Source: Bacillus sp. F19 | GTDB lineage: Bacteria > Bacillota > Bacilli > Bacillales > Bacillaceae | Reading direction: 5' to 3' | Length of the DNA stretch: 64,000 nt | Assembly: GCA_023823795.1 (NCBI GenBank) | Contig: CP085710.1 | Location: 2,320,001 to 2,384,000, forward strand | Shown: positions 1 to 64,000 of the stretch, one piece after another | How the letters are laid out: every line of letters begins with the position of its first letter | How positions within the stretch are numbered: position 1 is the first letter of the stretch | Made by a program: the position numbers and the translations under genes | Notes under the pieces: generated by a model | What the model was told of the DNA's origin: nothing | What the model saw: only the letters and a program-made list of their open reading frames with translations | Database searches by the model: none

Positions 1-345
1 CCACGTTTACCTCATGGGGTGCTTGGCCGCTTAGATGATATGCTTGTCATCCGGGGGGCAAATGTCTATCCAAGCGCGATTGAAAATGTTGTTCGCTCAT
101 TAAATTGGAGTGGTGCGGAATATCAAATTATCGTGGATAAAAAAGGTGCATTAGATGAAATGACGGTCAATATGGAGTATCAAAATCAATATAAAACAAG
201 GAATCTCGATGATTTGATAAACGAGGCAAAAGAGTTGTTTAAAAATAAAATTGGCATTCGAGTGAGCATTAATCTTGTAGAACAAGGTTCTATGCCTGAA
301 ACGATTTTCAAAGCTCGTAGAGTAATAGATAACCGAAAAAAATAG
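1..345 (+). CDS. Phenylacetate-CoA ligase family protein, C-terminal part (5' end outside window)
   Basis: The frame is open from base 1 and ends at 345, so only the last ~114 residues are present. They contain the C-terminal mobile domain of adenylate-forming CoA ligases: the GRLDDMLVIRGANVYPSAIE stretch is the hinge and domain start typical of PaaK-like phenylacetate-CoA ligases, which activate an aromatic acid with ATP and CoA in the cytosol. The domain runs on to an ETIFKARRV end, where the conserved lysine of the family is expected. The acid substrate cannot be told from this domain. A broken P450 follows 15 bases downstream, consistent with a former aromatic catabolism or tailoring cluster (inference). 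Confidence 0.8.
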   Translation, partial: PRLPHGVLGRLDDMLVIRGANVYPSAIENVVRSLNWSGAEYQIIVDKKGALDEMTVNMEYQNQYKTRNLDDLINEAKELFKNKIGIRVSINLVEQGSMPETIFKARRVIDNRKK

Positions 346-359
346 CATGTATGTAATAA

Positions 360-898
360 GTGGGTGAAAATTTATTAGCGCCAGAAGGAGTAAAGAAACC
401 CTTTCCATATTTTAAACAACTTCGTTCGGAGGAACCTGTTTATTTTAACAAAAAGTAGAATGGCTGGATTCTTAACCGTTATGAGGATATTAATCTTGCA
501 TTAATGAATCCTAAATTAAGTTATGCAAGAATCAAGCCATCTAAAAGTGCCTTAAATGAGATGAAATTGGATATGGCTTCTACTTATGAAATCCTTTCTA
601 AATGGATCGTGTTTAATGATCCTCCTAATCATACGAGGCTGCGGATGTTGGTAATTAGGCTTTTACTCCAAAGGCCGTTGAGAAAATGCGGCCGTTTATG
701 TATGAAATTACCGATTATTTGTTGGATCAAGTAAAGGATTCAAAGCGGATTGATGTGATTCTCGACTATGCTTTTGTATTACCGATTTTAGTGATCTCGA
801 AAATGTTAGGACTGCCAGATGAAGATAGAAATTTATTAAAACAATGGTCTGATAAGTTGTTACTGCTTGTTTTCGGTGCGGTAAAAATGTTGTGGTAA
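360..898 (+). pseudogene. Cytochrome P450 remnant, N-terminal third
   Basis: Translation from a GTG at 360 reads as the start of a bacterial class I P450: PFPYFKQLRSEEPVYFNK, then WILNRYEDINLALMNPKLSY, then the FNDPPNHTRLRMLV motif of the B'-C helix region. An in-frame TAG lies near 459, the frame shifts near 660-685, and the second frame carries AFTPKAVEKMRPFMYEITDY and a LPILVISKMLGLPDEDR segment before stopping at 898. The I-helix, ExxR and haem-cysteine loop are absent, so no functional enzyme can be made. The family assignment is firm from the motif order; the substrate is unknown. Confidence 0.8.
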
Positions 899-914
899 TA
901 AATGAGGTCAATAG

Positions 915-1025
915 ATGGGAAGTCATGAATATAGAAATGGTCGTCTTATCCAAACCGATAAAAAGTTTTCTGCTTTAACCAAAAAGCAAACAGATTGGAT
1001 TACAAAAGAATTGAAAGAAAGATAA
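915..1025 (+). CDS. Small basic protein, 36 aa, unknown
   Basis: An ATG at 915 follows a GAGGT Shine-Dalgarno-like sequence by about six bases. It opens 36 codons with a Lys/Arg-rich, compositionally normal sequence (starts MGSHEYRNGRLIQ, ends WITKELKER). It has no signal peptide or membrane segment. It follows the P450 remnant and could itself be the tail of something lost. I do not recognise a family. Confidence 0.35.
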   Translation: MGSHEYRNGRLIQTDKKFSALTKKQTDWITKELKER

Positions 1026-1144
1026 ATCCAAACGATGAAATATTCAGATGTAAAACTTCGTCCTAAAGCCCCTTTTTAGAAAATTCCGTATAAATTTGTA
1101 TAAATTTCACATTTTGCATTCCGAAATATGGTGTTTTAAAGTAT

Positions 1145-1172
1145 AATAAATACAAACCGGTTGGTATTTATT
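1145..1172. promoter_or_regulatory. 28-bp near-perfect palindrome, probable TetR operator
   Basis: The two 14-base arms (AATAAATACAAACC and GGTTGGTATTTATT) are complementary except for one position. The 16-bp core TACAAACCGGTTGGTA matches the core of the palindrome at 2817-2832, next to the tetR gene at 2128-2736. It lies upstream of the secreted-protein remnant at 1241. The structure is seen; binding by the neighbouring TetR protein is inferred from the shared core. Confidence 0.6.
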
Positions 1173-1240
1173 ATAACTGTAACTATATTTAAATGGTGTG
1201 TAATTTATGAATAGGGAGTGGTTGAAGTGTTTACAGTCTC

Positions 1241-1575
1241 ATGTTTACTGTTGCTGTTACCTTCTTAGCGATTTTCTCCTTTTCTAATGTATCTTTTGCG
1301 GCCGGGGAAAGTCAGTACGATTTAATTGATGGGAAACAGGTATCGACAAATGCAAATGATCCCAAAGTCAAACATATTTACTATACAGGGGACGAACAGG
1401 GGAATGAAGTTCGTTTAGGGTTTACAACAAATCAAAAAATAGATGATTATATCAAAAATGAAAAGAAAGAAGAGAAAGAATGATAGCATATCCTACCCTG
1501 ACAGCACGGTACGAAATTTAGCAATGGTGTTTCGGCAAATAATAATGCATCTTCCGTATACGTTTATAATTAAAT
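1241..1575 (+). pseudogene. Small secreted protein, probably frameshifted at both ends
   Basis: The longest open frame (1241-1483, 80 aa) starts with a hydrophobic export signal ending in SFAAGES, without the usual positive N-terminus. A GTG at 1228 with a better ribosome-binding context is in another frame and shares the first residues (MFTVS), suggesting a 5' frameshift. After the stop at 1483, a different frame carries FSNGVSANNNASSVYVYN to a stop at 1575, which looks like the lost C-terminus. The mature part has no recognised catalytic motif. The large palindrome upstream suggests repression by the nearby TetR protein. Confidence 0.4.
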
Positions 1576-1717
1576 TCCACTAGATTAATGGAACATAATT
1601 TGGTTTAAATAAACACAAGCTAGATGTGGGAGAACACTTAGTTTTTAAATGACTTTATTGATGTTCATTTTGAGAAAAATGGGTATAGGATAGAGAAAAT
1701 TAAACAACTATTTTTTC

Positions 1718-1744
1718 AACACCGTTCTGAAATGGAACGGTGTT
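1718..1744 (+). terminator. Hairpin, 10-bp stem
   Basis: AACACCGTTC pairs with GAACGGTGTT across a 7-base loop. The following ATTTGTATTT is only moderately U-rich. It lies about 140 bases after the secreted-protein remnant and could end that transcript. Confidence 0.5.
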
Positions 1745-1993
1745 ATTTGTATTTAGAGTGTTAGGATTTAACAACTTTGATGTGAAGAAATACTACTACA
1801 GTAATATTTCTTCCTTTATTCGTAGTCACTGAAAACAACAAAGCGAAGAATGAGATGTATATAGCTGATGAATTTTGTATCGAACGATAGTTAGTACACA
1901 AAAAGCATTTCTAAATTTCGTTCTAGAGCGTTTCTCAAGCATCAAAGTTTAAAATAATGATAGGAAAAAGCCTTTGTTTTAGGTATTTTAATC

Positions 1994-2051
1994 CTTAGCG
2001 TACGAAATCCGCGTTTTGCTGGACCCCTTTGGCGCTCAAGGGGTTTTAAGT
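1994..2051. repeat. Dispersed CTTAGCGTACG repeat with terminal hairpin (copy 1)
   Basis: The segment shares CTTAGCGTACG, TCCGCGTTTTGCTGG, a CCCTTGGCG-like hairpin loop and a closing AAGTTTG with 21092-21152. Here the 3' part folds as ACCCCTT / AAGGGGT followed by TTTT, so it may terminate transcription. Spacing and order are the same in both copies although the hairpin arms differ. Confidence 0.6.
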
Positions 2052-2127
2052 TTGCCAACTTCCTTTAATTGCTTGTTAACTAATTTTGTATAGAGTATTC
2101 ATAAACCATCATTCAGACATAATACTC

Positions 2128-2736
2128 TTATTCATCTTTTTTATTAGGTTCTTGGATTTGAAGCAATTCAATAAAAACATTTAACATGTCCTGTATTTGA
2201 ATTCGATTATCAACAAAATGTTGCAAATTATATCCATTAAAAAGAGCCATGCCTGCTGTCGCTAAGGTTCGAGCATCTAATGGACTGCCAACAATACCTT
2301 CGTCCTTCATTTCTTGAAAAAAATGTGTAAGAAATGACCTCCATTCCTCCATTTGGAAAATAAGCCTTTCTTTAATTTGAGGTAATTCATTCGAAACCAT
2401 ACATCCTTGAAGAAGCATAGGAGAAGATCCTTTTTCATAAGATTCATTTACCAAACGCATAGAGTGTTCTTTAAATTTATTTAGCAAATCTCCATCTTTT
2501 TGATTCAGTGCTTCCTTTAAATCTTCAAAATAAAAATCTATACCTTCTTTTATCAACTTTAGCATAAATTCCTCTTTAGTCGAAAAGTGAGCATAGAAAG
2601 CACCTTTAGAGTAGCCAGCGTGTTTTACAATTTGATTAACGCTTGTACTAGAATAGCCTTGTTTAGAAAACAATTCAATTCCTGCTTGAATTAATTTGTT
2701 AATGGTGTCTTCTGATTGCTTTTGAAAATAATTCAA
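2128..2736 (-). CDS. TetR/AcrR family transcriptional regulator
   Basis: The protein has 202 residues, the normal length for the family. Residues ~8-55 form the TetR DNA-binding domain, with INKLIQAGIELFSKQGYSST, a helix-turn-helix, and AGYSKGAFYAHFSTKEEFM, the family signature. The rest is a helical ligand-binding and dimerisation domain with no identifiable ligand. It is transcribed away from a broken lipoprotein gene at 2866. The intergenic gap holds a 16-bp palindrome at 2817-2832 whose core recurs at 1151-1166, so autorepression and control of flanking genes is likely. The start follows a GGGAGTTC-type ribosome-binding site. Confidence 0.9.
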   Translation of the reverse strand: MNYFQKQSEDTINKLIQAGIELFSKQGYSSTSVNQIVKHAGYSKGAFYAHFSTKEEFMLKLIKEGIDFYFEDLKEALNQKDGDLLNKFKEHSMRLVNESYEKGSSPMLLQGCMVSNELPQIKERLIFQMEEWRSFLTHFFQEMKDEGIVGSPLDARTLATAGMALFNGYNLQHFVDNRIQIQDMLNVFIELLQIQEPNKKDE

Positions 2737-2816
2737 TTTAAGAACTCCCTTTTTAGAAAATTTTGTATTTTTTATATTGTTTAGAATACATTACCATTAT
2801 ATAATAATTACGTAAG

Positions 2817-2832
2817 TACCGACTAGTTGGTA
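2817..2832. promoter_or_regulatory. Palindromic operator in the tetR/lipoprotein intergenic region
   Basis: TACCGACTAGTTGGTA is a palindrome with one mismatched pair. It sits 81 bases before the tetR start and 34 before the divergent lipoprotein start. Aligned with 1151-1166 the consensus is TACMRACYRGTTGGTA. TetR repressors commonly bind such sites in divergent promoters. Confidence 0.65.
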
Positions 2833-2865
2833 TTAAAATATAAGATTTATTGAAGGGAGATTTAT

Positions 2866-3167
2866 ATGAAGAGAGTGCTATTCTTAATCCCTTTTTTATT
2901 TTTGACTGCTTGTAGTGGATGAAACTTTGTAGGTACTAGTTGGGAGAAAACTGATTCAGATTGTGGATTAGGCGATACGGTGACATTTCATAAAGATAAC
3001 AAGGCTACAGTAGACGAATACGCAATGAGTTATGAGGAAGTATCTGAAAATGAATATGTTTTCACCTATGGAAGTATATCTAAGAAATAGAACAGGAAGA
3101 TGACAAGTTGAAAGTTGGATTACTTAATGATGAAGAAATCTGCACTTTTAAACAAATAGATCAATAA
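2866..3167 (+). pseudogene. Small lipoprotein gene, broken by a stop and a frameshift
   Basis: AAGGGAG precedes an ATG, then a lipoprotein signal with lipobox LTACSG. Codon 19 is TGA where the following NFVGTSWEKTDSDCGLGD suggests an original Trp. The frame shifts near 3088; the second frame ends with DDKLKVGLLNDEEICTFKQ. The Cys-containing pattern (CGLGDTVTFHKDN early, EICTFK near the end) parallels the intact lipoprotein at 6458-6862 (CPPTIKFEGKD, ESCTYALK), so the two are probably paralogues. Function is unknown. Confidence 0.7.
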
Positions 3168-3232
3168 TCAAAGGAGATCATAAATTGTTTAAATGGAATA
3201 ATAGTAATCTGAAAATGAAAGGAGTGTCAACA

Positions 3233-4309
3233 TTGTCTAAATTTAAAAAAAGTACAACTGCAATTTGTTTTTCATTATTGCTTGCAACAGGCTGTTCAGG
3301 TAATCAAACTGGGAGCAATACGAATCCTTCAACAGAAGACGAAGGAGAAGTTCAGCTACAGGAGGAGCAACAAACCACAACCACAAATCTTAAAGTAAAG
3401 AATGTTAAACAGATTGGAAATGATGGGTTTACTGAATTAGGGGAATTAAAATTCTTTGAAGATGATTCAATCGACATTGGAGAAAGAATGATTAATGATA
3501 AGTTATATACTTATGTCTCAATTATGAAAGATGAAAAATCTTATCTATCTATTACTGATGGCGATAAATGGTTGGTTAAGGATAAACTAATATCAGATGA
3601 TGAAAGTATAATATTGGCAACTCCTATAACGATAGCTAAAACGAATAATGACTCTCGTATTGAGGATGACGTAGCAGTTGATAAGACATTATATTTAATA
3701 AATGAAAAAGGCGAAATTGAGACTGAAAGTGGCATCTCATATTACGATGACCCTTACGATAACGATGATGGTAATGGTTACCTTATAAAAACTTCTCAGG
3801 GATTAGCTCTTATTAAGTCTAAAGACGGGAATGTTGAGGCAATTAATTTAGAAACAGGAAAGACTTTAAAGATAACCAATCCTTTTGGGCCATTACTTCC
3901 TCATGAAGCTGGTTCGTATGAATTCGGATATTCCGTACAGTATATTAATTATGAAGAGAACATGGTACTGCTCTACGGTGCTAATTCATACAGTCCATAT
4001 TATTATAAAGAAGATGAAGTTATCGAGGACGATGTTTATTTGCCAGAAGACTACGAATTAATTGGAAGTATCGGAGATAATTTCTATTACATGTATGATA
4101 GGGTCATTAACATTGTTGAACATCCAGAAGATAGTGATCTATATTATTATAGTTTGCAAACTGATGCTGATTCTATTGACACTAGATTAGAGTTACTTCC
4201 TTCAAAAAAAGAATTAATTGCCCATCAGTTTGGCAAGGAACTACGAATATATAATATAACCGATTATGAAGGAGTTCCATCTATTCAGATGATTACCCTT
4301 GAAAAATAG
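3233..4309 (+). CDS. Lipoprotein, 358 aa, unknown function
   Basis: I place the start at TTG 3233 because AAAGGAG lies just upstream and this gives a compact lipoprotein signal, MSKFKKSTTAICFSLL, with lipobox LATGC. An in-frame TTG at 3185, also with an AAGGAG, would add 16 residues. After the cysteine comes a low-complexity Thr/Glu/Gln linker. The remainder is acidic and rich in Asp, Tyr and beta-strand-like segments, possibly a degenerate beta-propeller. The last ~50 codons and the terminator are duplicated at 6913-7140. No catalytic motif is seen. The protein would be anchored on the outer face of the membrane. Confidence 0.75.
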   Translation: MSKFKKSTTAICFSLLLATGCSGNQTGSNTNPSTEDEGEVQLQEEQQTTTTNLKVKNVKQIGNDGFTELGELKFFEDDSIDIGERMINDKLYTYVSIMKDEKSYLSITDGDKWLVKDKLISDDESIILATPITIAKTNNDSRIEDDVAVDKTLYLINEKGEIETESGISYYDDPYDNDDGNGYLIKTSQGLALIKSKDGNVEAINLETGKTLKITNPFGPLLPHEAGSYEFGYSVQYINYEENMVLLYGANSYSPYYYKEDEVIEDDVYLPEDYELIGSIGDNFYYMYDRVINIVEHPEDSDLYYYSLQTDADSIDTRLELLPSKKELIAHQFGKELRIYNITDYEGVPSIQMITLEK

Positions 4310-4384
4310 TGTTGACCTTTTTTGCAGAAACCGCATTTTTATACAAAAAATGCGGTTTTTTTAGAAGGTAAAATAACTTTGTTT
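4158..4384 (+). repeat. 227-bp direct repeat, left copy
   Basis: It covers the last codons of the lipoprotein gene, its stop and its terminator, up to AACTTTGTTT. The right copy at 6913-7140 is identical apart from one extra A in a poly-A run (7 versus 8). Near-identity points to a recent duplication that brackets the genes at 4402 and 6458. Confidence 0.9.
4328..4362 (+). terminator. Rho-independent terminator after the lipoprotein gene
   Basis: AAACCGCATTTTT pairs with AAAAAATGCGGTTT over a 4-base loop (ATAC) and runs into seven Ts. The duplicate copy is at 7084-7118. Confidence 0.9.
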
Positions 4385-4401
4385 AAGGAGGGGAGCGTAA
4401 A

Positions 4402-6360
4402 ATGTTAAAAAGAAGTATCTGTTATTTGTTATTAATTCTTGTGATGCTTGTTTCTTGGGTTGTAGACCCTATTGTACAACTGTCTAAAATTCATGCAGCA
4501 ACGAATCAAGAACAATCTAATGGGATGAAATATGTAAATAAAGAATTAGGATTTGAGCTTACACTTCCAGGGTCTTGGAGAGACAAATACACTATTGAAG
4601 TTATGGATAACAGTAATGTCGCCTTTAAGGCTAAGCTTAATGAAACATATGATAATGAAATATATGACAATATCTTTCTTTTTACCATTCATGTATACGA
4701 TGAAAATCTAGAACAAGAGGGTGGAGAAGGAAGTCTTCTTGGAACGAATAATGGGAAAGCCTATTGGGTGACGGTAGATTATGCACTTTTCCATTACGAC
4801 CGTTATGATGAGATGTTTCCGGATGCAACCGAAAGTGACCGCAGGATGATTGCAACGATGTCAAAGCAAATGAAAGATATAGGTAAGAGCTTCAAAATGC
4901 TTGAGATAGAGGGATCTGCAGCAGGAGAAGCGAAACCAAAAGAGCAAGGAAAAAATGGAGGAACAGCAGAAGAAGAAACGAATCAAGAAACGGCCAATGG
5001 GATTAAATATATTAATGGAGAATTAGGATTTGAGCTTACACTTCCAAAGTTTTGGAAAGATCATTATATTGTGGAAGAGAATGAACAGGGGGGTGTAACC
5101 TTTAAATTCAAGTTCAAGGGTAAAGTATATGATGATATCTATTTGTTTAACATCTATGTAGAGAATAGGGAATACTCCAAGGAAGAACAGGAAACGATGG
5201 GGGATATTGGTGTTCTTGACGTTAAGAATGGTAAAACCTATCTAATAACAGAAAACCTTGCTATGGATTACTATAACAACTATGATGATTATTTTGCATC
5301 CGTACCTAAAGAGGGCCGAAATGTAATTAAAGCTATGAGCAAACAAATGGGGGATATCGATTTTAAAGTGTTGACGGCAGGTGTAGCGAAATCAAAAGAA
5401 AATTATGCCGATTTAAATACAATACCTGGGGAAAGGTCTGAAACTTATGATAATACTCCAGATGAAACGAAAGACGGAACCATTGAAGAAGAAGAACGTG
5501 GAGAAAAATATGAATTTATGGATGAGCCGCCGCCAACGACAGAACGGCCGAAAAATTATGATTACTATCTCCAATCCACAACAGTTTTACTTGATGACGT
5601 AAGTTTACGTGTTATTAAAACTCCAATTGATAATATACTTACGCAAGTAATTAGGAAACCTTTAAGTGAAACGAACTATATCGGAATAAATGGAGGATAT
5701 TATTCGCCCTCATATGATCCAGAAAAGTATGATCCATCAAAGGATGATTATGTATATAAGCCATGTTCAATGTCTTATTATAATCCTGGAGTAGGATCAA
5801 CTGATGGGTATAATTATAACGGTTGCCGTGGCAAAGAACTTTCACTACCGACTTTTGTTACCTACTACGATAAGGATTTGAAAAAAACTAAAGCAGAGAT
5901 TATTGAAGCTAAAAGCATAGATGAAATAAAAAAACACTTTAAAAATCTGGATAATAATGATCATCATCATCATTCTAATCAAGTTATAATAAATGCTATT
6001 GGTGGGAAAGGATTTGAACTTGAGCACATTGGATATTCGTTAGGAAGTTATGCGCAATATTGGTTACCTGTGCCACTCAGAAGAACAGTGTTAGGTTTTC
6101 AAGAAGAAGGTGACACTACTTATGCGTACTTAATGATTACGCTTGAAGGTGTGTCAATCACTGGTTTAAAAAGTCGTCTTAAGAATTTAGGATTTGATGA
6201 AACAAATTGTATTGTTTTAGATGGTTCTGGATCAAGTTCAATGAGAGTTTTTGATAAAAAAATTAATGATTGGGTTGTTGATAAGGGAATAGAACCTAAC
6301 TTATTTACTAATCCAGAAGCAAACCGATTTTCATACAATATGATTAGATTAATTGAGTAA
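4402..6360 (+). CDS. Exported protein: two ~140-residue repeats plus C-terminal phosphodiester glycosidase (NAGPA-like) domain
   Basis: AAGGAGGGG precedes the ATG. The first ~34 residues are an export signal ending near HAAT. Two homologous repeats follow, at about residues 37-170 and 198-330, each opening with a variant of NGxKYxNxELGFELTLPxxW and containing KAYW/KTYL and a closing IKAMSKQM-like helix. After an acidic linker, residues ~390-652 match the phosphodiester glycosidase domain of the NAGPA family: GINGGYYSPS (~428), RTVLGFQEEG (~562) and VLDGSGSSSMRV (~604). That family removes GlcNAc-type caps from phosphodiesters and, in bacteria, acts on cell-envelope polymers. The exact substrate here is unknown. 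The gene is bracketed by the 227-bp repeat. Confidence 0.75.
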   Translation: MLKRSICYLLLILVMLVSWVVDPIVQLSKIHAATNQEQSNGMKYVNKELGFELTLPGSWRDKYTIEVMDNSNVAFKAKLNETYDNEIYDNIFLFTIHVYDENLEQEGGEGSLLGTNNGKAYWVTVDYALFHYDRYDEMFPDATESDRRMIATMSKQMKDIGKSFKMLEIEGSAAGEAKPKEQGKNGGTAEEETNQETANGIKYINGELGFELTLPKFWKDHYIVEENEQGGVTFKFKFKGKVYDDIYLFNIYVENREYSKEEQETMGDIGVLDVKNGKTYLITENLAMDYYNNYDDYFASVPKEGRNVIKAMSKQMGDIDFKVLTAGVAKSKENYADLNTIPGERSETYDNTPDETKDGTIEEEERGEKYEFMDEPPPTTERPKNYDYYLQSTTVLLDDVSLRVIKTPIDNILTQVIRKPLSETNYIGINGGYYSPSYDPEKYDPSKDDYVYKPCSMSYYNPGVGSTDGYNYNGCRGKELSLPTFVTYYDKDLKKTKAEIIEAKSIDEIKKHFKNLDNNDHHHHSNQVIINAIGGKGFELEHIGYSLGSYAQYWLPVPLRRTVLGFQEEGDTTYAYLMITLEGVSITGLKSRLKNLGFDETNCIVLDGSGSSSMRVFDKKINDWVVDKGIEPNLFTNPEANRFSYNMIRLIE

Positions 6361-6457
6361 GTCTTTAATGAGATAGATTCTTAACATCAATTTTTTATAG
6401 ATTGTAAAATTCGTAAATTTTCAATAGGAACCTGAAATCAAGCTTTGGAGGGAAATT

Positions 6458-6862
6458 ATGAAAAGAAAACTAATAGCAACGTCTGTTGGGTGTATTCTAA
6501 CATTAAGTGCATGTGGAAGTAATAATGTATCTAGTGGAAATGAGTATGAGTTTGATGGTACGTGGGAATTAATTGATGAAGATGTTAGTTCAGATACAGC
6601 GTGTCCACCAACGATAAAATTTGAAGGAAAAGATGAGATGGTAGTGGAAGGAGAAATTCCAACAGGAGAACATCAAATTACGGAGATTAAATATACAAAG
6701 GTATTTGAGGATGAGTTTAAATTTAAAGTTACTGCTTCTAAGATCGATGAAGAAGCACAAGAAATAAGTGAAGATGAAGAAGAAACCATAAAAATGAAAA
6801 TAGATGATGATAGGTTACGTTTAGAGTATCAAAGGGAATCTTGTACTTATGCATTAAAGTAA
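6458..6862 (+). CDS. Small acidic lipoprotein, 134 aa
   Basis: TTGGAGG precedes the ATG. The signal ends in lipobox LSACG. The mature protein is short and strongly acidic (runs such as SEDEEET) with conserved-looking DGTWELIDEDV, CPPTIKFEGKD and a terminal SCTYALK; the two cysteines could pair. This layout resembles small lipocalin-like or META-like extracellular lipoproteins, but I cannot assign a family. The broken gene at 2866-3167 looks like a paralogue. Confidence 0.7.
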   Translation: MKRKLIATSVGCILTLSACGSNNVSSGNEYEFDGTWELIDEDVSSDTACPPTIKFEGKDEMVVEGEIPTGEHQITEIKYTKVFEDEFKFKVTASKIDEEAQEISEDEEETIKMKIDDDRLRLEYQRESCTYALK

Positions 6863-6912
6863 ACATTAAGTTTTGTTCAGACATGAATACTCTATACAAA
6901 ACTAGTTTTGCA

Positions 6913-7140
6913 AAACTGATGCTGATTCTATTGACACTAGATTAGAGTTACTTCCTTCAAAAAAAAGAATTAATTGCCCATCAGTTTGGCAAGGAACTAC
7001 GAATATATAATATAACCGATTATGAAGGAGTTCCATCTATTCAGATGATTACCCTTGAAAAATAGTGTTGACCTTTTTTGCAGAAACCGCATTTTTATAC
7101 AAAAAATGCGGTTTTTTTAGAAGGTAAAATAACTTTGTTT
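6913..7140 (+). repeat. 227/228-bp direct repeat, right copy
   Basis: It carries the tail of the 3233 lipoprotein gene without a start, with one extra A that shifts the frame, followed by the same stop and terminator (7084-7118). It is a non-coding duplicate that still supplies a terminator after the 6458 gene. Confidence 0.9.
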
Positions 7141-7281
7141 GGGGGCGATTGCTAGATAAGGTACTCTCTCTTAACATAACAAGTAAAAATGACAAGATTG
7201 ATACAGATGGAATAAAGTGGTTGTTTTATCAGGGGAAATGTATACTATGTATTAACTTACAAAATATTGGAGGTGCAATAA

Positions 7282-7452
7282 ATTTACTGGTTACTTGGAT
7301 TAATCGAAGGTGTCATTTCTTTATCCTGGGCTATAGATTTAAGACGAAAGAAAAATAATAACAATAAAGGTCATAACCCTAATGTTAAACCTGATGAAAG
7401 CAGCAATCATACTATGGGGGACAATAGATATATGAATGGTGATGGAAGCTAA
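7282..7452 (+). CDS. Possible 56-aa membrane-anchored peptide with ATT start
   Basis: GGAGGT at 7269-7274 is followed seven bases later by ATT, directly after a stop codon. This opens 56 sense codons with a short hydrophobic N-terminus (WLLGLIEGVISLSWAIDL), a basic RRKKNNNN stretch and a polar tail. A hairpin-plus-T-run (about 7445-7470) follows the stop. Composition, ribosome-binding site and terminator argue for a gene. The non-canonical start means it may instead be a gene with a mutated ATG. Confidence 0.35.
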   Translation: MYWLLGLIEGVISLSWAIDLRRKKNNNNKGHNPNVKPDESSNHTMGDNRYMNGDGS

Positions 7453-7603
7453 GACGTCTTTGCTTTTTTTGGGTGTAACTTTGAAATAAAGTTTGCTCAA
7501 AAATATCTCACAAATCTTCATTCTACCGCACATAAAAAGAATCCATTTTGAAAAAAGATGAACAGCTCCCTTTCAAGTAGACAGTGGAAATAATAAAAAT
7601 ACT

Positions 7604-8454
7604 TTAAGCGGCTTGAACCCTGTATTCCAATGGGCTCAAGCCGTTTAATCTTTCTTGGTAACGTTCGTTATTGTAAAACTGGATATAATCATCTATTGCT
7701 TGTTGTAACGCTTCAAATGTTTCATACTTATGTAGGTAATATTTTTCACACTTCAACGTTCCCCAAAACGATTCCATTGGTCCATTATCTATACATTTTC
7801 CTACACGTGACATGCTATGAATCATTTTTGCCTTTTCTATTTTTCTCTTAAACCCATGTGACGTATATTGATACCCTCGATCACTATGAATCAATGGATG
7901 TTCATTCTCTTTTAATATAGCGATAGCTTGATCCAATGTTCGAAATACCAGTTTATTATTGTTTGAATGTCCCAATACATAACTAATAATGGAGCCATCG
8001 TAAAGATCTAAAATGGCACTTAAATACGTTTTCCTTCCATTTCCTAATTTGAACTCCGTGACATCTGTTACCCATTTTTCATTGGGCTTGCTTGCAGTAA
8101 ATTCACGATTGAGTCGATTTTCAGCGACATATTGCGCAGATGAGGGAACATAGCGCTTTCTTTTCCGACGAATCACGGACTGTAATCCAGCGATGTGCAT
8201 TAAGCGATAAATACGTTTGTGATTAAACTTTTTATGATATATCCAATTAATATTTAATTTCATTCTTCGGTACCCATAAATGCCTCCTACTCGTGCATAA
8301 ATAGCTTGAATATCCTGAAGAATTGCTTCATTCTCTAATTCTCTAGCTGTTGGCGTACGCTGGAAATTTCACATAAAAGGATTACTGGTAGATTTTCATT
8401 CGCATGTAAATCTTGAATCGCTCTATATTTATTGTGTAGACGAACGCTTGTTAA
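7604..8454 (-). pseudogene. IS3 transposase orfB (DDE integrase), 5' part damaged
   Basis: The catalytic core is open from an ATG at 8263 to 7604. It carries the DDE residues in WVTDVTEF, LIHSDRGYQYTS and the MESFWGTLKCE segment, and ends with the usual NGLSPLEYR. Upstream, RLHNKYRAIQDLH is in another frame and the segment between LLCE and RTPTARELENEAI is deleted. The enzyme is not expected to be full length. Confidence 0.85.
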
Positions 8455-8871
8455 CGACGCCTCCTTTCGAGTTCCTCCAACTTTTTTAAAAAAGCATTTT
8501 CTGCACGTAATCGTTCATTTTCTTGCTCTAAACGTTTCATTTCCAGCTTAAACTTTGCTTCCTCTGTTAATCCATTTTCTCAAAACCGCAGTACTGGATA
8601 TATTGTATTTTTGGATAACCTTGCATAACGAATAGTGTCCTGATAGATAATCATTGACGGCTGCTAACTTTAGCTCTTTTGAATAAGACTTCCAAGAAGT
8701 CGCGTCTGTTAAACCGTCTTCACCATTCATTTCATATCTTCTCTTCCAATCTTTAATCGTACCAGGATCAACAGAAAACTTGGCAGTAATATCAGCTATT
8801 GAATGATGACCATCTTTATAAAGAGCTAAAATAGCCAATTTTTCAGCTTTAGAATATTTCATTCGAGCCAT
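8451..8871 (-). pseudogene. IS3 transposase orfA, frameshifted
   Basis: The open part (8548-8871, 107 aa) has two helix-turn-helix-like halves, with SIADITAKFSVDPGTIKDW and SLCKVIQKYNISSTAVLRKW. The leucine-zipper tail (KFKLEMKRLEQENERLRAEN, then AFLKKLEELERRRR) is read only in another frame and ends at 8451, so a frameshift separates the DNA-binding part from the zipper. Confidence 0.8.
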
Positions 8872-9140
8872 AAAAAATACTCCCCTTAGATAAACAGATC
8901 TTTATTTTTTATCTGTCTACCTAATGGGGAGCATATCATCTTTTTTCAAAATGGATTCTTTTTATTTATCGTAAAATTTGGGATTGCGAGGTATTTTTGA
9001 TCAAACTTTATTTCAAAGCTACACTTTGGTGTGACTAGTCTATTTTAGAGGCTCTAAAATAGGATGAATGTTTGAAAATAACGGCTCCTATGATCCAGTC
9101 TTTTTCATAAATAGAATCTTGTGTTTGTAGAAGGTTTGTA

Positions 9141-9428
9141 TTATTCTTCATCTTCCTCTTCAGTATTAATTGTAATTTTTTTACATCCAACATAAAGACA
9201 AGAGAATACATCTATTCCGGGTTTTGCTTTAGATAAACCTTTAATATAAGGAGTTACTAAATCTTTAAAATCAGCTCCAACCCCTTCTTCTTCTAAGATT
9301 CCATAAACATACATCTTTTTTTCATCAAATAAAAAAGCTATATTCCCTACTGCTTTATCCTTAGCATCCACCACATTTAATATTTGAAAATGTGGGGTTA
9401 AAACCTCTGGAGAAAAATAGATTGGCAA
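9141..9428 (-). CDS. Hypothetical protein, 95 aa, in operon with the MFS exporter
   Basis: A compact soluble protein starting MPIYFSPEVLTPHFQILNVV and ending in an acidic EEEDEE tail. It has two cysteines in FSCLYVGCKK and no membrane segment. It starts only 12 bases after the stop of the upstream MFS transporter gene and shares its strand, so the two are almost certainly co-transcribed. An accessory role in the transported substrate's metabolism is possible. I do not recognise the family. Confidence 0.65.
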   Translation of the reverse strand: MPIYFSPEVLTPHFQILNVVDAKDKAVGNIAFLFDEKKMYVYGILEEEGVGADFKDLVTPYIKGLSKAKPGIDVFSCLYVGCKKITINTEEEDEE

Positions 9429-9440
9429 ATTAATCTCTCC

Positions 9441-10706
9441 TTACGTAAATTGTAATTTATCAAATAGTGTATCCTTTTTCTTATTCTTTTCTTTAGAAGG
9501 TTCTTTCTTACCAACGTGAATAAAAACTAAACACAGTAGTCCAACTAACAGTGTTAAACCTGCCGTACTTAAAAACATACCTGTTCTGGACCAGTCCATT
9601 AATGTACTATATACGGGTGGTCCAATAGCAACCCCTAAAAATCTTACAGATCCGTATAAAGAAGTAACAAATCCTCTCTTATCTGTTGAGACGGAACCTG
9701 TTATAAAGCTGTTAATACATGGTAGTGCAAGCCCAGTTCCAATACTACTTATAACAAGTACAGCGAAAAATGGGATTAAGTTCGTAAAAAACACGAGACT
9801 TGCAAAAGAAATCGTCATAAGTAACATTCCAAATACAATTAAAGATTTCATTCTCTTCATTTTTTTTCCAATTTTACTACCTGTTATATAAGAAGTTATT
9901 GTCATAAATAGGAGGGGGATGGCTAAAATAGCCCCTTTTAGCACACCATCAATTCCATAATCCTTCTCAAGAATGTCAGAAATATAAAATAAAATCCCAA
10001 ATAAGGTGAATAGACAAGTTGCACCTGCTAAATAAGCAACAAGAATCCAACGTCCTTCTGTTTTAAAAACCGAGACGAGTCCTTTTACATACTTTCCTAT
10101 AGGAGTAGGTTCTTTGTTTGCTTTTTTTTCCTTAATAAAAAACATCGTTAATAGAATTGAAACTAAACAAAAAATAGGAAAGGCAAAAAAAACAGCATAC
10201 CAGACAACAAGAGCAAGTAATGAACCGATAATAGGACTAACGACTTTTCCGAATCCATTTGAAGCTTCAACTAATCCTAAAACCTTACTTTGTTCTCCAC
10301 CTTTAAATAAATCTCCCGTCAAAGCCATCGCCATGGATGTTGTTCCAGCTGCCCCAATTCCTTGTATAATACGTCCCGCAAGAATCCAAGTGTAGGCATT
10401 GGAAAACCATGCGGCTGCAGCTCCGGCCAATATACCTCCACAGCCATAGAGAATGAGAGCAGGAATGACGATTGCCTTTCGTGAAAAGCGGTCAGAGAGA
10501 TAACCTAATATCGGAATCATGATAGCGGCGCTTATGGAAAAAACTGATATCAGTAAACTTGTTTGAAATTGTGAGATGTCTAATTCACTTTTCATTTTTG
10601 GCAAGATAGGTATTAACATTGAATTCCCTAGCACGAGAATGAGCGGAATAGATCCTATTGCAGCAATTGTCATGCCTTTATGTTTTTTCTTTGGCACTGA
10701 TTCCAC
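9441..10706 (-). CDS. MFS transporter, drug:H+ antiporter type
   Basis: About 12 hydrophobic segments are visible. Motif A of the major facilitator superfamily, [13 protein letters not shown], follows the second one, and [19 protein letters not shown] marks the fourth (motif B region) as in tetracycline and multidrug exporters. I choose GTG at 10706 because AAAGGA lies six bases upstream and the basic VPKKKHKG then precedes the first membrane helix. An upstream in-frame GTG at 10733 lacks a ribosome-binding site. A central loop of ~20 charged residues separates the two halves. Substrate unknown. The 16-bp palindrome at 10745-10760 lies in the promoter region. Confidence 0.85.
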
Positions 10707-10744
10707 CTCTGATCCTTTAGAATCTAAAAACACAAACCACGTAT

Positions 10745-10760
10745 TGGGGAGAATTCCCCA
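10745..10760. promoter_or_regulatory. Palindrome upstream of the MFS gene
   Basis: TGGGGA-GAAT-TCCCCA is a perfect 6+6 inverted repeat, 39 bases before the proposed MFS start and within the divergent interval shared with the phosphosulfolactate synthase gene. It could be an operator or a 5' UTR hairpin. No local regulator gene is adjacent. Confidence 0.4.
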
Positions 10761-10902
10761 TCGATGGAAGTATCACTTTATTGTTTGGAGTTGTAGGACC
10801 GTTTATTCATTGTTACCTTCAACTCTTTTTGGGTAAATGGCCCAAAATCTACACATTCACCCATTTTTTGAATAATCTATTCTTGGTAAATAGAGGAGGC
10901 GC

Positions 10903-11679
10903 ATGAGGATGGATTTTTTAGAATTGCCTAAAAGAACAGTTGGAAAAAGAAAATTTGGTCTTACATCGATTATTGATTTAGGAATTTCGATTGGAGAGTT
11001 AAAGAGTATATTACATGATTATCACTCGTTTATAGATATAGCCAAAATTGGCATTGGTTCTGCATATGTGACTCCAAACTTAAAGGAAAAAATTCAATTA
11101 TACAGAGAATATGGTATTAAGACGTATTGTGGAGGGACGTTATTTGAAAAATCATACATGCAAAATAAAGTGGATGAATATTTAAAGAGTTTGAAGGCTT
11201 TAGGAATACAATTGGTGGAAATTTCAAATGGGACTTTTCATATTTCATTACAAGAGCGATGTGAAATGATCTCAAAAATTAAAAATGATTTTCACGTTTT
11301 GGCTGAAGTTGGTTCAAAGGATACGGAATCAGATATGTCGCTCTTAGAATGGAAGAATGAAATCAGACATTTATTAGAAGCCGGTAGTGATTATGTGATC
11401 ACAGAAGGAAGGGATTCTGGAACATCTGGGATTTATCAAAAAAATGGAAATGTTAAAACCAATCTAATATGTGAATTAGTCAAAGGGATTGATGTAAATC
11501 GAGTCATTTTTGAAGCACCAACAGCCAAACAACAAATGTATTTCATCAATGAAATTGGAACAAATGTTAACTTAGGGAATGTAAAAATTCATGATGTGCT
11601 GCAATTAGAAGCTCAGCGTTGTGGCTTAAGATGTGAAACCTTTTTCTTTGGGGAAGATAGATGCAAATTACCCTTATAA
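10903..11679 (+). CDS. yitD: Phosphosulfolactate synthase (ComA/YitD family)
   Basis: The 258-residue protein matches the ComA family over its length. It has LPKRTVGKRKFGLTSIIDLG at the N-terminus, the barrel strand IDIAKIGIGSAYV, the EISNGTFHIS strand, LAEVGSKD, and the EGRDSGTSGIY phosphate-binding segment. These enzymes add sulfite to phosphoenolpyruvate, giving 2-phosphosulfolactate. In Bacillus this leads to sulfolactate, which accumulates in spores. GAGGAGGCGC precedes the ATG. The next gene overlaps by 19 bases and encodes a phosphatase. Confidence 0.9.
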   Translation: MRMDFLELPKRTVGKRKFGLTSIIDLGISIGELKSILHDYHSFIDIAKIGIGSAYVTPNLKEKIQLYREYGIKTYCGGTLFEKSYMQNKVDEYLKSLKALGIQLVEISNGTFHISLQERCEMISKIKNDFHVLAEVGSKDTESDMSLLEWKNEIRHLLEAGSDYVITEGRDSGTSGIYQKNGNVKTNLICELVKGIDVNRVIFEAPTAKQQMYFINEIGTNVNLGNVKIHDVLQLEAQRCGLRCETFFFGEDRCKLPL

Positions 11680-12218
11680 GACATCTCCCAACAGAATGGA
11701 ATGTAAAAACCTGGCTACAAGGGAGACAAAATATTGATATATTGCCTATTACGGAGGATATTCAACATAAAATTGAAACCAATCAACAACATTTAAAAAT
11801 GCTTTCTCCTTTTGAATTCGTTTTAGCAAGTGCGCTGAAAAGAACACATCAAACAGCTCAATTATATGGAATGGATGCTAAGACAGAAGCCTTATTGGAC
11901 GAATTGGATTTTGGACGGTTTGAAGGTCGTCCAAAAGGAAATATGATTAGTGAGCTTGGAGTGAGTTGGCTAGAAAATCCAAGAGAGTTAGTATTAGGTG
12001 AAAGAATAGTTAAATTGGAAGAACGGATCATAAATTTTTTAAAAAAGTATAAAGAAAGTAATAATATTCTTATATTTGGCCATGGTTCATGGATTAGAGC
12101 CTTTATTTCATTAGTACAATATGGACATATTAATCAAATGAATCAAATATCCGTCCATAATAATGAATGCAATACACTAACTGTTGATGAAAATAATATA
12201 ATAGAACGATTTTCATAA
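11661..12218 (+). CDS. Histidine phosphatase family protein, candidate 2-phosphosulfolactate phosphatase
   Basis: The 185-residue protein has the phosphoglycerate-mutase-like fold signatures: the N-terminal RHLPTEWN motif (normally RHGxTxWN; here Gly is Leu), ASALKRTHQTAQ (second Arg), the ELDFGRFEGR acid motif, and FGHGSWIRAF with the second catalytic His. The start overlaps the ComA-type gene by 19 bases, implying translational coupling. Known Bacillus pathways use YitC (ComB) to dephosphorylate 2-phosphosulfolactate; no comB is visible here, so this enzyme may fill that step (inference). Confidence 0.8.
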   Translation: MQITLIRHLPTEWNVKTWLQGRQNIDILPITEDIQHKIETNQQHLKMLSPFEFVLASALKRTHQTAQLYGMDAKTEALLDELDFGRFEGRPKGNMISELGVSWLENPRELVLGERIVKLEERIINFLKKYKESNNILIFGHGSWIRAFISLVQYGHINQMNQISVHNNECNTLTVDENNIIERFS

Positions 12219-12222
12219 AAAA

Positions 12223-12247
12223 GAAGATCCTTTTTGTTAGGATCTTC
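12223..12247 (+). terminator. Terminator after the sulfolactate gene pair
   Basis: GAAGATCCT and AGGATCTTC form a 9-bp stem with a 7-base loop, followed by AATTATTTATT. It lies between convergent genes and is A/T-flanked on both sides, so it may act in both directions. Confidence 0.7.
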
Positions 12248-12295
12248 AATTATTTATTATAAGATAAGCATAAGAGTCTCAATTCAACACCTTTA

Positions 12296-13762
12296 TTATC
12301 TATCAGGATCTTTAGGATTTAATATTCGAGGTCGCCTGTTTTTTAATGGGATTGGTGTACGTATGAGTACATCACGGAAGGCCCGATAATTAAACGGAAT
12401 AAACGGCCATAAATAAGGAACACCGAAAGATTCCATTCTTGCTAGAAAAATAATAAATAAAGCAGTACCAACCATATAACCAGGGGTATGGAATATAGCA
12501 GTTAGTATTAAAAGTACAATTCTTACAAGTCGATTGGCAAGGCCGAGCTCATAACTTGGTGTGGCGAAAGTACCTATGGCAACAATAGAAAAGTACAATA
12601 TTACTTCATTGGCAAATAAACCCACTTCAACAGCGATTTGTCCAATCATTAGTGCTGCAACGAGACCAAGTGCAGTTGCGAGTGATGTAGGGGTGTGAAT
12701 GGCCGCCATACGCAGCATATCTAGACCTATTTCAATTAACATGAACTGCATTATCAAGGGGATATTTCCTTGTTTATTAGGACCAATAAAATCCAATCCT
12801 TCTGGTAAGAGATGCGGATCAATCGTGAATAAATACCACAAAGGTAATAGAAAAATGGATACAAAAACTGCTAAATAGCGTACAAATCTTAGGTAAGCCC
12901 CTGAGATTGGATTATTTCTGTATTCTTCAGCATGCTGAAGGTGATGCCAATAGGTAACTGGTGTGATCATGGCAGAAGGTGAGCCATCAACAAAAATAAT
13001 GACATGACCTTCAAAAAGATGAGTTGCTGCTGTATCAGGCCTTTCGGTAAAACGTACCACGGGGAAAGGGTTCCAAAAACTACCGGAGATGTATTCTTCA
13101 ATGGTTTTGTCAGCCATTGGAAGACCGTCCGTGTCAATTTGGGATATTGTATTTTTCAATTTTTTGACCATGTCAGTGTCAGCAATATCTTCTATATAAC
13201 AAAGTACTACATCCGTTTTGGAACGCCGGCCAACTTGCATAAATTCCATACGGAGTGAAGGATCCCTTACTCTTCTTCTCGTTAGGGCTGTGTTAAAAAC
13301 AATGGTTTCAACATAACCATCCCTTGAACCTCGAACAACTCTTTCCGTATCAGGTTCTTCAGGTCCTCGAACAGGGTAGGTCCTTGCATCAATTAAAATA
13401 ACTTCATCAATGCCGTCCACTACTAGAGCGGTCGGGCCTGATAAAACCCCACTAATGACTTCGTTTAAATCGTCAGTTGTATTTATCTCAATATAAGGAA
13501 TATAAGTTCTTAAAAGTTTTTTGAGGACATCCTTTTCGAGATCTTCTTTTGTTACTTTTGCTAAAAATTTCATTAATAGATGTAGAAGATCGTCTTTAAC
13601 CAAACCATCTACTAAAAACATAGCCATTTTGTGTTCCGCATACTCAACATCTAAATGGATAACATCAAAACTTTTGCCTACTCCCAGTTCATTACGCAAA
13701 TAGGCTACATTTTCTTCAATATTTGTATTTACTAGCACTTTCTTATCTTTTTGCTGTTCCAT
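12296..13762 (-). CDS. Spore germination protein, GerA family (A subunit of a germinant receptor)
   Basis: The 488-residue protein is full length for the family. The hydrophilic N-terminal half contains the GerA signatures GPTALVVDGIDEVILIDART, VRGSRDGYVETIVFNTALTR and RRSKTDVVLCYIEDIAD. The C-terminal half has about five membrane segments, with LLPLWYLFTIDPHLLPEGL and the PFIPFNYRAFRDVLIRTPIP ending. GerA-type A subunits sit in the spore inner membrane with B and C partners and sense germinants. No gerB or gerC gene adjoins; the nearest GerB-type gene is at 41622. It is expected to be expressed in the forespore. Confidence 0.9.
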   Translation of the reverse strand: MEQQKDKKVLVNTNIEENVAYLRNELGVGKSFDVIHLDVEYAEHKMAMFLVDGLVKDDLLHLLMKFLAKVTKEDLEKDVLKKLLRTYIPYIEINTTDDLNEVISGVLSGPTALVVDGIDEVILIDARTYPVRGPEEPDTERVVRGSRDGYVETIVFNTALTRRRVRDPSLRMEFMQVGRRSKTDVVLCYIEDIADTDMVKKLKNTISQIDTDGLPMADKTIEEYISGSFWNPFPVVRFTERPDTAATHLFEGHVIIFVDGSPSAMITPVTYWHHLQHAEEYRNNPISGAYLRFVRYLAVFVSIFLLPLWYLFTIDPHLLPEGLDFIGPNKQGNIPLIMQFMLIEIGLDMLRMAAIHTPTSLATALGLVAALMIGQIAVEVGLFANEVILYFSIVAIGTFATPSYELGLANRLVRIVLLILTAIFHTPGYMVGTALFIIFLARMESFGVPYLWPFIPFNYRAFRDVLIRTPIPLKNRRPRILNPKDPDR

Positions 13763-14035
13763 AATTCACCTTCATCATATATCCAATATTTCCTAATAGG
13801 CTATCCACATAATAGACATAAGGAGAAAAAATCATACCTTATTCATAAACGTTTTGATCTTTAATGAATTATTGAAAAAATAAAGGAAGTGAAAATATGG
13901 AGGAAGTGAAAATATGGAGGAATTGAAAATGCGCTTGCAGAAAATAGATATGAAATAAGGAAAAGGCTGTCTGAGGTTTTATCCGATGCCTCCTAACAAG
14001 TAAGAGATTGAGAAAAAAACGTGTAACTGACAACC
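13763..14035. repeat. Intergenic region with a 17-bp tandem repeat (13884-13930)
   Basis: AGGAAGTGAAAATATGG occurs twice head to tail at 13884-13900 and 13901-13917, with a third partial unit to ~13930. After it, one frame reads GIENALAENRYEIRKRLSEV up to a stop at ~13996 without a usable start, possibly a gene remnant. Confidence 0.5.
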
Positions 14036-14650
14036 TTATCTTTTTCGCCAACTCGGGGATAAAAAGTCAATTTTATGAAATCTAAATTTGTATATGAAAT
14101 CAATAACATTCGTCGAAATCAACTGACAGATGATTGCGTAGGCTACAATTTTATAATCAATGACAATGGATGTAAGTATGAATATTAATAGGTTGATCCC
14201 CATCATTACTTTACCAGGGCTCCATTTTCGATAGGTGGAAATCATTAAGGCTGGAATAACCATCCCTCCGCTAGAAGAACCCTTTCGAATGAGTATACCG
14301 ACACCTATTCCAAATATAAGTCCTCCGACTAAAATATCAAAGAGTATATGAACATGAAAATGAGGAATCTGAGTTGTTATGGTGCTGACAGTTGTTGAAG
14401 TAACTGCGACAGAAAACAATGTTCGTAGAGCCCATGTAAACCCAAAATAGTTCAGAGCAAAAATTAAAAAGACGGCATTTGCTAACCATAGGGCGAAACC
14501 AAGTGGTAAGTGGAAGAAATGATTCATCAGGATAGCCAACCCAGCTCCTCCACCAGAAGGGATGGAGTGTGGGAATAAAAATAAAGACATTGACATTCCT
14601 TGTAAAAAAGCTCCACAAATTAAATAAAAATATGTTTCGAGTGTTTTCAT
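14036..14650 (-). CDS. YitT-like membrane protein (DUF161), short form
   Basis: Five to six hydrophobic helices with the pattern of the YitT family: FPHSIPSGGGAGLAILMNHF near the N-terminus and GVGILIRKGSSSGGMVIPAL in the centre. At 204 residues it lacks the soluble C-terminal DUF2179 domain found in ~280-residue YitT proteins and ends with a basic WRKR tail. The family is probably transport-related, but substrates are not established. The gene stands alone. Confidence 0.75.
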   Translation of the reverse strand: MKTLETYFYLICGAFLQGMSMSLFLFPHSIPSGGGAGLAILMNHFFHLPLGFALWLANAVFLIFALNYFGFTWALRTLFSVAVTSTTVSTITTQIPHFHVHILFDILVGGLIFGIGVGILIRKGSSSGGMVIPALMISTYRKWSPGKVMMGINLLIFILTSIVIDYKIVAYAIICQLISTNVIDFIYKFRFHKIDFLSPSWRKR

Positions 14651-15004
14651 ATATATTTAGGATCCTTTTAGTTCCATAATATTATGTCCCATTTGCCATT
14701 TCCCCCTTAAAGGATTCCTACCCCTTGTCCATTGTATGAGGAATTGAAAAATATTATGATTGAGCTAAAAGCTTGTCTTAAATTCTTTGTTCCGACGATA
14801 TTGAATAGGAAAAGGATTGTTGTATGGAAGGTATGGGAAATACTGAAGTAAATACATATGCAGGATTTGGAGTAATCCTCTTTAAAGGAATAAGATTTTA
14901 GGTATGTTAAGATAAATGAAGGCATGCCAAATATCCTTCCTTTAAATATATGATTATGGAGGGATTTGGTATTTTGTAATCTTGTTAATAGAATTCATGT
15001 CTGT
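14651..15004. other. Non-coding stretch before the IS110 remnant
   Basis: No ORF with a credible start and composition. A 25-codon frame from the ATG at 14823 (MEGMGNTEVNTYAGFGVILF) has no good ribosome-binding site and looks like decayed sequence. Confidence 0.35.
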
Positions 15005-15745
15005 CTAAACTACAAATGTTTCTTTTCGTTTTAGTAAAGCATAAATCCAATGAATGAGCTTATTAGCACAGGCAATGACGGCTACTTTATGTGGTTTTCC
15101 TTCTTCTCGTTTTCTGTCGTAGAAGGCTTTTAGCTTTGGGTTTCGAGCGTTGATTAAACCACATTGTACAGCTGTATACAATACTTGTCTCAGTCTAGTA
15201 GAGACTCGCTTGGTAATACGATTTATGGTTGCTTTAAACTTGCCAGATTCGTGAACACTAGGGTCAATTCCGGCAAAGGCAACAAGCTTCTTAGAGTTAT
15301 TAAATCGATCAATTTCACCAATCTCGGAGATGATTGTTGCCGCAATCTTACCTCCAATACCCGGTATTGATCGAATAATATCATCTTCTTCAAACTCTTG
15401 AGCTAAGGCATCTATCTCTTCTACCAACTGGGATAGGTGCTTTTGGTATTGTAGAAGCATTTCAATATACATTTTTAAGCTAACAATATGACTGTGGTTT
15501 AGCGTTTGTTATATGGATTATTCCTTGCTGCAGTTTATAAATCCTCCGCCTTCTTAATTGACCATGACTGGGAACGATTTTTACATAAATGGTGAATTTC
15601 TTTAGCTATCTCATTTACGCACGCTTCTTCAACTTCCTTAGGTGTTGGAAAGGCGAGTAGGGTGTTTAAGGAACCCTTTGAAAATAAGGCTCCAAATACT
15701 CTCTATATTCAGGGAAGACCTGATCTAAAATGGTATGAAACTGAG
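15005..15745 (-). pseudogene. IS110-family transposase remnant (copy 1)
   Basis: The open 3' part (15005-15472) is the C-terminal Transposase_20 domain: IIRSIPGIGGKIAATIISEI, DRFNNSKKLVAFAGIDPSVH, RITKRVSTRLRQVLYTAVQ, and the KPHKVAVIACANKLIHWIYA end. Upstream the frame is broken several times but fragments such as DQVFPEYREYLEPYF are readable to ~15745, where the sequence switches to an IS3 orfB. The N-terminal RuvC-like DEDD domain is gone. A related copy lies at 29132-29900. Confidence 0.85.
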
Positions 15746-16066
15746 CTCATTCTTTTGCTTCGATTCATTACACGTTGAGACATGGGGCTTGAACTGGGCA
15801 ATGGTATAAGTGGACACTAGGCCTTGCTCTTTCATCACTCGACCAATCCGTCTTCTTGAAACCTGGTATCCACATTTCTGGAGTTCCACTTTAATTTTGC
15901 GCGTGCCATAGTTTTGGCGGCTGGCATGGAAGATTTCTATCACTTTAAGGGTTACCTCATCTGTTTGAGGTAGAATTTTTTCTTCGTAATAATATGTGCT
16001 TCTTGAAATCTTGAGGACGTTACACATTGCTGATACCGAGTATTTGTGGGCGTTATTTCGAATCAC
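15725..16066 (-). pseudogene. IS3 orfB, N-terminal part only
   Basis: It starts at a GTG directly after the orfA stop. It has the SAMCNVLKISRSTYYYEE helix-turn-helix_21 region, NYGTRKIKVELQKCGYQVSR and RIGRVMKEQGLVSTYT, then ends ~110 residues in, before any DDE residue. The final residues (~LSFIPF) come from the adjacent IS110 remnant. Confidence 0.8.
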
Positions 16067-16440
16067 ATTTACTTTCGTCCCATGATCAGCGCGGCTTGCT
16101 TTAAAATATCATTCTCCATTTCTAGCTGTTTATTTCTCTTCATTACCTCAGCCAATTTCACTTGATCAGGCGTTAAATTATCTTTTTCTTTAAACGAACC
16201 TGAGTTGCGTTGTTGACTGATCCATTTATCTAGTGAGGAGGGAGTCAGGTCATACTCACTTATAATTTCTTTGCGAGGCTTTCCATTTAGATACAGTTGT
16301 ACGATTTGTTCTTTAAATTCTTGCGTAAATGTTCGGCGCTCTCGTTTAGTCACAGTAGAATCTCCTTTTATCGTTGTTTTCGTTAGTCTACTTGACCTTA
16401 AAATAATTGTCTAACTTAGTGTAGCCGATTCAATAATGTA
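15745..16440 (-). mobile_element. Truncated IS3-family element fused to the IS110 remnant
   Basis: It contains an intact orfA (16069-16353) and the first ~107 residues of orfB, whose catalytic domain is missing. The right end at ~16380-16440 (CTACTTGACCTTAAAATAAT) is probably its terminal repeat. The orfB frame runs directly into IS110 sequence near 15745, so one element inserted into or recombined with the other. Confidence 0.8.
16069..16353 (-). CDS. IS3-family transposase orfA, intact
   Basis: 94 residues with an N-terminal helix-turn-helix (RRTFTQEFKEQIVQLYLNGK, then EIISEYDLTPSSLDKWISQQ) and a C-terminal coiled coil (KQLEMENDILKQAALIMGRK). OrfA normally gives a DNA-binding protein that is extended by frameshifting into orfB. 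Since orfB is truncated, this product could at most act as an inhibitor. Confidence 0.85.
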   Translation of the reverse strand: MTKRERRTFTQEFKEQIVQLYLNGKPRKEIISEYDLTPSSLDKWISQQRNSGSFKEKDNLTPDQVKLAEVMKRNKQLEMENDILKQAALIMGRK

Positions 16441-16722
16441 AAATTTTACGACCGTAAGAAATGGCTTGATGTTATGTCTATGGAGGTGTTTTTGAATTTT
16501 GCTTGGATTGTGCATATGATATTTTTAAAGAGAAATTTTGGTAATTACCATGGTATACTTGAATAAAAGATTATTTTATTAAGTATTAGTATATATAGTA
16601 AACTTACAGAAAAAAGGAGTAAACGTTTATGATTGTTAAAGCCGATGTTAAAATTCACAATATAGCCGGAATAAAAATCCCCAATTAAAATAGAACCATA
16701 GGTTTGAGAGGAGCTATGGTTC

Positions 16723-16812
16723 ATGATTACAAGAGGGGATTTTTTAGATATGTACAAGCGAGGAATGTCTATTTCTGATATTGCGAGAGAACTAGAGCTA
16801 GATCGTTATTAA
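16723..16812 (+). pseudogene. IS21 istA N-terminal fragment
   Basis: MITRGDFLDMYKRGMSISDI followed by ARELELDRY is the first 29 residues of an IS21-type transposase, with its GAGAGGAG ribosome-binding site intact. It stops at 16812, and nothing downstream in any frame continues it. Confidence 0.7.
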
Positions 16813-16829
16813 AATCAAAAACTTTAAGA

Positions 16830-17021
16830 GGTGAAACAAATGCACATCATCACTATGTTTGTTGTCCAGTGTACGATCCATGTCATATGAGTCACATGCC
16901 ATATCACGTAGGTCACATGCCATATCCAATGAAAAACATGATGTCTCCTATGGAAAATATGCAGTATCCTATGGGCTATGGAAGTCAATCGGGTCCCTTT
17001 GTTCCTTTAACATCGCGATAA
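16830..17021 (+). pseudogene. His/Met/Pro/Tyr-rich spore-coat-like protein without a clean start
   Basis: The frame reads NAHHHYVCCPVYDPCHMSHM followed by repeated MPY-type units (GHMPYPMKNM, QYPMGYG) and ends QSGPFVPLTSR. Such low-complexity, Cys/His-rich composition is typical of Bacillus spore coat and crust proteins. AAGAGGTG and an ATG at 16840 are in a neighbouring frame, one base out, so a small frameshift after the start would explain the missing initiation codon. Alternatively it is the 3' end of a gene cut by the IS21 insertion. Confidence 0.4.
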
Positions 17022-17243
17022 ACAAAAATCGGATCTCCCTGATTTATAAGGTTTTTTATAGGTATGTTAATATAATGGATGAAAATTCTAAAAAAAAGAC
17101 GTTTTCAAGAATTACTTTAAATGAAGGGTTTCATATTAATCTCCAAAATAAATTTTTTTAACACCATACCAAACTTTATTGATAAGATATGATTTTTAAC
17201 TATTAGGCGATATAGTAAAAATATCTATTTTTTAAACCCCATA

Positions 17244-17284
17244 AAAAATCCGGAATTCCCTTTGCTAAGGAATTCTGGATTTTT
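17244..17284. terminator. Strong hairpin upstream of the sqhC 3' end
   Basis: AAAAATCCGGAATTCC and GGAATTCTGGATTTTT form a 16-bp stem with a 9-base loop, flanked by A and T runs, so it can terminate from either side. It lies 40 bases past the sqhC stop. Confidence 0.85.
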
Positions 17285-17324
17285 AGTTATAAAAATTGAG
17301 ACAGGAAGCATGTTTCTCCCCTAT

Positions 17325-19199
17325 TTAACAAAATTTTTTCTTATAATGAATTAAAGTAAGTAATGGAAACAGGTATTCGTAACTATGGTAATAAATATAA
17401 AATCCTCCTGGGAGACCTTGACCTTTCGGATATGTTGTTGTCCAATCAATCTTTTCAGATGTCTCAAGCAAAAAAGTAACCCCGCGATTAATTTCGGGTG
17501 TCTTTTCATTTTCCGCAGTAATAAGCGCATCCAATGCCCATGACGTATGAGTGCGAGTGCTTTCATTTAAAGTCACATACTTTTTATTTATGTCGCTTTT
17601 ACAAGATTCACCCCATCCACCGTTTTGGTTTTGAATTTTGTATAACCATTGGATTGCTTTTTGAATCGAAGGGTGATCTTTGCGTATGTTTACTGCTACT
17701 AATCCTGTAACAGCTGCCCATGTTCCGTAAATATAACAAATCCCCCATCTACCATACCAAGAGCCATCCTTTTTCTGATTTTGAAGCAGCCATTTAACAC
17801 CACGTTTTACAAAAGGATGGTATTGATTTAAATGAGTGAAATTTCCTAAAAATTCTAATGTCCTCCCTGTTAAATCTGGTGTTGAAGGGTCTAGCATCAA
17901 TGTTCCTCCTCCTTCAACAGGCAGCCAAGCAAGAAAAGATTTATCAATATTTTTTTCAAACGCAGCCCATCCTCCATCATCGTTCTGCATGGATATCACC
18001 CATTGAATCGCTCGATCCCAAGCTTGACGATAGACAGGGTTTTTAAGAACGTGGGATCGAATAGATCTTAATGAGGCTGTTGTATCATCAACATCAGGAT
18101 GGAGTGTATTAATGTCAGCAAATCCCCATCCACCAGGTAACGAGGTTTGATTATGGATAGCCCAATCACCGAATACATCATGCTGTCTAGGCAGCAAGTA
18201 ACGATTCGCCTTTTGAATCGTTACTGATGAAGGGGAAATCCCTGCTTCTTGTAGACAATAGCTAATTAGGGCCGTATTCCAAACGGTTGACGTCGTATAC
18301 TGAATATGAATTTGATTATCAATTTTGGTCTTAAACGATTTTAACCCCTGAACAGCCCGGGTAATGATCGGATGTTGTTTCGAATAGCCCCGTGCCATTA
18401 AAGCAAAAATCATTAAAAACGTAGAACTGAAATAACTGTAATACGTTCCATCCGACTCAATTCGCTGTAACATATACTGCTCAGCGCGATTTAAGGCCAT
18501 CTGATGGAGATCACGCGGATACCCTATAAGACTCTTTATTCCTTGTTGAATTGACGAAAGGAAGGACCGCCAATCATTCAACTCCATTTCCCAATCATCA
18601 TCGCTTCTTATTAAAAATAAATCGGATATATCCGGAGAACGTTTTGTCTTCATACTAAATTTATAATCAGCAGCAATTAATATTGGAGTTAAATTTGCTC
18701 TTGCATACACGGAAAAGTCAAAGAAATTCACTGGAAAAGAAATCGGCAAAAGCATAATCTCAACCGGAATAGGAAAATGTTGCGGCCATTTATAATGTCC
18801 TGTAAGAGCTAACATGATTTTTGTAAACATATTTATTTCATTTAACCCACCGTTTTTCAAAATAAATTGTCTTGCTATGTGCATCTCCGGATCATTTTTT
18901 GTTCGGTGACCTGAGTAAAGGAGCGCATAATAGGCTTCAACGGTTGCCGTAAGGTTCCCTCCCTCTTCATCATAAAATAACTTCCAGGCCCCATTTTCCC
19001 CCTGTTTGCTAACAATCCGACGCACCAGCGACTGGATTAAATCTTCATCATTTATTTCTAATGTGCGTAATAAGATGATCATATAACAATCAGTTGAAAT
19101 ACCCGTTTCAAACGGATAGGACCATGATCCGTCGGGGTTCTGTTCTTCTATAAGAATGTTAACCAACCGGTTTATTTCAGCTTCAACTTTTTGTTTCAT
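17325..19199 (-). CDS. sqhC: Squalene-hopene cyclase (sporulene/hopanoid cyclase)
   Basis: The 624-residue protein is the normal length for a class II triterpene cyclase. It has repeated QW motifs (QNPDGSWSYPF at ~20, MQNDDGGWAAF, NQKKDGSWYGRWG, NQNGGWGESC, all variants of QxxxGxW). The catalytic acid motif DVDDTT lies at ~369-374 and supplies the proton that starts polycyclisation of squalene or tetraprenyl-beta-curcumene. The enzyme is a monotopic membrane protein. In B. subtilis the orthologue makes sporulenes in spores. It is divergent from the DUF2515 gene. Confidence 0.93.
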   Translation of the reverse strand: MKQKVEAEINRLVNILIEEQNPDGSWSYPFETGISTDCYMIILLRTLEINDEDLIQSLVRRIVSKQGENGAWKLFYDEEGGNLTATVEAYYALLYSGHRTKNDPEMHIARQFILKNGGLNEINMFTKIMLALTGHYKWPQHFPIPVEIMLLPISFPVNFFDFSVYARANLTPILIAADYKFSMKTKRSPDISDLFLIRSDDDWEMELNDWRSFLSSIQQGIKSLIGYPRDLHQMALNRAEQYMLQRIESDGTYYSYFSSTFLMIFALMARGYSKQHPIITRAVQGLKSFKTKIDNQIHIQYTTSTVWNTALISYCLQEAGISPSSVTIQKANRYLLPRQHDVFGDWAIHNQTSLPGGWGFADINTLHPDVDDTTASLRSIRSHVLKNPVYRQAWDRAIQWVISMQNDDGGWAAFEKNIDKSFLAWLPVEGGGTLMLDPSTPDLTGRTLEFLGNFTHLNQYHPFVKRGVKWLLQNQKKDGSWYGRWGICYIYGTWAAVTGLVAVNIRKDHPSIQKAIQWLYKIQNQNGGWGESCKSDINKKYVTLNESTRTHTSWALDALITAENEKTPEINRGVTFLLETSEKIDWTTTYPKGQGLPGGFYIYYHSYEYLFPLLTLIHYKKKFC

Positions 19200-19289
19200 A
19201 TAATTGTTAACCCTCTCTTTGTTAAAAGCAGTTTTTCATATTTATATTCCTTTCAACGCAAGCGCATTCGTAAGACGGGAGGGAAATGG

Positions 19290-20450
19290 ATGGCTATCGG
19301 CCGTTTCGAAATAAAGAAAATGACGATAAAATCTCATCTAGAAATAAAAGAAGAATTGAAGAAAAAAAGCAAAAATAAACCAAGCTCTTTTACAGATTTA
19401 AAGCTGACAAAAGATGAAAGAAAACTAATTAACGATATTAAAGAAATGACGAATAAATTAAATGTAAATAATGTCACCAGAACACAGGCTTATTTTGATT
19501 TTTTTCTACAGCACCCTGAAATCCACTGGGCTTTATTAGGCCATATGGTATCACGAAACGGCGGTTGGCATATGACAGATTTAAAAGGCGATCTCCTTAC
19601 AAGGTTGTTGTCTGAAAAAGAACAAAGTAATTTCTTTTTATTTTTAGAACGAGGAAATTGGTTAATATTTCAAGACGTTTATCCGCAATTTTTACTGTAT
19701 AAGCAAAGTTTAAAAATCAATAAAAACCTTTTTTATCTTCTTCCCTACTTCAATGTTTCAATATTTATGGAAACGATATGGAATTATTTTTGGGAGCATG
19801 GCGACTGCTATCTTTTAGCCATCGCGACAGTTATTAACGAACAAAGTTATTTAGAAAAAAGCGTTATTCAAAATCATCATTTCAAAAAAACGGTATTAAA
19901 TACAATTGGATTTAAGCTATATGATTTTTTGCGTTTTAATCATATAATTTTTCCATTTTATAAAAACGGAAAGGCAAAAAAACCAAACTTAAGTGGAGAA
20001 ACTCTGCAACATTTTGATTCGCTTCATGAGCGAATCATGTTAGGAAAGCGATTATATTCATTACTTTTTCAGCAAGAATCTATCTTCCAAGGTGTTTTGA
20101 TTTGGGCTAACAACCATCCTCATACAGGTTCTAGAAAAGATTATTGGGATCATCTGTTTCATCGTGTTAACGAATCGCTGCCAGGGTCCATTTACAGACG
20201 AAGAACAAAAAAGTGCCAACTTAAAAAAGGAGCACAGCGTATCTATAGTCCCACATTGCAATTTGCTTGGAAAAATGTTGATCATCCAGAAGCTGATAAG
20301 GGCGACTGGTTTGATGATTGGAGAATTGTCGATTATTTAGAAGAAGAAAAATACACAGGTGGGGAAATTTATGATGAGTACTGTAAAACGATTGAAAAAA
20401 TCGAGCTTGCCATCATTGCAAAAAAGGCGATCTTTCTCAGACAGGAGTAA
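19290..20450 (+). CDS. DUF2515 family protein (YppC-like)
   Basis: I place the start at ATG 19290, six bases after GGGAGGG, which gives 386 residues. The extended frame from 19191 overlaps the divergent sqhC start and has a poor N-terminus. The family pattern is clear: NVNNVTRTQAYFDFFLQHPE, IHWALLGHMVSRNGGWHMTD, then LERGNWLIFQDVYPQFLLY and a LGKRLYSLLF block. No catalytic residues are known for this family; YppC of B. subtilis is uncharacterised. The last 80 bases overlap the next gene. Confidence 0.8.
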   Translation: MAIGRFEIKKMTIKSHLEIKEELKKKSKNKPSSFTDLKLTKDERKLINDIKEMTNKLNVNNVTRTQAYFDFFLQHPEIHWALLGHMVSRNGGWHMTDLKGDLLTRLLSEKEQSNFFLFLERGNWLIFQDVYPQFLLYKQSLKINKNLFYLLPYFNVSIFMETIWNYFWEHGDCYLLAIATVINEQSYLEKSVIQNHHFKKTVLNTIGFKLYDFLRFNHIIFPFYKNGKAKKPNLSGETLQHFDSLHERIMLGKRLYSLLFQQESIFQGVLIWANNHPHTGSRKDYWDHLFHRVNESLPGSIYRRRTKKCQLKKGAQRIYSPTLQFAWKNVDHPEADKGDWFDDWRIVDYLEEEKYTGGEIYDEYCKTIEKIELAIIAKKAIFLRQE

Positions 20451-20838
20451 AGATCTTTATGCATATATAACAGTAGCTCTATTCGCTTCATTAGTTGGGA
20501 CTTATTTAGATTTAATTTTTGTTGGGAAAGGAATTTATCACTTTCCTGTTAGGCTTTTCCCTGAAATATTTACAATTAATATTGTGTTTACTTTATTTAT
20601 CCTTCCGCTCTTCACGATTCTCTTTTTGTTTTTTGCTAAACGGGTCCAACCATTTGAACGTTTTATGATGATACTTATTATTAGTGTTGTTATATTTTTT
20701 ATAGAACAATTTACTGAACAATTAGGATGGTTTATACATTACACGAAATGGAATCATGCTTATTCTTTTTTTGGATATATGTTATTTTTCATCGTCGTTT
20801 GGAAGCTTTTCCTTTTGTTTTCATCATATTTCCGTTAA
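20371..20838 (+). CDS. CBO0543-like membrane protein, ~155 aa
   Basis: Four hydrophobic helices follow a basic N-terminus (KRLKKSSLPSLQKRRSFSDR): around YAYITVALFASLVGTYLDLI, FTINIVFTLFILPLFTILFL, FMMILIISVVIFFIEQF and FFGYMLFFIVVWKLFLLF. ATG 20371 has AGGTGGGG seven bases upstream. The reading frame starts inside the DUF2515 gene, an 80-base out-of-phase overlap that suggests tight translational coupling. Function unknown. Confidence 0.7.
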   Translation: MMSTVKRLKKSSLPSLQKRRSFSDRSKDLYAYITVALFASLVGTYLDLIFVGKGIYHFPVRLFPEIFTINIVFTLFILPLFTILFLFFAKRVQPFERFMMILIISVVIFFIEQFTEQLGWFIHYTKWNHAYSFFGYMLFFIVVWKLFLLFSSYFR

Positions 20839-21490
20839 ATAGCAAGGAACGCCTTAGAAACCAAAAGACTCTTTCACTTTTATTTTCAATAGATTTATTT
20901 GATGAATGTACCTTTTATTTCAAATAAAAAAGAATAAAGACAAGGAGAACCTCATAAATCTACTCACCAGGTATATATCTAAAACTATTTAAAAAAACTT
21001 AACGTTGTTTCTCTTTTTCGGGACGATAATTCTATAATAAGCCGAATCATCTTAACGTACAGAAGATCGGCTATTTGTGCGTCGAATTTTGCTTAGCGTA
21101 CGTTTTCCGCGTTTTGCTGGCGGTACCCTTGGCGGTACCCCATATAAAGTTTGAGTAAAATCCTGTATTAATTTAAACAGGATTTTTCTTTTTGTTTTGT
21201 CGATGATGTAAACCCTAGTATGTTACTCCACAAAAGGGCCAGATAATTGAATAACACTTGGCAGTTAAAATATTTAGAGATTGGGAAGGAGCTTTAAGTT
21301 TTTTGTTTCGTGAAAAACATTTACAAAGCATAAACAAAACAATGCTCTTAATTTAACAAATTATAGATATTATTTTTATGTACAACCTGTGAATCCAACT
21401 CCTAAAAACTTACCTAACGCGTTGGTCAATGAGGACGAGGGAGTGGAGGTTCCTAATCAAGGTAAAACGAATATTGTATAGGAGGATAAA
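20839..21490. other. Non-coding stretch with repeat copy and gene debris
   Basis: It contains the CTTAGCGTACG repeat at 21092-21152 and a short shared motif, AAGGGCCAGATAATTGAATA (~21233), that recurs near 41388. A start-less frame ending at 21480 (VQPVNPTPKNLPNALVNEDE) is probably the tail of a lost gene. Confidence 0.4.
21092..21152. repeat. Dispersed CTTAGCGTACG repeat (copy 2)
   Basis: Same order of blocks as 1994-2051: CTTAGCGTACG, TCCGCGTTTTGCTGG, hairpin, AAGTTTG. The hairpin here is formed by two GGTACC halves around CTTGGC. Confidence 0.6.
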
Positions 21491-21492
21491 TA

Positions 21493-22818
21493 GTGAACAA
21501 ATTAAAAGCAGCTTTATCATTTTTGATGGTGATCACAATGGTAATATTTCCGTTAATGTCGCTAGCTACTGCTGAAGAAGATGTGGAACAAGATACTACC
21601 TCTAATTCGACACAGTTAAAAGTAATGAGCTATAACTTAAGATACGCTAATGCCTCAGGCCCTAATTCATGGGGAGACCGACGACCTGTTATGGCTCAAC
21701 TGTTGGATCTAGAAAAACCGGATATTATCGGAACTCAAGAAGGCCTCTTTCACCAGTTGAAAGATATGGAGGAGGATATGCCTCAATATGACTGGATTGG
21801 AGAGGGAAGAAGAGGCGGCAGCAAAAGCGAATACATGGCGGTCTTTTATAACAAAAAACGTTTTTCACCGTTGGAATACGATCACTACTGGCTGTCTGAT
21901 ACACCAAACGTTATTGGCTCAACCACATGGGGTGAAAAATGGGATAACCGAATGGTCACATGGGTAAAATTTATGGATAAAAAAACAAAGCAAGAGTTTT
22001 ATTTCGTTAACACTCACTTAGACCAAAGTTCAGCAGAATCGAGAGAAAAAAGTGCAAAATTAATAGTTGAAAAATTATCCGAATTTGAACCACACTTGCC
22101 AGTTATCATTACAGGGGATTTTAATAGCAAATCTAATTCCATACCTTATCATACCATCATTAACGATGGCGGATTTACAGATGCTTGGGCACAGGCTGAA
22201 ACAAAGATTGGAGAAAACCTCGGTACCTTTAACGGTTTAAAGGATCCGACAGGTGGCGGACCGGGTAACATCATTGACTTCATTTTTTATAAAGGTAATT
22301 TAAAAGTGAAACAAGCCAAAATAAATGATTATACAAAAAATGGGCAGTTTCCTAGCGATCATTTTCCAGTCATTGCAGATTTAGCCATTGAACCTAGTCA
22401 GTACGCAGAAAATTTAGCGTTAAATAAAACGACAATCGGCACAACAGCCTGCAATCAAGCGGAAGCAGCCGGAAATGCATTTGACGGAACTATCTATAAT
22501 AACAGTAAATTTTGTTCTAAAACAGTACCGGCATTCGTTCAGGTTGACCTAGGATCACCTCAAGCCGTATCTGATTTTATCATTAAACATGCTGGAATGG
22601 GTGGAGAGGATCCGGGATTAAATACGAAAGACTTCAACATTGAGGTAAGTGAAGATGGAACCAATTGGACTAGAGTAGTAGAAGTAACCGGAAACACTTC
22701 TAATTCAACATTGCATGAAATAGCTCCTGTGTCCGCCCGCTATGTGAAGTTAAACATTGTAAATGCCGGAAGAGACAATGTTACACGAATTTACGAATTC
22801 GAAATTTACGGAAACTAG
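21493..22818 (+). CDS. Secreted endonuclease/exonuclease/phosphatase-family enzyme with C-terminal F5/8 type C domain
   Basis: AGGAGG precedes a GTG start. The first ~27 residues are a signal peptide ending SLATAEE. Residues ~40-295 form an EEP domain: KVMSYNLRYANASGPNSWGD, DIIGTQEGLFHQL (catalytic Glu), FYFVNTHLDQSS, VIITGDFNSKS, FNGLKDPTGGGPGNIIDFIF and SDHFPVIADL. This subgroup resembles extracellular phosphodiesterases or sphingomyelinase-like enzymes. Residues ~303-441 are a discoidin-type carbohydrate- or lipid-binding domain (NLALNKTTIGTT, VQVDLGSPQAVSDFII, SARYVKLNIVNAGRDN). The substrate is unknown; binding to a glycan or membrane is likely. Confidence 0.85.
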   Translation: MNKLKAALSFLMVITMVIFPLMSLATAEEDVEQDTTSNSTQLKVMSYNLRYANASGPNSWGDRRPVMAQLLDLEKPDIIGTQEGLFHQLKDMEEDMPQYDWIGEGRRGGSKSEYMAVFYNKKRFSPLEYDHYWLSDTPNVIGSTTWGEKWDNRMVTWVKFMDKKTKQEFYFVNTHLDQSSAESREKSAKLIVEKLSEFEPHLPVIITGDFNSKSNSIPYHTIINDGGFTDAWAQAETKIGENLGTFNGLKDPTGGGPGNIIDFIFYKGNLKVKQAKINDYTKNGQFPSDHFPVIADLAIEPSQYAENLALNKTTIGTTACNQAEAAGNAFDGTIYNNSKFCSKTVPAFVQVDLGSPQAVSDFIIKHAGMGGEDPGLNTKDFNIEVSEDGTNWTRVVEVTGNTSNSTLHEIAPVSARYVKLNIVNAGRDNVTRIYEFEIYGN

Positions 22819-22883
22819 TTTTAATGATAATCATAAAGAAGTAGAAGACTGGAAATAAATAAGTCCACATATATATTAAAATA

Positions 22884-22909
22884 AGCCATCCAAGGAAAGG
22901 ATGGCTTTT
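22884..22909 (+). terminator. Terminator after the secreted EEP gene
   Basis: AGCCATCC and GGATGGCT form an 8-bp stem followed by TTTT. Confidence 0.8.
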
Positions 22910-23092
22910 GTGGCTAAAGGAAAATGGAGAATAATTGGGAGGAACAGGTTTTCAAATTTAATACAACATATTATTTTCCTTGATAATTCAATTAGGAGTT
23001 CATATGTCGATGTGCCAGAATGGAATGAAGTATTTTTTGTAATGGAGACGGAAAATAATTACTTTGGAGTTTATTGGTACACAACTTCATAG
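22901..23092 (+). CDS. Doubtful 63-aa ORF
   Basis: The ATG lies in the 3' arm of the preceding terminator, with AAGGAAAGG (the loop of that hairpin) as the only ribosome-binding site. The product (MAFVAKGKWRIIGRNRF...) has no motif, but its last 25 residues look protein-like (VPEWNEVFFVMETENNYFGV). It may be a remnant. Confidence 0.25.
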   Translation: MAFVAKGKWRIIGRNRFSNLIQHIIFLDNSIRSSYVDVPEWNEVFFVMETENNYFGVYWYTTS

Positions 23093-23156
23093 AAAATAAA
23101 ACCCGACCAATCAAGCTTTCATTTTGGTGGATTTTTTCATCTTGAGCTAAAGGAGG

Positions 23157-23185
23157 CGTTTCTGTATAAGCAGAAACGTTTTTTT
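23157..23185 (+). terminator. Terminator hairpin with T-run
   Basis: CGTTTCTG / CAGAAACG over a 6-base loop, followed by eight Ts. Confidence 0.75.
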
Positions 23186-23443
23186 ACTAAAAGTTGCAGT
23201 TATGTTTGTTCAAAGCTATTGGTAGGATCAGTTTCCAAACAAATTAGGTAGAACAATTCAAGATTGATTAAAAGTTTTCTTAAGTATGAATAAATGTTAA
23301 AAAAAACTGGTATTATCTTTAAGTTAGCGAATATAAATAGTCATCTATTTAATACCCTTTAGAGGAAGTGCTAAAAACATAACAATTATCAGTGACTTTA
23401 AGCAATTTTTGAAAATTCAAGGTGCAGCAGTACTCATAATTAG

Positions 23444-23671
23444 TTTGCAACAGCGAAACATTTCCCTGGGCACGGTGATACAGCCGTAGACTAACACTAT
23501 GGGCTGCCGATTATTAATCACGATTTAAAGACACTTCAAAATGTAGATTTAAAACCGTTTAAAAAAGCCATTGGAGCTGGCATTGATGCGATTATGACTG
23601 GTCATATCGTTGTACCTGCTCTTGATGACTCAGGACTTCCTGCAACCCTTTCCAAACCAATCCTAACATAG
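23444..23671 (+). pseudogene. NagZ-type glycoside hydrolase family 3 fragment
   Basis: One frame reads KHFPGHGDTAVD, stop, HYGLPIINHDLKTLQNVDLK and GAGIDAIMTGHIVVPALDDS, ending LPATLSKPIL. KHFPGHGDT is the signature of GH3 beta-N-acetylglucosaminidases that trim peptidoglycan. A TAA replaces a codon after AVD, and both ends are missing, so it is a relic. Confidence 0.8.
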
Positions 23672-23694
23672 CAGAAATTATTTGTGAAAAAGGA

Positions 23695-24165
23695 TTGCAG
23701 TCCAGAAAGGTGATGGACTACCTTTCAAATTATTTCAGGAGGGACTTGAAGTTTTTGAATACCGTATATATGGGAGACTTAGGAAGAGAATCTCTACAAA
23801 GGAAATACCAGTCAGGTAAAAACGAAAGAATTACCACACGTTTAACGCAATCCGCCTATGAAGACGTGTTTTCTCTGTCATACGCATTAGATGTCACTCC
23901 ATCAAAAGCGACAGCTCTTTTATTGGATGCAAGTATACGAAATACCAATCTTTTGAATGCATTTGTAAAAACATACCTACATGGTCACTTGGATGACACG
24001 AGAATGAAGGAGCTGAAACAAGTATTGAAGTACATCAATAAAAATAATCCTTACAACGAGGAAATTTCTTGGTTTACCCTTCTTTCTATGATCTTTGATG
24101 ACATTAAGGAAGGTACAAGTAATGTAAAAATGGTGATTAGTCACTTGATGGAAAAAAACAAATAA
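23695..24165 (+). CDS. Hypothetical protein with ribbon-helix-helix-like centre
   Basis: 156 residues from a TTG; an ATG at 23713 is an alternative, and neither has an ideal ribosome-binding site. The frame stays open upstream into the GH3 relic, so the true 5' end may have been lost. Residues ~43-80 (NERITTRLTQSAYEDVFSLS, SKATALLLDASIRN) resemble RHH-type DNA-binding proteins of plasmids and integrative elements. The C-terminal part is helical. Role unknown. Confidence 0.5.
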   Translation: MQSRKVMDYLSNYFRRDLKFLNTVYMGDLGRESLQRKYQSGKNERITTRLTQSAYEDVFSLSYALDVTPSKATALLLDASIRNTNLLNAFVKTYLHGHLDDTRMKELKQVLKYINKNNPYNEEISWFTLLSMIFDDIKEGTSNVKMVISHLMEKNK

Positions 24166-24371
24166 ATGTATTGCTCAAAAAGCATAATCGGGGATTCACA
24201 ATCACCTTCTATAGTATTAGATTAAACATCTTTATTGTAAGTGACTAGGATTGTGTTGTTCAACGAATGAGAATAGCTGGTGGAAGGTTTATATTTATTG
24301 TAGTATTCTGAATTTATGTTTTGTGAATAGCTGGAGGGAATAGAAGTGGAAAACTAGAGGAGTGTCTTCTA

Positions 24372-24821
24372 TTGAAGAAGAATTATTGGTTCATAGCTAT
24401 GGGCATTGTTTGGACTGTTATTTTTTCCGGTATGAGTTTTTATTGGGCAATGGGTGGCCTACTTGGTGTTAGGTCTCTAGGAGGGTCCATCTACGAGATG
24501 TCCTTAAACCCGGACCCCTCGTTCGTCATTCTTGTATGGTTTACCGGTTTAATTAAATTACTTGGCTCGATATTATTGTTGATGCTTCTTGTTCAATGGA
24601 AGAAGCCTATAATAACCAGAATGCTTTACTACGTGACAAAAATTGTGGGAGCTTTATTATTCTTGTATGGCTTACTTAATTTCGTCACGATTACTTTAAG
24701 TGCGTTTAATATTTTAGATTTTGACTTAGATTCATATGCAACGTTTTGGAGGTTAGCTTTTTGGGAACCTTTTTGGATGGCCGGTGGAATTTTTTACTTC
24801 TTTTCCATTAAAAGAATATAA
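24372..24821 (+). CDS. DUF3995-like integral membrane protein, 149 aa
   Basis: Four membrane helices with FIAMGIVWTVIFSGMSFYWA first and WRLAFWEPFWMAGGIFYFFS last, the latter a hallmark of the DUF3995 group. GAGGAGTG lies upstream of the TTG start. It is monocistronic, followed by the repeat at 24909. Function unknown. Confidence 0.65.
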   Translation: MKKNYWFIAMGIVWTVIFSGMSFYWAMGGLLGVRSLGGSIYEMSLNPDPSFVILVWFTGLIKLLGSILLLMLLVQWKKPIITRMLYYVTKIVGALLFLYGLLNFVTITLSAFNILDFDLDSYATFWRLAFWEPFWMAGGIFYFFSIKRI

Positions 24822-24908
24822 TTTGGTCAATTACCAAGGGACTTTCTTTGATAAGTTCTTTGAAACGATTTTCCAGAAACGGGCGCTTTAATGGAGGAAG
24901 GATTACAG

Positions 24909-25058
24909 AAATGATCAAACTTTTTTATAAATGAATGATTCAATTGATATATTAAGAGCGTGTTTTGATCAATCTTTTTTTCAAAACACGCTCTTTTTTT
25001 TGTTCGTTTATCAAGGTTATTAGTATCAATTTGATCAAACTTTATTCCAAAGCTACAC
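24909..25058 (+). repeat. Dispersed terminator-bearing repeat, copy A
   Basis: It begins ATGATCAAACTTTTTTATAA and contains a terminator: AAGAGCGTGTTTTGATCAAT and TTTTTTTCAAAACACGCTCTT fold into a long stem followed by a T-run. It ends with GATCAAACTTTATTCCAAAG then CTACACC. Copies B and C lie at 54251 and 58243; half copies occur near 7474 (inverted), 8996 and 61545. Its right edge abuts the broken RHS gene. Confidence 0.75.
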
Positions 25059-25060
25059 CT

Positions 25061-26562
25061 TCTTAATCAGGCTGTGGAACAACATATTCTTTGCCAGGAA
25101 GAAAATGATCAGCCTTGGAGGGTCAATCAAGATTTTAGCTATACTGAAGAAGGGAAACCAGATATATTTTCGGCTTCAATTGATGGTACGAAACTATTTT
25201 CCTACGATTATTCATATGATTTGCAAAATAATAAAGTAAATACGAATATAAACAATGGGTTATTTGCAAAAGAAACCAGTTTCAAAGATAGTAATTTATT
25301 AGATTTCATCAAGTATTCTAACTCTACATTAGACGTTACTTACTCCTATGAGTATGATCGTTCTGGCAACATAACTAAAGAAACGACACCACAAGGGATA
25401 ACAATCTTTACTTATGATGCGAACAATCAACTGAAAAAAGAGGAATTACCAGACGGATCAACGAATGAATACATTTATGATGAGGTAGGAAATCGTCAAA
25501 ATTTTTTACAAAATCGTGTAGAAGTAAATAACTTTACTTACAATGATGGGAACCAAATCGCTACCAAAAATGGAGTATCATATAAATATGATGCGGATGG
25601 AAATTTGATTAATGATGAAAAATTCAACTATGAATACAATGCTCTTGATCAGCTAACTCGCGTCACAACACTTCAAAATGAAGAAGTCGCTATGGATATG
25701 ACGAGGAAGGCTTACGTACAAAGAAAATAGTTGGAAATAAAGCACACGAATATTACTATGAATCTGGTAACCTTTCATTTGAAATCATCCGTGCTAACAG
25801 TGAAATCGTCCAATATCGTTATTATCAATGGGATGGATATAAGCCTTTAGGGATGATTATTCGTGAAAAAGATGTAAATGGTGATTGGTTAGAGAAAACA
25901 TATCATTTCTGGACAAATCATCGGGGAGATGTAATATCAATTTTAGATCAGGCAATGAAGTGGGCTCATATAGCTATGATGCTTATGGAAATATACTTAG
26001 TGAAACCGGTTATGCTAAGGGTAACCCGATAAGCTATGCGGGGTATTATTATGATTCTGAAACACAGCATTATTATCTCCAAGCTCGTTATTATAATCCT
26101 GAAAATGGAAATTTTAATTCTCTAGATCCACACCCAGGTGATGATAGTGAACCGATATCTCAAAATGGGTATACGTATACAAAGAACAACCCTGTAATGT
26201 TCATAGATCCTGAAGGGAGATACTGGAAGAACGCTTGGTGGAATTCAAGGCCCTTTCTTTCAGCAACTATTAACGCAGTTATATTCTTGTCGGCGGGGGC
26301 AATTGGGCAAGGGGTAAAGGTTGTTTTGAAGCAATTATCAAAAAAACAACTAGCAAAGAGTAAGGAAACTGTTTTCTTTAGGAAGTTTAAAAAATCTATG
26401 AGAGCTAGAGGAATTTCAAATGCTATCTCTAGTAAGGTTGTAGGGATACTAACTACAGCGGTAGGAGTAGCTTCTTTCTATAAAAATCCTGGTGGATATA
26501 TATTTGGAAAGCTAGATGCTCGTGATAGATTTAGAAATAATGGATACTTCAATTGGTATTAA
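25061..26562 (+). pseudogene. RHS/YD-repeat protein, 5' truncated and frameshifted, with variable C-terminal tip
   Basis: Three collinear frames (25061-25730, ~25700-25950, 25885-26562) carry typical YD repeats (YEYDRSGNITKETTPQG, YIYDEVGNRQNF, YKYDADGNLIND), then the RHS core end ETQHYYLQARYYNPENGNF and NNPVMFIDPEGR. Two frameshifts, at ~25690 and ~25950, break it. After the DPEGR boundary comes a ~110-residue non-repeated tip with hydrophobic, glycine-rich helices. RHS proteins deliver such tips as toxins or make wall-associated polymers. The N-terminal export region is missing; the 5' end abuts repeat copy A. Confidence 0.85.
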
Positions 26563-26565
26563 AGG

Positions 26566-27048
26566 GTGATTAAATTGTTTCTATTTTTAAAAAGGGAAAA
26601 TTACATGGTTAAAGGCTTAGCAGAATTAATGTATCAAGATGTTTCAGAAGATAAATGGGATCAAACTAATCTTACAAGAGAAAAGTTGAATTATAGTAAT
26701 GAAAGCCTTTATTTAGTAAATGAATATGTTAATAGGTTAAAAGGAACAGATTTGTTAAATAAAAATGTAAATACATTTTCTATTCGAATTGGTGCATATA
26801 TTGGAGAAGTAATTAGAAAGAATATTAACGATGATTACCATTGGTACGAGTATACTACAGTCGAGCACCTCATTCCTAAAGCTCATAATTTTAATGATTA
26901 CATTAAAACACAACAAGTAATATACTCAAAAAAAAATAATCGTATGATAGTGCCAATGTATGAAGTATACAATTACTTTTTAGGAAACTTCGAATATAAA
27001 GATTTATATAGTTATGTAACAGAAATGATTGAACAAAATTCTTCCTAG
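26566..27048 (+). CDS. Small soluble protein, candidate immunity protein for the RHS tip
   Basis: It starts at GTG 26566, three bases after the RHS stop. An ATG at 26605 with AAAAAGGGA upstream is the alternative start, giving 147 residues. The product is soluble and rich in Asn, Tyr and Glu, with NESLYLVNEYVNRLKGTD and IRIGAYIGEVIRKNINDDYH. It has no export signal. A cytosolic protein immediately 3' to an RHS tip is the usual place for a cognate immunity gene; it is intact although its partner is broken. No family recognised with certainty. Confidence 0.55.
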   Translation: MIKLFLFLKRENYMVKGLAELMYQDVSEDKWDQTNLTREKLNYSNESLYLVNEYVNRLKGTDLLNKNVNTFSIRIGAYIGEVIRKNINDDYHWYEYTTVEHLIPKAHNFNDYIKTQQVIYSKKNNRMIVPMYEVYNYFLGNFEYKDLYSYVTEMIEQNSS

Positions 27049-27148
27049 TAAAAGTTTTCAACGAAAAACACCTTACTCTCAAATGAAAGTAAACTGCACC
27101 CGAATCAGAAAGATAAACACAAAAAGAGATTGACGATTGCCAAGCATT

Positions 27149-27337
27149 TTAACCTTTATGACCACCGATTAATTTACTTCTATGGAGAGCAGTACCCGCA
27201 TTGGTAAATGATACAGCTCTTAATAAAGAAGCAGAACCATGCTTACTTCTTATCTCATCCATGGTATACCCTAAACGACTACGTTTTGGATTACCCAAAT
27301 CAAACAATGATAACTGTAATTCGGAATCATCCACCAG
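27149..27337 (-). pseudogene. Y-family DNA polymerase (UvrX-like), C-terminal fragment
   Basis: The ~61 residues read LQLSLFDLGNPKRSRLGYTM, DEIRSKHGSASLLRAVSFTN and HRSKLIGGHKG, the C-terminus of UvrX/DinB-type translesion polymerases found on Bacillus prophages and plasmids. The polymerase core is absent; upstream lies cotA. Confidence 0.75.
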
Positions 27338-27346
27338 TCCTATACT

Positions 27347-28924
27347 TTAAAAAACCTCCATTGGACGCATCATTTCGTAATCTTCATGTTCAAGCATGTG
27401 ACAATGCCACACATACCGCCCTGTAAAAGGTCCAAAACGGGCTATAATGAAGGTAACGTAACCAAATGGAGTTTGAACTGTATCTTTTAATCCCCTTTCA
27501 TACGGTTTAGCATGAATGGGTGGTCCTGTAAAGATAAGTTTTCCTGTATTTATAAAATGAGAAACGTCAAAAGGCTGCCGTCCAAGAATTTGGAAGTCGA
27601 CCAAATGCAGATGGATGGGGTGGGGGTCATCATCTATGATATTGATGATTCGCCATACTTCTACGGTGTTTACCTGTATCCTTTCCGATATGCGATCCAT
27701 CCACATTTTACCGTCCAGTAAATTCAATGATCTGCCATATTGATCCTTTAGACTAACTAGTGTTAAATCTCTTGTTCTCGTTGCCATCCATGGAGAAAGC
27801 CGTTCAATTCCCCCTAAATAATTCGGAATGGAGCTGGTATCTGTGCTTCTTAGTGGAACCGTGACTTTGAATTGCATTACATCTGTTGTCTCGGGGTATG
27901 CAGTCTTTGTGACATTTTTGAGAATCATGGTTTGACCGTAGTATTGAGAAAAATCAATAATCACATCTACACGCTCGGCACTCATGAGTATAAATTTATT
28001 TATTTTTACCATTGTCTCAAGAAAGCCGCCATCCGTTCCAATTTGATAAAAAGGCTGACCAGAGTCCAATTTTAATGTAAGGATTCGGCTATTGGATGCG
28101 TTTAGAATGCGAAAGCGGTATTTTCTTGGTTCAACCTCCAGAAATGGATAAACCTTCCCGTTTACCAGAATGGTATCCGCATCAAAAGGTGAGACAAGAG
28201 AAGGATGAGGAAGAGGAAGAGATGCATTATTTTGTTGTGAATGACCTGTATTGGTTTGATGTTGACTTGTGTTGGTTTGAGACGGTTCGCTTGGATAAAA
28301 AAGTGATCCATCTGAGTTGAATGAACGGTCTACAATTAACAGAGGGATTTCATAATTTCCTTTTGGAAGATTAAGGGCTTGTTCATTCTCGTCTCGTATG
28401 AGATAGAATCCTGCGAGTCCCGCATAAATGTTCAATCTTGTAATTCCCACCGTGTGGTCGTGGTACCATAACGCTGTGGCTCGCTCAATGTTTGGGTATG
28501 TATAAACCTCTCGTTCAAATAAAGGACCTGTTTGTTCAAAATTTCTTGTAAACCATGCTTCGGGGTAACCATCACTATGAGCAGGCGTTCTTCCTCCGTG
28601 TAAATGAACAACGCTTCTACCCTCTGGAAGAGTGATTTCGGAACCGTGAATCGTTGTATCAACGGGAAGAAAGTGCATATTGGGCAGATTATTCATCCAT
28701 TTAACATACACGATTTCATTCTTCATTACTTCGAACGTAGGACCTGGAAATGTTCCTTCATAACCCCATAAACGGGTTGGTCGAAGGTCTCTGTGTAGCT
28801 TCTGATAAAACTCCATCATGGTCACTTCGTAATATGAACTATTATTATTTCGCTTCTTAGGAGAGAAAGTGTTTGGAATAGGCAGTTCATCCACGAATTT
28901 TTGCAGCTTTACCTTTTCAGGCAT
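27347..28924 (-). CDS. cotA: CotA-type spore coat laccase (multicopper oxidase)
   Basis: The 525-residue protein matches CotA over its length. Copper ligands are visible in order: VVHLHGGRTPAHSDG, ALWYHDHTVGIT, PHPIHLHLVDFQILG, and YVWHCHMLEHEDYEMMRPM, the last holding the HCH and axial Met. CotA oxidises phenols and bilirubin with O2 in the outer spore coat, giving brown pigment. It has no signal peptide, as expected for coat assembly in the mother cell. A Ser/Gln/Thr/His-rich insertion near residues 210-235 is longer than usual. AGGAGGGG precedes the ATG. Confidence 0.92.
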   Translation of the reverse strand: MPEKVKLQKFVDELPIPNTFSPKKRNNNSSYYEVTMMEFYQKLHRDLRPTRLWGYEGTFPGPTFEVMKNEIVYVKWMNNLPNMHFLPVDTTIHGSEITLPEGRSVVHLHGGRTPAHSDGYPEAWFTRNFEQTGPLFEREVYTYPNIERATALWYHDHTVGITRLNIYAGLAGFYLIRDENEQALNLPKGNYEIPLLIVDRSFNSDGSLFYPSEPSQTNTSQHQTNTGHSQQNNASLPLPHPSLVSPFDADTILVNGKVYPFLEVEPRKYRFRILNASNSRILTLKLDSGQPFYQIGTDGGFLETMVKINKFILMSAERVDVIIDFSQYYGQTMILKNVTKTAYPETTDVMQFKVTVPLRSTDTSSIPNYLGGIERLSPWMATRTRDLTLVSLKDQYGRSLNLLDGKMWMDRISERIQVNTVEVWRIINIIDDDPHPIHLHLVDFQILGRQPFDVSHFINTGKLIFTGPPIHAKPYERGLKDTVQTPFGYVTFIIARFGPFTGRYVWHCHMLEHEDYEMMRPMEVF

Positions 28925-29131
28925 AGAAGAAACCCCTCCTTACTATTAAGAACTTTTTAGTTAAGCTTATGAAAGTGAACTTGTTCATTATGTCTTTACG
29001 TATGCTTCTTATGCAACTAAACCAGCTAATAGTTTGTCAACTTTTTCCAATAAAAAGTTAAAATCAAACATGAATATACTAAAAAGTGCATTAAATTGGA
29101 AGGTTTTGTGTTATTTAGTTATATTTTTTAT

Positions 29132-29900
29132 TTAAGCTATATCTTGGAAAGTTGAATTACTTTTTAAAAGTGCATAAATCCATTGTAATAGCTTATTAGC
29201 ACAAACTATTACAGCTACTTTATAGGGCTTTCCTTCTTCACGTTTCTTATCATAGAACTCACGTAATCTCTTATTACGAGGAATAATTTCATCAGTCGTT
29301 TTCTTTTTCCGACAATCACGTATGGCACATCGAACAGCCATATATAGGGTATGCCGTAATCTACTCGAGCCTCTTTTGGTTATCCTGTTTACCGTTCCTT
29401 TGAATCTACCTGAATCAAAAATACTAGGGTCTATTCCGGCAAATGCTACGAGTTTTTTAGGGCGATTAAACCTATCAATCTCACCAATTTCAGAAATAAC
29501 CGTTGCAGCGATTTTTCTCCGATACCAGGGATTGATTGGATAATCTTATATTCTTCAATTTCTTTTGCCAAAGCATCTATCTCGTTTTCTAACTTGGATA
29601 GGTGTTATTGGTATTCTAGAAGCATCTTGATATACATTTCTAGGGTTAAAATATGGCTCTGATACAGGGTTTTCTGAAAGGGATTTTGAGCTGCGGCATC
29701 TATAAGTTTTTTTGCCTTTGTATTTGCCCACTTGCTAGAACGACTTTTACATTGTTCGTCGATCGTAGATGCTAAAGTTTCTTCACTAGCTGCTAAAACT
29801 TCTTCAGATGTAGGATATTCTAATAATGTAAGTAAAGAAACCACCGAATATAAGTCCCCAAAAACTCCACGATACTCAGGGAAACCTGATCAAGTACTGC
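29132..29900 (-). pseudogene. IS110-family transposase remnant (copy 2)
   Basis: Readable pieces in several frames match copy 1: YKIIQSIPGIGEKIAATVIS, DRFNRPKKLVAFAGIDPSIF, RITKRGSSRLRHTLYMAVRC and KPYKVAVIVCANKLLQWIYA. Stops and shifts at ~29342, ~29520 and ~29605 break it. The N-terminal piece (29605-29844) precedes the central domain, and the catalytic RuvC part is missing. Confidence 0.85.
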
Positions 29901-30241
29901 TGCATAAAACTCCACTTTTTTATGCATTAAAGTAGGGGATGAACGAGATTTAACTTTTTAGTGTCCAAAATATTGACTCAAATCCAAAGAACAGAAATGA
30001 GGGATATGTTAATTCCGTGTTTTCACTTGAACCCATTAAACTATACTAACTCCAAAATTTAGCAATAAATTTACATGAAGTTTAAATATAGTTAATTTTG
30101 GATTAATAAACTATTGGTATTATCTAAACATACAGAATTATTATTTAAAATTAATTCGCATTATTAATGATAATTCCTATTTTGTCAAAATTACTTTAAA
30201 AATAAATATCCTAAGATGTAATTGGGCGGAGACCAGGAGAG
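29901..30241. other. A/T-rich intergenic region upstream of the glpP leader
   Basis: No ORF or clear hairpin was seen in most of it. It probably contains the promoter of the glpP transcript; GGGCGGAGACCAGGAGAGAT just before the leader hairpin is unusually G-rich for the locality. Confidence 0.35.
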
Positions 30242-30340
30242 ATCCCAAATATATTGAAGGTTCGAATCGTATGTATTATTTAATTTGTCAATTTATTGAC
30301 GAATTTAGATGTATATGTTGAACCTCATTATATTTGGGAT
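30242..30340 (+). promoter_or_regulatory. Long leader hairpin/terminator upstream of glpP
   Basis: ATCCCAAATATA (30242) pairs with TATATTTGGGAT (30329-30340). Inside it, AGGTTC pairs with GAACCT, and at the tip TTTGTCAAT pairs with ATTGACGAA-type sequence, so the whole 99 bases fold into one imperfect hairpin. It is followed by TTTCTTTTTTCTC. GlpP antiterminates glycerol-operon leaders by binding such structures, so this may be an autoregulated attenuator (inference) or a plain terminator. Confidence 0.6.
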
Positions 30341-30409
30341 TTTCTTTTTTCTCGAAAATTAAAACAATAGGTTCATCGCCAGTTATAACAGGAAAAATAA
30401 GGAGGAACT

Positions 30410-30994
30410 ATGGACCACATAAAACAACTTTTTGAATTTAATCCAATTGTGGCCGCCGTGAGAGATGTAAAACAGATTGAAGATGCATCGAAATCAAATG
30501 TTCAAGTTATTTTTTTAATGACGGGCGATATTTTCAATATTAAACATTGTGTAGATACCGCTAAACAACATAAAAAGAGCATTTTCCTTCATGTCGATTT
30601 AATGAAGGGGATTGCGAAAGATAAAGAGGGAATCAAGTATTTAGCACGTGAGATTAAGCCTGATGGAATAATAACTACGAAAAGTAATTTAATCAAAGTA
30701 GCAAAAAAAGAAGAGCTAATTGCTATACAACATCTATTTTTTCTTGATACCCATGCTTTTACATCTGGTGTTCGAAATATAATGGAAACCAAACCAGATG
30801 CGATTGAAATAATGCCAGGATTAATGCCAAGAGTTATTAAAGATCTAAGTAAAGCTTGCCCGTATCCAATTATTTCGGCCGGTCTTATTAAATCGCACGA
30901 AGAGATTTTAGAAGGATTGGGAGCAGGTTCAAATGCAGTAGCTGTAGGGGCATCTGAACTTTGGAAATTAAAACTTGAGTTAAGCATTTTATAA
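30410..30994 (+). CDS. glpP: Glycerol-3-phosphate-responsive antiterminator GlpP
   Basis: The 194-residue protein matches GlpP across its length: NPIVAAVRDVKQIEDASKSN, VQVIFLMTGDIFNI, KSIFLHVDLMKGIAKDKEGI, EIMPGLMPRVIKDLS and PYPIISAGLIKSHEEILEGL. It is a TIM-barrel RNA-binding protein. With glycerol-3-phosphate bound it prevents termination in leaders of glp transcripts such as glpD and glpFK. AAGGAGG precedes the ATG. No glpF, glpK or glpD gene is in the window; the HAD phosphatase follows 29 bases downstream. Confidence 0.9.
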   Translation: MDHIKQLFEFNPIVAAVRDVKQIEDASKSNVQVIFLMTGDIFNIKHCVDTAKQHKKSIFLHVDLMKGIAKDKEGIKYLAREIKPDGIITTKSNLIKVAKKEELIAIQHLFFLDTHAFTSGVRNIMETKPDAIEIMPGLMPRVIKDLSKACPYPIISAGLIKSHEEILEGLGAGSNAVAVGASELWKLKLELSIL

Positions 30995-31023
30995 AGTACT
31001 AATAAAGGTTGTGACTACTCTGC

Positions 31024-31836
31024 ATGAAATGGAATGTAAATAAAATATCAGCATTTATTTTTGATTTAGATGGATGCATATATTTAGGCAACAAAGTTTA
31101 CGAGGGTTCTAAAGAGTTACTTAATTATTTGATTGATTCAGATAAGAAAATTTTTTTTCTAAGTAATAACTCTACTGATCAAGCAGAAACAATTCGCCAA
31201 AAATTAATTAATATGGGGCTGCCAGTTGAAAAAACTACGATTTTAGTAGCGACAGAATTAATAGGGGAATACTTATTTGAAAATTATGGTTCAGTAAATG
31301 TACTACCTATTGGAACAGAGCAGTTAAAGGAATCTCTTCAAGTGCAAGGACATAAGATATGCCTCTCTGACAAAGAAGATTCATATGACTTTGTTGCAGT
31401 AGGTCGAGATACTTCATTTACTTATGACACATTGCATAAAAGTGCTCGATATGTGATGAACGGGGCGAAATTAATAGCTACTAACCTTGATTTATATCAC
31501 CCTGGGGAAGATGGGAATAGAGTTCCAGAAACAGGCGCTCTAATTGCTGCAATTCAAGCAGTAGCGGGGATAGAAGAAGTACAAGTAGTTGGCAAACCTT
31601 TTATCTATCCTTTTAATAAAATTGTTCAGGAAACAGGGTTTACCCTAAATAACTGTGTAATGGTAGGGGATAATCCCTGTACCGATGTTGAGGGAGCACA
31701 TGCTGCAGGGTTAAAGACTTTTTGGATTTCTCACGGTCAGTCTTTTCCAAACGAACTTGGTTATCAGCCAGATTTAACATGTAGATCAATGAAAGAATTA
31801 GCTGAAATAGTAATTACGACTCACAGTAAAGAATAG
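31024..31836 (+). CDS. HAD-IIA family phosphatase (NagD/PGP-like)
   Basis: The 270-residue protein has the class IIA HAD signatures: FIFDLDGCIYLGNKVYEG (nucleophile and acid Asp), FFLSNNSTDQAETI (motif II), VVGKPFIYPF (motif III Lys) and MVGDNPCTDVEGAHAAGLKT (motif IV). Members include p-nitrophenylphosphatases and glycerol-3-phosphate phosphatases. Its position right behind glpP makes glycerol phosphate a reasonable guess for the substrate (inference). The next fragment starts 11 bases on with its own ribosome-binding site. Confidence 0.85.
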   Translation: MKWNVNKISAFIFDLDGCIYLGNKVYEGSKELLNYLIDSDKKIFFLSNNSTDQAETIRQKLINMGLPVEKTTILVATELIGEYLFENYGSVNVLPIGTEQLKESLQVQGHKICLSDKEDSYDFVAVGRDTSFTYDTLHKSARYVMNGAKLIATNLDLYHPGEDGNRVPETGALIAAIQAVAGIEEVQVVGKPFIYPFNKIVQETGFTLNNCVMVGDNPCTDVEGAHAAGLKTFWISHGQSFPNELGYQPDLTCRSMKELAEIVITTHSKE

Positions 31837-31847
31837 GAGAAATAATT

Positions 31848-32143
31848 ATGGAAAAAAATGTTTTAAACCCGCTTCCTGTATTATTAGGCGACAATCCATT
31901 TACAGATATACAGGGAGTAAGGTTGAAAATTTTACGGAACAAGTCTGTCCAAAATCAAATGGAGTTCATCCTTCAATTATTTGGAATTACTGCGTAAACC
32001 TCGATTTGGTTAGATATCTGTATGAATTTTCAAGATCGTACAATATTTGTACCAGAATCCGTTATTGTGCGTTGGGAAATATTCGAAAATTCTTAATTCG
32101 TAAGCGGATGAACAGGGAGGACATTCCGCCAGAATGTAAATAA
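31848..32143 (+). pseudogene. Unknown small protein, frameshifted
   Basis: AGGAG precedes an ATG. The first frame gives NVLNPLPVLLGDNPFTDIQG; after a shift near 31922 another frame gives FTEQVCPKSNGVHPSIIWNY and CVNLDLVRYLYEFSRSY, ending REDIPPECK at 32143. The two halves together read like one ~98-residue protein with three cysteines. I do not recognise the family. Confidence 0.5.
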
Positions 32144-32147
32144 TCTG

Positions 32148-32189
32148 ATTTCTCACGGTCATTCCTTTCCCGATGACAACTATTTGTAA
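32148..32189 (+). pseudogene. Tail of a second HAD-IIA gene
   Basis: ISHGHSFPDDNYL and a stop repeat the ISHGQSFPNELGY region of the intact HAD gene (DNA ATTTCTCACGGTCA identical at 31734 and 32151). A paralogue once lay here and was mostly deleted. Confidence 0.55.
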
Positions 32190-32234
32190 AATCTAGTTAA
32201 TAGAAAAAAACTATTAAATCAAAGAAGTGAAGGT

Positions 32235-33335
32235 GTGAATCAAGTGAAAACATGGATAAAGTGTTGGTTTGTGATCTTATGTATATGGATAATGGCAGCT
32301 TCAATACCTGGGAAGGCATGGGCTCACACGGACAACAGTGAAGGTCAATCCAAAGTGACTGTGAACAATGATACTCTGCATTACGATCTATATATTGACT
32401 TTTTTGAACTCGGGCGGGTCGTAGATTTGGGAGTTCAACCCGGTGTCCCGCAAAGCGAACTGAAAACAGCTTTACAGAACAAACAAACAGACGTGGCTGA
32501 ATACCTCGAAACGCGACTGGAGGTATTTATCGACGGGGCTAAAGCGGAAGGATACATATCGAACACAGATGTGGAGAAGAAACTGGACCGGGAGTACGCA
32601 CACATCACAATAGATTACCCGATTTCCAGCAGCAGCTCGACATCAATCCATATTGATTACAGTATCTTCTTTGACGACAACGATCCCATGCATAGAAATA
32701 TTGTGAGCTATGAAGTTGGCGGGGATAAAGGACAGTTTATTTTCAATGCGAGTGACAGACAGCTGCAGGTAGGTAAAGGAACCGTCTTCGGACAGGTATC
32801 TCGTTTTATTCATCTTGGCTTTCATCACATCATGATTGGGATCGACCATATTCTCTTTGTTATTGCGCTTGTGTTAGGTTCCAGAAAAATAGTTGATGTG
32901 CTTAAAGTGGTCACCGTGTTTACAGTGGCACACAGTGTAACATTGGGCCTAACGGCACTGAATCTGCTAAATATACCGCCGGATATCATAGAGCCTCTGA
33001 TCGCATTGAGTATCGCGTATGTCGCCATCGAGAACATTCTGTTCCCGACCTCCAAATATCGGCTTTGGGTGGTATTGGGATTCGGACTTTTCCATGGAAT
33101 GGGGTTTGCCGGTGCCTTGCAGCTAACCAGTGACATGACCTGGGAGACCCTATTGTCGATACTATCGTTTAATGTAGGTGTGGAAGCAGGTCAGGCTCTT
33201 GTTATCCTATTGCTGTTCCCGACTTTATTTTTGGTACGCCGGTTCCAATGGTCAGGTTGGGTTCAGGGAACGGCAACCACGGTAATTGCAGTGTTTGGTT
33301 TCTGGTGGTACTTTGAACGCTTTTTGGCAGCGTAG
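32235..33335 (+). CDS. HupE/UreJ-like membrane protein with large exported N-terminal domain
   Basis: The GTG start has GAAGG upstream. A signal peptide ends near GKAWAHTDN. About 150 exported residues (FFELGRVVDLGVQPGVP, LEVFIDGAKAEGYI) precede a C-terminal HupE/UreJ_2 domain with six or so helices, including FIHLGFHHIMIGIDHILFVI, FTVAHSVTLGLTALN and GFGLFHGMGFAGALQL. The conserved His/Asp residues suggest metal handling; relatives are putative nickel/cobalt transporters, but substrates for this type are unproven. Codon use is visibly more GC-rich than in neighbours, as in the next gene, suggesting joint transfer. Confidence 0.8.
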   Translation: MNQVKTWIKCWFVILCIWIMAASIPGKAWAHTDNSEGQSKVTVNNDTLHYDLYIDFFELGRVVDLGVQPGVPQSELKTALQNKQTDVAEYLETRLEVFIDGAKAEGYISNTDVEKKLDREYAHITIDYPISSSSSTSIHIDYSIFFDDNDPMHRNIVSYEVGGDKGQFIFNASDRQLQVGKGTVFGQVSRFIHLGFHHIMIGIDHILFVIALVLGSRKIVDVLKVVTVFTVAHSVTLGLTALNLLNIPPDIIEPLIALSIAYVAIENILFPTSKYRLWVVLGFGLFHGMGFAGALQLTSDMTWETLLSILSFNVGVEAGQALVILLLFPTLFLVRRFQWSGWVQGTATTVIAVFGFWWYFERFLAA

Positions 33336-33433
33336 GAGCAGGGATTACGCTTGAAGGAGGGGATGCAGGCAAAAATAAATCTATTTTGGAAGAGACGTTT
33401 TAATGAAATTTTGAGAAGAAGGAGAAACCAAAC

Positions 33434-35995
33434 ATGGACAAATTCGAAAGATGGAAGAAAATAGTTCGGCCGTTCGCTGTACTTAGTATGGTTGGTCTCG
33501 CAGCAGCAGTGATGATAAAGCCGGCTCTTGCGGAAGAGGACAGAGCAGTTGTCTCAGGGGTGGTATTTGAAGATAAAAACGGAAACGGTCAGCAAGACGG
33601 TAACGAAAAGGGACTTGAGGGCGTAAGCGTTTCTGATGGTATGGAGATAACCAAAACAGACGAAAAAGGGAACTATACACTGAAAGTAGACACCGAAAGA
33701 CGCATTAACGATCTTGTTTTCGTAACGATTCCAACCGGATACGGTGTTCCAACTGACCAGTACATGACTCCACAGTTCTACAAACAGCTGGGTCAGTTAC
33801 AGGAGGAAGAGAATCGTCAGCAAAACTTCGGCTTGCTTCCTAAACCGGAGAGCAAAAATCCTAATTTCAATTTTGTCAACTATGCCGATGTACACGTACA
33901 AGCGGGCACTACCAATAACCTGGAACGATTCAGCGGCCAACTAGCTCAAACCAATGAGTTAACCGGGAACCCGGCGTTCATCGCGGTTAGCGGTGACTTG
34001 ACCAACCGGGCTACAGATCAAGAGTTTCAGGATTACCGAGCAGCCACTGCCACATCCAAGTTGCCTGTATTTCCTGCTGTCGGTAATCATGACTTAACGG
34101 CAGGTGCAACGTACAAGGACCGTATTGACCGCTACCGCCAGCTTCTTGGACCGGAGTGGTACTCATATGACTACGGTAATAAGCACTTTGTTACATTGGA
34201 AAACAACGTTGCATTCAGTGATCCCCAACAACTGGAATGGCTGAGACAGGATTTGGAGCTGAATGCCAAAGGAAAAGAGGTTGTTGTAATCGTTCACAAA
34301 CCTTTGAACACACCACAAACCCCTTCTCCGGACAATACAAAGAAATTTATTGAACTGCTTGGACAGTATAAGACAAGCATGGTGCTGATGGGGCATACAC
34401 ACGTAAACGATGTGGCAGCCGATACGATTAAGGGTGCAAAACATATCATAACCAACTCTGCCTCTTACACGATTGACCAGACTCCGAATGGATTCCGTGT
34501 CATCAATTTTAAGAGAGGTAAGCCAGAGACTCCGTTTAAGATGTTTGACGTGAATCAGAGCTTGACGATTGTCAATCCGGCACCAAACAGCAAGATCGCG
34601 CAAGATGAGACGGTGATCCAAATCAATGCATATAACACATCTAGCAATGTGAAAGAAGCGAAATACCGTATTGACGGTCGTTCCTGGAAGAAGCTTAACC
34701 GAACGAGTGCTTTCACCTGGGTCGCTGATTGGGATGCTGAAGATTTAAAGAAGGGTCAACATCAAATTGATGTGAAAATCACCGATGATGCACCGAAAAC
34801 TTGGGAAAAATCCTCTGTGTTCCAAGTGGTCGATGAAGATAGTGTAAGCGAACCGAAAGGCGGAGAGGACTGGACGATGTTCAAAGGTAACGCACAGCAT
34901 ACCGGGAAGGCTCTGGACGTTCTCGCACCGGAACTGAACTTCGCATGGAGCCATCGTACACCTGGATCCATCTTGACGTCATCACCTGCCATTGTGGATG
35001 GAACCGTTTATGTAGGTACAAGGGATGAGAATGGCAGCGATAATAATACCGTTGTAGCTGTTGATTTGGAAGATGGGGAAAAACGTTGGAAGTTCAAAGC
35101 AGATTCGCAGGTACAAAGCTCTCCTGCCGTAGCGGACAGAATCGTCTATGCATCATCCATCCGTGGTACGCTCTACGCGCTTGATACAAAGAGCGGTGAA
35201 AAGCTCTGGGAGAAATCGGTTGGCAAAGATGAAGTACAGCGCGCATGGATGTACTACTCTCCTACCGTTGCTGACGGAGTTGTCTACCAAGCTTACAGTA
35301 CCGGTACCGGTGGAGCCCTAATGGCGCTCGATGCGAAAACTGGTCAGGAATTGTGGACTAGCAAACTCGCAGGAAACTGGATTGCTGAAAACTCTCCGGT
35401 AGTTAAAGACGGACGCGTGTACGTTGGTGCTGACGGAGGCTATTTAATTGCCTTTGATGCAAAAACCGGAGCCGAACAATGGAGGAAAAGACCTGCCGGC
35501 GGTTGGATGCACTCCATGCCTGCCATTGATAACGGACGTATCTACATGGGATACGGCGGTGGACTGGTTGTCGCTCTGGATGCTGCAACTGGCAATGAAC
35601 TGTGGCGTTATAAGAGTGAAGACAGCTCTTACATTGCTGGCGACACAACCGGTTCCTCGCCTGCTATTGTGGACGGTAAGGTATATATGGGCTTCCCGGA
35701 TGGCAACATTGCAGCTCTAGACGCAGTAACAGGACAGAAGCAATGGAGCTATCGTACACAGGGTGGCATTATCTCTTCACCGGCGATCAGCGGCAATATC
35801 TTGTATATCGGTTCTAACGATGGCAAACTGTATGCTTTAGATCGTACAACCGGTGAAAAGAAATGGGACTTTGAAATCGGTACATGGGTTGGATCTTCCC
35901 CTGCAATCTCTGGCAACACACTCGTAGTGGGTGCATTCGACGGTAACCTATATGCATTCACTACAAATAAGAAAGAAGATAAGAAAAAAGACTAA
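33434..35995 (+). CDS. Exported metallophosphatase with N-terminal SdrD_B-like domain and C-terminal PQQ-type beta-propeller
   Basis: AGAAGGAG precedes the ATG. A signal peptide ends LAEEDRA. Residues ~38-130 are an SdrD_B/CNA_B-like fold (GVVFEDKNGNGQQDGNEKGL). Residues ~150-350 are a calcineurin-like phosphoesterase: NYADVHVQ, VSGDLTNRATDQEF, VFPAVGNHDLTAG, VVVIVHKPLN and MGHTHVNDVA give the metal ligands. A linker follows. Residues ~480-845 contain at least seven repeats such as VYVGADGGYLIAFDAKTGAE and KLYALDRTTGEKKWDF, a PQQ-type propeller. Probably an extracellular phosphoesterase; the propeller may bind substrate or surface. GC-rich codons suggest acquisition. Confidence 0.88.
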   Translation: MDKFERWKKIVRPFAVLSMVGLAAAVMIKPALAEEDRAVVSGVVFEDKNGNGQQDGNEKGLEGVSVSDGMEITKTDEKGNYTLKVDTERRINDLVFVTIPTGYGVPTDQYMTPQFYKQLGQLQEEENRQQNFGLLPKPESKNPNFNFVNYADVHVQAGTTNNLERFSGQLAQTNELTGNPAFIAVSGDLTNRATDQEFQDYRAATATSKLPVFPAVGNHDLTAGATYKDRIDRYRQLLGPEWYSYDYGNKHFVTLENNVAFSDPQQLEWLRQDLELNAKGKEVVVIVHKPLNTPQTPSPDNTKKFIELLGQYKTSMVLMGHTHVNDVAADTIKGAKHIITNSASYTIDQTPNGFRVINFKRGKPETPFKMFDVNQSLTIVNPAPNSKIAQDETVIQINAYNTSSNVKEAKYRIDGRSWKKLNRTSAFTWVADWDAEDLKKGQHQIDVKITDDAPKTWEKSSVFQVVDEDSVSEPKGGEDWTMFKGNAQHTGKALDVLAPELNFAWSHRTPGSILTSSPAIVDGTVYVGTRDENGSDNNTVVAVDLEDGEKRWKFKADSQVQSSPAVADRIVYASSIRGTLYALDTKSGEKLWEKSVGKDEVQRAWMYYSPTVADGVVYQAYSTGTGGALMALDAKTGQELWTSKLAGNWIAENSPVVKDGRVYVGADGGYLIAFDAKTGAEQWRKRPAGGWMHSMPAIDNGRIYMGYGGGLVVALDAATGNELWRYKSEDSSYIAGDTTGSSPAIVDGKVYMGFPDGNIAALDAVTGQKQWSYRTQGGIISSPAISGNILYIGSNDGKLYALDRTTGEKKWDFEIGTWVGSSPAISGNTLVVGAFDGNLYAFTTNKKEDKKKD

Positions 35996-36151
35996 TTCAA
36001 TTTCAAAACAAAGATCTTTAACTTTTTCTATTTCATACACAAAATTGGCGATTGTGGAGACGATGAATAGGTGGCCTCTACTCTAGGACTCCGCAATTTA
36101 TTATTAATTATGACATAGGATATTAGGTAGAACAAATGCCAAAAAAGAGTT

Positions 36152-36390
36152 TATCATCATGTTGCGAACAAAAAGAGTGACACTGTATTTGTTGTTTCTG
36201 TATCCGGTCCTAAGATGTATGACTTGACAGAGGAAACTGGGAAGAGATCGGGGATGAGATTGAAAAATCTGTAACAGATACTAAGCTATACCAAATTGTC
36301 AAGATTGATGGAAATAAACTTTCATATGAAGCACGTACTGCAACAGGTGAATTGTTCGATGGATTTGAAATCAATAAAACTCCTAATTGA
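36152..36390 (+). pseudogene. Metallophosphoesterase C-terminal fragment
   Basis: YHHVANKKSDTVFVVSVSGP and KMYDLTEE are read in one frame, then after a shift near 36235 WEEIGDEIEKSVTDTKLYQI and GNKLSYEARTATGELFDGFE to a stop at 36390. This is how secreted purple-acid-phosphatase-like or calcineurin-type proteins end. It points to a former second phosphatase next to the intact one. Confidence 0.55.
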
Positions 36391-36805
36391 AAAAAACAAA
36401 ATTAAAGAAATGAAAGTTTCCAATTATGAAGTTTAGGACAAATCGTAATTTTAGATTTTTTATGCAGTGGAGATGGAGCGGATGTTCCAACTCCATTGCA
36501 TTATTTTTAACAGAGAATAAAAGCTATACTTTTTCTTATTGTGCGAAGAAATAAAGGACCTCGATATGTTGGGAGCGCTGCAACAGCTACTCGAACTATT
36601 CAAAACACTGTCGAATGGCAATGTTCCTTTGAGCATAGATACTATAAGCAGTCAATTAACACAATGGTTTGAGCCTCTACCCAGCTATATCAAAGGATCA
36701 TTAAGGTTTTCTATGTGCGAAAGTTGAGATAAAAATATATAAAATTTCAATTGTATTTTTACAATATATCGTAACAAATATTTTGATAAAGGAGATGCAT
36801 AACAC
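36391..36805. other. Intergenic region before the GDPD gene
   Basis: It holds a 62-codon frame at 36539-36727 (LGALQQLLELFKTLSNGN, then LTQWFEPLPSYIKGSLRFSM) that lacks a good ribosome-binding site and that I cannot assign; it could be a remnant. Otherwise nothing clear. Confidence 0.3.
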
Positions 36806-39052
36806 TTGAAGAAACAGGAGTTTAAACTTCCAATAGTCACAGGTATTTTGTCGGCAATCATGTTGGGGGGATCCGTTCTTCCAACCGAATTAGTACATGC
36901 CCAAAATGTCAAACCGCTCCCTCAATTCATAGATTCAGCTTCCAAACAAGCACTAACCCCCTTTTTACTTACAAAGGGTTACGAACAAGTATGGATTATG
37001 AGCGAACAAGTCGATCAGGATTTCCTTAATTATCCAAGTACAAACGTCATTAGCGAAACTGGTGCTAATGCAGGGAGATATCTTTACCGTACCCACCAAC
37101 TGGACAATCATGCTGCCATCAGTGTTACTGATCTAACTGGTAAAGAAGAGACCAAAGTACTTGCTCAGCTCGAAGATTGGGAGAACCTTGATGAATTGGT
37201 TTGGACCCCTTGGGGGAATTTACTCACCGCAGAAAGCCCGAAAATCGCAAACCATTCAGATGCTTATAATTCTAAATCTTCAAGCGGATTGGTATATGAA
37301 ATTAACCCCTCAAACGGCGAGATAGCCCCAATTCCAGCATTGGGATCTTTCACTCACAAAGGAATCCATCTTGATGAAAACGGAAATGTCTATTTGACTG
37401 ATTATAATGAGAATGGAAATATTTATCGATTTGTGCCTGATCAGGTAGGTGATCTTTCCAGTGGGCAACTTTACGTCTTGCGTATTACTAAAGATTTAGG
37501 GGATTATACCGGAAGTGCCGAGTGGATCCCAATTGACCAGAATAATACTCGTTTGCAAGCTAAACAGGCAGGTGCAGCCATTTATCAGCTGCCATCCGAC
37601 CTTGTGATAAAGGACAATGCGCTCTATGTTTCAGTTGAAGGCGAAAATCGCGTCCTTTCCATCTCCCTCTCAGAAACACCTGTTGTGCGTAACTTTGTGA
37701 GGTCAGGAGACAATGCGAAGAAAAAAGAATTTCAAAATCCAAGCTATTTGGCTTTTGATAGTGAAGGAACCCTTTTCATAGCCGAGAAAAATGGACAAGC
37801 TGATATATGGGCTGCATCAACCGATCAAAGGAAAAAGGATGGATTGGCCAAGAAGGTTGAACGTTTTGCTACTCTCTCTGATGCAAAAGCTGTTCCTTCT
37901 GGCTTGTATTTTGACCCTATTGAGCGTTTTGCTCCTTCCGAAGGTCAGAACCTTTTTATAAATGTTAAAAATGCTAATGACGGTAATGATAAAACCTTTG
38001 TGATCCGAAAGAAGCCAAATTCAAAGTTGAATCCGGAGCCTGACCGTTGGATCGATGCTGGAACGCCGGATCGCGGAGTGGAAGATCCAATTATTTCAGC
38101 ACATCGTGGAGCACCTTGGCTAGCACCAGAAAATACACTCGATTCCTATCGTTACGCTTATGCATATGGTGCTAATATGGTTGAAGTTGATGTTCGAGAA
38201 ACGAAAGATGGCAGATACGTAGCATTCCATGATTCGACAGTCGATGCAATAACGGACGGTACAGGTCCCCTTTCCGAAATGACCTTTGAAGAGGTACGGG
38301 CACTAAATGTAGCTGACAACAACCAATGGCGCGGAAGCGAATATGATCCCGCTCAAACGGCTTCTTTGGAAGAAATTTTGGAGCTTGCAGAACAAGTTGG
38401 CGGAGGCATTGAGTTCGACATTAAAAGCATCACTGATCCCGCAAAATTAGCTAATTTAGTAGCACAATATGATGGAGTTTTAGAACGATCAATCTTTAAT
38501 TCAAGCGATATTAGAATTAAACATGCACAGCCAATGGCAAAGCTAATCTATAACCGAAACCAATACGAGACACCGGGAATGCTCTACCTGCAAGGTGCTT
38601 ATTATTCAGTTTTTGGATCTAGACAGGACGAATATACTCCGGAAAGTATTGTCGCTATTCATGATGCAGGAGGAATCATCTTGCCGCATTCCTATGACTT
38701 TGGAGCAGATAAAGAAGGTGCAACATTCGTAGAAGGTCGCACGATGGGGACAGATGGTGCTCAAACAAATCAGTCAGATATTATATTAGATGTACTAGAT
38801 ACCCCTATACCTTCATCAATCACCGTTAACACTGATGGCGATACAGTCACGGCCAATCTTGTAAATTCTTTAAATGGCATGGGGATTCCCGAAAAATTGC
38901 TCACTGTAGACAATGGAGTAGAAACCATTCAACTAACTACGAAACGTGGTGGATCTATAACCTTACCGGACGGCTCGGAAGGTGCCCGAATCGTGTTTGC
39001 AGGTGATGCTACCGTACAATCTAGCTCGTCGGATGTATCGAAAACGGAATAA
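36806..39052 (+). CDS. Exported PhoX-like propeller fused to glycerophosphodiester phosphodiesterase (GDPD)
   Basis: AAAGGAGATG precedes a TTG start. The first ~32 residues are an export signal ending VHAQN. Residues ~90-400 resemble the PhoX/DUF839 beta-propeller (NLDELVWTPWGNLLTAE, KGIHLDENGNVYLTDYNENG, PSYLAFDSEGTLFIAEKNG). Residues ~428-680 are a GDPD domain: ISAHRGAPWLAPENTLDSY (catalytic His, Glu), MVEVDVRETKDGRYVAFHDS and GGGIEFDIKS. GDPDs split glycerophosphodiesters such as deacylated phospholipids and teichoic acid fragments into glycerol-3-phosphate and an alcohol. A small beta domain closes the protein. Whether the propeller is catalytic is unknown. Confidence 0.88.
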   Translation: MKKQEFKLPIVTGILSAIMLGGSVLPTELVHAQNVKPLPQFIDSASKQALTPFLLTKGYEQVWIMSEQVDQDFLNYPSTNVISETGANAGRYLYRTHQLDNHAAISVTDLTGKEETKVLAQLEDWENLDELVWTPWGNLLTAESPKIANHSDAYNSKSSSGLVYEINPSNGEIAPIPALGSFTHKGIHLDENGNVYLTDYNENGNIYRFVPDQVGDLSSGQLYVLRITKDLGDYTGSAEWIPIDQNNTRLQAKQAGAAIYQLPSDLVIKDNALYVSVEGENRVLSISLSETPVVRNFVRSGDNAKKKEFQNPSYLAFDSEGTLFIAEKNGQADIWAASTDQRKKDGLAKKVERFATLSDAKAVPSGLYFDPIERFAPSEGQNLFINVKNANDGNDKTFVIRKKPNSKLNPEPDRWIDAGTPDRGVEDPIISAHRGAPWLAPENTLDSYRYAYAYGANMVEVDVRETKDGRYVAFHDSTVDAITDGTGPLSEMTFEEVRALNVADNNQWRGSEYDPAQTASLEEILELAEQVGGGIEFDIKSITDPAKLANLVAQYDGVLERSIFNSSDIRIKHAQPMAKLIYNRNQYETPGMLYLQGAYYSVFGSRQDEYTPESIVAIHDAGGIILPHSYDFGADKEGATFVEGRTMGTDGAQTNQSDIILDVLDTPIPSSITVNTDGDTVTANLVNSLNGMGIPEKLLTVDNGVETIQLTTKRGGSITLPDGSEGARIVFAGDATVQSSSSDVSKTE

Positions 39053-39430
39053 ACTCATTACATCACGGATGAACAAGAATGTGGTTGATGATTACAAACT
39101 TGTTCCGCATGAAGATCATTTACATGAGTCAGACTAACAGATGGGCTCTAATGGCACCATAGTTCATCGACCTTCCTCACCCAGCCATAGAATCAGTATG
39201 GACGGTTTTCCACCATTTTCATTCTCTGTGGTGCAGCGCTGGTCGTGCGCTGCATGGTTGGCTAATGGGCAGTTATCCAGAATCGAGTGAGATTCATCAA
39301 GCAGTCCTGACTCCCAAGAAAACTGAGCCACAATCGCAAAGCTTCGGCGTTAACACGCCGAGGCTTTTTAACATGTAGTCAGGGGACAAATACACTGACT
39401 TAGGTATTCATGTGGTGCTAAAAAATGTTG
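39053..39430. other. Intergenic region with decayed sequence and a terminator
   Basis: No ORF supported. The terminator at 39340-39371 ends the upstream transcript. Confidence 0.4.
39340..39371 (+). terminator. Terminator after the GDPD gene
   Basis: AGCTTCGGCGT and ACGCCGAGGCT form an 11-base stem with one mismatch and a short TAAC loop, followed by TTTTT. Confidence 0.85.
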
Positions 39431-39460
39431 TTGACATGACACCAAATAGTGTCTTATAAT
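39431..39460 (+). promoter_or_regulatory. Sigma-A promoter of the DoxX-ArsR-SRPBCC operon
   Basis: TTGACA at 39431-39436 and TATAAT at 39455-39460, both consensus, are separated by 18 bases. The spacer contains the GACAC-N6-GTGTC inverted repeat described in the next entry. Confidence 0.85.
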
Positions 39461-39482
39461 CAAAGTGTCACCAAATGGAGTC
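39437..39482. promoter_or_regulatory. Operator repeats overlapping the promoter
   Basis: TGACACCAAATAGTGTC (39437-39453) and TGTCACCAAATGGAGTC (39466-39482) are direct repeats identical at 14 of 17 positions. The first also contains the palindrome GACAC/GTGTC. They flank the -10 box, an ideal place for repression by the operon's own ArsR-type protein. Confidence 0.65.
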
Positions 39483-39556
39483 CAATTAGGAGTTAGTCAT
39501 TTGGAAAGTTTGTAACATGAATAAGTTTCTCTTGAAAAATTATGAGGAGGAAACAA

Positions 39557-39979
39557 ATGAGTAAGATTATCGGTGCGGAAACAACCGTGATAGTAGAAAC
39601 CCAGCCCCGAGGAAAAATGATTGCTTATTGGACAGTCACATTGCTACTCGCAGCAGCTGTTATGTTAAGTGGTATCGGGCAACTTATGCAATATGGGGGA
39701 AACATCGAGTTAGTGACGAATCTAGGTTACCCATTATACGTCTTGACCATTCTCGGGATTTGGAAGGTGCTTGGAGCCATCGCTCTCGTCGTGCCAGGTT
39801 TTCCTCGGCTTAAAGAATGGGTTCACGCTGGTATCTTCTTTTTAATGACTGGTGCGGCTTTATCTCATGCGTTTGCTAACGATTATGGTGATTCCGGGTT
39901 TTCTATTATCCTTCCGCTTTCATATGCTTCACTAAATATTGCCTCGTGGGCGCTACGTCCTAAGAGCCGCAAACTTTAG
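39557..39979 (+). CDS. DoxX-like membrane protein
   Basis: ATG 39557 has GAGGAGG seven bases upstream, giving 140 residues. Four membrane helices are seen, with the DoxX-like pattern MLSGIGQLMQYGGNIELVTN, YPLYVLTILGIWKVLGAIAL and GFPRLKEWVHAGIFFLMTGA. DoxX-like proteins are found with ArsR regulators and AHSA1 proteins in many Bacilli; their biochemical role is not settled. First gene of a three-gene operon. Confidence 0.85.
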   Translation: MSKIIGAETTVIVETQPRGKMIAYWTVTLLLAAAVMLSGIGQLMQYGGNIELVTNLGYPLYVLTILGIWKVLGAIALVVPGFPRLKEWVHAGIFFLMTGAALSHAFANDYGDSGFSIILPLSYASLNIASWALRPKSRKL

Positions 39980-40060
39980 GAAGGTGGTGAAATTAACGTC
40001 AGTCCCTTCGTACCATCAATAGATCTCTACTACAGAAAATAATATTTTGGAGGGAGTGTT

Positions 40061-40390
40061 GTGAGTGAGAACAACAGATTACGGGATGTGTTTGACGCAA
40101 TTGCAGATCCAACTAGGCGCCGACTGATTCGTCTGTTAGCTGAGGCAGAGGAGAGGCCGCTTCATGAATTAACGGCACAATTTCAAATGGGCCGTACAGC
40201 GGTATCCAAGCATTTGACAATCCTTAAAGAGGCCGGACTGGTACTTGACCGAAAAGTCGGCAGAGAAACGCGATTTAGGCTAAATGCCTCTCCACTCAGA
40301 GAAATTCAAGATTGGGTGGCTGATTACAGTAAGTTCTGGAGTACGAATATGTTGCGCTTGAAACAACTATTAGAGGAGGAAGAAGAATGA
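40061..40390 (+). CDS. ArsR/SmtB-type winged-helix repressor
   Basis: GGAGGGAG precedes the GTG. The 109 residues contain RDVFDAIADPTRRRLIRLLA and the recognition helix region MGRTAVSKHLTILKEAGLVL. There is no metal-binding CxC motif, so it belongs to the non-metal SdpR-like group and may respond to another signal. Its stop overlaps the next start as ATGA. It probably represses the operon through the repeats at 39437-39482. Confidence 0.88.
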   Translation: MSENNRLRDVFDAIADPTRRRLIRLLAEAEERPLHELTAQFQMGRTAVSKHLTILKEAGLVLDRKVGRETRFRLNASPLREIQDWVADYSKFWSTNMLRLKQLLEEEEE

Positions 40391-40809
40391 GTTTAACATT
40401 ATCCTTGGATTTTCAGTACACGACATCGATTGAGAAGCTTTGGTCCGCCTTAACAGATTCAAGCAAGCTTGCCAAGTGGGTGGTCAACATCCACACCGGT
40501 CAGGCGATGGAAAATGATTTTAAGCCCGTTATAGGACACCGTTTTCAGTTTCGCACTCCGCCGACCGAATATTGGGATGGAATTGTTGACGGCGAAGTGC
40601 TTATCGTGAACGCACCAAACCGGTTGTCTTATACTTGGGCCAGTGGAGGAGAGAAGCACACGGTCATCTGGACGCTGCAGGATTTAGGGGACGGAAAGGT
40701 TAACCTTCATCTCGAACAAACCGGAATCTCAAATGCTCAAGCACTCAATGGAGCCAAGTATGGCTGGAGTAAGTGGTGCGGCGAGCTTGAAAAGGTGTTG
40801 GAACAATAA
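40387..40809 (+). CDS. SRPBCC (AHSA1/CalC-like) protein
   Basis: 140 residues with the START-like fold pattern: LDFQYTTSIEKLWSALTDSS, KLAKWVVN, HRFQFRTPPTEYWDGIVDGE, LSYTWASGGEKHTVIWTLQD and a C-terminal helix ending LEKVLEQ. The fold forms a deep hydrophobic ligand pocket. Coupled to arsR by a 4-base overlap, so the regulator, this protein and the DoxX protein are made together. Ligand unknown. Confidence 0.85.
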   Translation: MSLTLSLDFQYTTSIEKLWSALTDSSKLAKWVVNIHTGQAMENDFKPVIGHRFQFRTPPTEYWDGIVDGEVLIVNAPNRLSYTWASGGEKHTVIWTLQDLGDGKVNLHLEQTGISNAQALNGAKYGWSKWCGELEKVLEQ

Positions 40810-40871
40810 CCGCATTCGGTACTAACTATCCCCTTCCTCAATAATTAATGGAGTACGATAGTTCAATAAAC

Positions 40872-40922
40872 TAAGCCAGTCTAACACTTTATTATCGTGT
40901 TTTGACTGGCTTTTTGTACGGC
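40872..40922 (+). terminator. Terminator of the DoxX-ArsR-SRPBCC operon
   Basis: AAGCCAGTC-TAACAC and GTGTTTT-GACTGGCTT pair around a short A/T loop, followed by TTTTTG. Confidence 0.85.
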
Positions 40923-41621
40923 AGGATTGAATAGTCTAATACTTATTTTTCTAAGGTAAGTGCTTTTCTGACATAGATCCTGCGATAAATCAACGACATC
41001 AGTAATTTATATTCAATGAACAGCAAAACAAACTCTATCTTACTTTTTTTATTTACCTGAATAATAAGTTAATCTGTATTTTTCTTGAATGCTAAATCAA
41101 AAAAAGCTATACCTAAAGATAAACCTAAAGCATTAGAAAAAATCCTATAAAAATCTATTTCTGCTGGTTTGAAAAAATAGTAAAAATTTCATTTACGACA
41201 CTAAGTAAAACAAAAGAAGTAATAAATCTGTACAGGTGCACTTCTTGAATTAGAAGGCGTCCTTTTTGAATCGGTCCAGATTCTGGAGTAAGAAAGGAAA
41301 ATAGATAGTTCATCATGAATTTGTAAGTTATTCCAGAAAAGGGCAGTTTAACGGAGTAAGCGGATTCTGAAGTTCTTCTACATAAGGGCCAGATAATAGA
41401 ATAAGGCTTATTGAGTTAATGAAAGCAGGTTTATTGAAAAAGGAATAGTTGTTCAGTAGACTTTTTTCTCACGCACTCAAAAAATACCATATTACTAGAA
41501 AGGAACTAGAGACAAATAATTCAAAAAGAGCTTTAGGGAAGACGGTTTCAAAAACCAAGAGTTTATTCTAACAAAGCAAGGTCAATAATAGGGATTATAA
41601 ACATTGATGGGAAGTTGGAAT
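40923..41621. other. Long non-coding stretch before the GerB-type gene
   Basis: No credible ORF. It contains the shared motif AAGGGCCAGATAATAGAATA at ~41388 (compare ~21233). The remainder looks like decayed coding sequence with stops in every frame. Confidence 0.4.
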
Positions 41622-42740
41622 ATGGTAAATAATTTTAAAATTAGTGCAAGGCAATTTGCAATATTAGTTATTTTTTTTTCTATAGGTACGACCATCTTAG
41701 TGATTCCTGGAAGTATGGCTCAAGAGGTAAAACAAGATGCTTGGATCGCAGCTTTAATCGGTACAGGCGTAGGTTTATTACTGGTGGTTTTATACAATGC
41801 TGTAGGGAGGATGTTCCCAACGAGGACAATCGTCGAAATGAATGAAATACTTCTTGGCAAATGGATAGGTAAGGCGGTTTCTCTTACTTTTGTTTTCATT
41901 TCACTTCTGTCCACGGCAATACTTATGTATTTTGTGGGAAATTTCTTGACTACACAGGTCATGCCGGATACGCCAATCGAAGCTATCCATGTTATTTTCT
42001 CATGCATTTTAATTATGGGAATTCGTCTTGGTCTTGAAACGTTGGCTCGTTCTGCAGAAATTTTATTTCCTTTCTTTGTTTTTTTATTCATAATTCTAGT
42101 GGTTGCAGCCTTATTACCTCCTGTACAAGTGAATTTTGAAAACATGCAACCCGTATTGGAAACAGGAATAAAACCGATGATCCGTGCTGTTTTTCTTTTT
42201 ACAAGTTTTTTTTCTTTGCCTTTAATTGTTTTATTAATGATTTTTCCTGTTTCAGTGAATCAACCAAAAGCATCTGAAAAAAACTTTTTTATCGGAATAC
42301 TAATCGGCGGATTCTGTTTAAGCATCATTATCTTTTTAACTATTCTCGTTTTGGGCGCGGATAACACAGCGAGGCAGATGTATCCGAGTTATGCTGTGGC
42401 TAAGAGGATAAACGTAGGGGATTTTTTGCAACGGATAGAAGCCATAATGGCCTTCATGTGGTTTATCTCGATTTATTTTAAAATGACTTTTTATTTTTAC
42501 GCGTCCGTTATCGGTCTTGCACAAACGTTGAAATTAAACAATTATCGCCCACTTACGATACCTTTAGGGCTGATTGTGGTTTCGCTTTCCTTAATTGTAC
42601 ATCCCGATGTGATCCACGCAGCCCCATTTGAAAAAGAAATATGGCCACTATATGTCTCAACATACGGACTTGTTCTTCCTTTACTCTTATTAGCAGTCAA
42701 TGCATTACGGAAAAAAATACATCAAAATAAAAAACTTTAA
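41622..42740 (+). CDS. Spore germination permease, GerB family
   Basis: I place the start at ATG 41622 (MVNNFKISARQFAILVIFFS), because GerB proteins begin with a short basic segment followed by the first helix; upstream TTG/ATG at 41604/41607 add residues unlike the family. About ten membrane helices are present, with FSIGTTILVIPGSMAQEVKQ and DAWIAALIGTGVG as the best family marks. B subunits are APC-type membrane proteins that bind the germinant in the spore inner membrane. No A or C partner is adjacent; the only GerA in the window is at 12296. Confidence 0.85.
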   Translation: MVNNFKISARQFAILVIFFSIGTTILVIPGSMAQEVKQDAWIAALIGTGVGLLLVVLYNAVGRMFPTRTIVEMNEILLGKWIGKAVSLTFVFISLLSTAILMYFVGNFLTTQVMPDTPIEAIHVIFSCILIMGIRLGLETLARSAEILFPFFVFLFIILVVAALLPPVQVNFENMQPVLETGIKPMIRAVFLFTSFFSLPLIVLLMIFPVSVNQPKASEKNFFIGILIGGFCLSIIIFLTILVLGADNTARQMYPSYAVAKRINVGDFLQRIEAIMAFMWFISIYFKMTFYFYASVIGLAQTLKLNNYRPLTIPLGLIVVSLSLIVHPDVIHAAPFEKEIWPLYVSTYGLVLPLLLLAVNALRKKIHQNKKL

Positions 42741-43005
42741 CGTTTTTTATAATTTATTTTTCCCGTTCCGCGATGTCAGTAAGCTATGCTCTATCTATGT
42801 ATATGTTATTTTGTATATAGATAAATAATTCAGTTACTATCTTAAAGGAAGTTTATAAAAAACAAAACCTCAGAGCTACCTGATAAGTTATTTTGAAATG
42901 GATATTTGATAAGAACCTCCATTCAGATCATCTACTCATGAACCCTTGTTGTTAGCCATATATTTAAAAATTATAAGTTGGTATATAGGTGAGGATGAGC
43001 TGATC

Positions 43006-43203
43006 ATGCAAACAAAAGAAATACGCTTATTGCGAATCCAACATCTTGCTCATGATGATGAACTAATTTACCCTAATGGTATCACCATTTGTCAAAACGG
43101 CGGATTCTTCAATGAATTAACTCATTATCATATGCATGTTGTACCTAGATACAAAAATCAATCCTTCTATTCAGGGGAAGATGTATGTATAGAACTCATA
43201 TAG
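43006..43203 (+). pseudogene. HIT-family protein, N-terminally truncated
   Basis: The product contains GITICQNGGFFNELTHYHMH and HVVPRYKNQSF, that is the histidine triad HxHxH followed by VVPR, as in HIT nucleotide hydrolases. The normal first ~45 residues are missing and the C-terminus is cut short. GGATGAG precedes the ATG. The frame could begin as far up as 42946. Confidence 0.65.
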
Positions 43204-43307
43204 TAAATGAATTGTATCTCCATTTTCTAAAGCTAACTGATGAAGGTCCAATCCTCTATTTTGGAAATATTAACCTATTAGAATATTTATTCCTCATCAA
43301 TTCATTT

Positions 43308-43946
43308 TTATTTGTACCACTTATCTTTTAACAATCGTTTTAACAGCTTGTTATGTTGTTTTGATAAAGTAAGCAATACAATGATAGAGCCTACTAATGT
43401 TAATGACATATCCCATTGTGCATCCCAAAAATCACCTTGTGTTCCCAAAAAGTCTTTTGAAGCTTTTCCACCTTTTGAAATAATAGAAGCTGACCATTCT
43501 ATAATTTCATATAAGGCTCCAATTGCAAGTGAAAAACTTAAAGTGACAGCAAATAACCAAGGACCTTTTGTTAGAGGGGTTTTACGTATTAATATTTCTC
43601 TAATAACAATCGAAAATAGCCCTTTTAGAAAATGTCCAAACCGATCATAGTGGTTCCGCTTTAAATCAAAAAAATCTTGTATCCAATTAAATAGAGGAAC
43701 TTTTGAGTAGGTATAGTGAGCACCGATGAACATAGTAATCGAAAGAATAGCAATAATGAAATATGATAATGTGGTGAAACGAAACTTATTGTAAGCTGCA
43801 ATTAAAATGACCAGTACCACAACAGCTGGAATTACTTCCATAGTCCATATCAAGTATCCTTCTGGCTGAATAACTGACCAAATAAAAACTGCAGTAACTA
43901 GCGATAGTAATAAAATATGAATCGTTTTGCTTTTATCTTTTCCCAT
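43308..43946 (-). CDS. DUF2238 (YjdF-like) membrane protein
   Basis: ATG 43946 has GGAGTG eight bases upstream. The 212 residues hold six hydrophobic helices and the family marks NHYDRFGHFLKGLFSIVIRE, GALYEIIEWSAS and GTQGDFWDAQWDMSLTLVGS, rich in conserved acidic and His residues inside the membrane. B. subtilis YjdF is uncharacterised. A truncated paralogue lies at 47410-47598. Confidence 0.85.
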   Translation of the reverse strand: MGKDKSKTIHILLLSLVTAVFIWSVIQPEGYLIWTMEVIPAVVVLVILIAAYNKFRFTTLSYFIIAILSITMFIGAHYTYSKVPLFNWIQDFFDLKRNHYDRFGHFLKGLFSIVIREILIRKTPLTKGPWLFAVTLSFSLAIGALYEIIEWSASIISKGGKASKDFLGTQGDFWDAQWDMSLTLVGSIIVLLTLSKQHNKLLKRLLKDKWYK

Positions 43947-43955
43947 TTTTTTCAC

Positions 43956-44354
43956 TCCAATAGACTTATGATATTTTTCTTCTGTAAAAAACAGAAATTT
44001 CTATAGGGTTGATTACACGATTGAATGAAACAATACATTGAAAAATATGGGATTTGTTTGAGGTAATACTAAATTCAACTTGTGCATAGAAATTATGCTT
44101 AACTTATTCATTTCATTAAAATCATTAGCTGCTATTTTAGGAAGCTCATGCTTTTGCTTGATCAATGAATTTTAATTCCATCTGTTGTTTTTTCTTATCA
44201 TATATCTTTAAAAATATTTTATATCTTATATTTCCTTTAAAACATTTTTTTATTACTAATTGTTTTGGTAACAAACACCTTAAATTATTAAGTTTTTTAG
44301 CCAAGATATTAAGGTTCAGGAAATGAAAAAAAATCTAAAAATAAGGTGATGTAG
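43956..44354. other. A/T-rich intergenic region, nothing identified
   Basis: No ORF, repeat or convincing hairpin. It separates the divergent YjdF-like gene from the small protein gene at 44355. Confidence 0.4.
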
Positions 44355-44537
44355 ATGAAGACAAACATGGATAAAATTTTACCGGTTTTCGCTTCAGTTG
44401 GAGTAGGTATTGCAGCTTATCAAATGATGAATGGAAATGGTGGGAAAATGAAAAATATGATGCCACTAGCCTCAAACATGATGGAAATGGGGACTGGGAT
44501 GCAAGGACAGAATCAACAACAGTCCGGAAATCAATAA
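44355..44537 (+). CDS. Small Met/Gly/Gln-rich protein, 60 aa
   Basis: A GGTGATG context precedes the ATG. The N-terminal segment MDKILPVFASVGVGIAAYQM could be a short membrane helix; the tail is Met/Asn/Gln-rich (GTGMQGQNQQQSGNQ). A helix followed by a low-complexity tail also describes the small proteins at 53241 and 53868, but sequence similarity is weak. Such proteins are common in spore formers; function unknown. Confidence 0.6.
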   Translation: MKTNMDKILPVFASVGVGIAAYQMMNGNGGKMKNMMPLASNMMEMGTGMQGQNQQQSGNQ

Positions 44538-44589
44538 GGCTATGTATTAAAGCAATCCTTTATGGATTAATGGTATTTTATTAATTTCA

Positions 44590-44666
44590 AGGCGTTCTTT
44601 GGGACATTCTTTATACACATTTGTGTTATGAATTTCTCTGAAGAACGACTTTTTTACGTTTATTAA
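44590..44666 (+). terminator. Possible terminator with extended loop
   Basis: GGCGTTCTTT near 44591 and AAGAACG near 44642 can pair and are followed by ACTTTTTTAC. The loop is long (~40 bases), so this is tentative. Confidence 0.4.
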
Positions 44667-44850
44667 ATTTCTCCAGAAAAGATCTTTAGATTAGTCAGGC
44701 CAGAAATTTAATTGGATCAATTAATAGTTAAACATTTGAGATTCTGACTAGACCGCATTCCCTTATTCCAAAATTCATTTACCCGATTTTTACATATTTC
44801 TTACTTAGGAGGGAATTTTATTTGTATCTATATAATAAGGAGATAATTTT

Positions 44851-45304
44851 ATGGACTACAAAGTATTTCAGTCAATCAATCAGCTTTCCGGACGTTGTTC
44901 TCCAATTAATTTGCTGTTGATTAAATTGTTTTATTTTAAACCACGTCCGTTTGTGAAACGTCGCGTCGGCATACTTATTCCTTCAAAAATGGATTCTTCA
45001 TTTCCAAGTAAACATACTCTGCTTGTATTTGCTATATCTACTTCTATCTTTCTTTATGACCGGGTCAATCATGTGGGTATTATCTGTGGTGACGGGTTTC
45101 TCGCGTATTTGGGTTGGACATCATTATCCGTCTGATATTATCGGAAGTGCCTTTATTGCCACCATGACCAGCATCATATTAGATAAAATTGCCCGCTGCG
45201 TAATTTATTTTGGCCGTCAATCGCAGCTATATTTAGTCGAAATCATGTGTGATTATTCTTTGTTTTTATACAGTAACAGTCTTACCAAGAGAAAAATTTT
45301 TTAG
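44851..45304 (+). pseudogene. PAP2-family phosphatase (undecaprenyl-diphosphatase-like), frameshifted and internally deleted
   Basis: AAGGAGA precedes the ATG. The first frame has MDYKVFQSINQLSG and, after what looks like a deletion of one or two helices, KPRPFVKRRV and DSSFPSKHT (normally PSxH; catalytic). A shift near 45060 moves the rest to another frame, VVTGFSRIWVGHHYPSDIIG, the SRxxxGxHYPxD motif. Such enzymes recycle the cell-wall lipid carrier. It cannot be active as it stands. Confidence 0.8.
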
Positions 45305-45899
45305 GATTTTACTGTTTCCAATTTCTTCACATAAAAATTTATTTATTTGTTGTTTATGTCAATATATTAATTTTAAGATAACTTACGTGGGTACGATAAA
45401 ATAAAGAAATTGAACAAAGTTTCAAGACTTTACTTGGATATTTTAATGAAGCTGGAATCTCTGTTGATTGGCAAATTGAGTCTTATTTCCTTCCTAAAGG
45501 CTACTATACTAGGAAAAGCAATATACCAATCATCGAAAGCCATCAAAAGATCCATCGTGTCACATAATCGAAAGATATTTATGTTTGTATATTAGATAAA
45601 TTTTATAATAATGTACCCATTTATTTTCGGCACTAAATGGATCAGCACGATTTATAATCGGCTTAGGTTAAATAATGAATTAACATAAAATCTCTGAAGA
45701 AATGTACCCAACGTCCAAGAGTAATATTTAATAAGGGAGGTATATCGTTCAAAAGTACCTCTACAAGAGATTATATACGGACGTGTATCCCAAACTTTGT
45801 ATTACAATTCCAGAAATTCTAGAATGATACTTTGTCTTTTAAAAAAAAACAATTTGAAACAGTAAACACTCGCACAATCTACCTGTAGGGAGCAGAGTT
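45305..45899. other. Intergenic region with a gene remnant
   Basis: A start-less frame at 45395-45567 reads IEQSFKTLLGYFNEAGISVD and WQIESYFLPKGYYTRKSN, clearly protein-like but unassigned. The rest has no ORF. Confidence 0.4.
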
Positions 45900-47321
45900 A
45901 TGACTAAAAGATCTCAAACTTCAATTAGTAGAAGAGATTTCATTAAAATATCAAGTGTTTTTTCAGATATAGCCTTGCTTCAAGCATGTCAAATTAAATT
46001 CTCAAATGTATTTGAAGGTACTTCTATTAACAATCCAAAGAAAAATGTCGTGATTGTTGGAGCAGGAATTAGTGGTTTAGCTGCAGCTGCACATCTTTCC
46101 AAAGAAGGAATAAACGTAACTGTACTAGAGGGGAGAAATAGAATAGGTGGAAGAATATGGACGGATCGTTCCATAGATAACATTCCATTAGATATGGGAG
46201 CTTCTTGGGTTCATGGAATTAAAGGTAATCCTATTTATGACTTAGCTAAGAAAAACAAAATAGATACATCTATAACTAATTATGATTCGCATTGGATTTT
46301 CAACTTTAATGGTGATGAATTAAGCGAATCGGAAGAAATAAAGTTAAAGAAACAATCAGAAAAATTTGTTGAATTTATCGAAGAACAACGTTCCAATTTG
46401 CATCAAGATAAGTCTCTTACCAGTTTTATAAACCACTTTATTACAGAAGAAGATTTATCTGAAAAAGAGCAACTGTTATTGAATTATTATGTTAATACTA
46501 CAATAGAACACGAATATTCTGGAAGTAGCTATAATCTTTCTGCCTTAAACTTTGATAGTGGTGAAGAATTTCTGGGAGAAGATGTAATATTTCCAAACGG
46601 ATATGACCAAATAATTCAGTTGTTAATTAAGGATATTAAAATAAATATAAATGAACGTATCTATAAAATTAACTATGAAAAAGATTTTGTGAAAGTTTAT
46701 TCAGAAAAAAGTTTATTTTCAGCAGATTATGTAATTGTAACCGTTCCTCTTGGTGTTTTGCAGAAGAATGATATTTTGTTTATTCCTGAATTGCCTGAGC
46801 AAAAGAGAAAAGCAATAAATAAACTAGGAATGGGGATTTTGAATAAGATTTATGTTAAGTTTCCAAATGCTTTCTGGAGTAAGAAACCTCACTTATTGGG
46901 ATATGTTTCTGAAGATAAAGGGCAGTGGGGAGAATTTTTGAATATATATCATTACCTTAATGAACCTATTTTACTTGCTTTGAACGCAGGAGATTTCGGT
47001 AATGCAGTGGAAAATAGGCTTGATCAAGAAATTATTTCAGAGCTGATGATTATTTTAAGGAAAATATTTGGTCCTTCTATTCCAAATCCTATCTCTTGGA
47101 AAATTACACGGTGGGGGAAAGATCATTTCTCCTATGGAGCATATTCCTTTATTAAAGTAGGAGCGTCAGTCGAAGATTATAAAATACTCTCAGAATCAGT
47201 TAACAATAAATTATTTTTTGCTGGAGAAGCTACTGTAACTGATTATCCAACCACTGTTCATGGGGCCTATCTTTCAGGAATTAGAGAAGCTAATAAAATC
47301 CTCGAAGAAATTTCCAAATAA
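45900..47321 (+). CDS. Flavin amine oxidase with twin-arginine signal
   Basis: The N-terminus SISRRDFIKISSVFS is a Tat signal, followed by a possible lipobox LLQAC, so a folded FAD enzyme would be exported and perhaps lipid-anchored. The FAD-binding motif VVIVGAGISGLAAAAHLSKE and VLEGRNRIGGRIWTDRS are at ~50-95. The C-terminal FAD-contact segment LFFAGEATVTDYPTTVHGAY, then LSGIREA, is complete. These enzymes oxidise primary or polyamines to aldehydes with H2O2 release. The substrate is unknown. AGGGAGCAG precedes the ATG. Confidence 0.9.
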   Translation: MTKRSQTSISRRDFIKISSVFSDIALLQACQIKFSNVFEGTSINNPKKNVVIVGAGISGLAAAAHLSKEGINVTVLEGRNRIGGRIWTDRSIDNIPLDMGASWVHGIKGNPIYDLAKKNKIDTSITNYDSHWIFNFNGDELSESEEIKLKKQSEKFVEFIEEQRSNLHQDKSLTSFINHFITEEDLSEKEQLLLNYYVNTTIEHEYSGSSYNLSALNFDSGEEFLGEDVIFPNGYDQIIQLLIKDIKININERIYKINYEKDFVKVYSEKSLFSADYVIVTVPLGVLQKNDILFIPELPEQKRKAINKLGMGILNKIYVKFPNAFWSKKPHLLGYVSEDKGQWGEFLNIYHYLNEPILLALNAGDFGNAVENRLDQEIISELMIILRKIFGPSIPNPISWKITRWGKDHFSYGAYSFIKVGASVEDYKILSESVNNKLFFAGEATVTDYPTTVHGAYLSGIREANKILEEISK

Positions 47322-47749
47322 CAGATTAGCAGAATTTGTAGAGAATAATCAAAAAGTAGGGGAAGAACATTACAAAAAATTAATTGAACATGCATTTGTT
47401 AGCATGGTTTGTAGTGAGGCTAAACTTATTGTACTTTGCAATTATGATGATTAGTCCTGCAACGGCTCGAAATAACTCTGATGCCCATGACATATATCCT
47501 GTAGGCTTGATAACAGACCATATAAGAACTACCGTAACAACCAGTAGTAAAAATAGATGAATCTTTGTACTTCTAAATTTATTCACTTTTTTCACTTCTA
47601 AAGAAAGGTTATATACTTGAGTATTTGAAAAACAGCAGTTGCCGTACAGACCAAGTGAAATCATCCATCAATTCCAAATGGATATTGTTTAATCATAAGC
47701 TAAATTGCAAATCCTAAATTTAAAAAGAAATTAAGTAAGGGTGTGCATT
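47322..47749. other. Junction region with two gene fragments
   Basis: On the plus strand, LAEFVENNQKVGEEHYKKLI (47324-47410) is a fragment of an unknown gene. It meets the minus-strand DUF2238 fragment (47410-47598) at ~47410. Confidence 0.4.
47410..47598 (-). pseudogene. DUF2238 (YjdF-like) N-terminal fragment
   Basis: KIHLFLLLVVTVVLIWSVIK and YNKFSLTT align with the first ~60 residues of the intact gene at 43308-43946 (IHILLLSLVTAVFIWSVIQ; YNKFRFTT), then it breaks off. Confidence 0.75.
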
Positions 47750-48883
47750 GTGAGAAAAAAAGTGCTATTACTATCGGAAGCCATTGGTACTGGCCATACA
47801 AAAGCTGCGGAAGCGTTGATGCAAGGAATTTCCCATATTGCTCCTTCTATCCATACAAAAGTTTTAGAGGTAGGGCAGACACTTCATCCTTTTACTACAA
47901 AGCTGCTGGTTAACTCATATCTCAAAATGATCATACAGTCTCCTTCATTATGGCGGAAAATGTATCACTATAACCAAAACAAGCCTCTTTGCAATTGGAG
48001 GAAATTTGCCATTTATCAACTGTTTCATCGCCATATTGAAGCTCTTCTTAATCAGGAAAAACCTCACCTTATTATCTGCACCCATCCATTCACTAGTTCA
48101 TCTGCATCCCGACTAAAGAGGCTGGGTCATCAGTTTACTCTTTGCACTTTAATAACAGATTTTCATGTTCATGGTGCATGGGTTCATTCTGAGGTAGATG
48201 TCTATTTGGTATCGAGTGAGGATGTGCATGATCAATTAATAAATATGGGGATTCCCAAAAATCGTATTGCTGTCACGAATTTTTGGACCAAGAAAAATAA
48301 ACAGGAAATGCGAAAAAAATTAAAATTAAAAAACATTCCTTCCGTAATGATCATGGGAGGGGGATTGGGATTAGGCGGAATTCAGAAACTTGCCCATTCT
48401 CTATTGAAATGGAAAGAAAAAATTCAGGTAATAATATGTACTGGAAACAATGAGAACCTTAGAAGTTCCTTATCAAGAGATGGAATGTTCCATCATCCTC
48501 ATGTTCATATTTTGGGGTTTGTTGATCGTATTGACGAGTGGATGGACGCTACTGATTTCCTCATAACAAAACCTGGTGGATTAACCTGTTTCGAGGCATT
48601 ATCAAAGGGGCTGCCTTTATATATATTTCAACCGATTCAGGGTCATGAAGAAAGAAATTGCGATTTTTTAGTAAATAATCATTTGGCTATTAAAATCGAT
48701 AACACAATTGATATCGACAATATAATCGAAGAATTACTCTTTTCTCCCCCAAAAATGCAGGTTACACATGATAGAATGATGGAATTTCAACAAAAAGCAG
48801 ACTCGCTGGCAAGCGCCGAATTTATTGTTGACCTCCTTTTTCGATCAAATGTACCTGCAAATATTCGATGTCAAAATAAATAA
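47750..48883 (+). CDS. MGDG-synthase-family glycosyltransferase (YkoN/UgtP-like), copy 1
   Basis: GTG 47750 has AAGTAAGG upstream (an in-frame GTG at 47741 is too close to it). The GT28-type layout is complete: VLLLSEAIGTGHTKAAEALM (N-terminal GTGH loop), PHLIICTHPFTSS, LITDFHVHGAWVH, then the C-terminal nucleotide-sugar domain with MIMGGGLGLGGIQ and DFLITKPGGLTCFEALSKGL followed by PIQGHEERNCDFL. These enzymes add glucose or galactose to diacylglycerol or related lipids at the inner membrane face. It faces the YkoP/YkoQ-like genes and has a paralogue at 50815. Confidence 0.85.
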   Translation: MRKKVLLLSEAIGTGHTKAAEALMQGISHIAPSIHTKVLEVGQTLHPFTTKLLVNSYLKMIIQSPSLWRKMYHYNQNKPLCNWRKFAIYQLFHRHIEALLNQEKPHLIICTHPFTSSSASRLKRLGHQFTLCTLITDFHVHGAWVHSEVDVYLVSSEDVHDQLINMGIPKNRIAVTNFWTKKNKQEMRKKLKLKNIPSVMIMGGGLGLGGIQKLAHSLLKWKEKIQVIICTGNNENLRSSLSRDGMFHHPHVHILGFVDRIDEWMDATDFLITKPGGLTCFEALSKGLPLYIFQPIQGHEERNCDFLVNNHLAIKIDNTIDIDNIIEELLFSPPKMQVTHDRMMEFQQKADSLASAEFIVDLLFRSNVPANIRCQNK

Positions 48884-49027
48884 TAACTGTTCTCTAATTG
48901 AGTAAAACGAATCAACCTTTTGCATAATCTAGTATGTATTGATAATACCGATGCGGATTAGTTTGATGCTTGGCAAAGAAATGATATGTTTTTTGATAAA
49001 AGTGGTTTTCAAAATGTTTTTAAAATT

Positions 49028-49058
49028 AAACCACCCTATCATATTCCAAGGGTGGTTT
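49028..49058. terminator. Terminator between convergent genes
   Basis: AAACCACCCT and AGGGTGGTTT form a 10-bp stem with an 11-base loop. The stop codon of the minus-strand YkoQ-like gene overlaps its right edge. Confidence 0.75.
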
Positions 49059-49926
49059 AAACTGCATCCGCTGGTTTCTCTATATTTTCTGAAACTTTAT
49101 CTAAAATCGATATAGGAATTAAATTGTGAATCGTAATCTCAGGGCGGCTTCCTACTCGAATATTCACTCCGGTTTGCCCTAAACCTTCACTTATATAAAA
49201 CGGTTTTCCATCGTGATGATGCAAACCTTTTACCATGTTCATCCGAACTAATTTTCCCATTTTAATTAAATGATATGGTTTTGGCCAATGAATTTGCCCG
49301 CCGTGAAAATGACCAGAAAGCAAGTAATCAAAATGATTGTTTTTCATGCTAAGAACTATATTCGGATCATGCGTTAATACAAGATTATAGCCATTCAAAA
49401 TTCCACGATATGATTTGTCAATGTCACTTCGATTTGTACTAAAGTCATCGATCCCAATAATGTTCAATCGCTCGCCATTAATCATGAGTACGTCATTCTC
49501 GTTTTGCATGGTTTTACATCTATATTCCTGTAATGTTTGCTTTAAATTAAGGAAGTCGGGATGACGCAGTACATAATCATGATTCCCAAAAACTGCATAT
49601 ATTCCGTGCTTTGGTTTTAATTCATTAAACACTTTTAAATAAGGAACTAACTTTGGGATGCTTCGTTTTCGGTCTAAAAAATCACCTGTTAAAGCAATTA
49701 AGTCAATCGATTGATTTCGAAGACTTTTATATAGTTTTTCAGGAGTAATAGATATATTTTCAAGATGCATATCGGAAATATGCAATACGCGAACTTCTTT
49801 TGATTGATCAGAAATGGCATTATTTATTGAAATATTGTTAATCGCAACAGTTTGAGTATTTTTATAACCTTTATAAAATAATAAAAATATGAAAATCGCA
49901 ATAATGAGTGGTAACAAAATAAACAA
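49057..49926 (-). CDS. Membrane-anchored metallophosphoesterase (YkoQ-like)
   Basis: I choose the TTG at 49926, six bases after GGAGGAGGGG, over an upstream start at 50022 without a ribosome-binding site; this gives 289 residues. One N-terminal helix (LFILLPLIIAIFIFLLFY) anchors a calcineurin-like domain: VRVLHISDMHLENI, IDLIALTGDFLDRK, AVFGNHDYVL and LLSGHFHGGQIHWP. This type resembles LpxH/YkuE-like lipid phosphoesterases. Same strand as and downstream of the YkoP-like gene. Confidence 0.85.
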   Translation of the reverse strand: MFILLPLIIAIFIFLLFYKGYKNTQTVAINNISINNAISDQSKEVRVLHISDMHLENISITPEKLYKSLRNQSIDLIALTGDFLDRKRSIPKLVPYLKVFNELKPKHGIYAVFGNHDYVLRHPDFLNLKQTLQEYRCKTMQNENDVLMINGERLNIIGIDDFSTNRSDIDKSYRGILNGYNLVLTHDPNIVLSMKNNHFDYLLSGHFHGGQIHWPKPYHLIKMGKLVRMNMVKGLHHHDGKPFYISEGLGQTGVNIRVGSRPEITIHNLIPISILDKVSENIEKPADAV

Positions 49927-50095
49927 TGATATCCCCTCCTCCAAAACAATTATAGGCAAAAGGAGGGGGTATTGTAACCTGTAATTAATGGAGATACTTC
50001 CAGTGACATTATTTCTGCACAAACTGTCAAAATCATTTCAGGTGCACTCAATGGATCAGTTTCTGACAATTAAAATTCTTTTGTTAGAATTTCTC

Positions 50096-50659
50096 TTATA
50101 TGTTTCCGTATTTTTTTAATAAGGAATTCTTTGACATAAATAAGTAGTTTGGAGACGGAATTTTTTGCCGTTTTGTTGATCGTCTTGTTGTTGAAATGTA
50201 ATATATGGGAAAAAACGCCAATTGTTTGAAGAGGTTATAGGTGGGACTCAAAATAGTGAAAATCTCAAATCCTAACCTTGTACACCCCTTGTTAAGCAAG
50301 GTTATGCCAATAATCCCTTTAATCTCATCTATATCTTTATGCTGGTAAACATATGTCGCTAAATGAGGTAATGATTCTTTTACCCTTTTATATAATATCA
50401 TGGCTTTTTTTAGATCATTGTCAACAGTTAGGAGCTCTTTTAATAATTGAACATTATGAAGATGAATTTTCACGAGTACATCATTCTTTTTGATCATGGT
50501 TCCATCTGATAGAACCACTTCATGGCCTTTGTAACGTGTCAGCCTTACTCGGAATAAAGCGGGCTGCTCTTTCGTTTTTAAGTATTGCAAACGAGTAAAT
50601 GAAAAGTACAAAGGGTCTAATATACTCCAAGCTGAAAGTATATAATGCCTTATTCTCAT
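50096..50659 (-). CDS. ykoP: YkoP-like protein
   Basis: 187 residues with ILSAWSILDPLYFSFTRLQY, FRVRLTRYKGHEVVLSDGTM and KIHLHNVQLLKEL, the pattern I associate with B. subtilis YkoP. It is mostly soluble with amphipathic ends and has no known activity. In B. subtilis ykoP lies in a gene group with a YkoN glycosyltransferase and the YkoQ phosphoesterase; the same company is seen here, though order and strand differ. GGAGAAG precedes the ATG. Confidence 0.7.
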   Translation of the reverse strand: MRIRHYILSAWSILDPLYFSFTRLQYLKTKEQPALFRVRLTRYKGHEVVLSDGTMIKKNDVLVKIHLHNVQLLKELLTVDNDLKKAMILYKRVKESLPHLATYVYQHKDIDEIKGIIGITLLNKGCTRLGFEIFTILSPTYNLFKQLAFFPIYYISTTRRSTKRQKIPSPNYLFMSKNSLLKKYGNI

Positions 50660-50814
50660 GGTTCTTCTCCTTGTAAATGGTGTTAAACCCTTTTTTATTA
50701 ACTCTAATTATTTTAACTAAAATTCCTCGATAATATGATGGAAATTAGAGGGGAGGTAGAATGATTCCTCACGAATAACACAAACTACTTTAAAATGAAC
50801 GGGGGAAATAATTC

Positions 50815-51933
50815 GTGATAAAGGTACTTTTCTTGCCATTCTTGCAGATATCCTCTGGTCATCATCATGTAGCAGATGGAATGATAGAATCCCTATCTGA
50901 AAAAAATGGCATATTTGACTGTGAAAAAATTGATATTTTATCTTATCGTTTCGGAAAAATAGAAGCTTTAGTGTCATCAATTTATTTAAAATGGATCCAC
51001 CTCTTTCCTAGGTTGTATAGCTGGATATATCGAAAATCCGTTTATGAAAATGAAATGGACCATAATCGATACCGCATGTATGAACACTTGTTTTTACTTT
51101 CGATGGAAAAATTAATTGAAGAAAAAAAACCTCACCTCATAATATGCACGCATGCATTGCCTTCTTATATGCTGAGCCAATTAAAAAGGAGGAAAAAGCA
51201 AACGATTCCTGTCGTCAATGTTTATACCGATTATTTCATTAATCACATATGGGGAATCGAGGAGATCGATTATCATTTTGTACCAAGCAGAGAGTTAATG
51301 GACTATTTAATAGACAGGGGAATTGAATCTGAGCGGATTTTTGTAACTGGGATACCAATCCATTCAAAGTTAAAGGAATTGAAAAAGGAAACGAAAGAAC
51401 GTAACCAATTTTCGATACTAATTTCAGGGGGTAACCTTGGTGCCGGAGCCATCCAATCATTTATTCAAAAGCTTCATCCGGCAGGTAATATTCATTACCA
51501 GGTTTTATGCGGTAAAAACAAAAAACTTTTCCAATTTATTACGGAGATGAATGATCCAATGATCATTCCATTATCATACATTTCATCAAAAGAGGAAATG
51601 AATCAATTGTATCATGAGGCGGATGCGATTATAACGAAGCCCGGCGGAGTCACGATAAGCGAATGTTTATTTAAAAAAATCCCTATTTTTGTGTATCATG
51701 CCTTGCCTGGTCAGGAGGAAATCAATTTATGCTATCTGAAGAAGCAAGGTCTCGTGTTTCAATTAGAAGATTGGAATTCACAATCTAATCTTGAAGAACA
51801 AATTCTATCCATATTGGTTTGCGAACAACATCAAAACTCGTTAAATGAACAACTAAATGCCTATCATCAACAACTATCAAAGCAGGATCTATCAGTAATG
51901 ATTGAAAATATTTTAACTAAGCATAGAATATAG
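50815..51933 (+). CDS. MGDG-synthase-family glycosyltransferase (YkoN-like), copy 2
   Basis: CGGGGGAA lies upstream of the GTG. The 372 residues repeat the layout of copy 1: FLPFLQISSGHHHVADGMIE, PHLIICTHALPS, YTDYFINHIWGIEEIDYHFV, LISGGNLGAGAIQSF and DAIITKPGGVTISECLFKKI, with PGQEEINLCYL as the last motif. It is divergent from the YkoP gene. The two copies are distant paralogues, so they may act on different acceptors or add successive sugars (inference). Confidence 0.85.
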   Translation: MIKVLFLPFLQISSGHHHVADGMIESLSEKNGIFDCEKIDILSYRFGKIEALVSSIYLKWIHLFPRLYSWIYRKSVYENEMDHNRYRMYEHLFLLSMEKLIEEKKPHLIICTHALPSYMLSQLKRRKKQTIPVVNVYTDYFINHIWGIEEIDYHFVPSRELMDYLIDRGIESERIFVTGIPIHSKLKELKKETKERNQFSILISGGNLGAGAIQSFIQKLHPAGNIHYQVLCGKNKKLFQFITEMNDPMIIPLSYISSKEEMNQLYHEADAIITKPGGVTISECLFKKIPIFVYHALPGQEEINLCYLKKQGLVFQLEDWNSQSNLEEQILSILVCEQHQNSLNEQLNAYHQQLSKQDLSVMIENILTKHRI

Positions 51934-52039
51934 GCCATGTCTAACATGAAATATCTTTTCAAATAGAAGGGATCAATATTCTCTCTAGCTCTTTATAAAA
52001 AGGGATTTTGTTGTAATTTAAATTATAGGGTGTGAAGAA

Positions 52040-52312
52040 ATGGCACCGGAACAATCTCAGAAAAAAAGAATCGTCATGCTTATGATTGATACATTAATGG
52101 ATCCATCTATACAGGCTGCAATTAAGAATGGAAAAGCTCCAGCCTTAAAATTTTTTATTGAAAATGGCCGATACTTCTCAAATCTTGTTAGTCCATTTCC
52201 AACTATGTCAGTCAATGTTGATAGTACTTTATTAACAGGTGTATATAGTGATAAACACAAAATCCCAGGCTTACTTTGGTATAACGAAAAGGAAAAAAGA
52301 ATTATCGATTAT
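52040..52312 (+). pseudogene. Alkaline-phosphatase-superfamily phosphodiesterase, N-terminal piece
   Basis: KRIVMLMIDTLMDPSIQAAI, VSPFPTMSVNVDSTLLTGVY and HKIPGLLWYNEKEKRIIDYG are the opening of a nucleotide-pyrophosphatase/phosphodiesterase-type AlkP protein, with the metal-binding Asp and nucleophile Thr/Ser region. At ~52312 the sequence switches to an inverted EEP-family fragment. The 3' piece of the same gene resumes at ~52758. Confidence 0.8.
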
Positions 52313-52757
52313 GGTGGTGCGTCTTGAAATTCACGGGTTATTTTTCTCCATCCTTTTGACTCTGGTTTCATATTCCAATCACCCATAATAATCATTGGAT
52401 GAGGCGTCTTAAGATGTTGGTTGACAATAAAGTCGGTTTGCTTTTGATGCAGAATGGGATTAAGGCTTAAATGGGTTACATTGATTTGAAATAATTTTTT
52501 GTTTATCTCAATCGTGGCGTCGAGCAATGACCTTCCTTCGATGAGTCCTGGTATGAAATTAAAAAGATGCCTCTTTTCGTTTACGATTGGATAGCGAGAC
52601 AGAAGGGCATTTCCATACTGCCTTACAATCGTTGAGTTTTTAGACGTTATAGACAAAGAAGGGCTGAAAGTCTGATTCATGTTTAATTGTTTTGCAAGCC
52701 AACTAATCTGGTCTTCATAATCACTTCTTTTTGAAAAATGCTTATCAACTTCGTTCA
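52313..52757 (-). pseudogene. EEP-family hydrolase, internal fragment inserted in inverted orientation
   Basis: On the minus strand ~148 residues are open: NEVDKHFSKRSDYEDQISWL, RQYGNALLSRYPIVNEKRHL, LFQINVTHLSLN and MIIMGDWNMKPESKGWRKIT. The catalytic Glu region, GNALLSR, THLS and GDWN are hallmarks of the endonuclease/exonuclease/phosphatase superfamily, but both termini are missing. The fragment exactly fills the gap between the two pieces of the AlkP-type gene. Confidence 0.8.
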
Positions 52758-53118
52758 GTTTCATCCTGATGGGGATTATTCCGATGAGTATGAGCAATCT
52801 TGGTTTATAGAGGGGGAAAAGGAGATCTTAGACCTCACCATTACAGATAAAAGTATCGTATATGGCGATTACCCTGATGCCTTAGCAAGATTATATTCAT
52901 CTTTTTTCTCGCATGAGGGTGAATTTATCATTGTAACCGCAAAACCTGGTAATGAATTCTTAGGGGAGAGTTCTCCGACACATGTTGGCGGGGCAAGTCA
53001 CGGAGGTTTGCACAAACAAGATTCTTTAGTGTCCATGATTGTTAGTGGTACCGATTCAATTCCAAGGCATATGCGCATATTAGATATTAAGGAATGGCTT
53101 TTGACGTTAATCTCATAA
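52758..53118 (+). pseudogene. Alkaline-phosphatase-superfamily phosphodiesterase, C-terminal piece
   Basis: HPDGDYSDEYEQSWFIEGEK, DYPDALARLYSSFFSHEGEF and THVGGASHGGLHKQDSLVSM carry the C-terminal metal-binding His segment and the normal end of the protein (DIKEWLLTLI). The middle of the enzyme is missing, so it is not functional. Confidence 0.8.
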
Positions 53119-53240
53119 AAATACCTTATAGCTTTCCTTTTAATTCGAAAATGATCGTTAATTTACCAATTATATTTTCCCTCTCTTATCACACAATAAA
53201 AATGTCTTCAAATGTAATTGTATGACAAGGAGGATAATGG

Positions 53241-53336
53241 ATGAACAATTTTCAAATGCTTTCTTCAATCTTTAGAAGGCGTCCCATGATAGTATTGTTA
53301 CGCCAGTGGTACATTCTTGTTTCATTTTATTCGTAA
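53241..53336 (+). pseudogene. Truncated paralogue of the 53868 small protein
   Basis: AAGGAGG and ATG start MNNFQMLSSIFRRRPMIVLL, like MNNFQWINTLFNLG of the gene at 53868; it is cut after 31 codons where the integrase fragment begins. Confidence 0.5.
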
Positions 53337-53671
53337 AGTTTATTCATATATGATTCATATTTTTCCATAGATGATTGATCTATTTTCTTACTTACATGAG
53401 CATAAACATCTGATGTAATTTGAATGCTCCCGTGTCCAAGGCGATTTTGTACATATTTCGTGTCTGCACCTGATTCTAATAATAGGACTGCATGAGTGTG
53501 TCTTAAAGAATGAATGGGAAGTTGATCAATACCTGATCTCTTTAATATTCTGTTGAATGCATTGAAAAGAGAAGACTTAGGTAACGGACTTTGGTTGAAA
53601 TTGCAAACTCCACAACAGACCTTTAATTTTATAGGGGGTAAGTTTCTAAAGAATCGCCCCCAAGCAGACAT
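53327..53671 (-). pseudogene. Tyrosine recombinase (integrase), C-terminal fragment
   Basis: HSLRHTHAVLLLESGADTKY, VQNRLGHGSIQITSDVYAHV is the RxxH...LGH...Y part of the catalytic domain; the first catalytic Arg region and the N-terminal arm- and core-binding domains are missing. The first ~25 residues (to VCCGVCNFNQ) look unrelated, so the fragment begins near 53600. It marks a former prophage or integrative element. Confidence 0.8.
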
Positions 53672-53676
53672 TGATC

Positions 53677-53727
53677 ATGGGAAATCCATTAGCAAGTGCA
53701 GAATTTATCGTTAACAAACTTCTTTGA
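53677..53727 (+). pseudogene. Tail of a third YkoN-like glycosyltransferase
   Basis: GNPLASAEFIVNKLL and a stop match the C-terminal DSLASAEFIVDLLF of the gene at 47750. Only this tail remains, beside the integrase fragment. Confidence 0.55.
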
Positions 53728-53867
53728 AAATTTTTCAAAAAGAAATTAGATGTCTAAATAAGAATCACCCTAAAGATTTCCAACATAATCAAATCATTTT
53801 TTGTAAAAACTAGATATTGGAAGGTGAAAAATTCATTTTCCAATTCTTTTTAAGGAAGTGATTGAAA

Positions 53868-54176
53868 TTGAATAATTTTCAGTGGATTAATACGCTTTTT
53901 AATTTAGGGAGAAGCCAACCCTTTTTAAATATGTTTGGCAGAAGAAGAAGAAATAGAGGGATGGTCTGGGCTTCTATAGTAGGTTTAGGAATTAGTGCAG
54001 CTGTATTTGGATTAAGAAGAAATCAAAACAGGAATTTATTGAGCCCCATTCAAAATTTAGTTAATAATTTTCGACAAAATAATTTACAAAATCCTGTTTC
54101 AATTTCAAATAAAACTGCATTTGCTGAGTTTTCAAATGAATTAACACCAAATATAAATATGAACAAAAACAAATAA
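53868..54176 (+). CDS. Small Asn/Arg-rich protein with one hydrophobic segment, ~102 aa
   Basis: AAGGAAGTG lies eight bases before TTG 53868. The protein has an Arg-rich patch (MFGRRRRNRG) followed by a glycine-containing helix (MVWASIVGLGISAAVFGLRR) and an Asn/Gln-rich tail. Positive-inside topology would leave the tail outside or inside a spore compartment. Function unknown. The truncated paralogue at 53241 shows the family was duplicated. Confidence 0.6.
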   Translation: MNNFQWINTLFNLGRSQPFLNMFGRRRRNRGMVWASIVGLGISAAVFGLRRNQNRNLLSPIQNLVNNFRQNNLQNPVSISNKTAFAEFSNELTPNINMNKNK

Positions 54177-54250
54177 ACAAGAAAGCCCATTTAATCGATC
54201 ATAAAATAAGTTAATATTCTTATTTCATCGGAAACCGATTCTAAGTAAAA

Positions 54251-54405
54251 ATGATCAAACTTTTTTATAAAACAGTGATTACATTAAACATAATAAGAGC
54301 CTGTTTTGATCAAACTTTTTTCAAAAACAGGCTCTTTTATATTTGGTAAATCAACGTTAATAGAACTACTTTTAATCAAACATTTTTATAAACCAACAAA
54401 AGTAG
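54251..54405 (+). repeat. Dispersed terminator-bearing repeat, copy B
   Basis: It begins TGATCAAACTTTTTTATAAA. The central terminator pairs AAGAGCCTGTTTTTG-type arms (54297-54340) around GATCAAACTTTTTTC and ends TTTTATATTT. The right half holds AATCAAACATTTTTATAAAC. Same order of blocks as copies A and C. Confidence 0.75.
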
Positions 54406-54732
54406 TTTAATTTACAATAAAGTCGTTTAAAAAATAATAAAGTTGTTTAAAAAACGACAGTCATGCTATTCAACAATCGGGCCAGATCGTATTATGAGCT
54501 TAACTAGTTATTTCTGGTTGACCTCTTTTTTATGAGGATTATTCTTGAAGTAGCCGGGGTAGAACGTACGGGCCAGTGGGACTTGATCCCGTCCGCAAAA
54601 CTGTTCACCCCCTACTTGTAGAAACATGTGTGAGGCTGGTTGGGACATTGATCTCGTATAACAAGCGAAGAAATGATACTACAAGGGTGTTTAGGGGTAC
54701 CGGCAATTATAAGTCTCTACTTTTTTCTCCAT

Positions 54733-54806
54733 AAAAAATACCCCCTCCTAGTAGACAGATTAATGCCCTTTTTTAAAAGTGTCTACTATTACGGGAGCAT
54801 ACCAAT
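54733..54806. mobile_element. IS3 end remnant
   Basis: CATAAAAAATACCCCCTCCT, a GTAGACAGAT block and ACGGGAGCATACC parallel the right end of the IS3 element at 8872-8935 (CATAAAAAATACTCCCCTTA, ATCTGTCTACC, GGGGAGCATA). No transposase gene remains. Confidence 0.55.
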
Positions 54807-54861
54807 TCAAGGAAAGCGCCCGATTGTGGAAGAAGATCATTACATTTAACATTTTTCTACA

Positions 54862-55407
54862 TTAAAACACAGGCGGGGTAACTGAAAATAATACAACTGC
54901 ATCTTGACTAAAATTATTTTCCCATTTATGTTTCAAATTTGCTGGTATTTTCACACTATCACCAGCATCTAAGAGATATTCTTCTTCACCTAAATACACC
55001 TTAATTTTTCCTTCCAAAATAAATGCTACTTCCTCGCCTCTATGTTCTAGAAGATTTTCTGACGAAGAAGTATTCGAAGGAACTTTCATAATCGCTGTTG
55101 CTAAATTACCCGTAAAATTAGGTGACAATAACTCATAAGACAAATTATCAATGATCATTTTCTTACGTTTACTAGACCTAACGATTAAATCCTCCGTAAT
55201 TGTTTCTTCAAGTAAAAAACTAAAAGTTGGAACATTCAGGGTTTTAGCTAAGACCTTTAGGGTTTGAACTGAAGGATTCGCCAAACCTCGTTCAATTTGG
55301 CTTAACATTGAAGGTGTAATTTCAGCTAATTTTGCTAACTCTCTACTACTCAATCCTTTAGCTTTTCTATATTTTTCAACTTTCTTACCAATATCTATAT
55401 TTTCCAT
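54862..55407 (-). CDS. XRE-family regulator with C-terminal cupin domain
   Basis: 181 residues: an N-terminal helix-turn-helix (KYRKAKGLSSRELAKLAEIT, PSMLSQIERGLANPSVQTLK) and a C-terminal cupin (LEHRGEEVAFILEGKIKVYL, LDAGDSVKIPANLKHKWEN), a common architecture for regulators of amino-acid and amine metabolism. It is divergent from the D-serine ammonia-lyase gene and probably controls it; the 150-base interval is a run of TTAAATT-type repeats (55428-55468) that could hold its binding sites. Confidence 0.88.
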   Translation of the reverse strand: MENIDIGKKVEKYRKAKGLSSRELAKLAEITPSMLSQIERGLANPSVQTLKVLAKTLNVPTFSFLLEETITEDLIVRSSKRKKMIIDNLSYELLSPNFTGNLATAIMKVPSNTSSSENLLEHRGEEVAFILEGKIKVYLGEEEYLLDAGDSVKIPANLKHKWENNFSQDAVVLFSVTPPVF

Positions 55408-55427
55408 AATCGATACTCCTCAACGAA

Positions 55428-55510
55428 ATGTTAAATTAAATTTAAATAAATTAAATTAAAATTAACATAAAGATAATTGTGTGTTAAACTGTATTAAAAT
55501 TTATTTAATT
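55428..55510. promoter_or_regulatory. A/T repeat region between the XRE-cupin and dsdA genes
   Basis: Overlapping TTAAATT/AATTTAA and AAATTAAATTAAAATTAAC units make several imperfect palindromes within ~40 bases, followed by TGTGTTAAACTGTATTAAAA. Likely the divergent promoters and operator; individual boxes cannot be assigned. Confidence 0.4.
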
Positions 55511-55558
55511 ATAATTTATAACACAACTCGTTACAAGAAAATTAGGAGGATCAAACAA

Positions 55559-56920
55559 ATGAAAGAGATTGAAAGCAAAGAAATACAAACATGGAAAGAC
55601 CAATATCCTTTACTAAACAAGCTCATTTCGATGGATGAAGTATTTTGGCTCAATCCAAATGTCGAAAAATTTCAAACGGGAATTAAAAAATCCCCACTTA
55701 CTCAAGAAGATGTAAGAGATGCAGAGGAAAGGTTGAAACGTTTTGCTCCATATATCGCCAAGGTTTTCCCTGAAACAAAAGGATCGAATGGTATCATAGA
55801 ATCTCCTTTAGTGAGAATTCCTGCCATGAAACAATCCTTAGAACAGGATTATCAACAACCTATATTAGGAGAATTATTACTAAAATGTGATAGTCACCTT
55901 CCTATATCAGGATCTATTAAAGCAAGAGGCGGGATTTATGAAATTCTCAAACATGCAGAAGAATTAGCTTTTCAACATCAATTGTTAACGATTCAAGATG
56001 ATTATTCGATTTTTGATAGTGATAGGTTTCGAACCTTTTTCTCACAATATTCAATCGCAGTAGGCTCGACTGGAAATTTAGGACTTAGTATTGGCATCAT
56101 CAGTGCAAAGTTAGGTTTTAATGTTTCTGTTCATATGTCAGCTGATGCAAAACAGTGGAAAAAAGACTTGCTTAGAAGCAAAAATGTCAAAGTTATTGAA
56201 TATAAAGCTGATTATAGTAAAGCTGTAGAGGAAGGTCGAATCCAAGCAGATAGTGACCCAACATGTTATTTTGTGGATGATGAAAATTCTCACGACCTAT
56301 TTTTAGGATACGCAGTAGCTGCATCTCGATTGAAGAAACAATTAGAAGAGCTAGAGATAATAATAGATGAAAATCATCCTTTGTTTGTTTACCTTCCTTG
56401 TGGAGTAGGTGGAGGTCCTGGAGGCGTAGCTTTTGGTTTGAAATTATTGTATCAAGACCATGTTCACTGTTTCTTTGCAGAACCTACCCACTCACCGTGT
56501 ATGTTACTCGGTTTAATGACTGGACTTCATGATAATGTTTCTGTACATGATGTTGGTATCGATAATGTAACAGACGCGGATGGACTTGCTGTAGGAAAGC
56601 CATCTGGGTTTGTGGGTAAAACTATGGAACCTTTTTTAAGTGGTAATTATACGGTTAGCGATGAACAGTTGTATAAGTTGCTAAAAGAACTAGTCGATAC
56701 AGAGGGGATCCATTTAGAACCTTCTGCACTAGCAGGCATGATAGGACCAAGTAAATTATGTAAAGAGGGCATCGATTATTTACAGAAGCATAGTTTAACG
56801 GAAAAGATGAGTAAGGGTACACATATTATTTGGGGGACTGGTGGAAGCATGGTTCCTGAAGAGATGATGACACAATATTATCAAAAAGGGTTGAAATTAG
56901 CGTTAGAGGAACAGAAGTAA
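55559..56920 (+). CDS. dsdA: D-serine ammonia-lyase (D-serine dehydratase)
   Basis: ATG 55559 follows AGGAGG by ten bases. The 453 residues match DsdA over their length: [42 protein letters not shown] with the PLP lysine at residue 121, [39 protein letters not shown] and [18 protein letters not shown]. The enzyme converts D-serine to pyruvate and ammonia and detoxifies D-serine, which interferes with wall synthesis. A terminator follows at once; the gene is monocistronic. Confidence 0.93.
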
Positions 56921-56924
56921 TTTA

Positions 56925-56954
56925 ACACGGGGTAGTTTAACCCCGTGTTTTTAT
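56925..56954 (+). terminator. Terminator after dsdA
   Basis: AACACGGGGT and ACCCCGTGTT form a 10-bp stem followed by TTT. Confidence 0.9.
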
Positions 56955-57006
56955 GTTTGAAATTTCAGTTCTTGTTAAACTCCCTCGGTAAGCTGAGGAT
57001 TTCTAA

Positions 57007-58094
57007 CGAATGCTCGCTTATTCGATATATCATTTAAGAAAAAAGCGGTGGATTTATATCATTAAAAGAAGAATTATGCTGCTGTTTCCAGAGAATTAAA
57101 CATTCATCGAAAAAACATACAACGGTGGGTTAAACAGTTTAGAGAAGATGGGATTGTTGGTCTTAGAGAGAAACGCGGAAGAAAAAGTGGGTTTGGTAAA
57201 GTCTCTTTATCTACCAATGAAAGTCCTCAAAAGAAAATAAAGCGATTAGAAGCTGAGAACGAACTGTTAAAAAAGCTTTTAAATATGTGAAAGGGAGAAT
57301 TGATTTAGAACCTAGTAACCTATTTCAAATCATTGATGATTTATCAAAACAAACTCATTCTATACAGCTACTTTGCCATCTGGCTAAAGTATCAAGAAGT
57401 GGATACTACAAGTGGGTAAAGCGAAAAGCATAACCTTCGGAAAAGCAGGTAGAGGATGAGAAATTAAAGCAGCAAATAATAGAATGCCATCAGAAACATA
57501 AGGGCATCTATGGCTATAGAAGAATACAAATTTGGCTAAAGAGGACCTATGATATTCACATTAATCACAAAAAAGTCCAACGATTACTAAGTGAGCTAGG
57601 TATTAAAGCAATTATCAGGAAAAAACGAATTTATTATGGTAAGAAAGAACCTTTTCTTATCTCAAATAATTATTTAAATAGAGCCTTTTACGCTTCTCGC
57701 CCTAATGAAAAGTGGGTAATTGATATTACGTATCTCATTTTCAATGGACAGAAACTATATTTGTCTGCCATCAAAGACCTATATAATAACGAAGTTGTTG
57801 CGTACCAAATTAGTAGACGCAATGATTATAAACTAGTCTTGGATACGTTTAAAAAAGCCATAAAAGGAAGGAATGTAAAAGGAATCCTTCTCCATAGTGA
57901 TCAAGGATACCAATACACGTCCCATAACTATAATCAGCTACTCACAATAAATAAAATGAAAGCTAGTATGTCTAGAAAGGGCAATTGTTGGGATAACGCT
58001 AGTATGGAAAGTTTCTTCAGTCATTTAAAAACAGAGTGTTTTAACCTGTATACTTTTAAAACTTCACAAGCTCTTTCTCATAGAGATCTCTGAT
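57007..58094 (+). pseudogene. IS3-family transposase remnant
   Basis: An orfA piece (NYAAVSRELNIHRKNIQRWV, KRLEAENELLKKLLNM) is followed by an orfB with THSIQLLCHLAKVSRSGYYK, KGIYGYRRIQIWLKR, the DDE parts WVIDITYLIF, GILLHSDQGYQYTSHNYN and MESFFSHLKTE. A TAA interrupts orfB near 57433. The C-terminus is lost at ~58080, where FKTSQAL changes to unrelated sequence. Not functional. Confidence 0.85.
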
Positions 58095-58135
58095 GGGGAA
58101 CATCTTACAGATTACATGACGGAAGGAGATCGTAT

Positions 58136-58273
58136 ATGTCTTTTGATGTCATAATTATCGGTACTGGAACGGGTAATTGTATTGAGAAGGGAATTGTTCA
58201 AGAAAATGGCGCTTTAATTGAAGAATATAGACAAAAAATTATTAAACTTTTTTATAAAAAGGTGTGCCTATAA
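58136..58273 (+). pseudogene. FAD/NAD-dependent oxidoreductase N-terminus, internally deleted
   Basis: GGAAGGAG and ATG start MSFDVIIIGTGTGN, the Rossmann motif of glutathione/mercuric-reductase-like enzymes, then jump to a short unrelated tail (IEKGIVQENGALIEEYRQ) ending inside repeat copy C. Only ~45 codons remain. Confidence 0.5.
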
Positions 58274-58381
58274 AATATGTTTAGAGACGTTTTGATCAAT
58301 CTTCTTTCAAAACAGTCTTTTTTATTTTTACTAAATCAAGTTGGCTAGTTCAATCAAACTTTATTTTAAACCAACAGCAGG
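58243..58381 (+). repeat. Dispersed terminator-bearing repeat, copy C
   Basis: It starts TTATTAAACTTTTTTATAAA, has a central hairpin of GACGTTTTGATCAAT and TTCAAAACAGTCTTTTTTAT (weaker than in copies A and B), and ends CAATCAAACTTTATTTTAAA with CCAACAG. The left end overlaps the last codons of the oxidoreductase remnant. Confidence 0.7.
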
Positions 58382-58397
58382 GCAAAGAAATAAAAGA

Positions 58398-58443
58398 AGC
58401 CTGTATCAATGATTACTTGGTAATCTATGATACAGGCTTTTTA
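58398..58443 (+). terminator. Terminator hairpin
   Basis: AGCCTGTATCA and TGATACAGGCT form an 11-bp stem with a 19-base loop, followed by TTTTT. Confidence 0.8.
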
Positions 58444-58634
58444 ATTCAATAGTTAATTGTAATTATATATATTTAACATAAAGCCTGTTGCAAGTTGCTG
58501 CCGGAACCTTTAAAGATCGTCTGGTACTTTTCTGACAAAGTATAAAAATTACAAAAGGAAGCCGAATGGCTGCTCACCTTTCAATCTTTTATTCTAGAAA
58601 GACCCCTTTACAAAGGAGTTTCCAATCAATCACT

Positions 58635-60413
58635 TTATTTTTCTATTGTTACAATACTCTCTGCCATCTCTGGAAAATCAATAAATGGGTTCCGATTGCC
58701 TTGAAGTTCATGGATAGCTAGGTTGCGATGCTTTTCATAGATGGATACCGGAAATGTTTGATGCCATTTTAGCAATAAAGAGACATTCTCTAGTTCTTTT
58801 TTAATGGTGTTTGGATAGCGAATTAGGAAATAGAGTGTTGCTCTGGCAACGATTCCTTTGCCGTATTCTGGTTCGAACTTACTTTCTTCAGCCTTGCCGC
58901 AGCCATCTTTGATTCCAAGAATCCATCCTTCACCTTCAGGGACATAATCGGGGAAATCATAGTAAGGATGGTTGCTGCGACTGCTATTGCAGGTGGGTTC
59001 GCAGGCAAATAGATGATGCAAGTCTCCTCTCATCGGTTCTTTTTTATCGAACCATGATTGAGGAACTACATGTTCACAGTTTAATAGATCTTCCGATAAG
59101 CTGTCGATTAACCCTTTTGCCTGCAATTCATGGAGCCGAATATCCTCCTCTATGACAGAAAGTGGATTCATCCCTTTTCCAGAATAAAGGCTTTTTAATG
59201 AACCGTTTTCCTGCAAATCAACCCATGGGTACACATAACGGTGCGGGCTGTAGTTTAACTGATCTGTATGTGTTTTTTTAAGCAATGTATGAAGGCTGTC
59301 TGACAGATTAGCATCCGTGAATGAAATGCTCTGATAGTATTGGTTCCTGACTTCCTTATCATTCTTTTCGTCATAATAGGGTCGATTTTCTTTATATTTT
59401 AAAAAGTCTGACTTGGCTGTTTCCCATTCACTGTTTAGCAATTCTAGCTTTTCCATTATATTTTCAACGCCTGATAATTTTTGGTTGAACACATCCGATA
59501 AGTAGTCCTCTGCTGTTAAGTACAGCAAACCGTTGCCTTCGAGTTTTGGCGAGTTTCCTAGAGGAACCGTTCTCTTTATTAATTGCGCATACAGCTCAGG
59601 CTCTGTCAAATTTCGCTCAAAGTTTTTGTTGGCAATCTCTTTAATGAGCGCAAGTGCACCGGATATATGCGGTGTTGCCATCGAAGTTCCGCTTAGTTTT
59701 GCATACTTTCCGTTTAAATGTGTTGAAAGGATTTCTTCACCAGGAGCTACTAAGTCGACTTCATTATTCGAATTTGAAAATTCAGAATAATCGTGTTGCA
59801 GATTAATGGCTCCGACGCTGATGACTTCATTGTAGCAGGCAGGATAGGCCAATTCATCTGAAGAATCCAGTCCATCTCCCTCATTTCCAGCAGCACAAAC
59901 TACTAGAATTTGCTTAGCGATTGCGTTTTGAATAGCATGATGCAACTCAGATACATCCTCAGAACCACCAAGGCTCATGGAAATGATATCCGCCTTTTGT
60001 TCAACTGCATAGTTAATTCCATTAATGATCCAGTCGTATTGACCTGATCCATTTTTATCAAGCACCTTTATAATCAGTAAACTTGCTTCAGGTGCAACCC
60101 CAACTACTCCTGTATCGTTATGGACGGCGGCAATTGTGCCAGCCACATGGGTTCCATGGCCATTAAAATCAGTGTATACATCAGGATTTCCATTATCATC
60201 ACCAGTGAAATTCCGTCCCCCGATAATTCGCTCACTCAAATCAGGATGGGTGACATCGCAGCCTGTGTCCAATATTGCAACCGTGATTCCCTTCCCTTTC
60301 GATTTCTCCCAGATTTTTGGAGCCGCAATAAGCTCAATACCTTTTGGCACCTCATACACCGATTCGACCTCTGCATTCACTTGATAAGGAATTAAATGTA
60401 ATTTCCGCTCCAT
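58635..60413 (-). CDS. Intracellular-subtilisin-type protease fused to endonuclease I domain
   Basis: 592 residues with no signal peptide or membrane helix, so probably cytosolic. Residues 7-10 are LIPY, the inhibitory pro-segment motif of Bacillus intracellular subtilisins. The S8 domain (~28-305) has a full active site: Asp49 (AILDTGCDVTHPDL), His86 (NGHGTHVAGT), oxyanion Asn177 (CAAGNEGDG) and Ser244 (LSGTSMATPH). Residues ~325-585 form an endonuclease I domain: NCEHVVPQSWF (446-455), MRGDLHHLFACEPTCNSSRS, KGIVARATLYFLIRYP (519-534) and GNRNPFIDFPE. Ordinary intracellular subtilisins end near residue 320, and endonuclease I relatives are normally separate secreted enzymes. GGGAGGG precedes the ATG. 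The protease could activate or release the nuclease (inference). Confidence 0.9.
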   Translation of the reverse strand: MERKLHLIPYQVNAEVESVYEVPKGIELIAAPKIWEKSKGKGITVAILDTGCDVTHPDLSERIIGGRNFTGDDNGNPDVYTDFNGHGTHVAGTIAAVHNDTGVVGVAPEASLLIIKVLDKNGSGQYDWIINGINYAVEQKADIISMSLGGSEDVSELHHAIQNAIAKQILVVCAAGNEGDGLDSSDELAYPACYNEVISVGAINLQHDYSEFSNSNNEVDLVAPGEEILSTHLNGKYAKLSGTSMATPHISGALALIKEIANKNFERNLTEPELYAQLIKRTVPLGNSPKLEGNGLLYLTAEDYLSDVFNQKLSGVENIMEKLELLNSEWETAKSDFLKYKENRPYYDEKNDKEVRNQYYQSISFTDANLSDSLHTLLKKTHTDQLNYSPHRYVYPWVDLQENGSLKSLYSGKGMNPLSVIEEDIRLHELQAKGLIDSLSEDLLNCEHVVPQSWFDKKEPMRGDLHHLFACEPTCNSSRSNHPYYDFPDYVPEGEGWILGIKDGCGKAEESKFEPEYGKGIVARATLYFLIRYPNTIKKELENVSLLLKWHQTFPVSIYEKHRNLAIHELQGNRNPFIDFPEMAESIVTIEK

Positions 60414-60609
60414 TTGTATCCCTCCCAGAATTAAGTTTCTGTGTATTCTTGGTGTTACTAATAGTTTAACAATTCAGAATCCGTATAAACAGTTACAATG
60501 GATGTGTTTTTATCGAACGAATGTTCTTTCGAAGAAATGTACTTAAACTAAAGTAGCAGTTTAGCTGAAGCAGACCTAATGTACAGTTTGGTCGAACGAT
60601 GATGCAAAT

Positions 60610-60650
60610 AAAAAGATGCTTTTCTTGAATAAAGAAAAGCATCTGATTGT
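60610..60650 (-). terminator. Terminator of the cat gene
   Basis: AGATGCTTTTCTT and AAGAAAAGCATCT form a 13-base stem with a short loop; on the minus strand it is followed by TTTTTATTTG. Confidence 0.85.
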
Positions 60651-60663
60651 TTTATATCCAATG

Positions 60664-61311
60664 TTACAACCATTCATGGGATTCATCCGCAAACTTTTGA
60701 AGGTAATTCATAAATAATCCTGCATGATAACCGTCGCAAACAGCATGGTGAACCTGTAAAGAAACTGGAAGGAACTTAACAGTTTCCATTTCCACAATCT
60801 TTCCTGCTGTAACAATTGGTAAAAGATAATTGTTATCATTATTAATGTTGAGATTAAAAGCAGTGAATGAACTCCAAGGAATCATTGATATATTAAAAGT
60901 ATTATCAGGAATAGGAGTTTTAGGAAATAATTTTCCAGCATCATTATATTCATTTATATCAGCTTCATAATTTTTATGAAACTGATTAAAACTATCAAAA
61001 GTGTTAGTCCAAATACTTGAGAAGGTTTCTGAAACTTCATCAAATATTGTATAACTTGGGTTCATTTTTTCCCAATATCCTAATTTTCCTTGATTATTGA
61101 AACAAGTTCTATAAGCACTATTTGAATTTATTACTTTTGTAACCAAATATATAAAACAAGGATAAAATTTATATCCTCTTTTCTTGATATTTTTGTAAAA
61201 TATACTAATATCCAAGTCAACTGTCATACTAAATGTTGTCTGCTGATTCAAATAATGCTCAAAATATTCTTTTCGGTGCCATTTCTCTATATCAATCATT
61301 TTAAAACTCAT
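60664..61311 (-). CDS. cat: Chloramphenicol acetyltransferase, type A
   Basis: 215 residues, the length of Gram-positive CatA enzymes. Motifs include FSMTVDLDISIFYKNIKKRG, FYPCFIYLVTKVINSN, FNISMIPWSSFTAFNLNI and the active site VHHAVCDGYHAGLF with catalytic His189 and Asp193. It acetylates chloramphenicol with acetyl-CoA; the active form is a trimer. An attenuator with a nine-residue leader peptide precedes it (61318-61374), predicting drug-inducible translation. Confidence 0.92.
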   Translation of the reverse strand: MSFKMIDIEKWHRKEYFEHYLNQQTTFSMTVDLDISIFYKNIKKRGYKFYPCFIYLVTKVINSNSAYRTCFNNQGKLGYWEKMNPSYTIFDEVSETFSSIWTNTFDSFNQFHKNYEADINEYNDAGKLFPKTPIPDNTFNISMIPWSSFTAFNLNINNDNNYLLPIVTAGKIVEMETVKFLPVSLQVHHAVCDGYHAGLFMNYLQKFADESHEWL

Positions 61312-61317
61312 TTATAT

Positions 61318-61374
61318 GCCTCCTAAATATGTTTTGGATGATAATTAGGAGGCTAATTTCTCTGCTTTTTTCAT
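61318..61374 (-). promoter_or_regulatory. cat translational attenuator with leader peptide MKKAEKLAS
   Basis: On the minus strand, an ATG at 61374 opens a nine-codon leader (MKKAEKLAS, stop at 61345). GCCTCCTAA over the leader's end pairs perfectly with TTAGGAGGC (61318-61326), which contains the cat ribosome-binding site. This is the layout of inducible cat genes such as that of pC194 (leader MKKSEDYSS): a drug-stalled ribosome opens the hairpin. Confidence 0.88.
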
Positions 61375-61995
61375 TAATTACACCCTTATCTAATTTTATC
61401 TATACATAATTATAACAAATACTCGCTACTCCTCAAATTAGTATCCGTCAACTATGTATTATCCTTATTGAATTATAGGGGGCTTTCCTTTAATAACGAT
61501 CTTCAGCAATCAGGCGCGATTGTGGAACAACATAGGTAGAAAATGATCAAACTTTATATAAAAGCTACATTAGCGAGATTAATAGCAAACCATTTTTGTT
61601 ATAGTTGGCACCGAAAATGTTATAGATGCACCGTTTTTGTTATGGTTAGTACCATTTTTGTTATATTAAAACGATGAATCCCTTGGCACACAAGTTCTAA
61701 GGGCATCCGAAAACAAGATAAAACATGTAAAATAACAAAACAGAACGTGTGACAAAAATATAATTAATAAAAAATTTAATAAGCGATTACTAGGAGTAAC
61801 ATTAACATTTAAAATAATAGCCCAACCAAATTCCTAATTTCAATAAACCGATTCAATGGATGAGCTGAATTCTAAACTCAAAAAATAAAGAGTAGGTTCG
61901 ATGCTATGGTGCATGAACTCTTTGATATCTTGGTGAAAATTCAATCTGACTAGGCGAATCAAATCCTTGTCCAATAAGGAATGATGCGGACCCAC
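61375..61995. other. Non-coding stretch between cat and the tetR gene
   Basis: It holds a half copy of the dispersed repeat (TGATCAAACTTTATATAAAA at ~61545), the tandem repeat at 61590-61671, and near 61886-61925 an imperfect hairpin of AAAGAGT and ACTCTTT arms that may end the tetR transcript. No ORF supported. Confidence 0.45.
61590..61671. repeat. Four degenerate ~20-21-bp tandem units
   Basis: Units start at 61590, 61611, 61631 and 61652. All carry CCRWWWWTGTTAT followed by a variable 7-8 bases (for example CCATTTTTGTTATAGTTGGC and CCGTTTTTGTTATGGTTAGT). No function is evident. Confidence 0.6.
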
Positions 61996-62610
61996 TTAAA
62001 TGCGTTTATTCTTCATTTTTAATCCCTTAATGATTGTTTTGGTCAGCGGGATAGATAATGATTCTAAGCTTTGATCCGAATCGTGTAGCCCCCAATGATA
62101 GATGATTCCCATTAGGCTTTGGGTGATCAGTGTTGAAAGATCATCTACGGATTGGCTAGTGTCAATGGCGCCTTGTTCCTTCGCTTCTTCAAGTAATGTA
62201 CGGATGATTTGAAAAAGGTGGCGATTTGCATCTAAAAAATAAGTGTGTTCTTTTGATTCTAATGCGGAACTGTATATGACTTTCATTAGATCTTTACCCA
62301 TTTCTTCCTCTAGAAAACGCATTAATTTCCGTATGAAAATAAATAACTTCTCAAACGCGTCCATATCTTTTGGAAAAGACTGAAAGACTTCAAGATAATA
62401 ATTATCAACTTCGGTGAATCTTACTAATAATATGTCCGATTTAGCTGTAAAGTGTTGATAAAATGAACCTTTTGATGTGCCGCTTTTTTTTACGATTTCG
62501 TCGACTGTTACTTTGTTAAAACCTTTTTCACTAAACAGTTTTAAAGACGTTTTTAATATTTTTTCGCGCGTTTGTTCTCCCCTGCGTTGCTTTCTTTTTG
62601 GCTCAAACAT
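61996..62610 (-). CDS. TetR/AcrR family regulator, divergent from a CoA-transferase operon
   Basis: 204 residues. The DNA-binding domain at ~10-60 has TREKILKTSLKLFSEKGFNK and VDEIVKKSGTSKGSFYQHFT. The C-terminal helices (FIRKLMRFLEEEMGKDLM, ITQSLMGIIYHWG) form a ligand domain; the nature of the ligand is not visible, but a short-chain acyl-CoA would fit the neighbours. GGAGGTTTTTTC precedes the ATG. An 18-bp palindrome at 62660-62677 lies in the divergent promoter region. Confidence 0.9.
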   Translation of the reverse strand: MFEPKRKQRRGEQTREKILKTSLKLFSEKGFNKVTVDEIVKKSGTSKGSFYQHFTAKSDILLVRFTEVDNYYLEVFQSFPKDMDAFEKLFIFIRKLMRFLEEEMGKDLMKVIYSSALESKEHTYFLDANRHLFQIIRTLLEEAKEQGAIDTSQSVDDLSTLITQSLMGIIYHWGLHDSDQSLESLSIPLTKTIIKGLKMKNKRI

Positions 62611-62659
62611 GAAAAAACCTCCAAATAAACATTGACAGAATATTTAAATCTTTAATAAT

Positions 62660-62677
62660 ATTAGACTGTAGTCTAAT
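62660..62677. promoter_or_regulatory. Palindromic operator of the CoA-transferase TetR protein
   Basis: ATTAGACT-GT-AGTCTAAT is a perfect 8+8 inverted repeat, 50 bases before the tetR start and 105 before the CoA-transferase start. Position and symmetry fit a TetR operator; it differs from the sites near 1151 and 2817. Confidence 0.7.
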
Positions 62678-62781
62678 TATAGGGTTGGTTGTCTTTTAAA
62701 ATCTAACCTAGATTACGAATAATCACAACCATTTCCTAAACAAAAAAGACAGCGCTTACTTTATATTCTGGAGGGGAAATA

Positions 62782-63468
62782 ATGGATAAAGTTATTGAAT
62801 CTAGTGAAATAAGAAAGTATTTCAAAAGTAGTGATGTCATTTTAACAGGCGGCTTTGGTTTATCAGGCACACCTTTGACGATCATTGATGAACTATTAGA
62901 AGCAGATATTACCGATTTGACGATTGTCAGTAATAACTTAGGTGATGAAGGACAAGGATTGCATAAATTATTCATGCAGGGAAAAATCAAAAAAGCCATT
63001 GGCTCATTTTTTTCCATCAATAAAGAGGCTGTTATTGCTTGGTCTAAAGGTAAGTTAGAAATCGACTTGCTACCTCAAGGTACTTTAGCTGAAGCCATTC
63101 GTTGCGGTGGTGCTGGTATTGGAGGATTTTATACTAGAACCGGTGTTGGAACTGATTTAGCCGAAGGAAAAGAGGAAAGAGATATCGATGGAGAAAGATA
63201 TATTTTTGAAAAAGCGATTAAAGGTGATGTCGCTATTGTGAAAGCGGCTAAAGCAGATAAAATTGGAAATTTAGTGTATCATACGACAGCCAGAAACTTT
63301 AATCCAATGATGGCTACGGCAGGAAAAATAGTTATTGCTGAAGTTGACGAAATTGTTGAAGTGGGTCAACTAGACCCAGAATATATTGTGACGCCTCATG
63401 CTTATGTGAATTATGTCATCAAAAGCAAATATTCAAAAATAGGGAGTGATTATGTTGAGTCAAGATAA
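62782..63468 (+). CDS. 3-oxoacid CoA-transferase subunit A (AtoD/ScoA-like)
   Basis: TGGAGGGG precedes the ATG. The 228 residues contain DVILTGGFGLSGTPLTIIDE (CoA-binding Gly-rich segment), SNNLGDEGQGLHKLF, CGGAGIGGFYTRTGVGTDL and DKIGNLVYHTTARNFNP, and match alpha subunits over their length. With subunit B it moves CoA between succinyl- or acetyl-CoA and a 3-oxo or short-chain acid. Subunit B begins 17 bases before its stop. Confidence 0.92.
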   Translation: MDKVIESSEIRKYFKSSDVILTGGFGLSGTPLTIIDELLEADITDLTIVSNNLGDEGQGLHKLFMQGKIKKAIGSFFSINKEAVIAWSKGKLEIDLLPQGTLAEAIRCGGAGIGGFYTRTGVGTDLAEGKEERDIDGERYIFEKAIKGDVAIVKAAKADKIGNLVYHTTARNFNPMMATAGKIVIAEVDEIVEVGQLDPEYIVTPHAYVNYVIKSKYSKIGSDYVESR

Positions 63469-64000
63469 AAGACATGTAATTGCTAAAAGAATTGCTGAAG
63501 AATTAGAAGATGGTCAAATTGTTAACTTAGGAATAGGGATTCCGACACTGGTTACGTCCTATTTAGGAGATAAAAAAGTATATTTACAAACGGAGAATGG
63601 CTTGTTAGGAATGGGACCCCCTCCTTCGGAAGGAAATTTAGATATTGATTTAATTGATGCAGGAAAAGAGCCAGTTACGTATTTGAAAGGTGCATCCTTT
63701 TTTAATAGTGCAGATTCTTTTGCTTTGATTAGAGGCGGTCATGTGGATGTAGCGGTTTTAGGCATACTTCAAGTGGATATTCATGGTGAAATTGCCAATT
63801 GGGCTGTTCCTAATCAACCGATCTTAGGTGTCGGGGGAGCGATGGATCTAGTAACTGGAGCAAAGAAGGTTATTGTTGCTGCTACTTTATTTGCGAAAGA
63901 TGGAACGTCTAAATTAGTCAAAGAATTATCATATAAAACAAGCGGTATTCGAAGAGTAGAGCTTTTTGTTTCTGATTACGCTGTTTTTAAATTTACGGAT
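63452..64000 (+). CDS. 3-oxoacid CoA-transferase subunit B (AtoA/ScoB-like), 3' end outside window
   Basis: ATG 63452 follows AGGGAG by five bases and overlaps the end of subunit A. The 183 residues present include HVIAKRIAEELEDGQIVNLG, IGIPTLVTSYL, VYLQTENGLLGMGPPPSEGN with the catalytic Glu of the ENGLLG motif, and FFNSADSFALIRGGHVDVAV. The active-site Glu forms the CoA thioester intermediate. The frame is still open at the window edge. Confidence 0.92.
   Translation, partial: MLSQDKRHVIAKRIAEELEDGQIVNLGIGIPTLVTSYLGDKKVYLQTENGLLGMGPPPSEGNLDIDLIDAGKEPVTYLKGASFFNSADSFALIRGGHVDVAVLGILQVDIHGEIANWAVPNQPILGVGGAMDLVTGAKKVIVAATLFAKDGTSKLVKELSYKTSGIRRVELFVSDYAVFKFTD

Follow-up and report, generated by a model that had tools for sequence, protein, structure and literature searches.

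An intracellular subtilisin and Endonuclease I operon of Bacillales, at times preceded by a LexA-type box and fused into one reading frame in Bacillus sp. F19

Introduction

The described members of the Endonuclease I family are typically secreted or periplasmic enzymes. The intracellular subtilisins (ISPs) carry an inhibitory LIPY/F propeptide, depend on calcium and are described as recycling proteins in stationary phase (PMC6220982). Proteases and nucleases also meet in the gated pairs of Hachiman, AVAST and canu, where adjacent protease and nuclease genes have been recurrently assembled and a death outcome is reported (PMC12799240). S8 protease domains are found in IetAS, and in 'subtilase' (PDLC03014), a model of the PADLOC collection that is so far undescribed.

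In this work we follow up one gene in a stretch of 64,000 nucleotides of Bacillus sp. F19 (assembly GCA_023823795.1, contig CP085710.1, positions 2,320,001 to 2,384,000), hereafter the window, whose own numbering is used throughout. An initial annotation, made from the letters alone, had read this gene as a protease-nuclease fusion that stands by itself in a defence-prone region. We show below that the noteworthy object is a two-gene operon, an ISP followed by a cytosolic-type Endonuclease I, which is the usual form among relatives.

An intact reading frame with two enzymatic halves

The fused ORF occupies 58635..60413 on the minus strand and has 592 codons (592 aa) with no internal stop. ORF calling, translation and Pfam confirm both domains, with Peptidase_S8 at residues 40-283 (E 6.4e-69) and Endonuclease_1 (PF04231) at residues 372-582 (E 5.4e-32; 111.9 bits against a cutoff of 25). 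The ISP half, residues 1-312 that are common to relatives, lies at 59478..60413 (minus strand) and hosts the LIPY propeptide motif at 7-10 and the triad Asp49/His86/Ser244; the nuclease half, at 58635..59456 (minus strand), runs to the stop from Met320, the start codon of the two-gene relatives, and hosts the EHVVPQSW and GNRNPF motifs. These residues, together with Asn177 and the other nuclease motifs quoted in the initial annotation, are all in the places given there. A ribosome-binding site, GGAGGG, is located at 60420..60425 (minus strand), based on the sequence and the alignment of relatives.

By sequence, the closest relatives of the S8 fold are ISPs. The top solved relative of residues 1-310 is 7xr8, annotated as 'Major intracellular serine protease' (E 1.2e-131), and the likeness to this and other ISP structures (7y6m, 6f9m, 2wv7/2x8j) extends to the LIPY motif, the triad and the export signal, which is seen in neither; the leader is, by inspection, not hydrophobic. 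The genome of the window encodes two more ISPs, which are 62% and 58% identical to this one. Unlike the known ISPs, the window ISP groups apart from paralogues of the same genus, is operonic with a nuclease, belongs to a type that has a LexA-type box in several lineages and, in this genome, has a nuclease domain appended.

The C-terminal half of the nuclease profile matches the Endonuclease I structures 2g7e, 2vnd and 1ouo of the EndA/Vvn group (E 8.5e-11 to 3.5e-10), and the positions of EHVVP and NxxRxN correspond. All 33 aligned rows keep the E-H-V-x-P site unchanged, and the string EHVV is present in 105 of the 138 rows of the nuclease tree. Unlike the structurally characterized members, the nuclease belongs to a Bacillales group that we judge to be cytosolic-type, because a hydrophobic N-terminus is not seen: the N-terminal hydropathy (15-residue Kyte-Doolittle mean) is -0.57 for the window nuclease and at most 1.46 over the 138 rows, none of which has an evident hydrophobic leader by this measure. 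Export signals in relatives, which the initial annotation had named as evidence against its own reading, were therefore not found by hydropathy, and its description of a zymogen protease of ISP type with a cytosolic-type Endonuclease I is supported. The predicted structures are of low quality, with a pLDDT of 50.7 for the nuclease and 42.3 for the fusion.

Both halves have dN/dS values below 1, a signal that mostly predates the fusion. In comparisons with the congeneric genomes G004, G006 and G001, respectively, these are 0.12, 0.24 and 0.17 for the ISP half and 0.12, 0.18 and 0.27 for the nuclease half, the latter computed codon-aware with a 6-nt indel accounted for.

The fusion is found in one genome

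The initial annotation treated the fusion as an evolved architecture and the gene as standing alone. Neither description holds among relatives. The fused form is seen in just one of 65 distinct pair loci, the window's own, and we have rejected it as an evolved protein architecture; the other 64 loci have separate ORFs forming a two-gene operon, six of them with both genes in the same frame but divided by a stop. The three congeners each have two genes, with protease identities to the window of 94, 95 and 98% and nuclease identities of 94, 95 and 96%. In the pair loci retrieved to compare the junction, the protease stop and the nuclease start share 1 nt (TAATG) or 4 nt (ATGA); the exception is L041, where an ATG immediately follows the protease stop and there is no overlap.

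The junction zone at 59466..59480 (minus strand) is 5 nt shorter in the window than in G004 and, judging by ISP length, than in the other close two-gene copies, which brings the two frames into register. The 5-nt difference is located just before the gene overlap and between 2-nt direct repeats; it is not a homopolymer slip, and its position fits a slippage event. The fusion is probably a small and recent event, restricted to a single genome.

Distribution and evolution of the pair

Of 81 genomes in the family, 14 have the nuclease (E up to 1e-15); at 1e-20 it is present in 91 of 397 genomes of a sample of the order and in 20 of 398 genomes of a sample of the class. An S8 gene is directly upstream on the same strand at 31 of the 99 nuclease loci of the order sample and absent at 68, a count that includes the overlapping L223 and L250 and leaves out the short fragment G264. 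The ends of the two genes overlap in 24 of these 31 pairs, are separated by at most 100 nt in five and lie slightly further apart in two. The start/stop overlaps suggest that translation of the two genes is coupled.

The pair is patchily distributed. It is present in four of the eight genomes of the genus, each partner is also found alone, and four of 72,556 plasmid records, in Lysinibacillus and Priestia, reach a query coverage of 80% or more.

Pairing clusters strongly on the nuclease tree. On a FastTree phylogeny of the nuclease (138 rows, 62 paired and 75 not, with rows under 230 aa dropped) S8 adjacency requires eight changes, whereas 200 shuffles need 44.9 on average and never fewer than 37. 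Most pairs are located in two clades: clade A has 59 rows (46 paired, 12 unpaired and 1 unscored), clade B has 15 rows that are all paired but L064, and outside these there are isolated pairings at L104 and L186. In a tree of the ISPs, built without duplicate rows, hits under 150 bits or spans shorter than about 230 query residues, the A-type partners separate from the genus-wide paralogues with a local support of 93. Two loci, L161 and L172, combine an A-type ISP with a B-type nuclease. We tentatively propose that the pairing arose at least twice, in trees of FastTree quality with long branches.

A LexA-type box in the protease promoter

Site scoring identified a LexA/SOS-type box, AGAACATTCGTTCG, at 60514..60527 (minus strand), which is 101-114 nt upstream of the ISP start. 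It is a palindrome of the form GAAC-N4-GTTC and agrees with the Bacillus subtilis LexA consensus, given as CGAAC(n)4GTTCG (PMC4551915), except at the first base, which also differs in some lexA boxes. The upstream regions of lexA and recA host boxes of the same form, e.g. AGAACATTTGTTTC and AGAACAAATGTTCG, in the five genomes checked. The window box reaches 18.7 bits on a matrix that 13 lexA/recA sites of related genomes define; the 13 sites, each left out in turn, score 10.5-19.2 bits, 12 of them below the window box. In close relatives the box is found at -114 to -118, with the arms mostly kept and a variable centre.

With a threshold of at least 12 bits, the box was counted in the promoters of different classes of ISP gene, using identity of at least 65% to the window ISP ('ISP-A') as a proxy for the clade in the ISP tree. 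It is present upstream of 15 of 46 ISP-A pairs, 10 of 27 ISP-A genes with no adjoining nuclease and 3 of 12 other pairs, as well as 11 of 611 unrelated upstream regions; these counts are not phylogenetically independent. None was found for the 18 unpaired ISPs under 65% identity (the genus paralogues and a few others) or for two phage ISPs. The 31 ISP-A pair promoters without a box include the Lysinibacillus and Ureibacillus copies and the L141-L152 group.

We also considered the nuclease as the SOS-regulated part and rejected this, as standalone nucleases lack the box: with a simpler score, none of 71 reaches 8 or more and three reach 7.5. For this reason we assign the box to the ISP promoter and, given its presence at 10 of the 27 solo ISP-A genes and none of the 71 lone nucleases, we take the ISP to be the regulated core and the nuclease a frequent partner.

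The position of the box fits repression plausibly in several lineages. In L136-L140 and L071 it is 4-7 nt upstream of TGTTATAAT, and in L200, L203 and L210 it immediately follows a promoter of the form TTGATA/TTGTTA-17-TATAAT. In the clade of the window no clear -10/-35 pair was seen beside the box, and a promoter scan of the window listed none there. Across G000, the genome of the window, the pattern RGAACN4GTTYG is not enriched, with 25 matches versus 50 for the reversed control. The strict LexA pattern CRAACRNRYGTTYG gave few sites, just one of which was seen adjoining a pair. The initial annotation had named mother-cell lysis among the possible roles; no obvious sporulation promoter was seen by eye at the locus.

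Two further observations concern these promoters. A second conserved element, GAATTGTTAAACTATTA, is found at roughly -60 of the ISP starts in close relatives and partly in distant ISP-A promoters, and is possibly a second promoter or operator. In the Neobacillus/Bacillus loci L044, L048 and L051, ISPs that are 85-87% identical to that of the window have a LexA-type box and no nuclease; these genes sit next to what, by eye, is a gene for a CstA-like carbon-starvation transporter.

Genomic setting

The locus is in an accessory position, as the initial annotation had proposed: about 2 kb is shared with congeners, and the remaining flanks are unrelated. The common block is at 58377..60528 (minus strand) for G004 (96%) and G001 (94%) and at 58562-60528 (minus strand) for G006 (95%). 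Beyond it, the window and the fetched flanks of the congeners share only short repeats of 37-222 nt. A terminator-type hairpin follows the nuclease at 58389..58446 (minus strand; -26.6 kcal/mol, z -6.9). The LexA-type box forms the upstream edge of the block between the window and each congener. We dropped the idea that it marks the exact edge of a moving unit, as G004, G006 and G001 have roughly a further 0.1-0.25 kb upstream in common with one another, and otherwise the block only.

A chloramphenicol acetyltransferase gene (60664-61311, minus strand; Pfam CAT, 258 bits) adjoins the operon promoter on its upstream side and lies outside the block. Fragments of an IS3-like integrase-core (rve) ORF and of a phage-type integrase C-terminus are located at 57761-58093 (plus strand) and 53327-53671 (minus strand), signs of past mobile elements. 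A phage origin was dropped: pattern scans of viral contigs found nothing related to the fusion, to the nuclease or to the alignment of nucleases, and none of the 102 phage records with a match reached 80% query coverage. The two records inspected, the large Bacillus phages SP-15 (L106) and Goe8 (L107), each encode an ISP homologue, and the flanks retrieved showed no such nuclease.

The initial annotation further suggested that the gene lies where defence genes often gather, and the flanks of relatives lend this no support. PADLOC models matched 66 families among 150 of the 152 listed flanking ORFs of 17 pair loci, each in at most two ORFs. Single ORFs do match defence models, e.g. mad2/3/8, RT, GajB, QatD and Cas1, and a recurrent defence family was not seen; these counts cover the flanks of pair loci. 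Pfam found 220 families in the flanks, and the 25 commonest, each in at most four ORFs, are mostly transporters, regulators and metabolic enzymes.

Comparison with known systems

The cassette of two genes, with a LexA-type box in some lineages, is a genuine variant within known enzyme families, and one that is undescribed in the literature searched. We found no report of an operon of ISP and Endonuclease I, or of DNA damage switching on such a protease and nuclease jointly, in a search that had most subscription journals outside its reach.

The gated pairs of Hachiman, AVAST and canu are similar in joining an adjacent protease and nuclease that were recurrently assembled. They differ in their parts: the HamM/canu class combines an MBL-fold nuclease with a trypsin-like or caspase partner, whereas the window gene combines Endonuclease_1 with Peptidase_S8, a subtilisin. 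No sensor gene and no gate were seen at the window pair, and cell death, reported there, can be proposed only by inference for the window pair (PMC12799240). In the main text of that paper, a word search found no subtilisin, subtilase, endonuclease I, LexA or SOS response.

The PADLOC 'subtilase' model matches the S8 domain over residues 34-296 with 124 bits. IetAS has an S8 domain in common with the window gene, but the match to IetS is confined to the S8 core (34.8 bits with PADLOC and, with NCBIfam, 22.8 bits where the cutoff is 900), and no ATPase-like ORF resembling IetA was seen beside the gene in the list of neighbouring ORFs and a scan of six ORFs of the window.

A proposed function and its alternatives

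Our preferred reading, to which we give a probability of roughly 0.45, is that the pair is an accessory two-gene cassette for SOS-inducible, Ca2+-gated self-digestion, perhaps abortive against phage or prophage, and is fused in this genome. It starts from what the comparison of loci has established, namely the architecture, the gene overlap, the patchy occurrence and the box itself. LexA would repress the cassette, as the comparison of promoters supports, and release would follow damage to the DNA, that under phage or prophage stress included. The subsequent steps we infer from the enzyme families. The ISP would be produced as a zymogen that its propeptide blocks, with activation requiring calcium and loss of the propeptide, and so would stay idle in a cell that is repairing its DNA, firing only on failure of the ion balance. 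Protease and unspecific nuclease could then digest the proteins and DNA of the dying cell, leaving it dead beyond recovery, destroying any phage genome and freeing nutrients. In the fused form a single chain would carry both enzymes, and the protease may release the halves by cutting itself in the 305-345 linker. Of the initial annotation's view that the need for tight control of such a protein suggests a programmed role, the control survives in this form, with the LexA-type box and damage-triggered release; the fusion as an evolved form and the isolation do not, and the defence setting found no support in the flanks scanned.

If this reading is correct, DNA damage turns on a protease and a nuclease jointly inside the cells of many soil bacilli, the ISPs include a damage-response paralogue, and a subtilisin/Endonuclease I version joins the protease-nuclease pairs recently shown in immunity. 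A bolder version would have a widespread, accessory, LexA-controlled self-destruction module in Bacillales, a counterpart of caspase and caspase-activated DNase that was repeatedly assembled from different ISP and nuclease lineages and here became one self-excising polypeptide. We regard this version as doubtful.

The alternative that survives best, though we consider it somewhat unlikely, is ordinary recycling: ISP and nuclease would be co-transcribed for breakdown in stationary phase or in dead cells, with no suicide or immunity, and the box would be incidental or mostly lost. The recycling role described for ISPs (PMC6220982) speaks for it, as do the absence of the box from 31 of 46 ISP-A pair promoters, the everyday character of the commonest neighbour families and the occurrence of each partner alone. 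However, the other ISP paralogues of the genus fall into other groups of the tree and, like the rest of the unpaired ISPs under 65% identity, have no box; moreover, the pair is found in only half of the genus genomes examined and its overlapping genes suggest coupled translation.

A dedicated antiphage pair, in which the ISP cleaves and thereby activates a pro-nuclease upon infection, is improbable. Protease activation of the nuclease would follow the example of PMC12799240, with no gate seen at this locus, and the recurrent pairing parallels the pairs of that paper; copies on plasmids, varied surroundings and a damage switch would fit, and so would the match of the S8 half to 'subtilase'. Yet the nuclease is an Endonuclease I with no MBL fold, and a nuclease without an ISP neighbour is the commoner state (68 of 99 loci). 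About 50 residues precede the nuclease Pfam domain, of which the first 25 or so are poorly conserved, and no conserved cleavage site was seen in this N-terminal stretch. Nor was a recurrent defence family seen in the flanks scanned.

Finally, for the window copy alone, the fusion could be a sequencing or assembly error, or else have arisen recently by chance, neutral or harmful and with no function of its own; its uniqueness and the slippage-like 5-nt difference would agree with this, but we think it still less probable, as the junction has no homopolymer and both halves are intact, with a dN/dS of 0.12 against G004, though most of that signal is older than the fusion.

Some other S8 and Endonuclease I genes have unusual forms. 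At L003 (G000:C1:1611746-1612714) and L034 (G005) the match of a second ISP paralogue continues beyond an in-frame TAA. Many S8-matching frames in G000 (e.g. C1:2975184 and C2:85808) are very large, about 1170-1500 aa and in some cases above 2000; the chromosome and a 507-kb contig both have them, a seemingly unusual expansion. At L101, on a contig of a Paludibacter MAG, there are three consecutive Endonuclease I-like ORFs, two of them with long C-terminal extensions.
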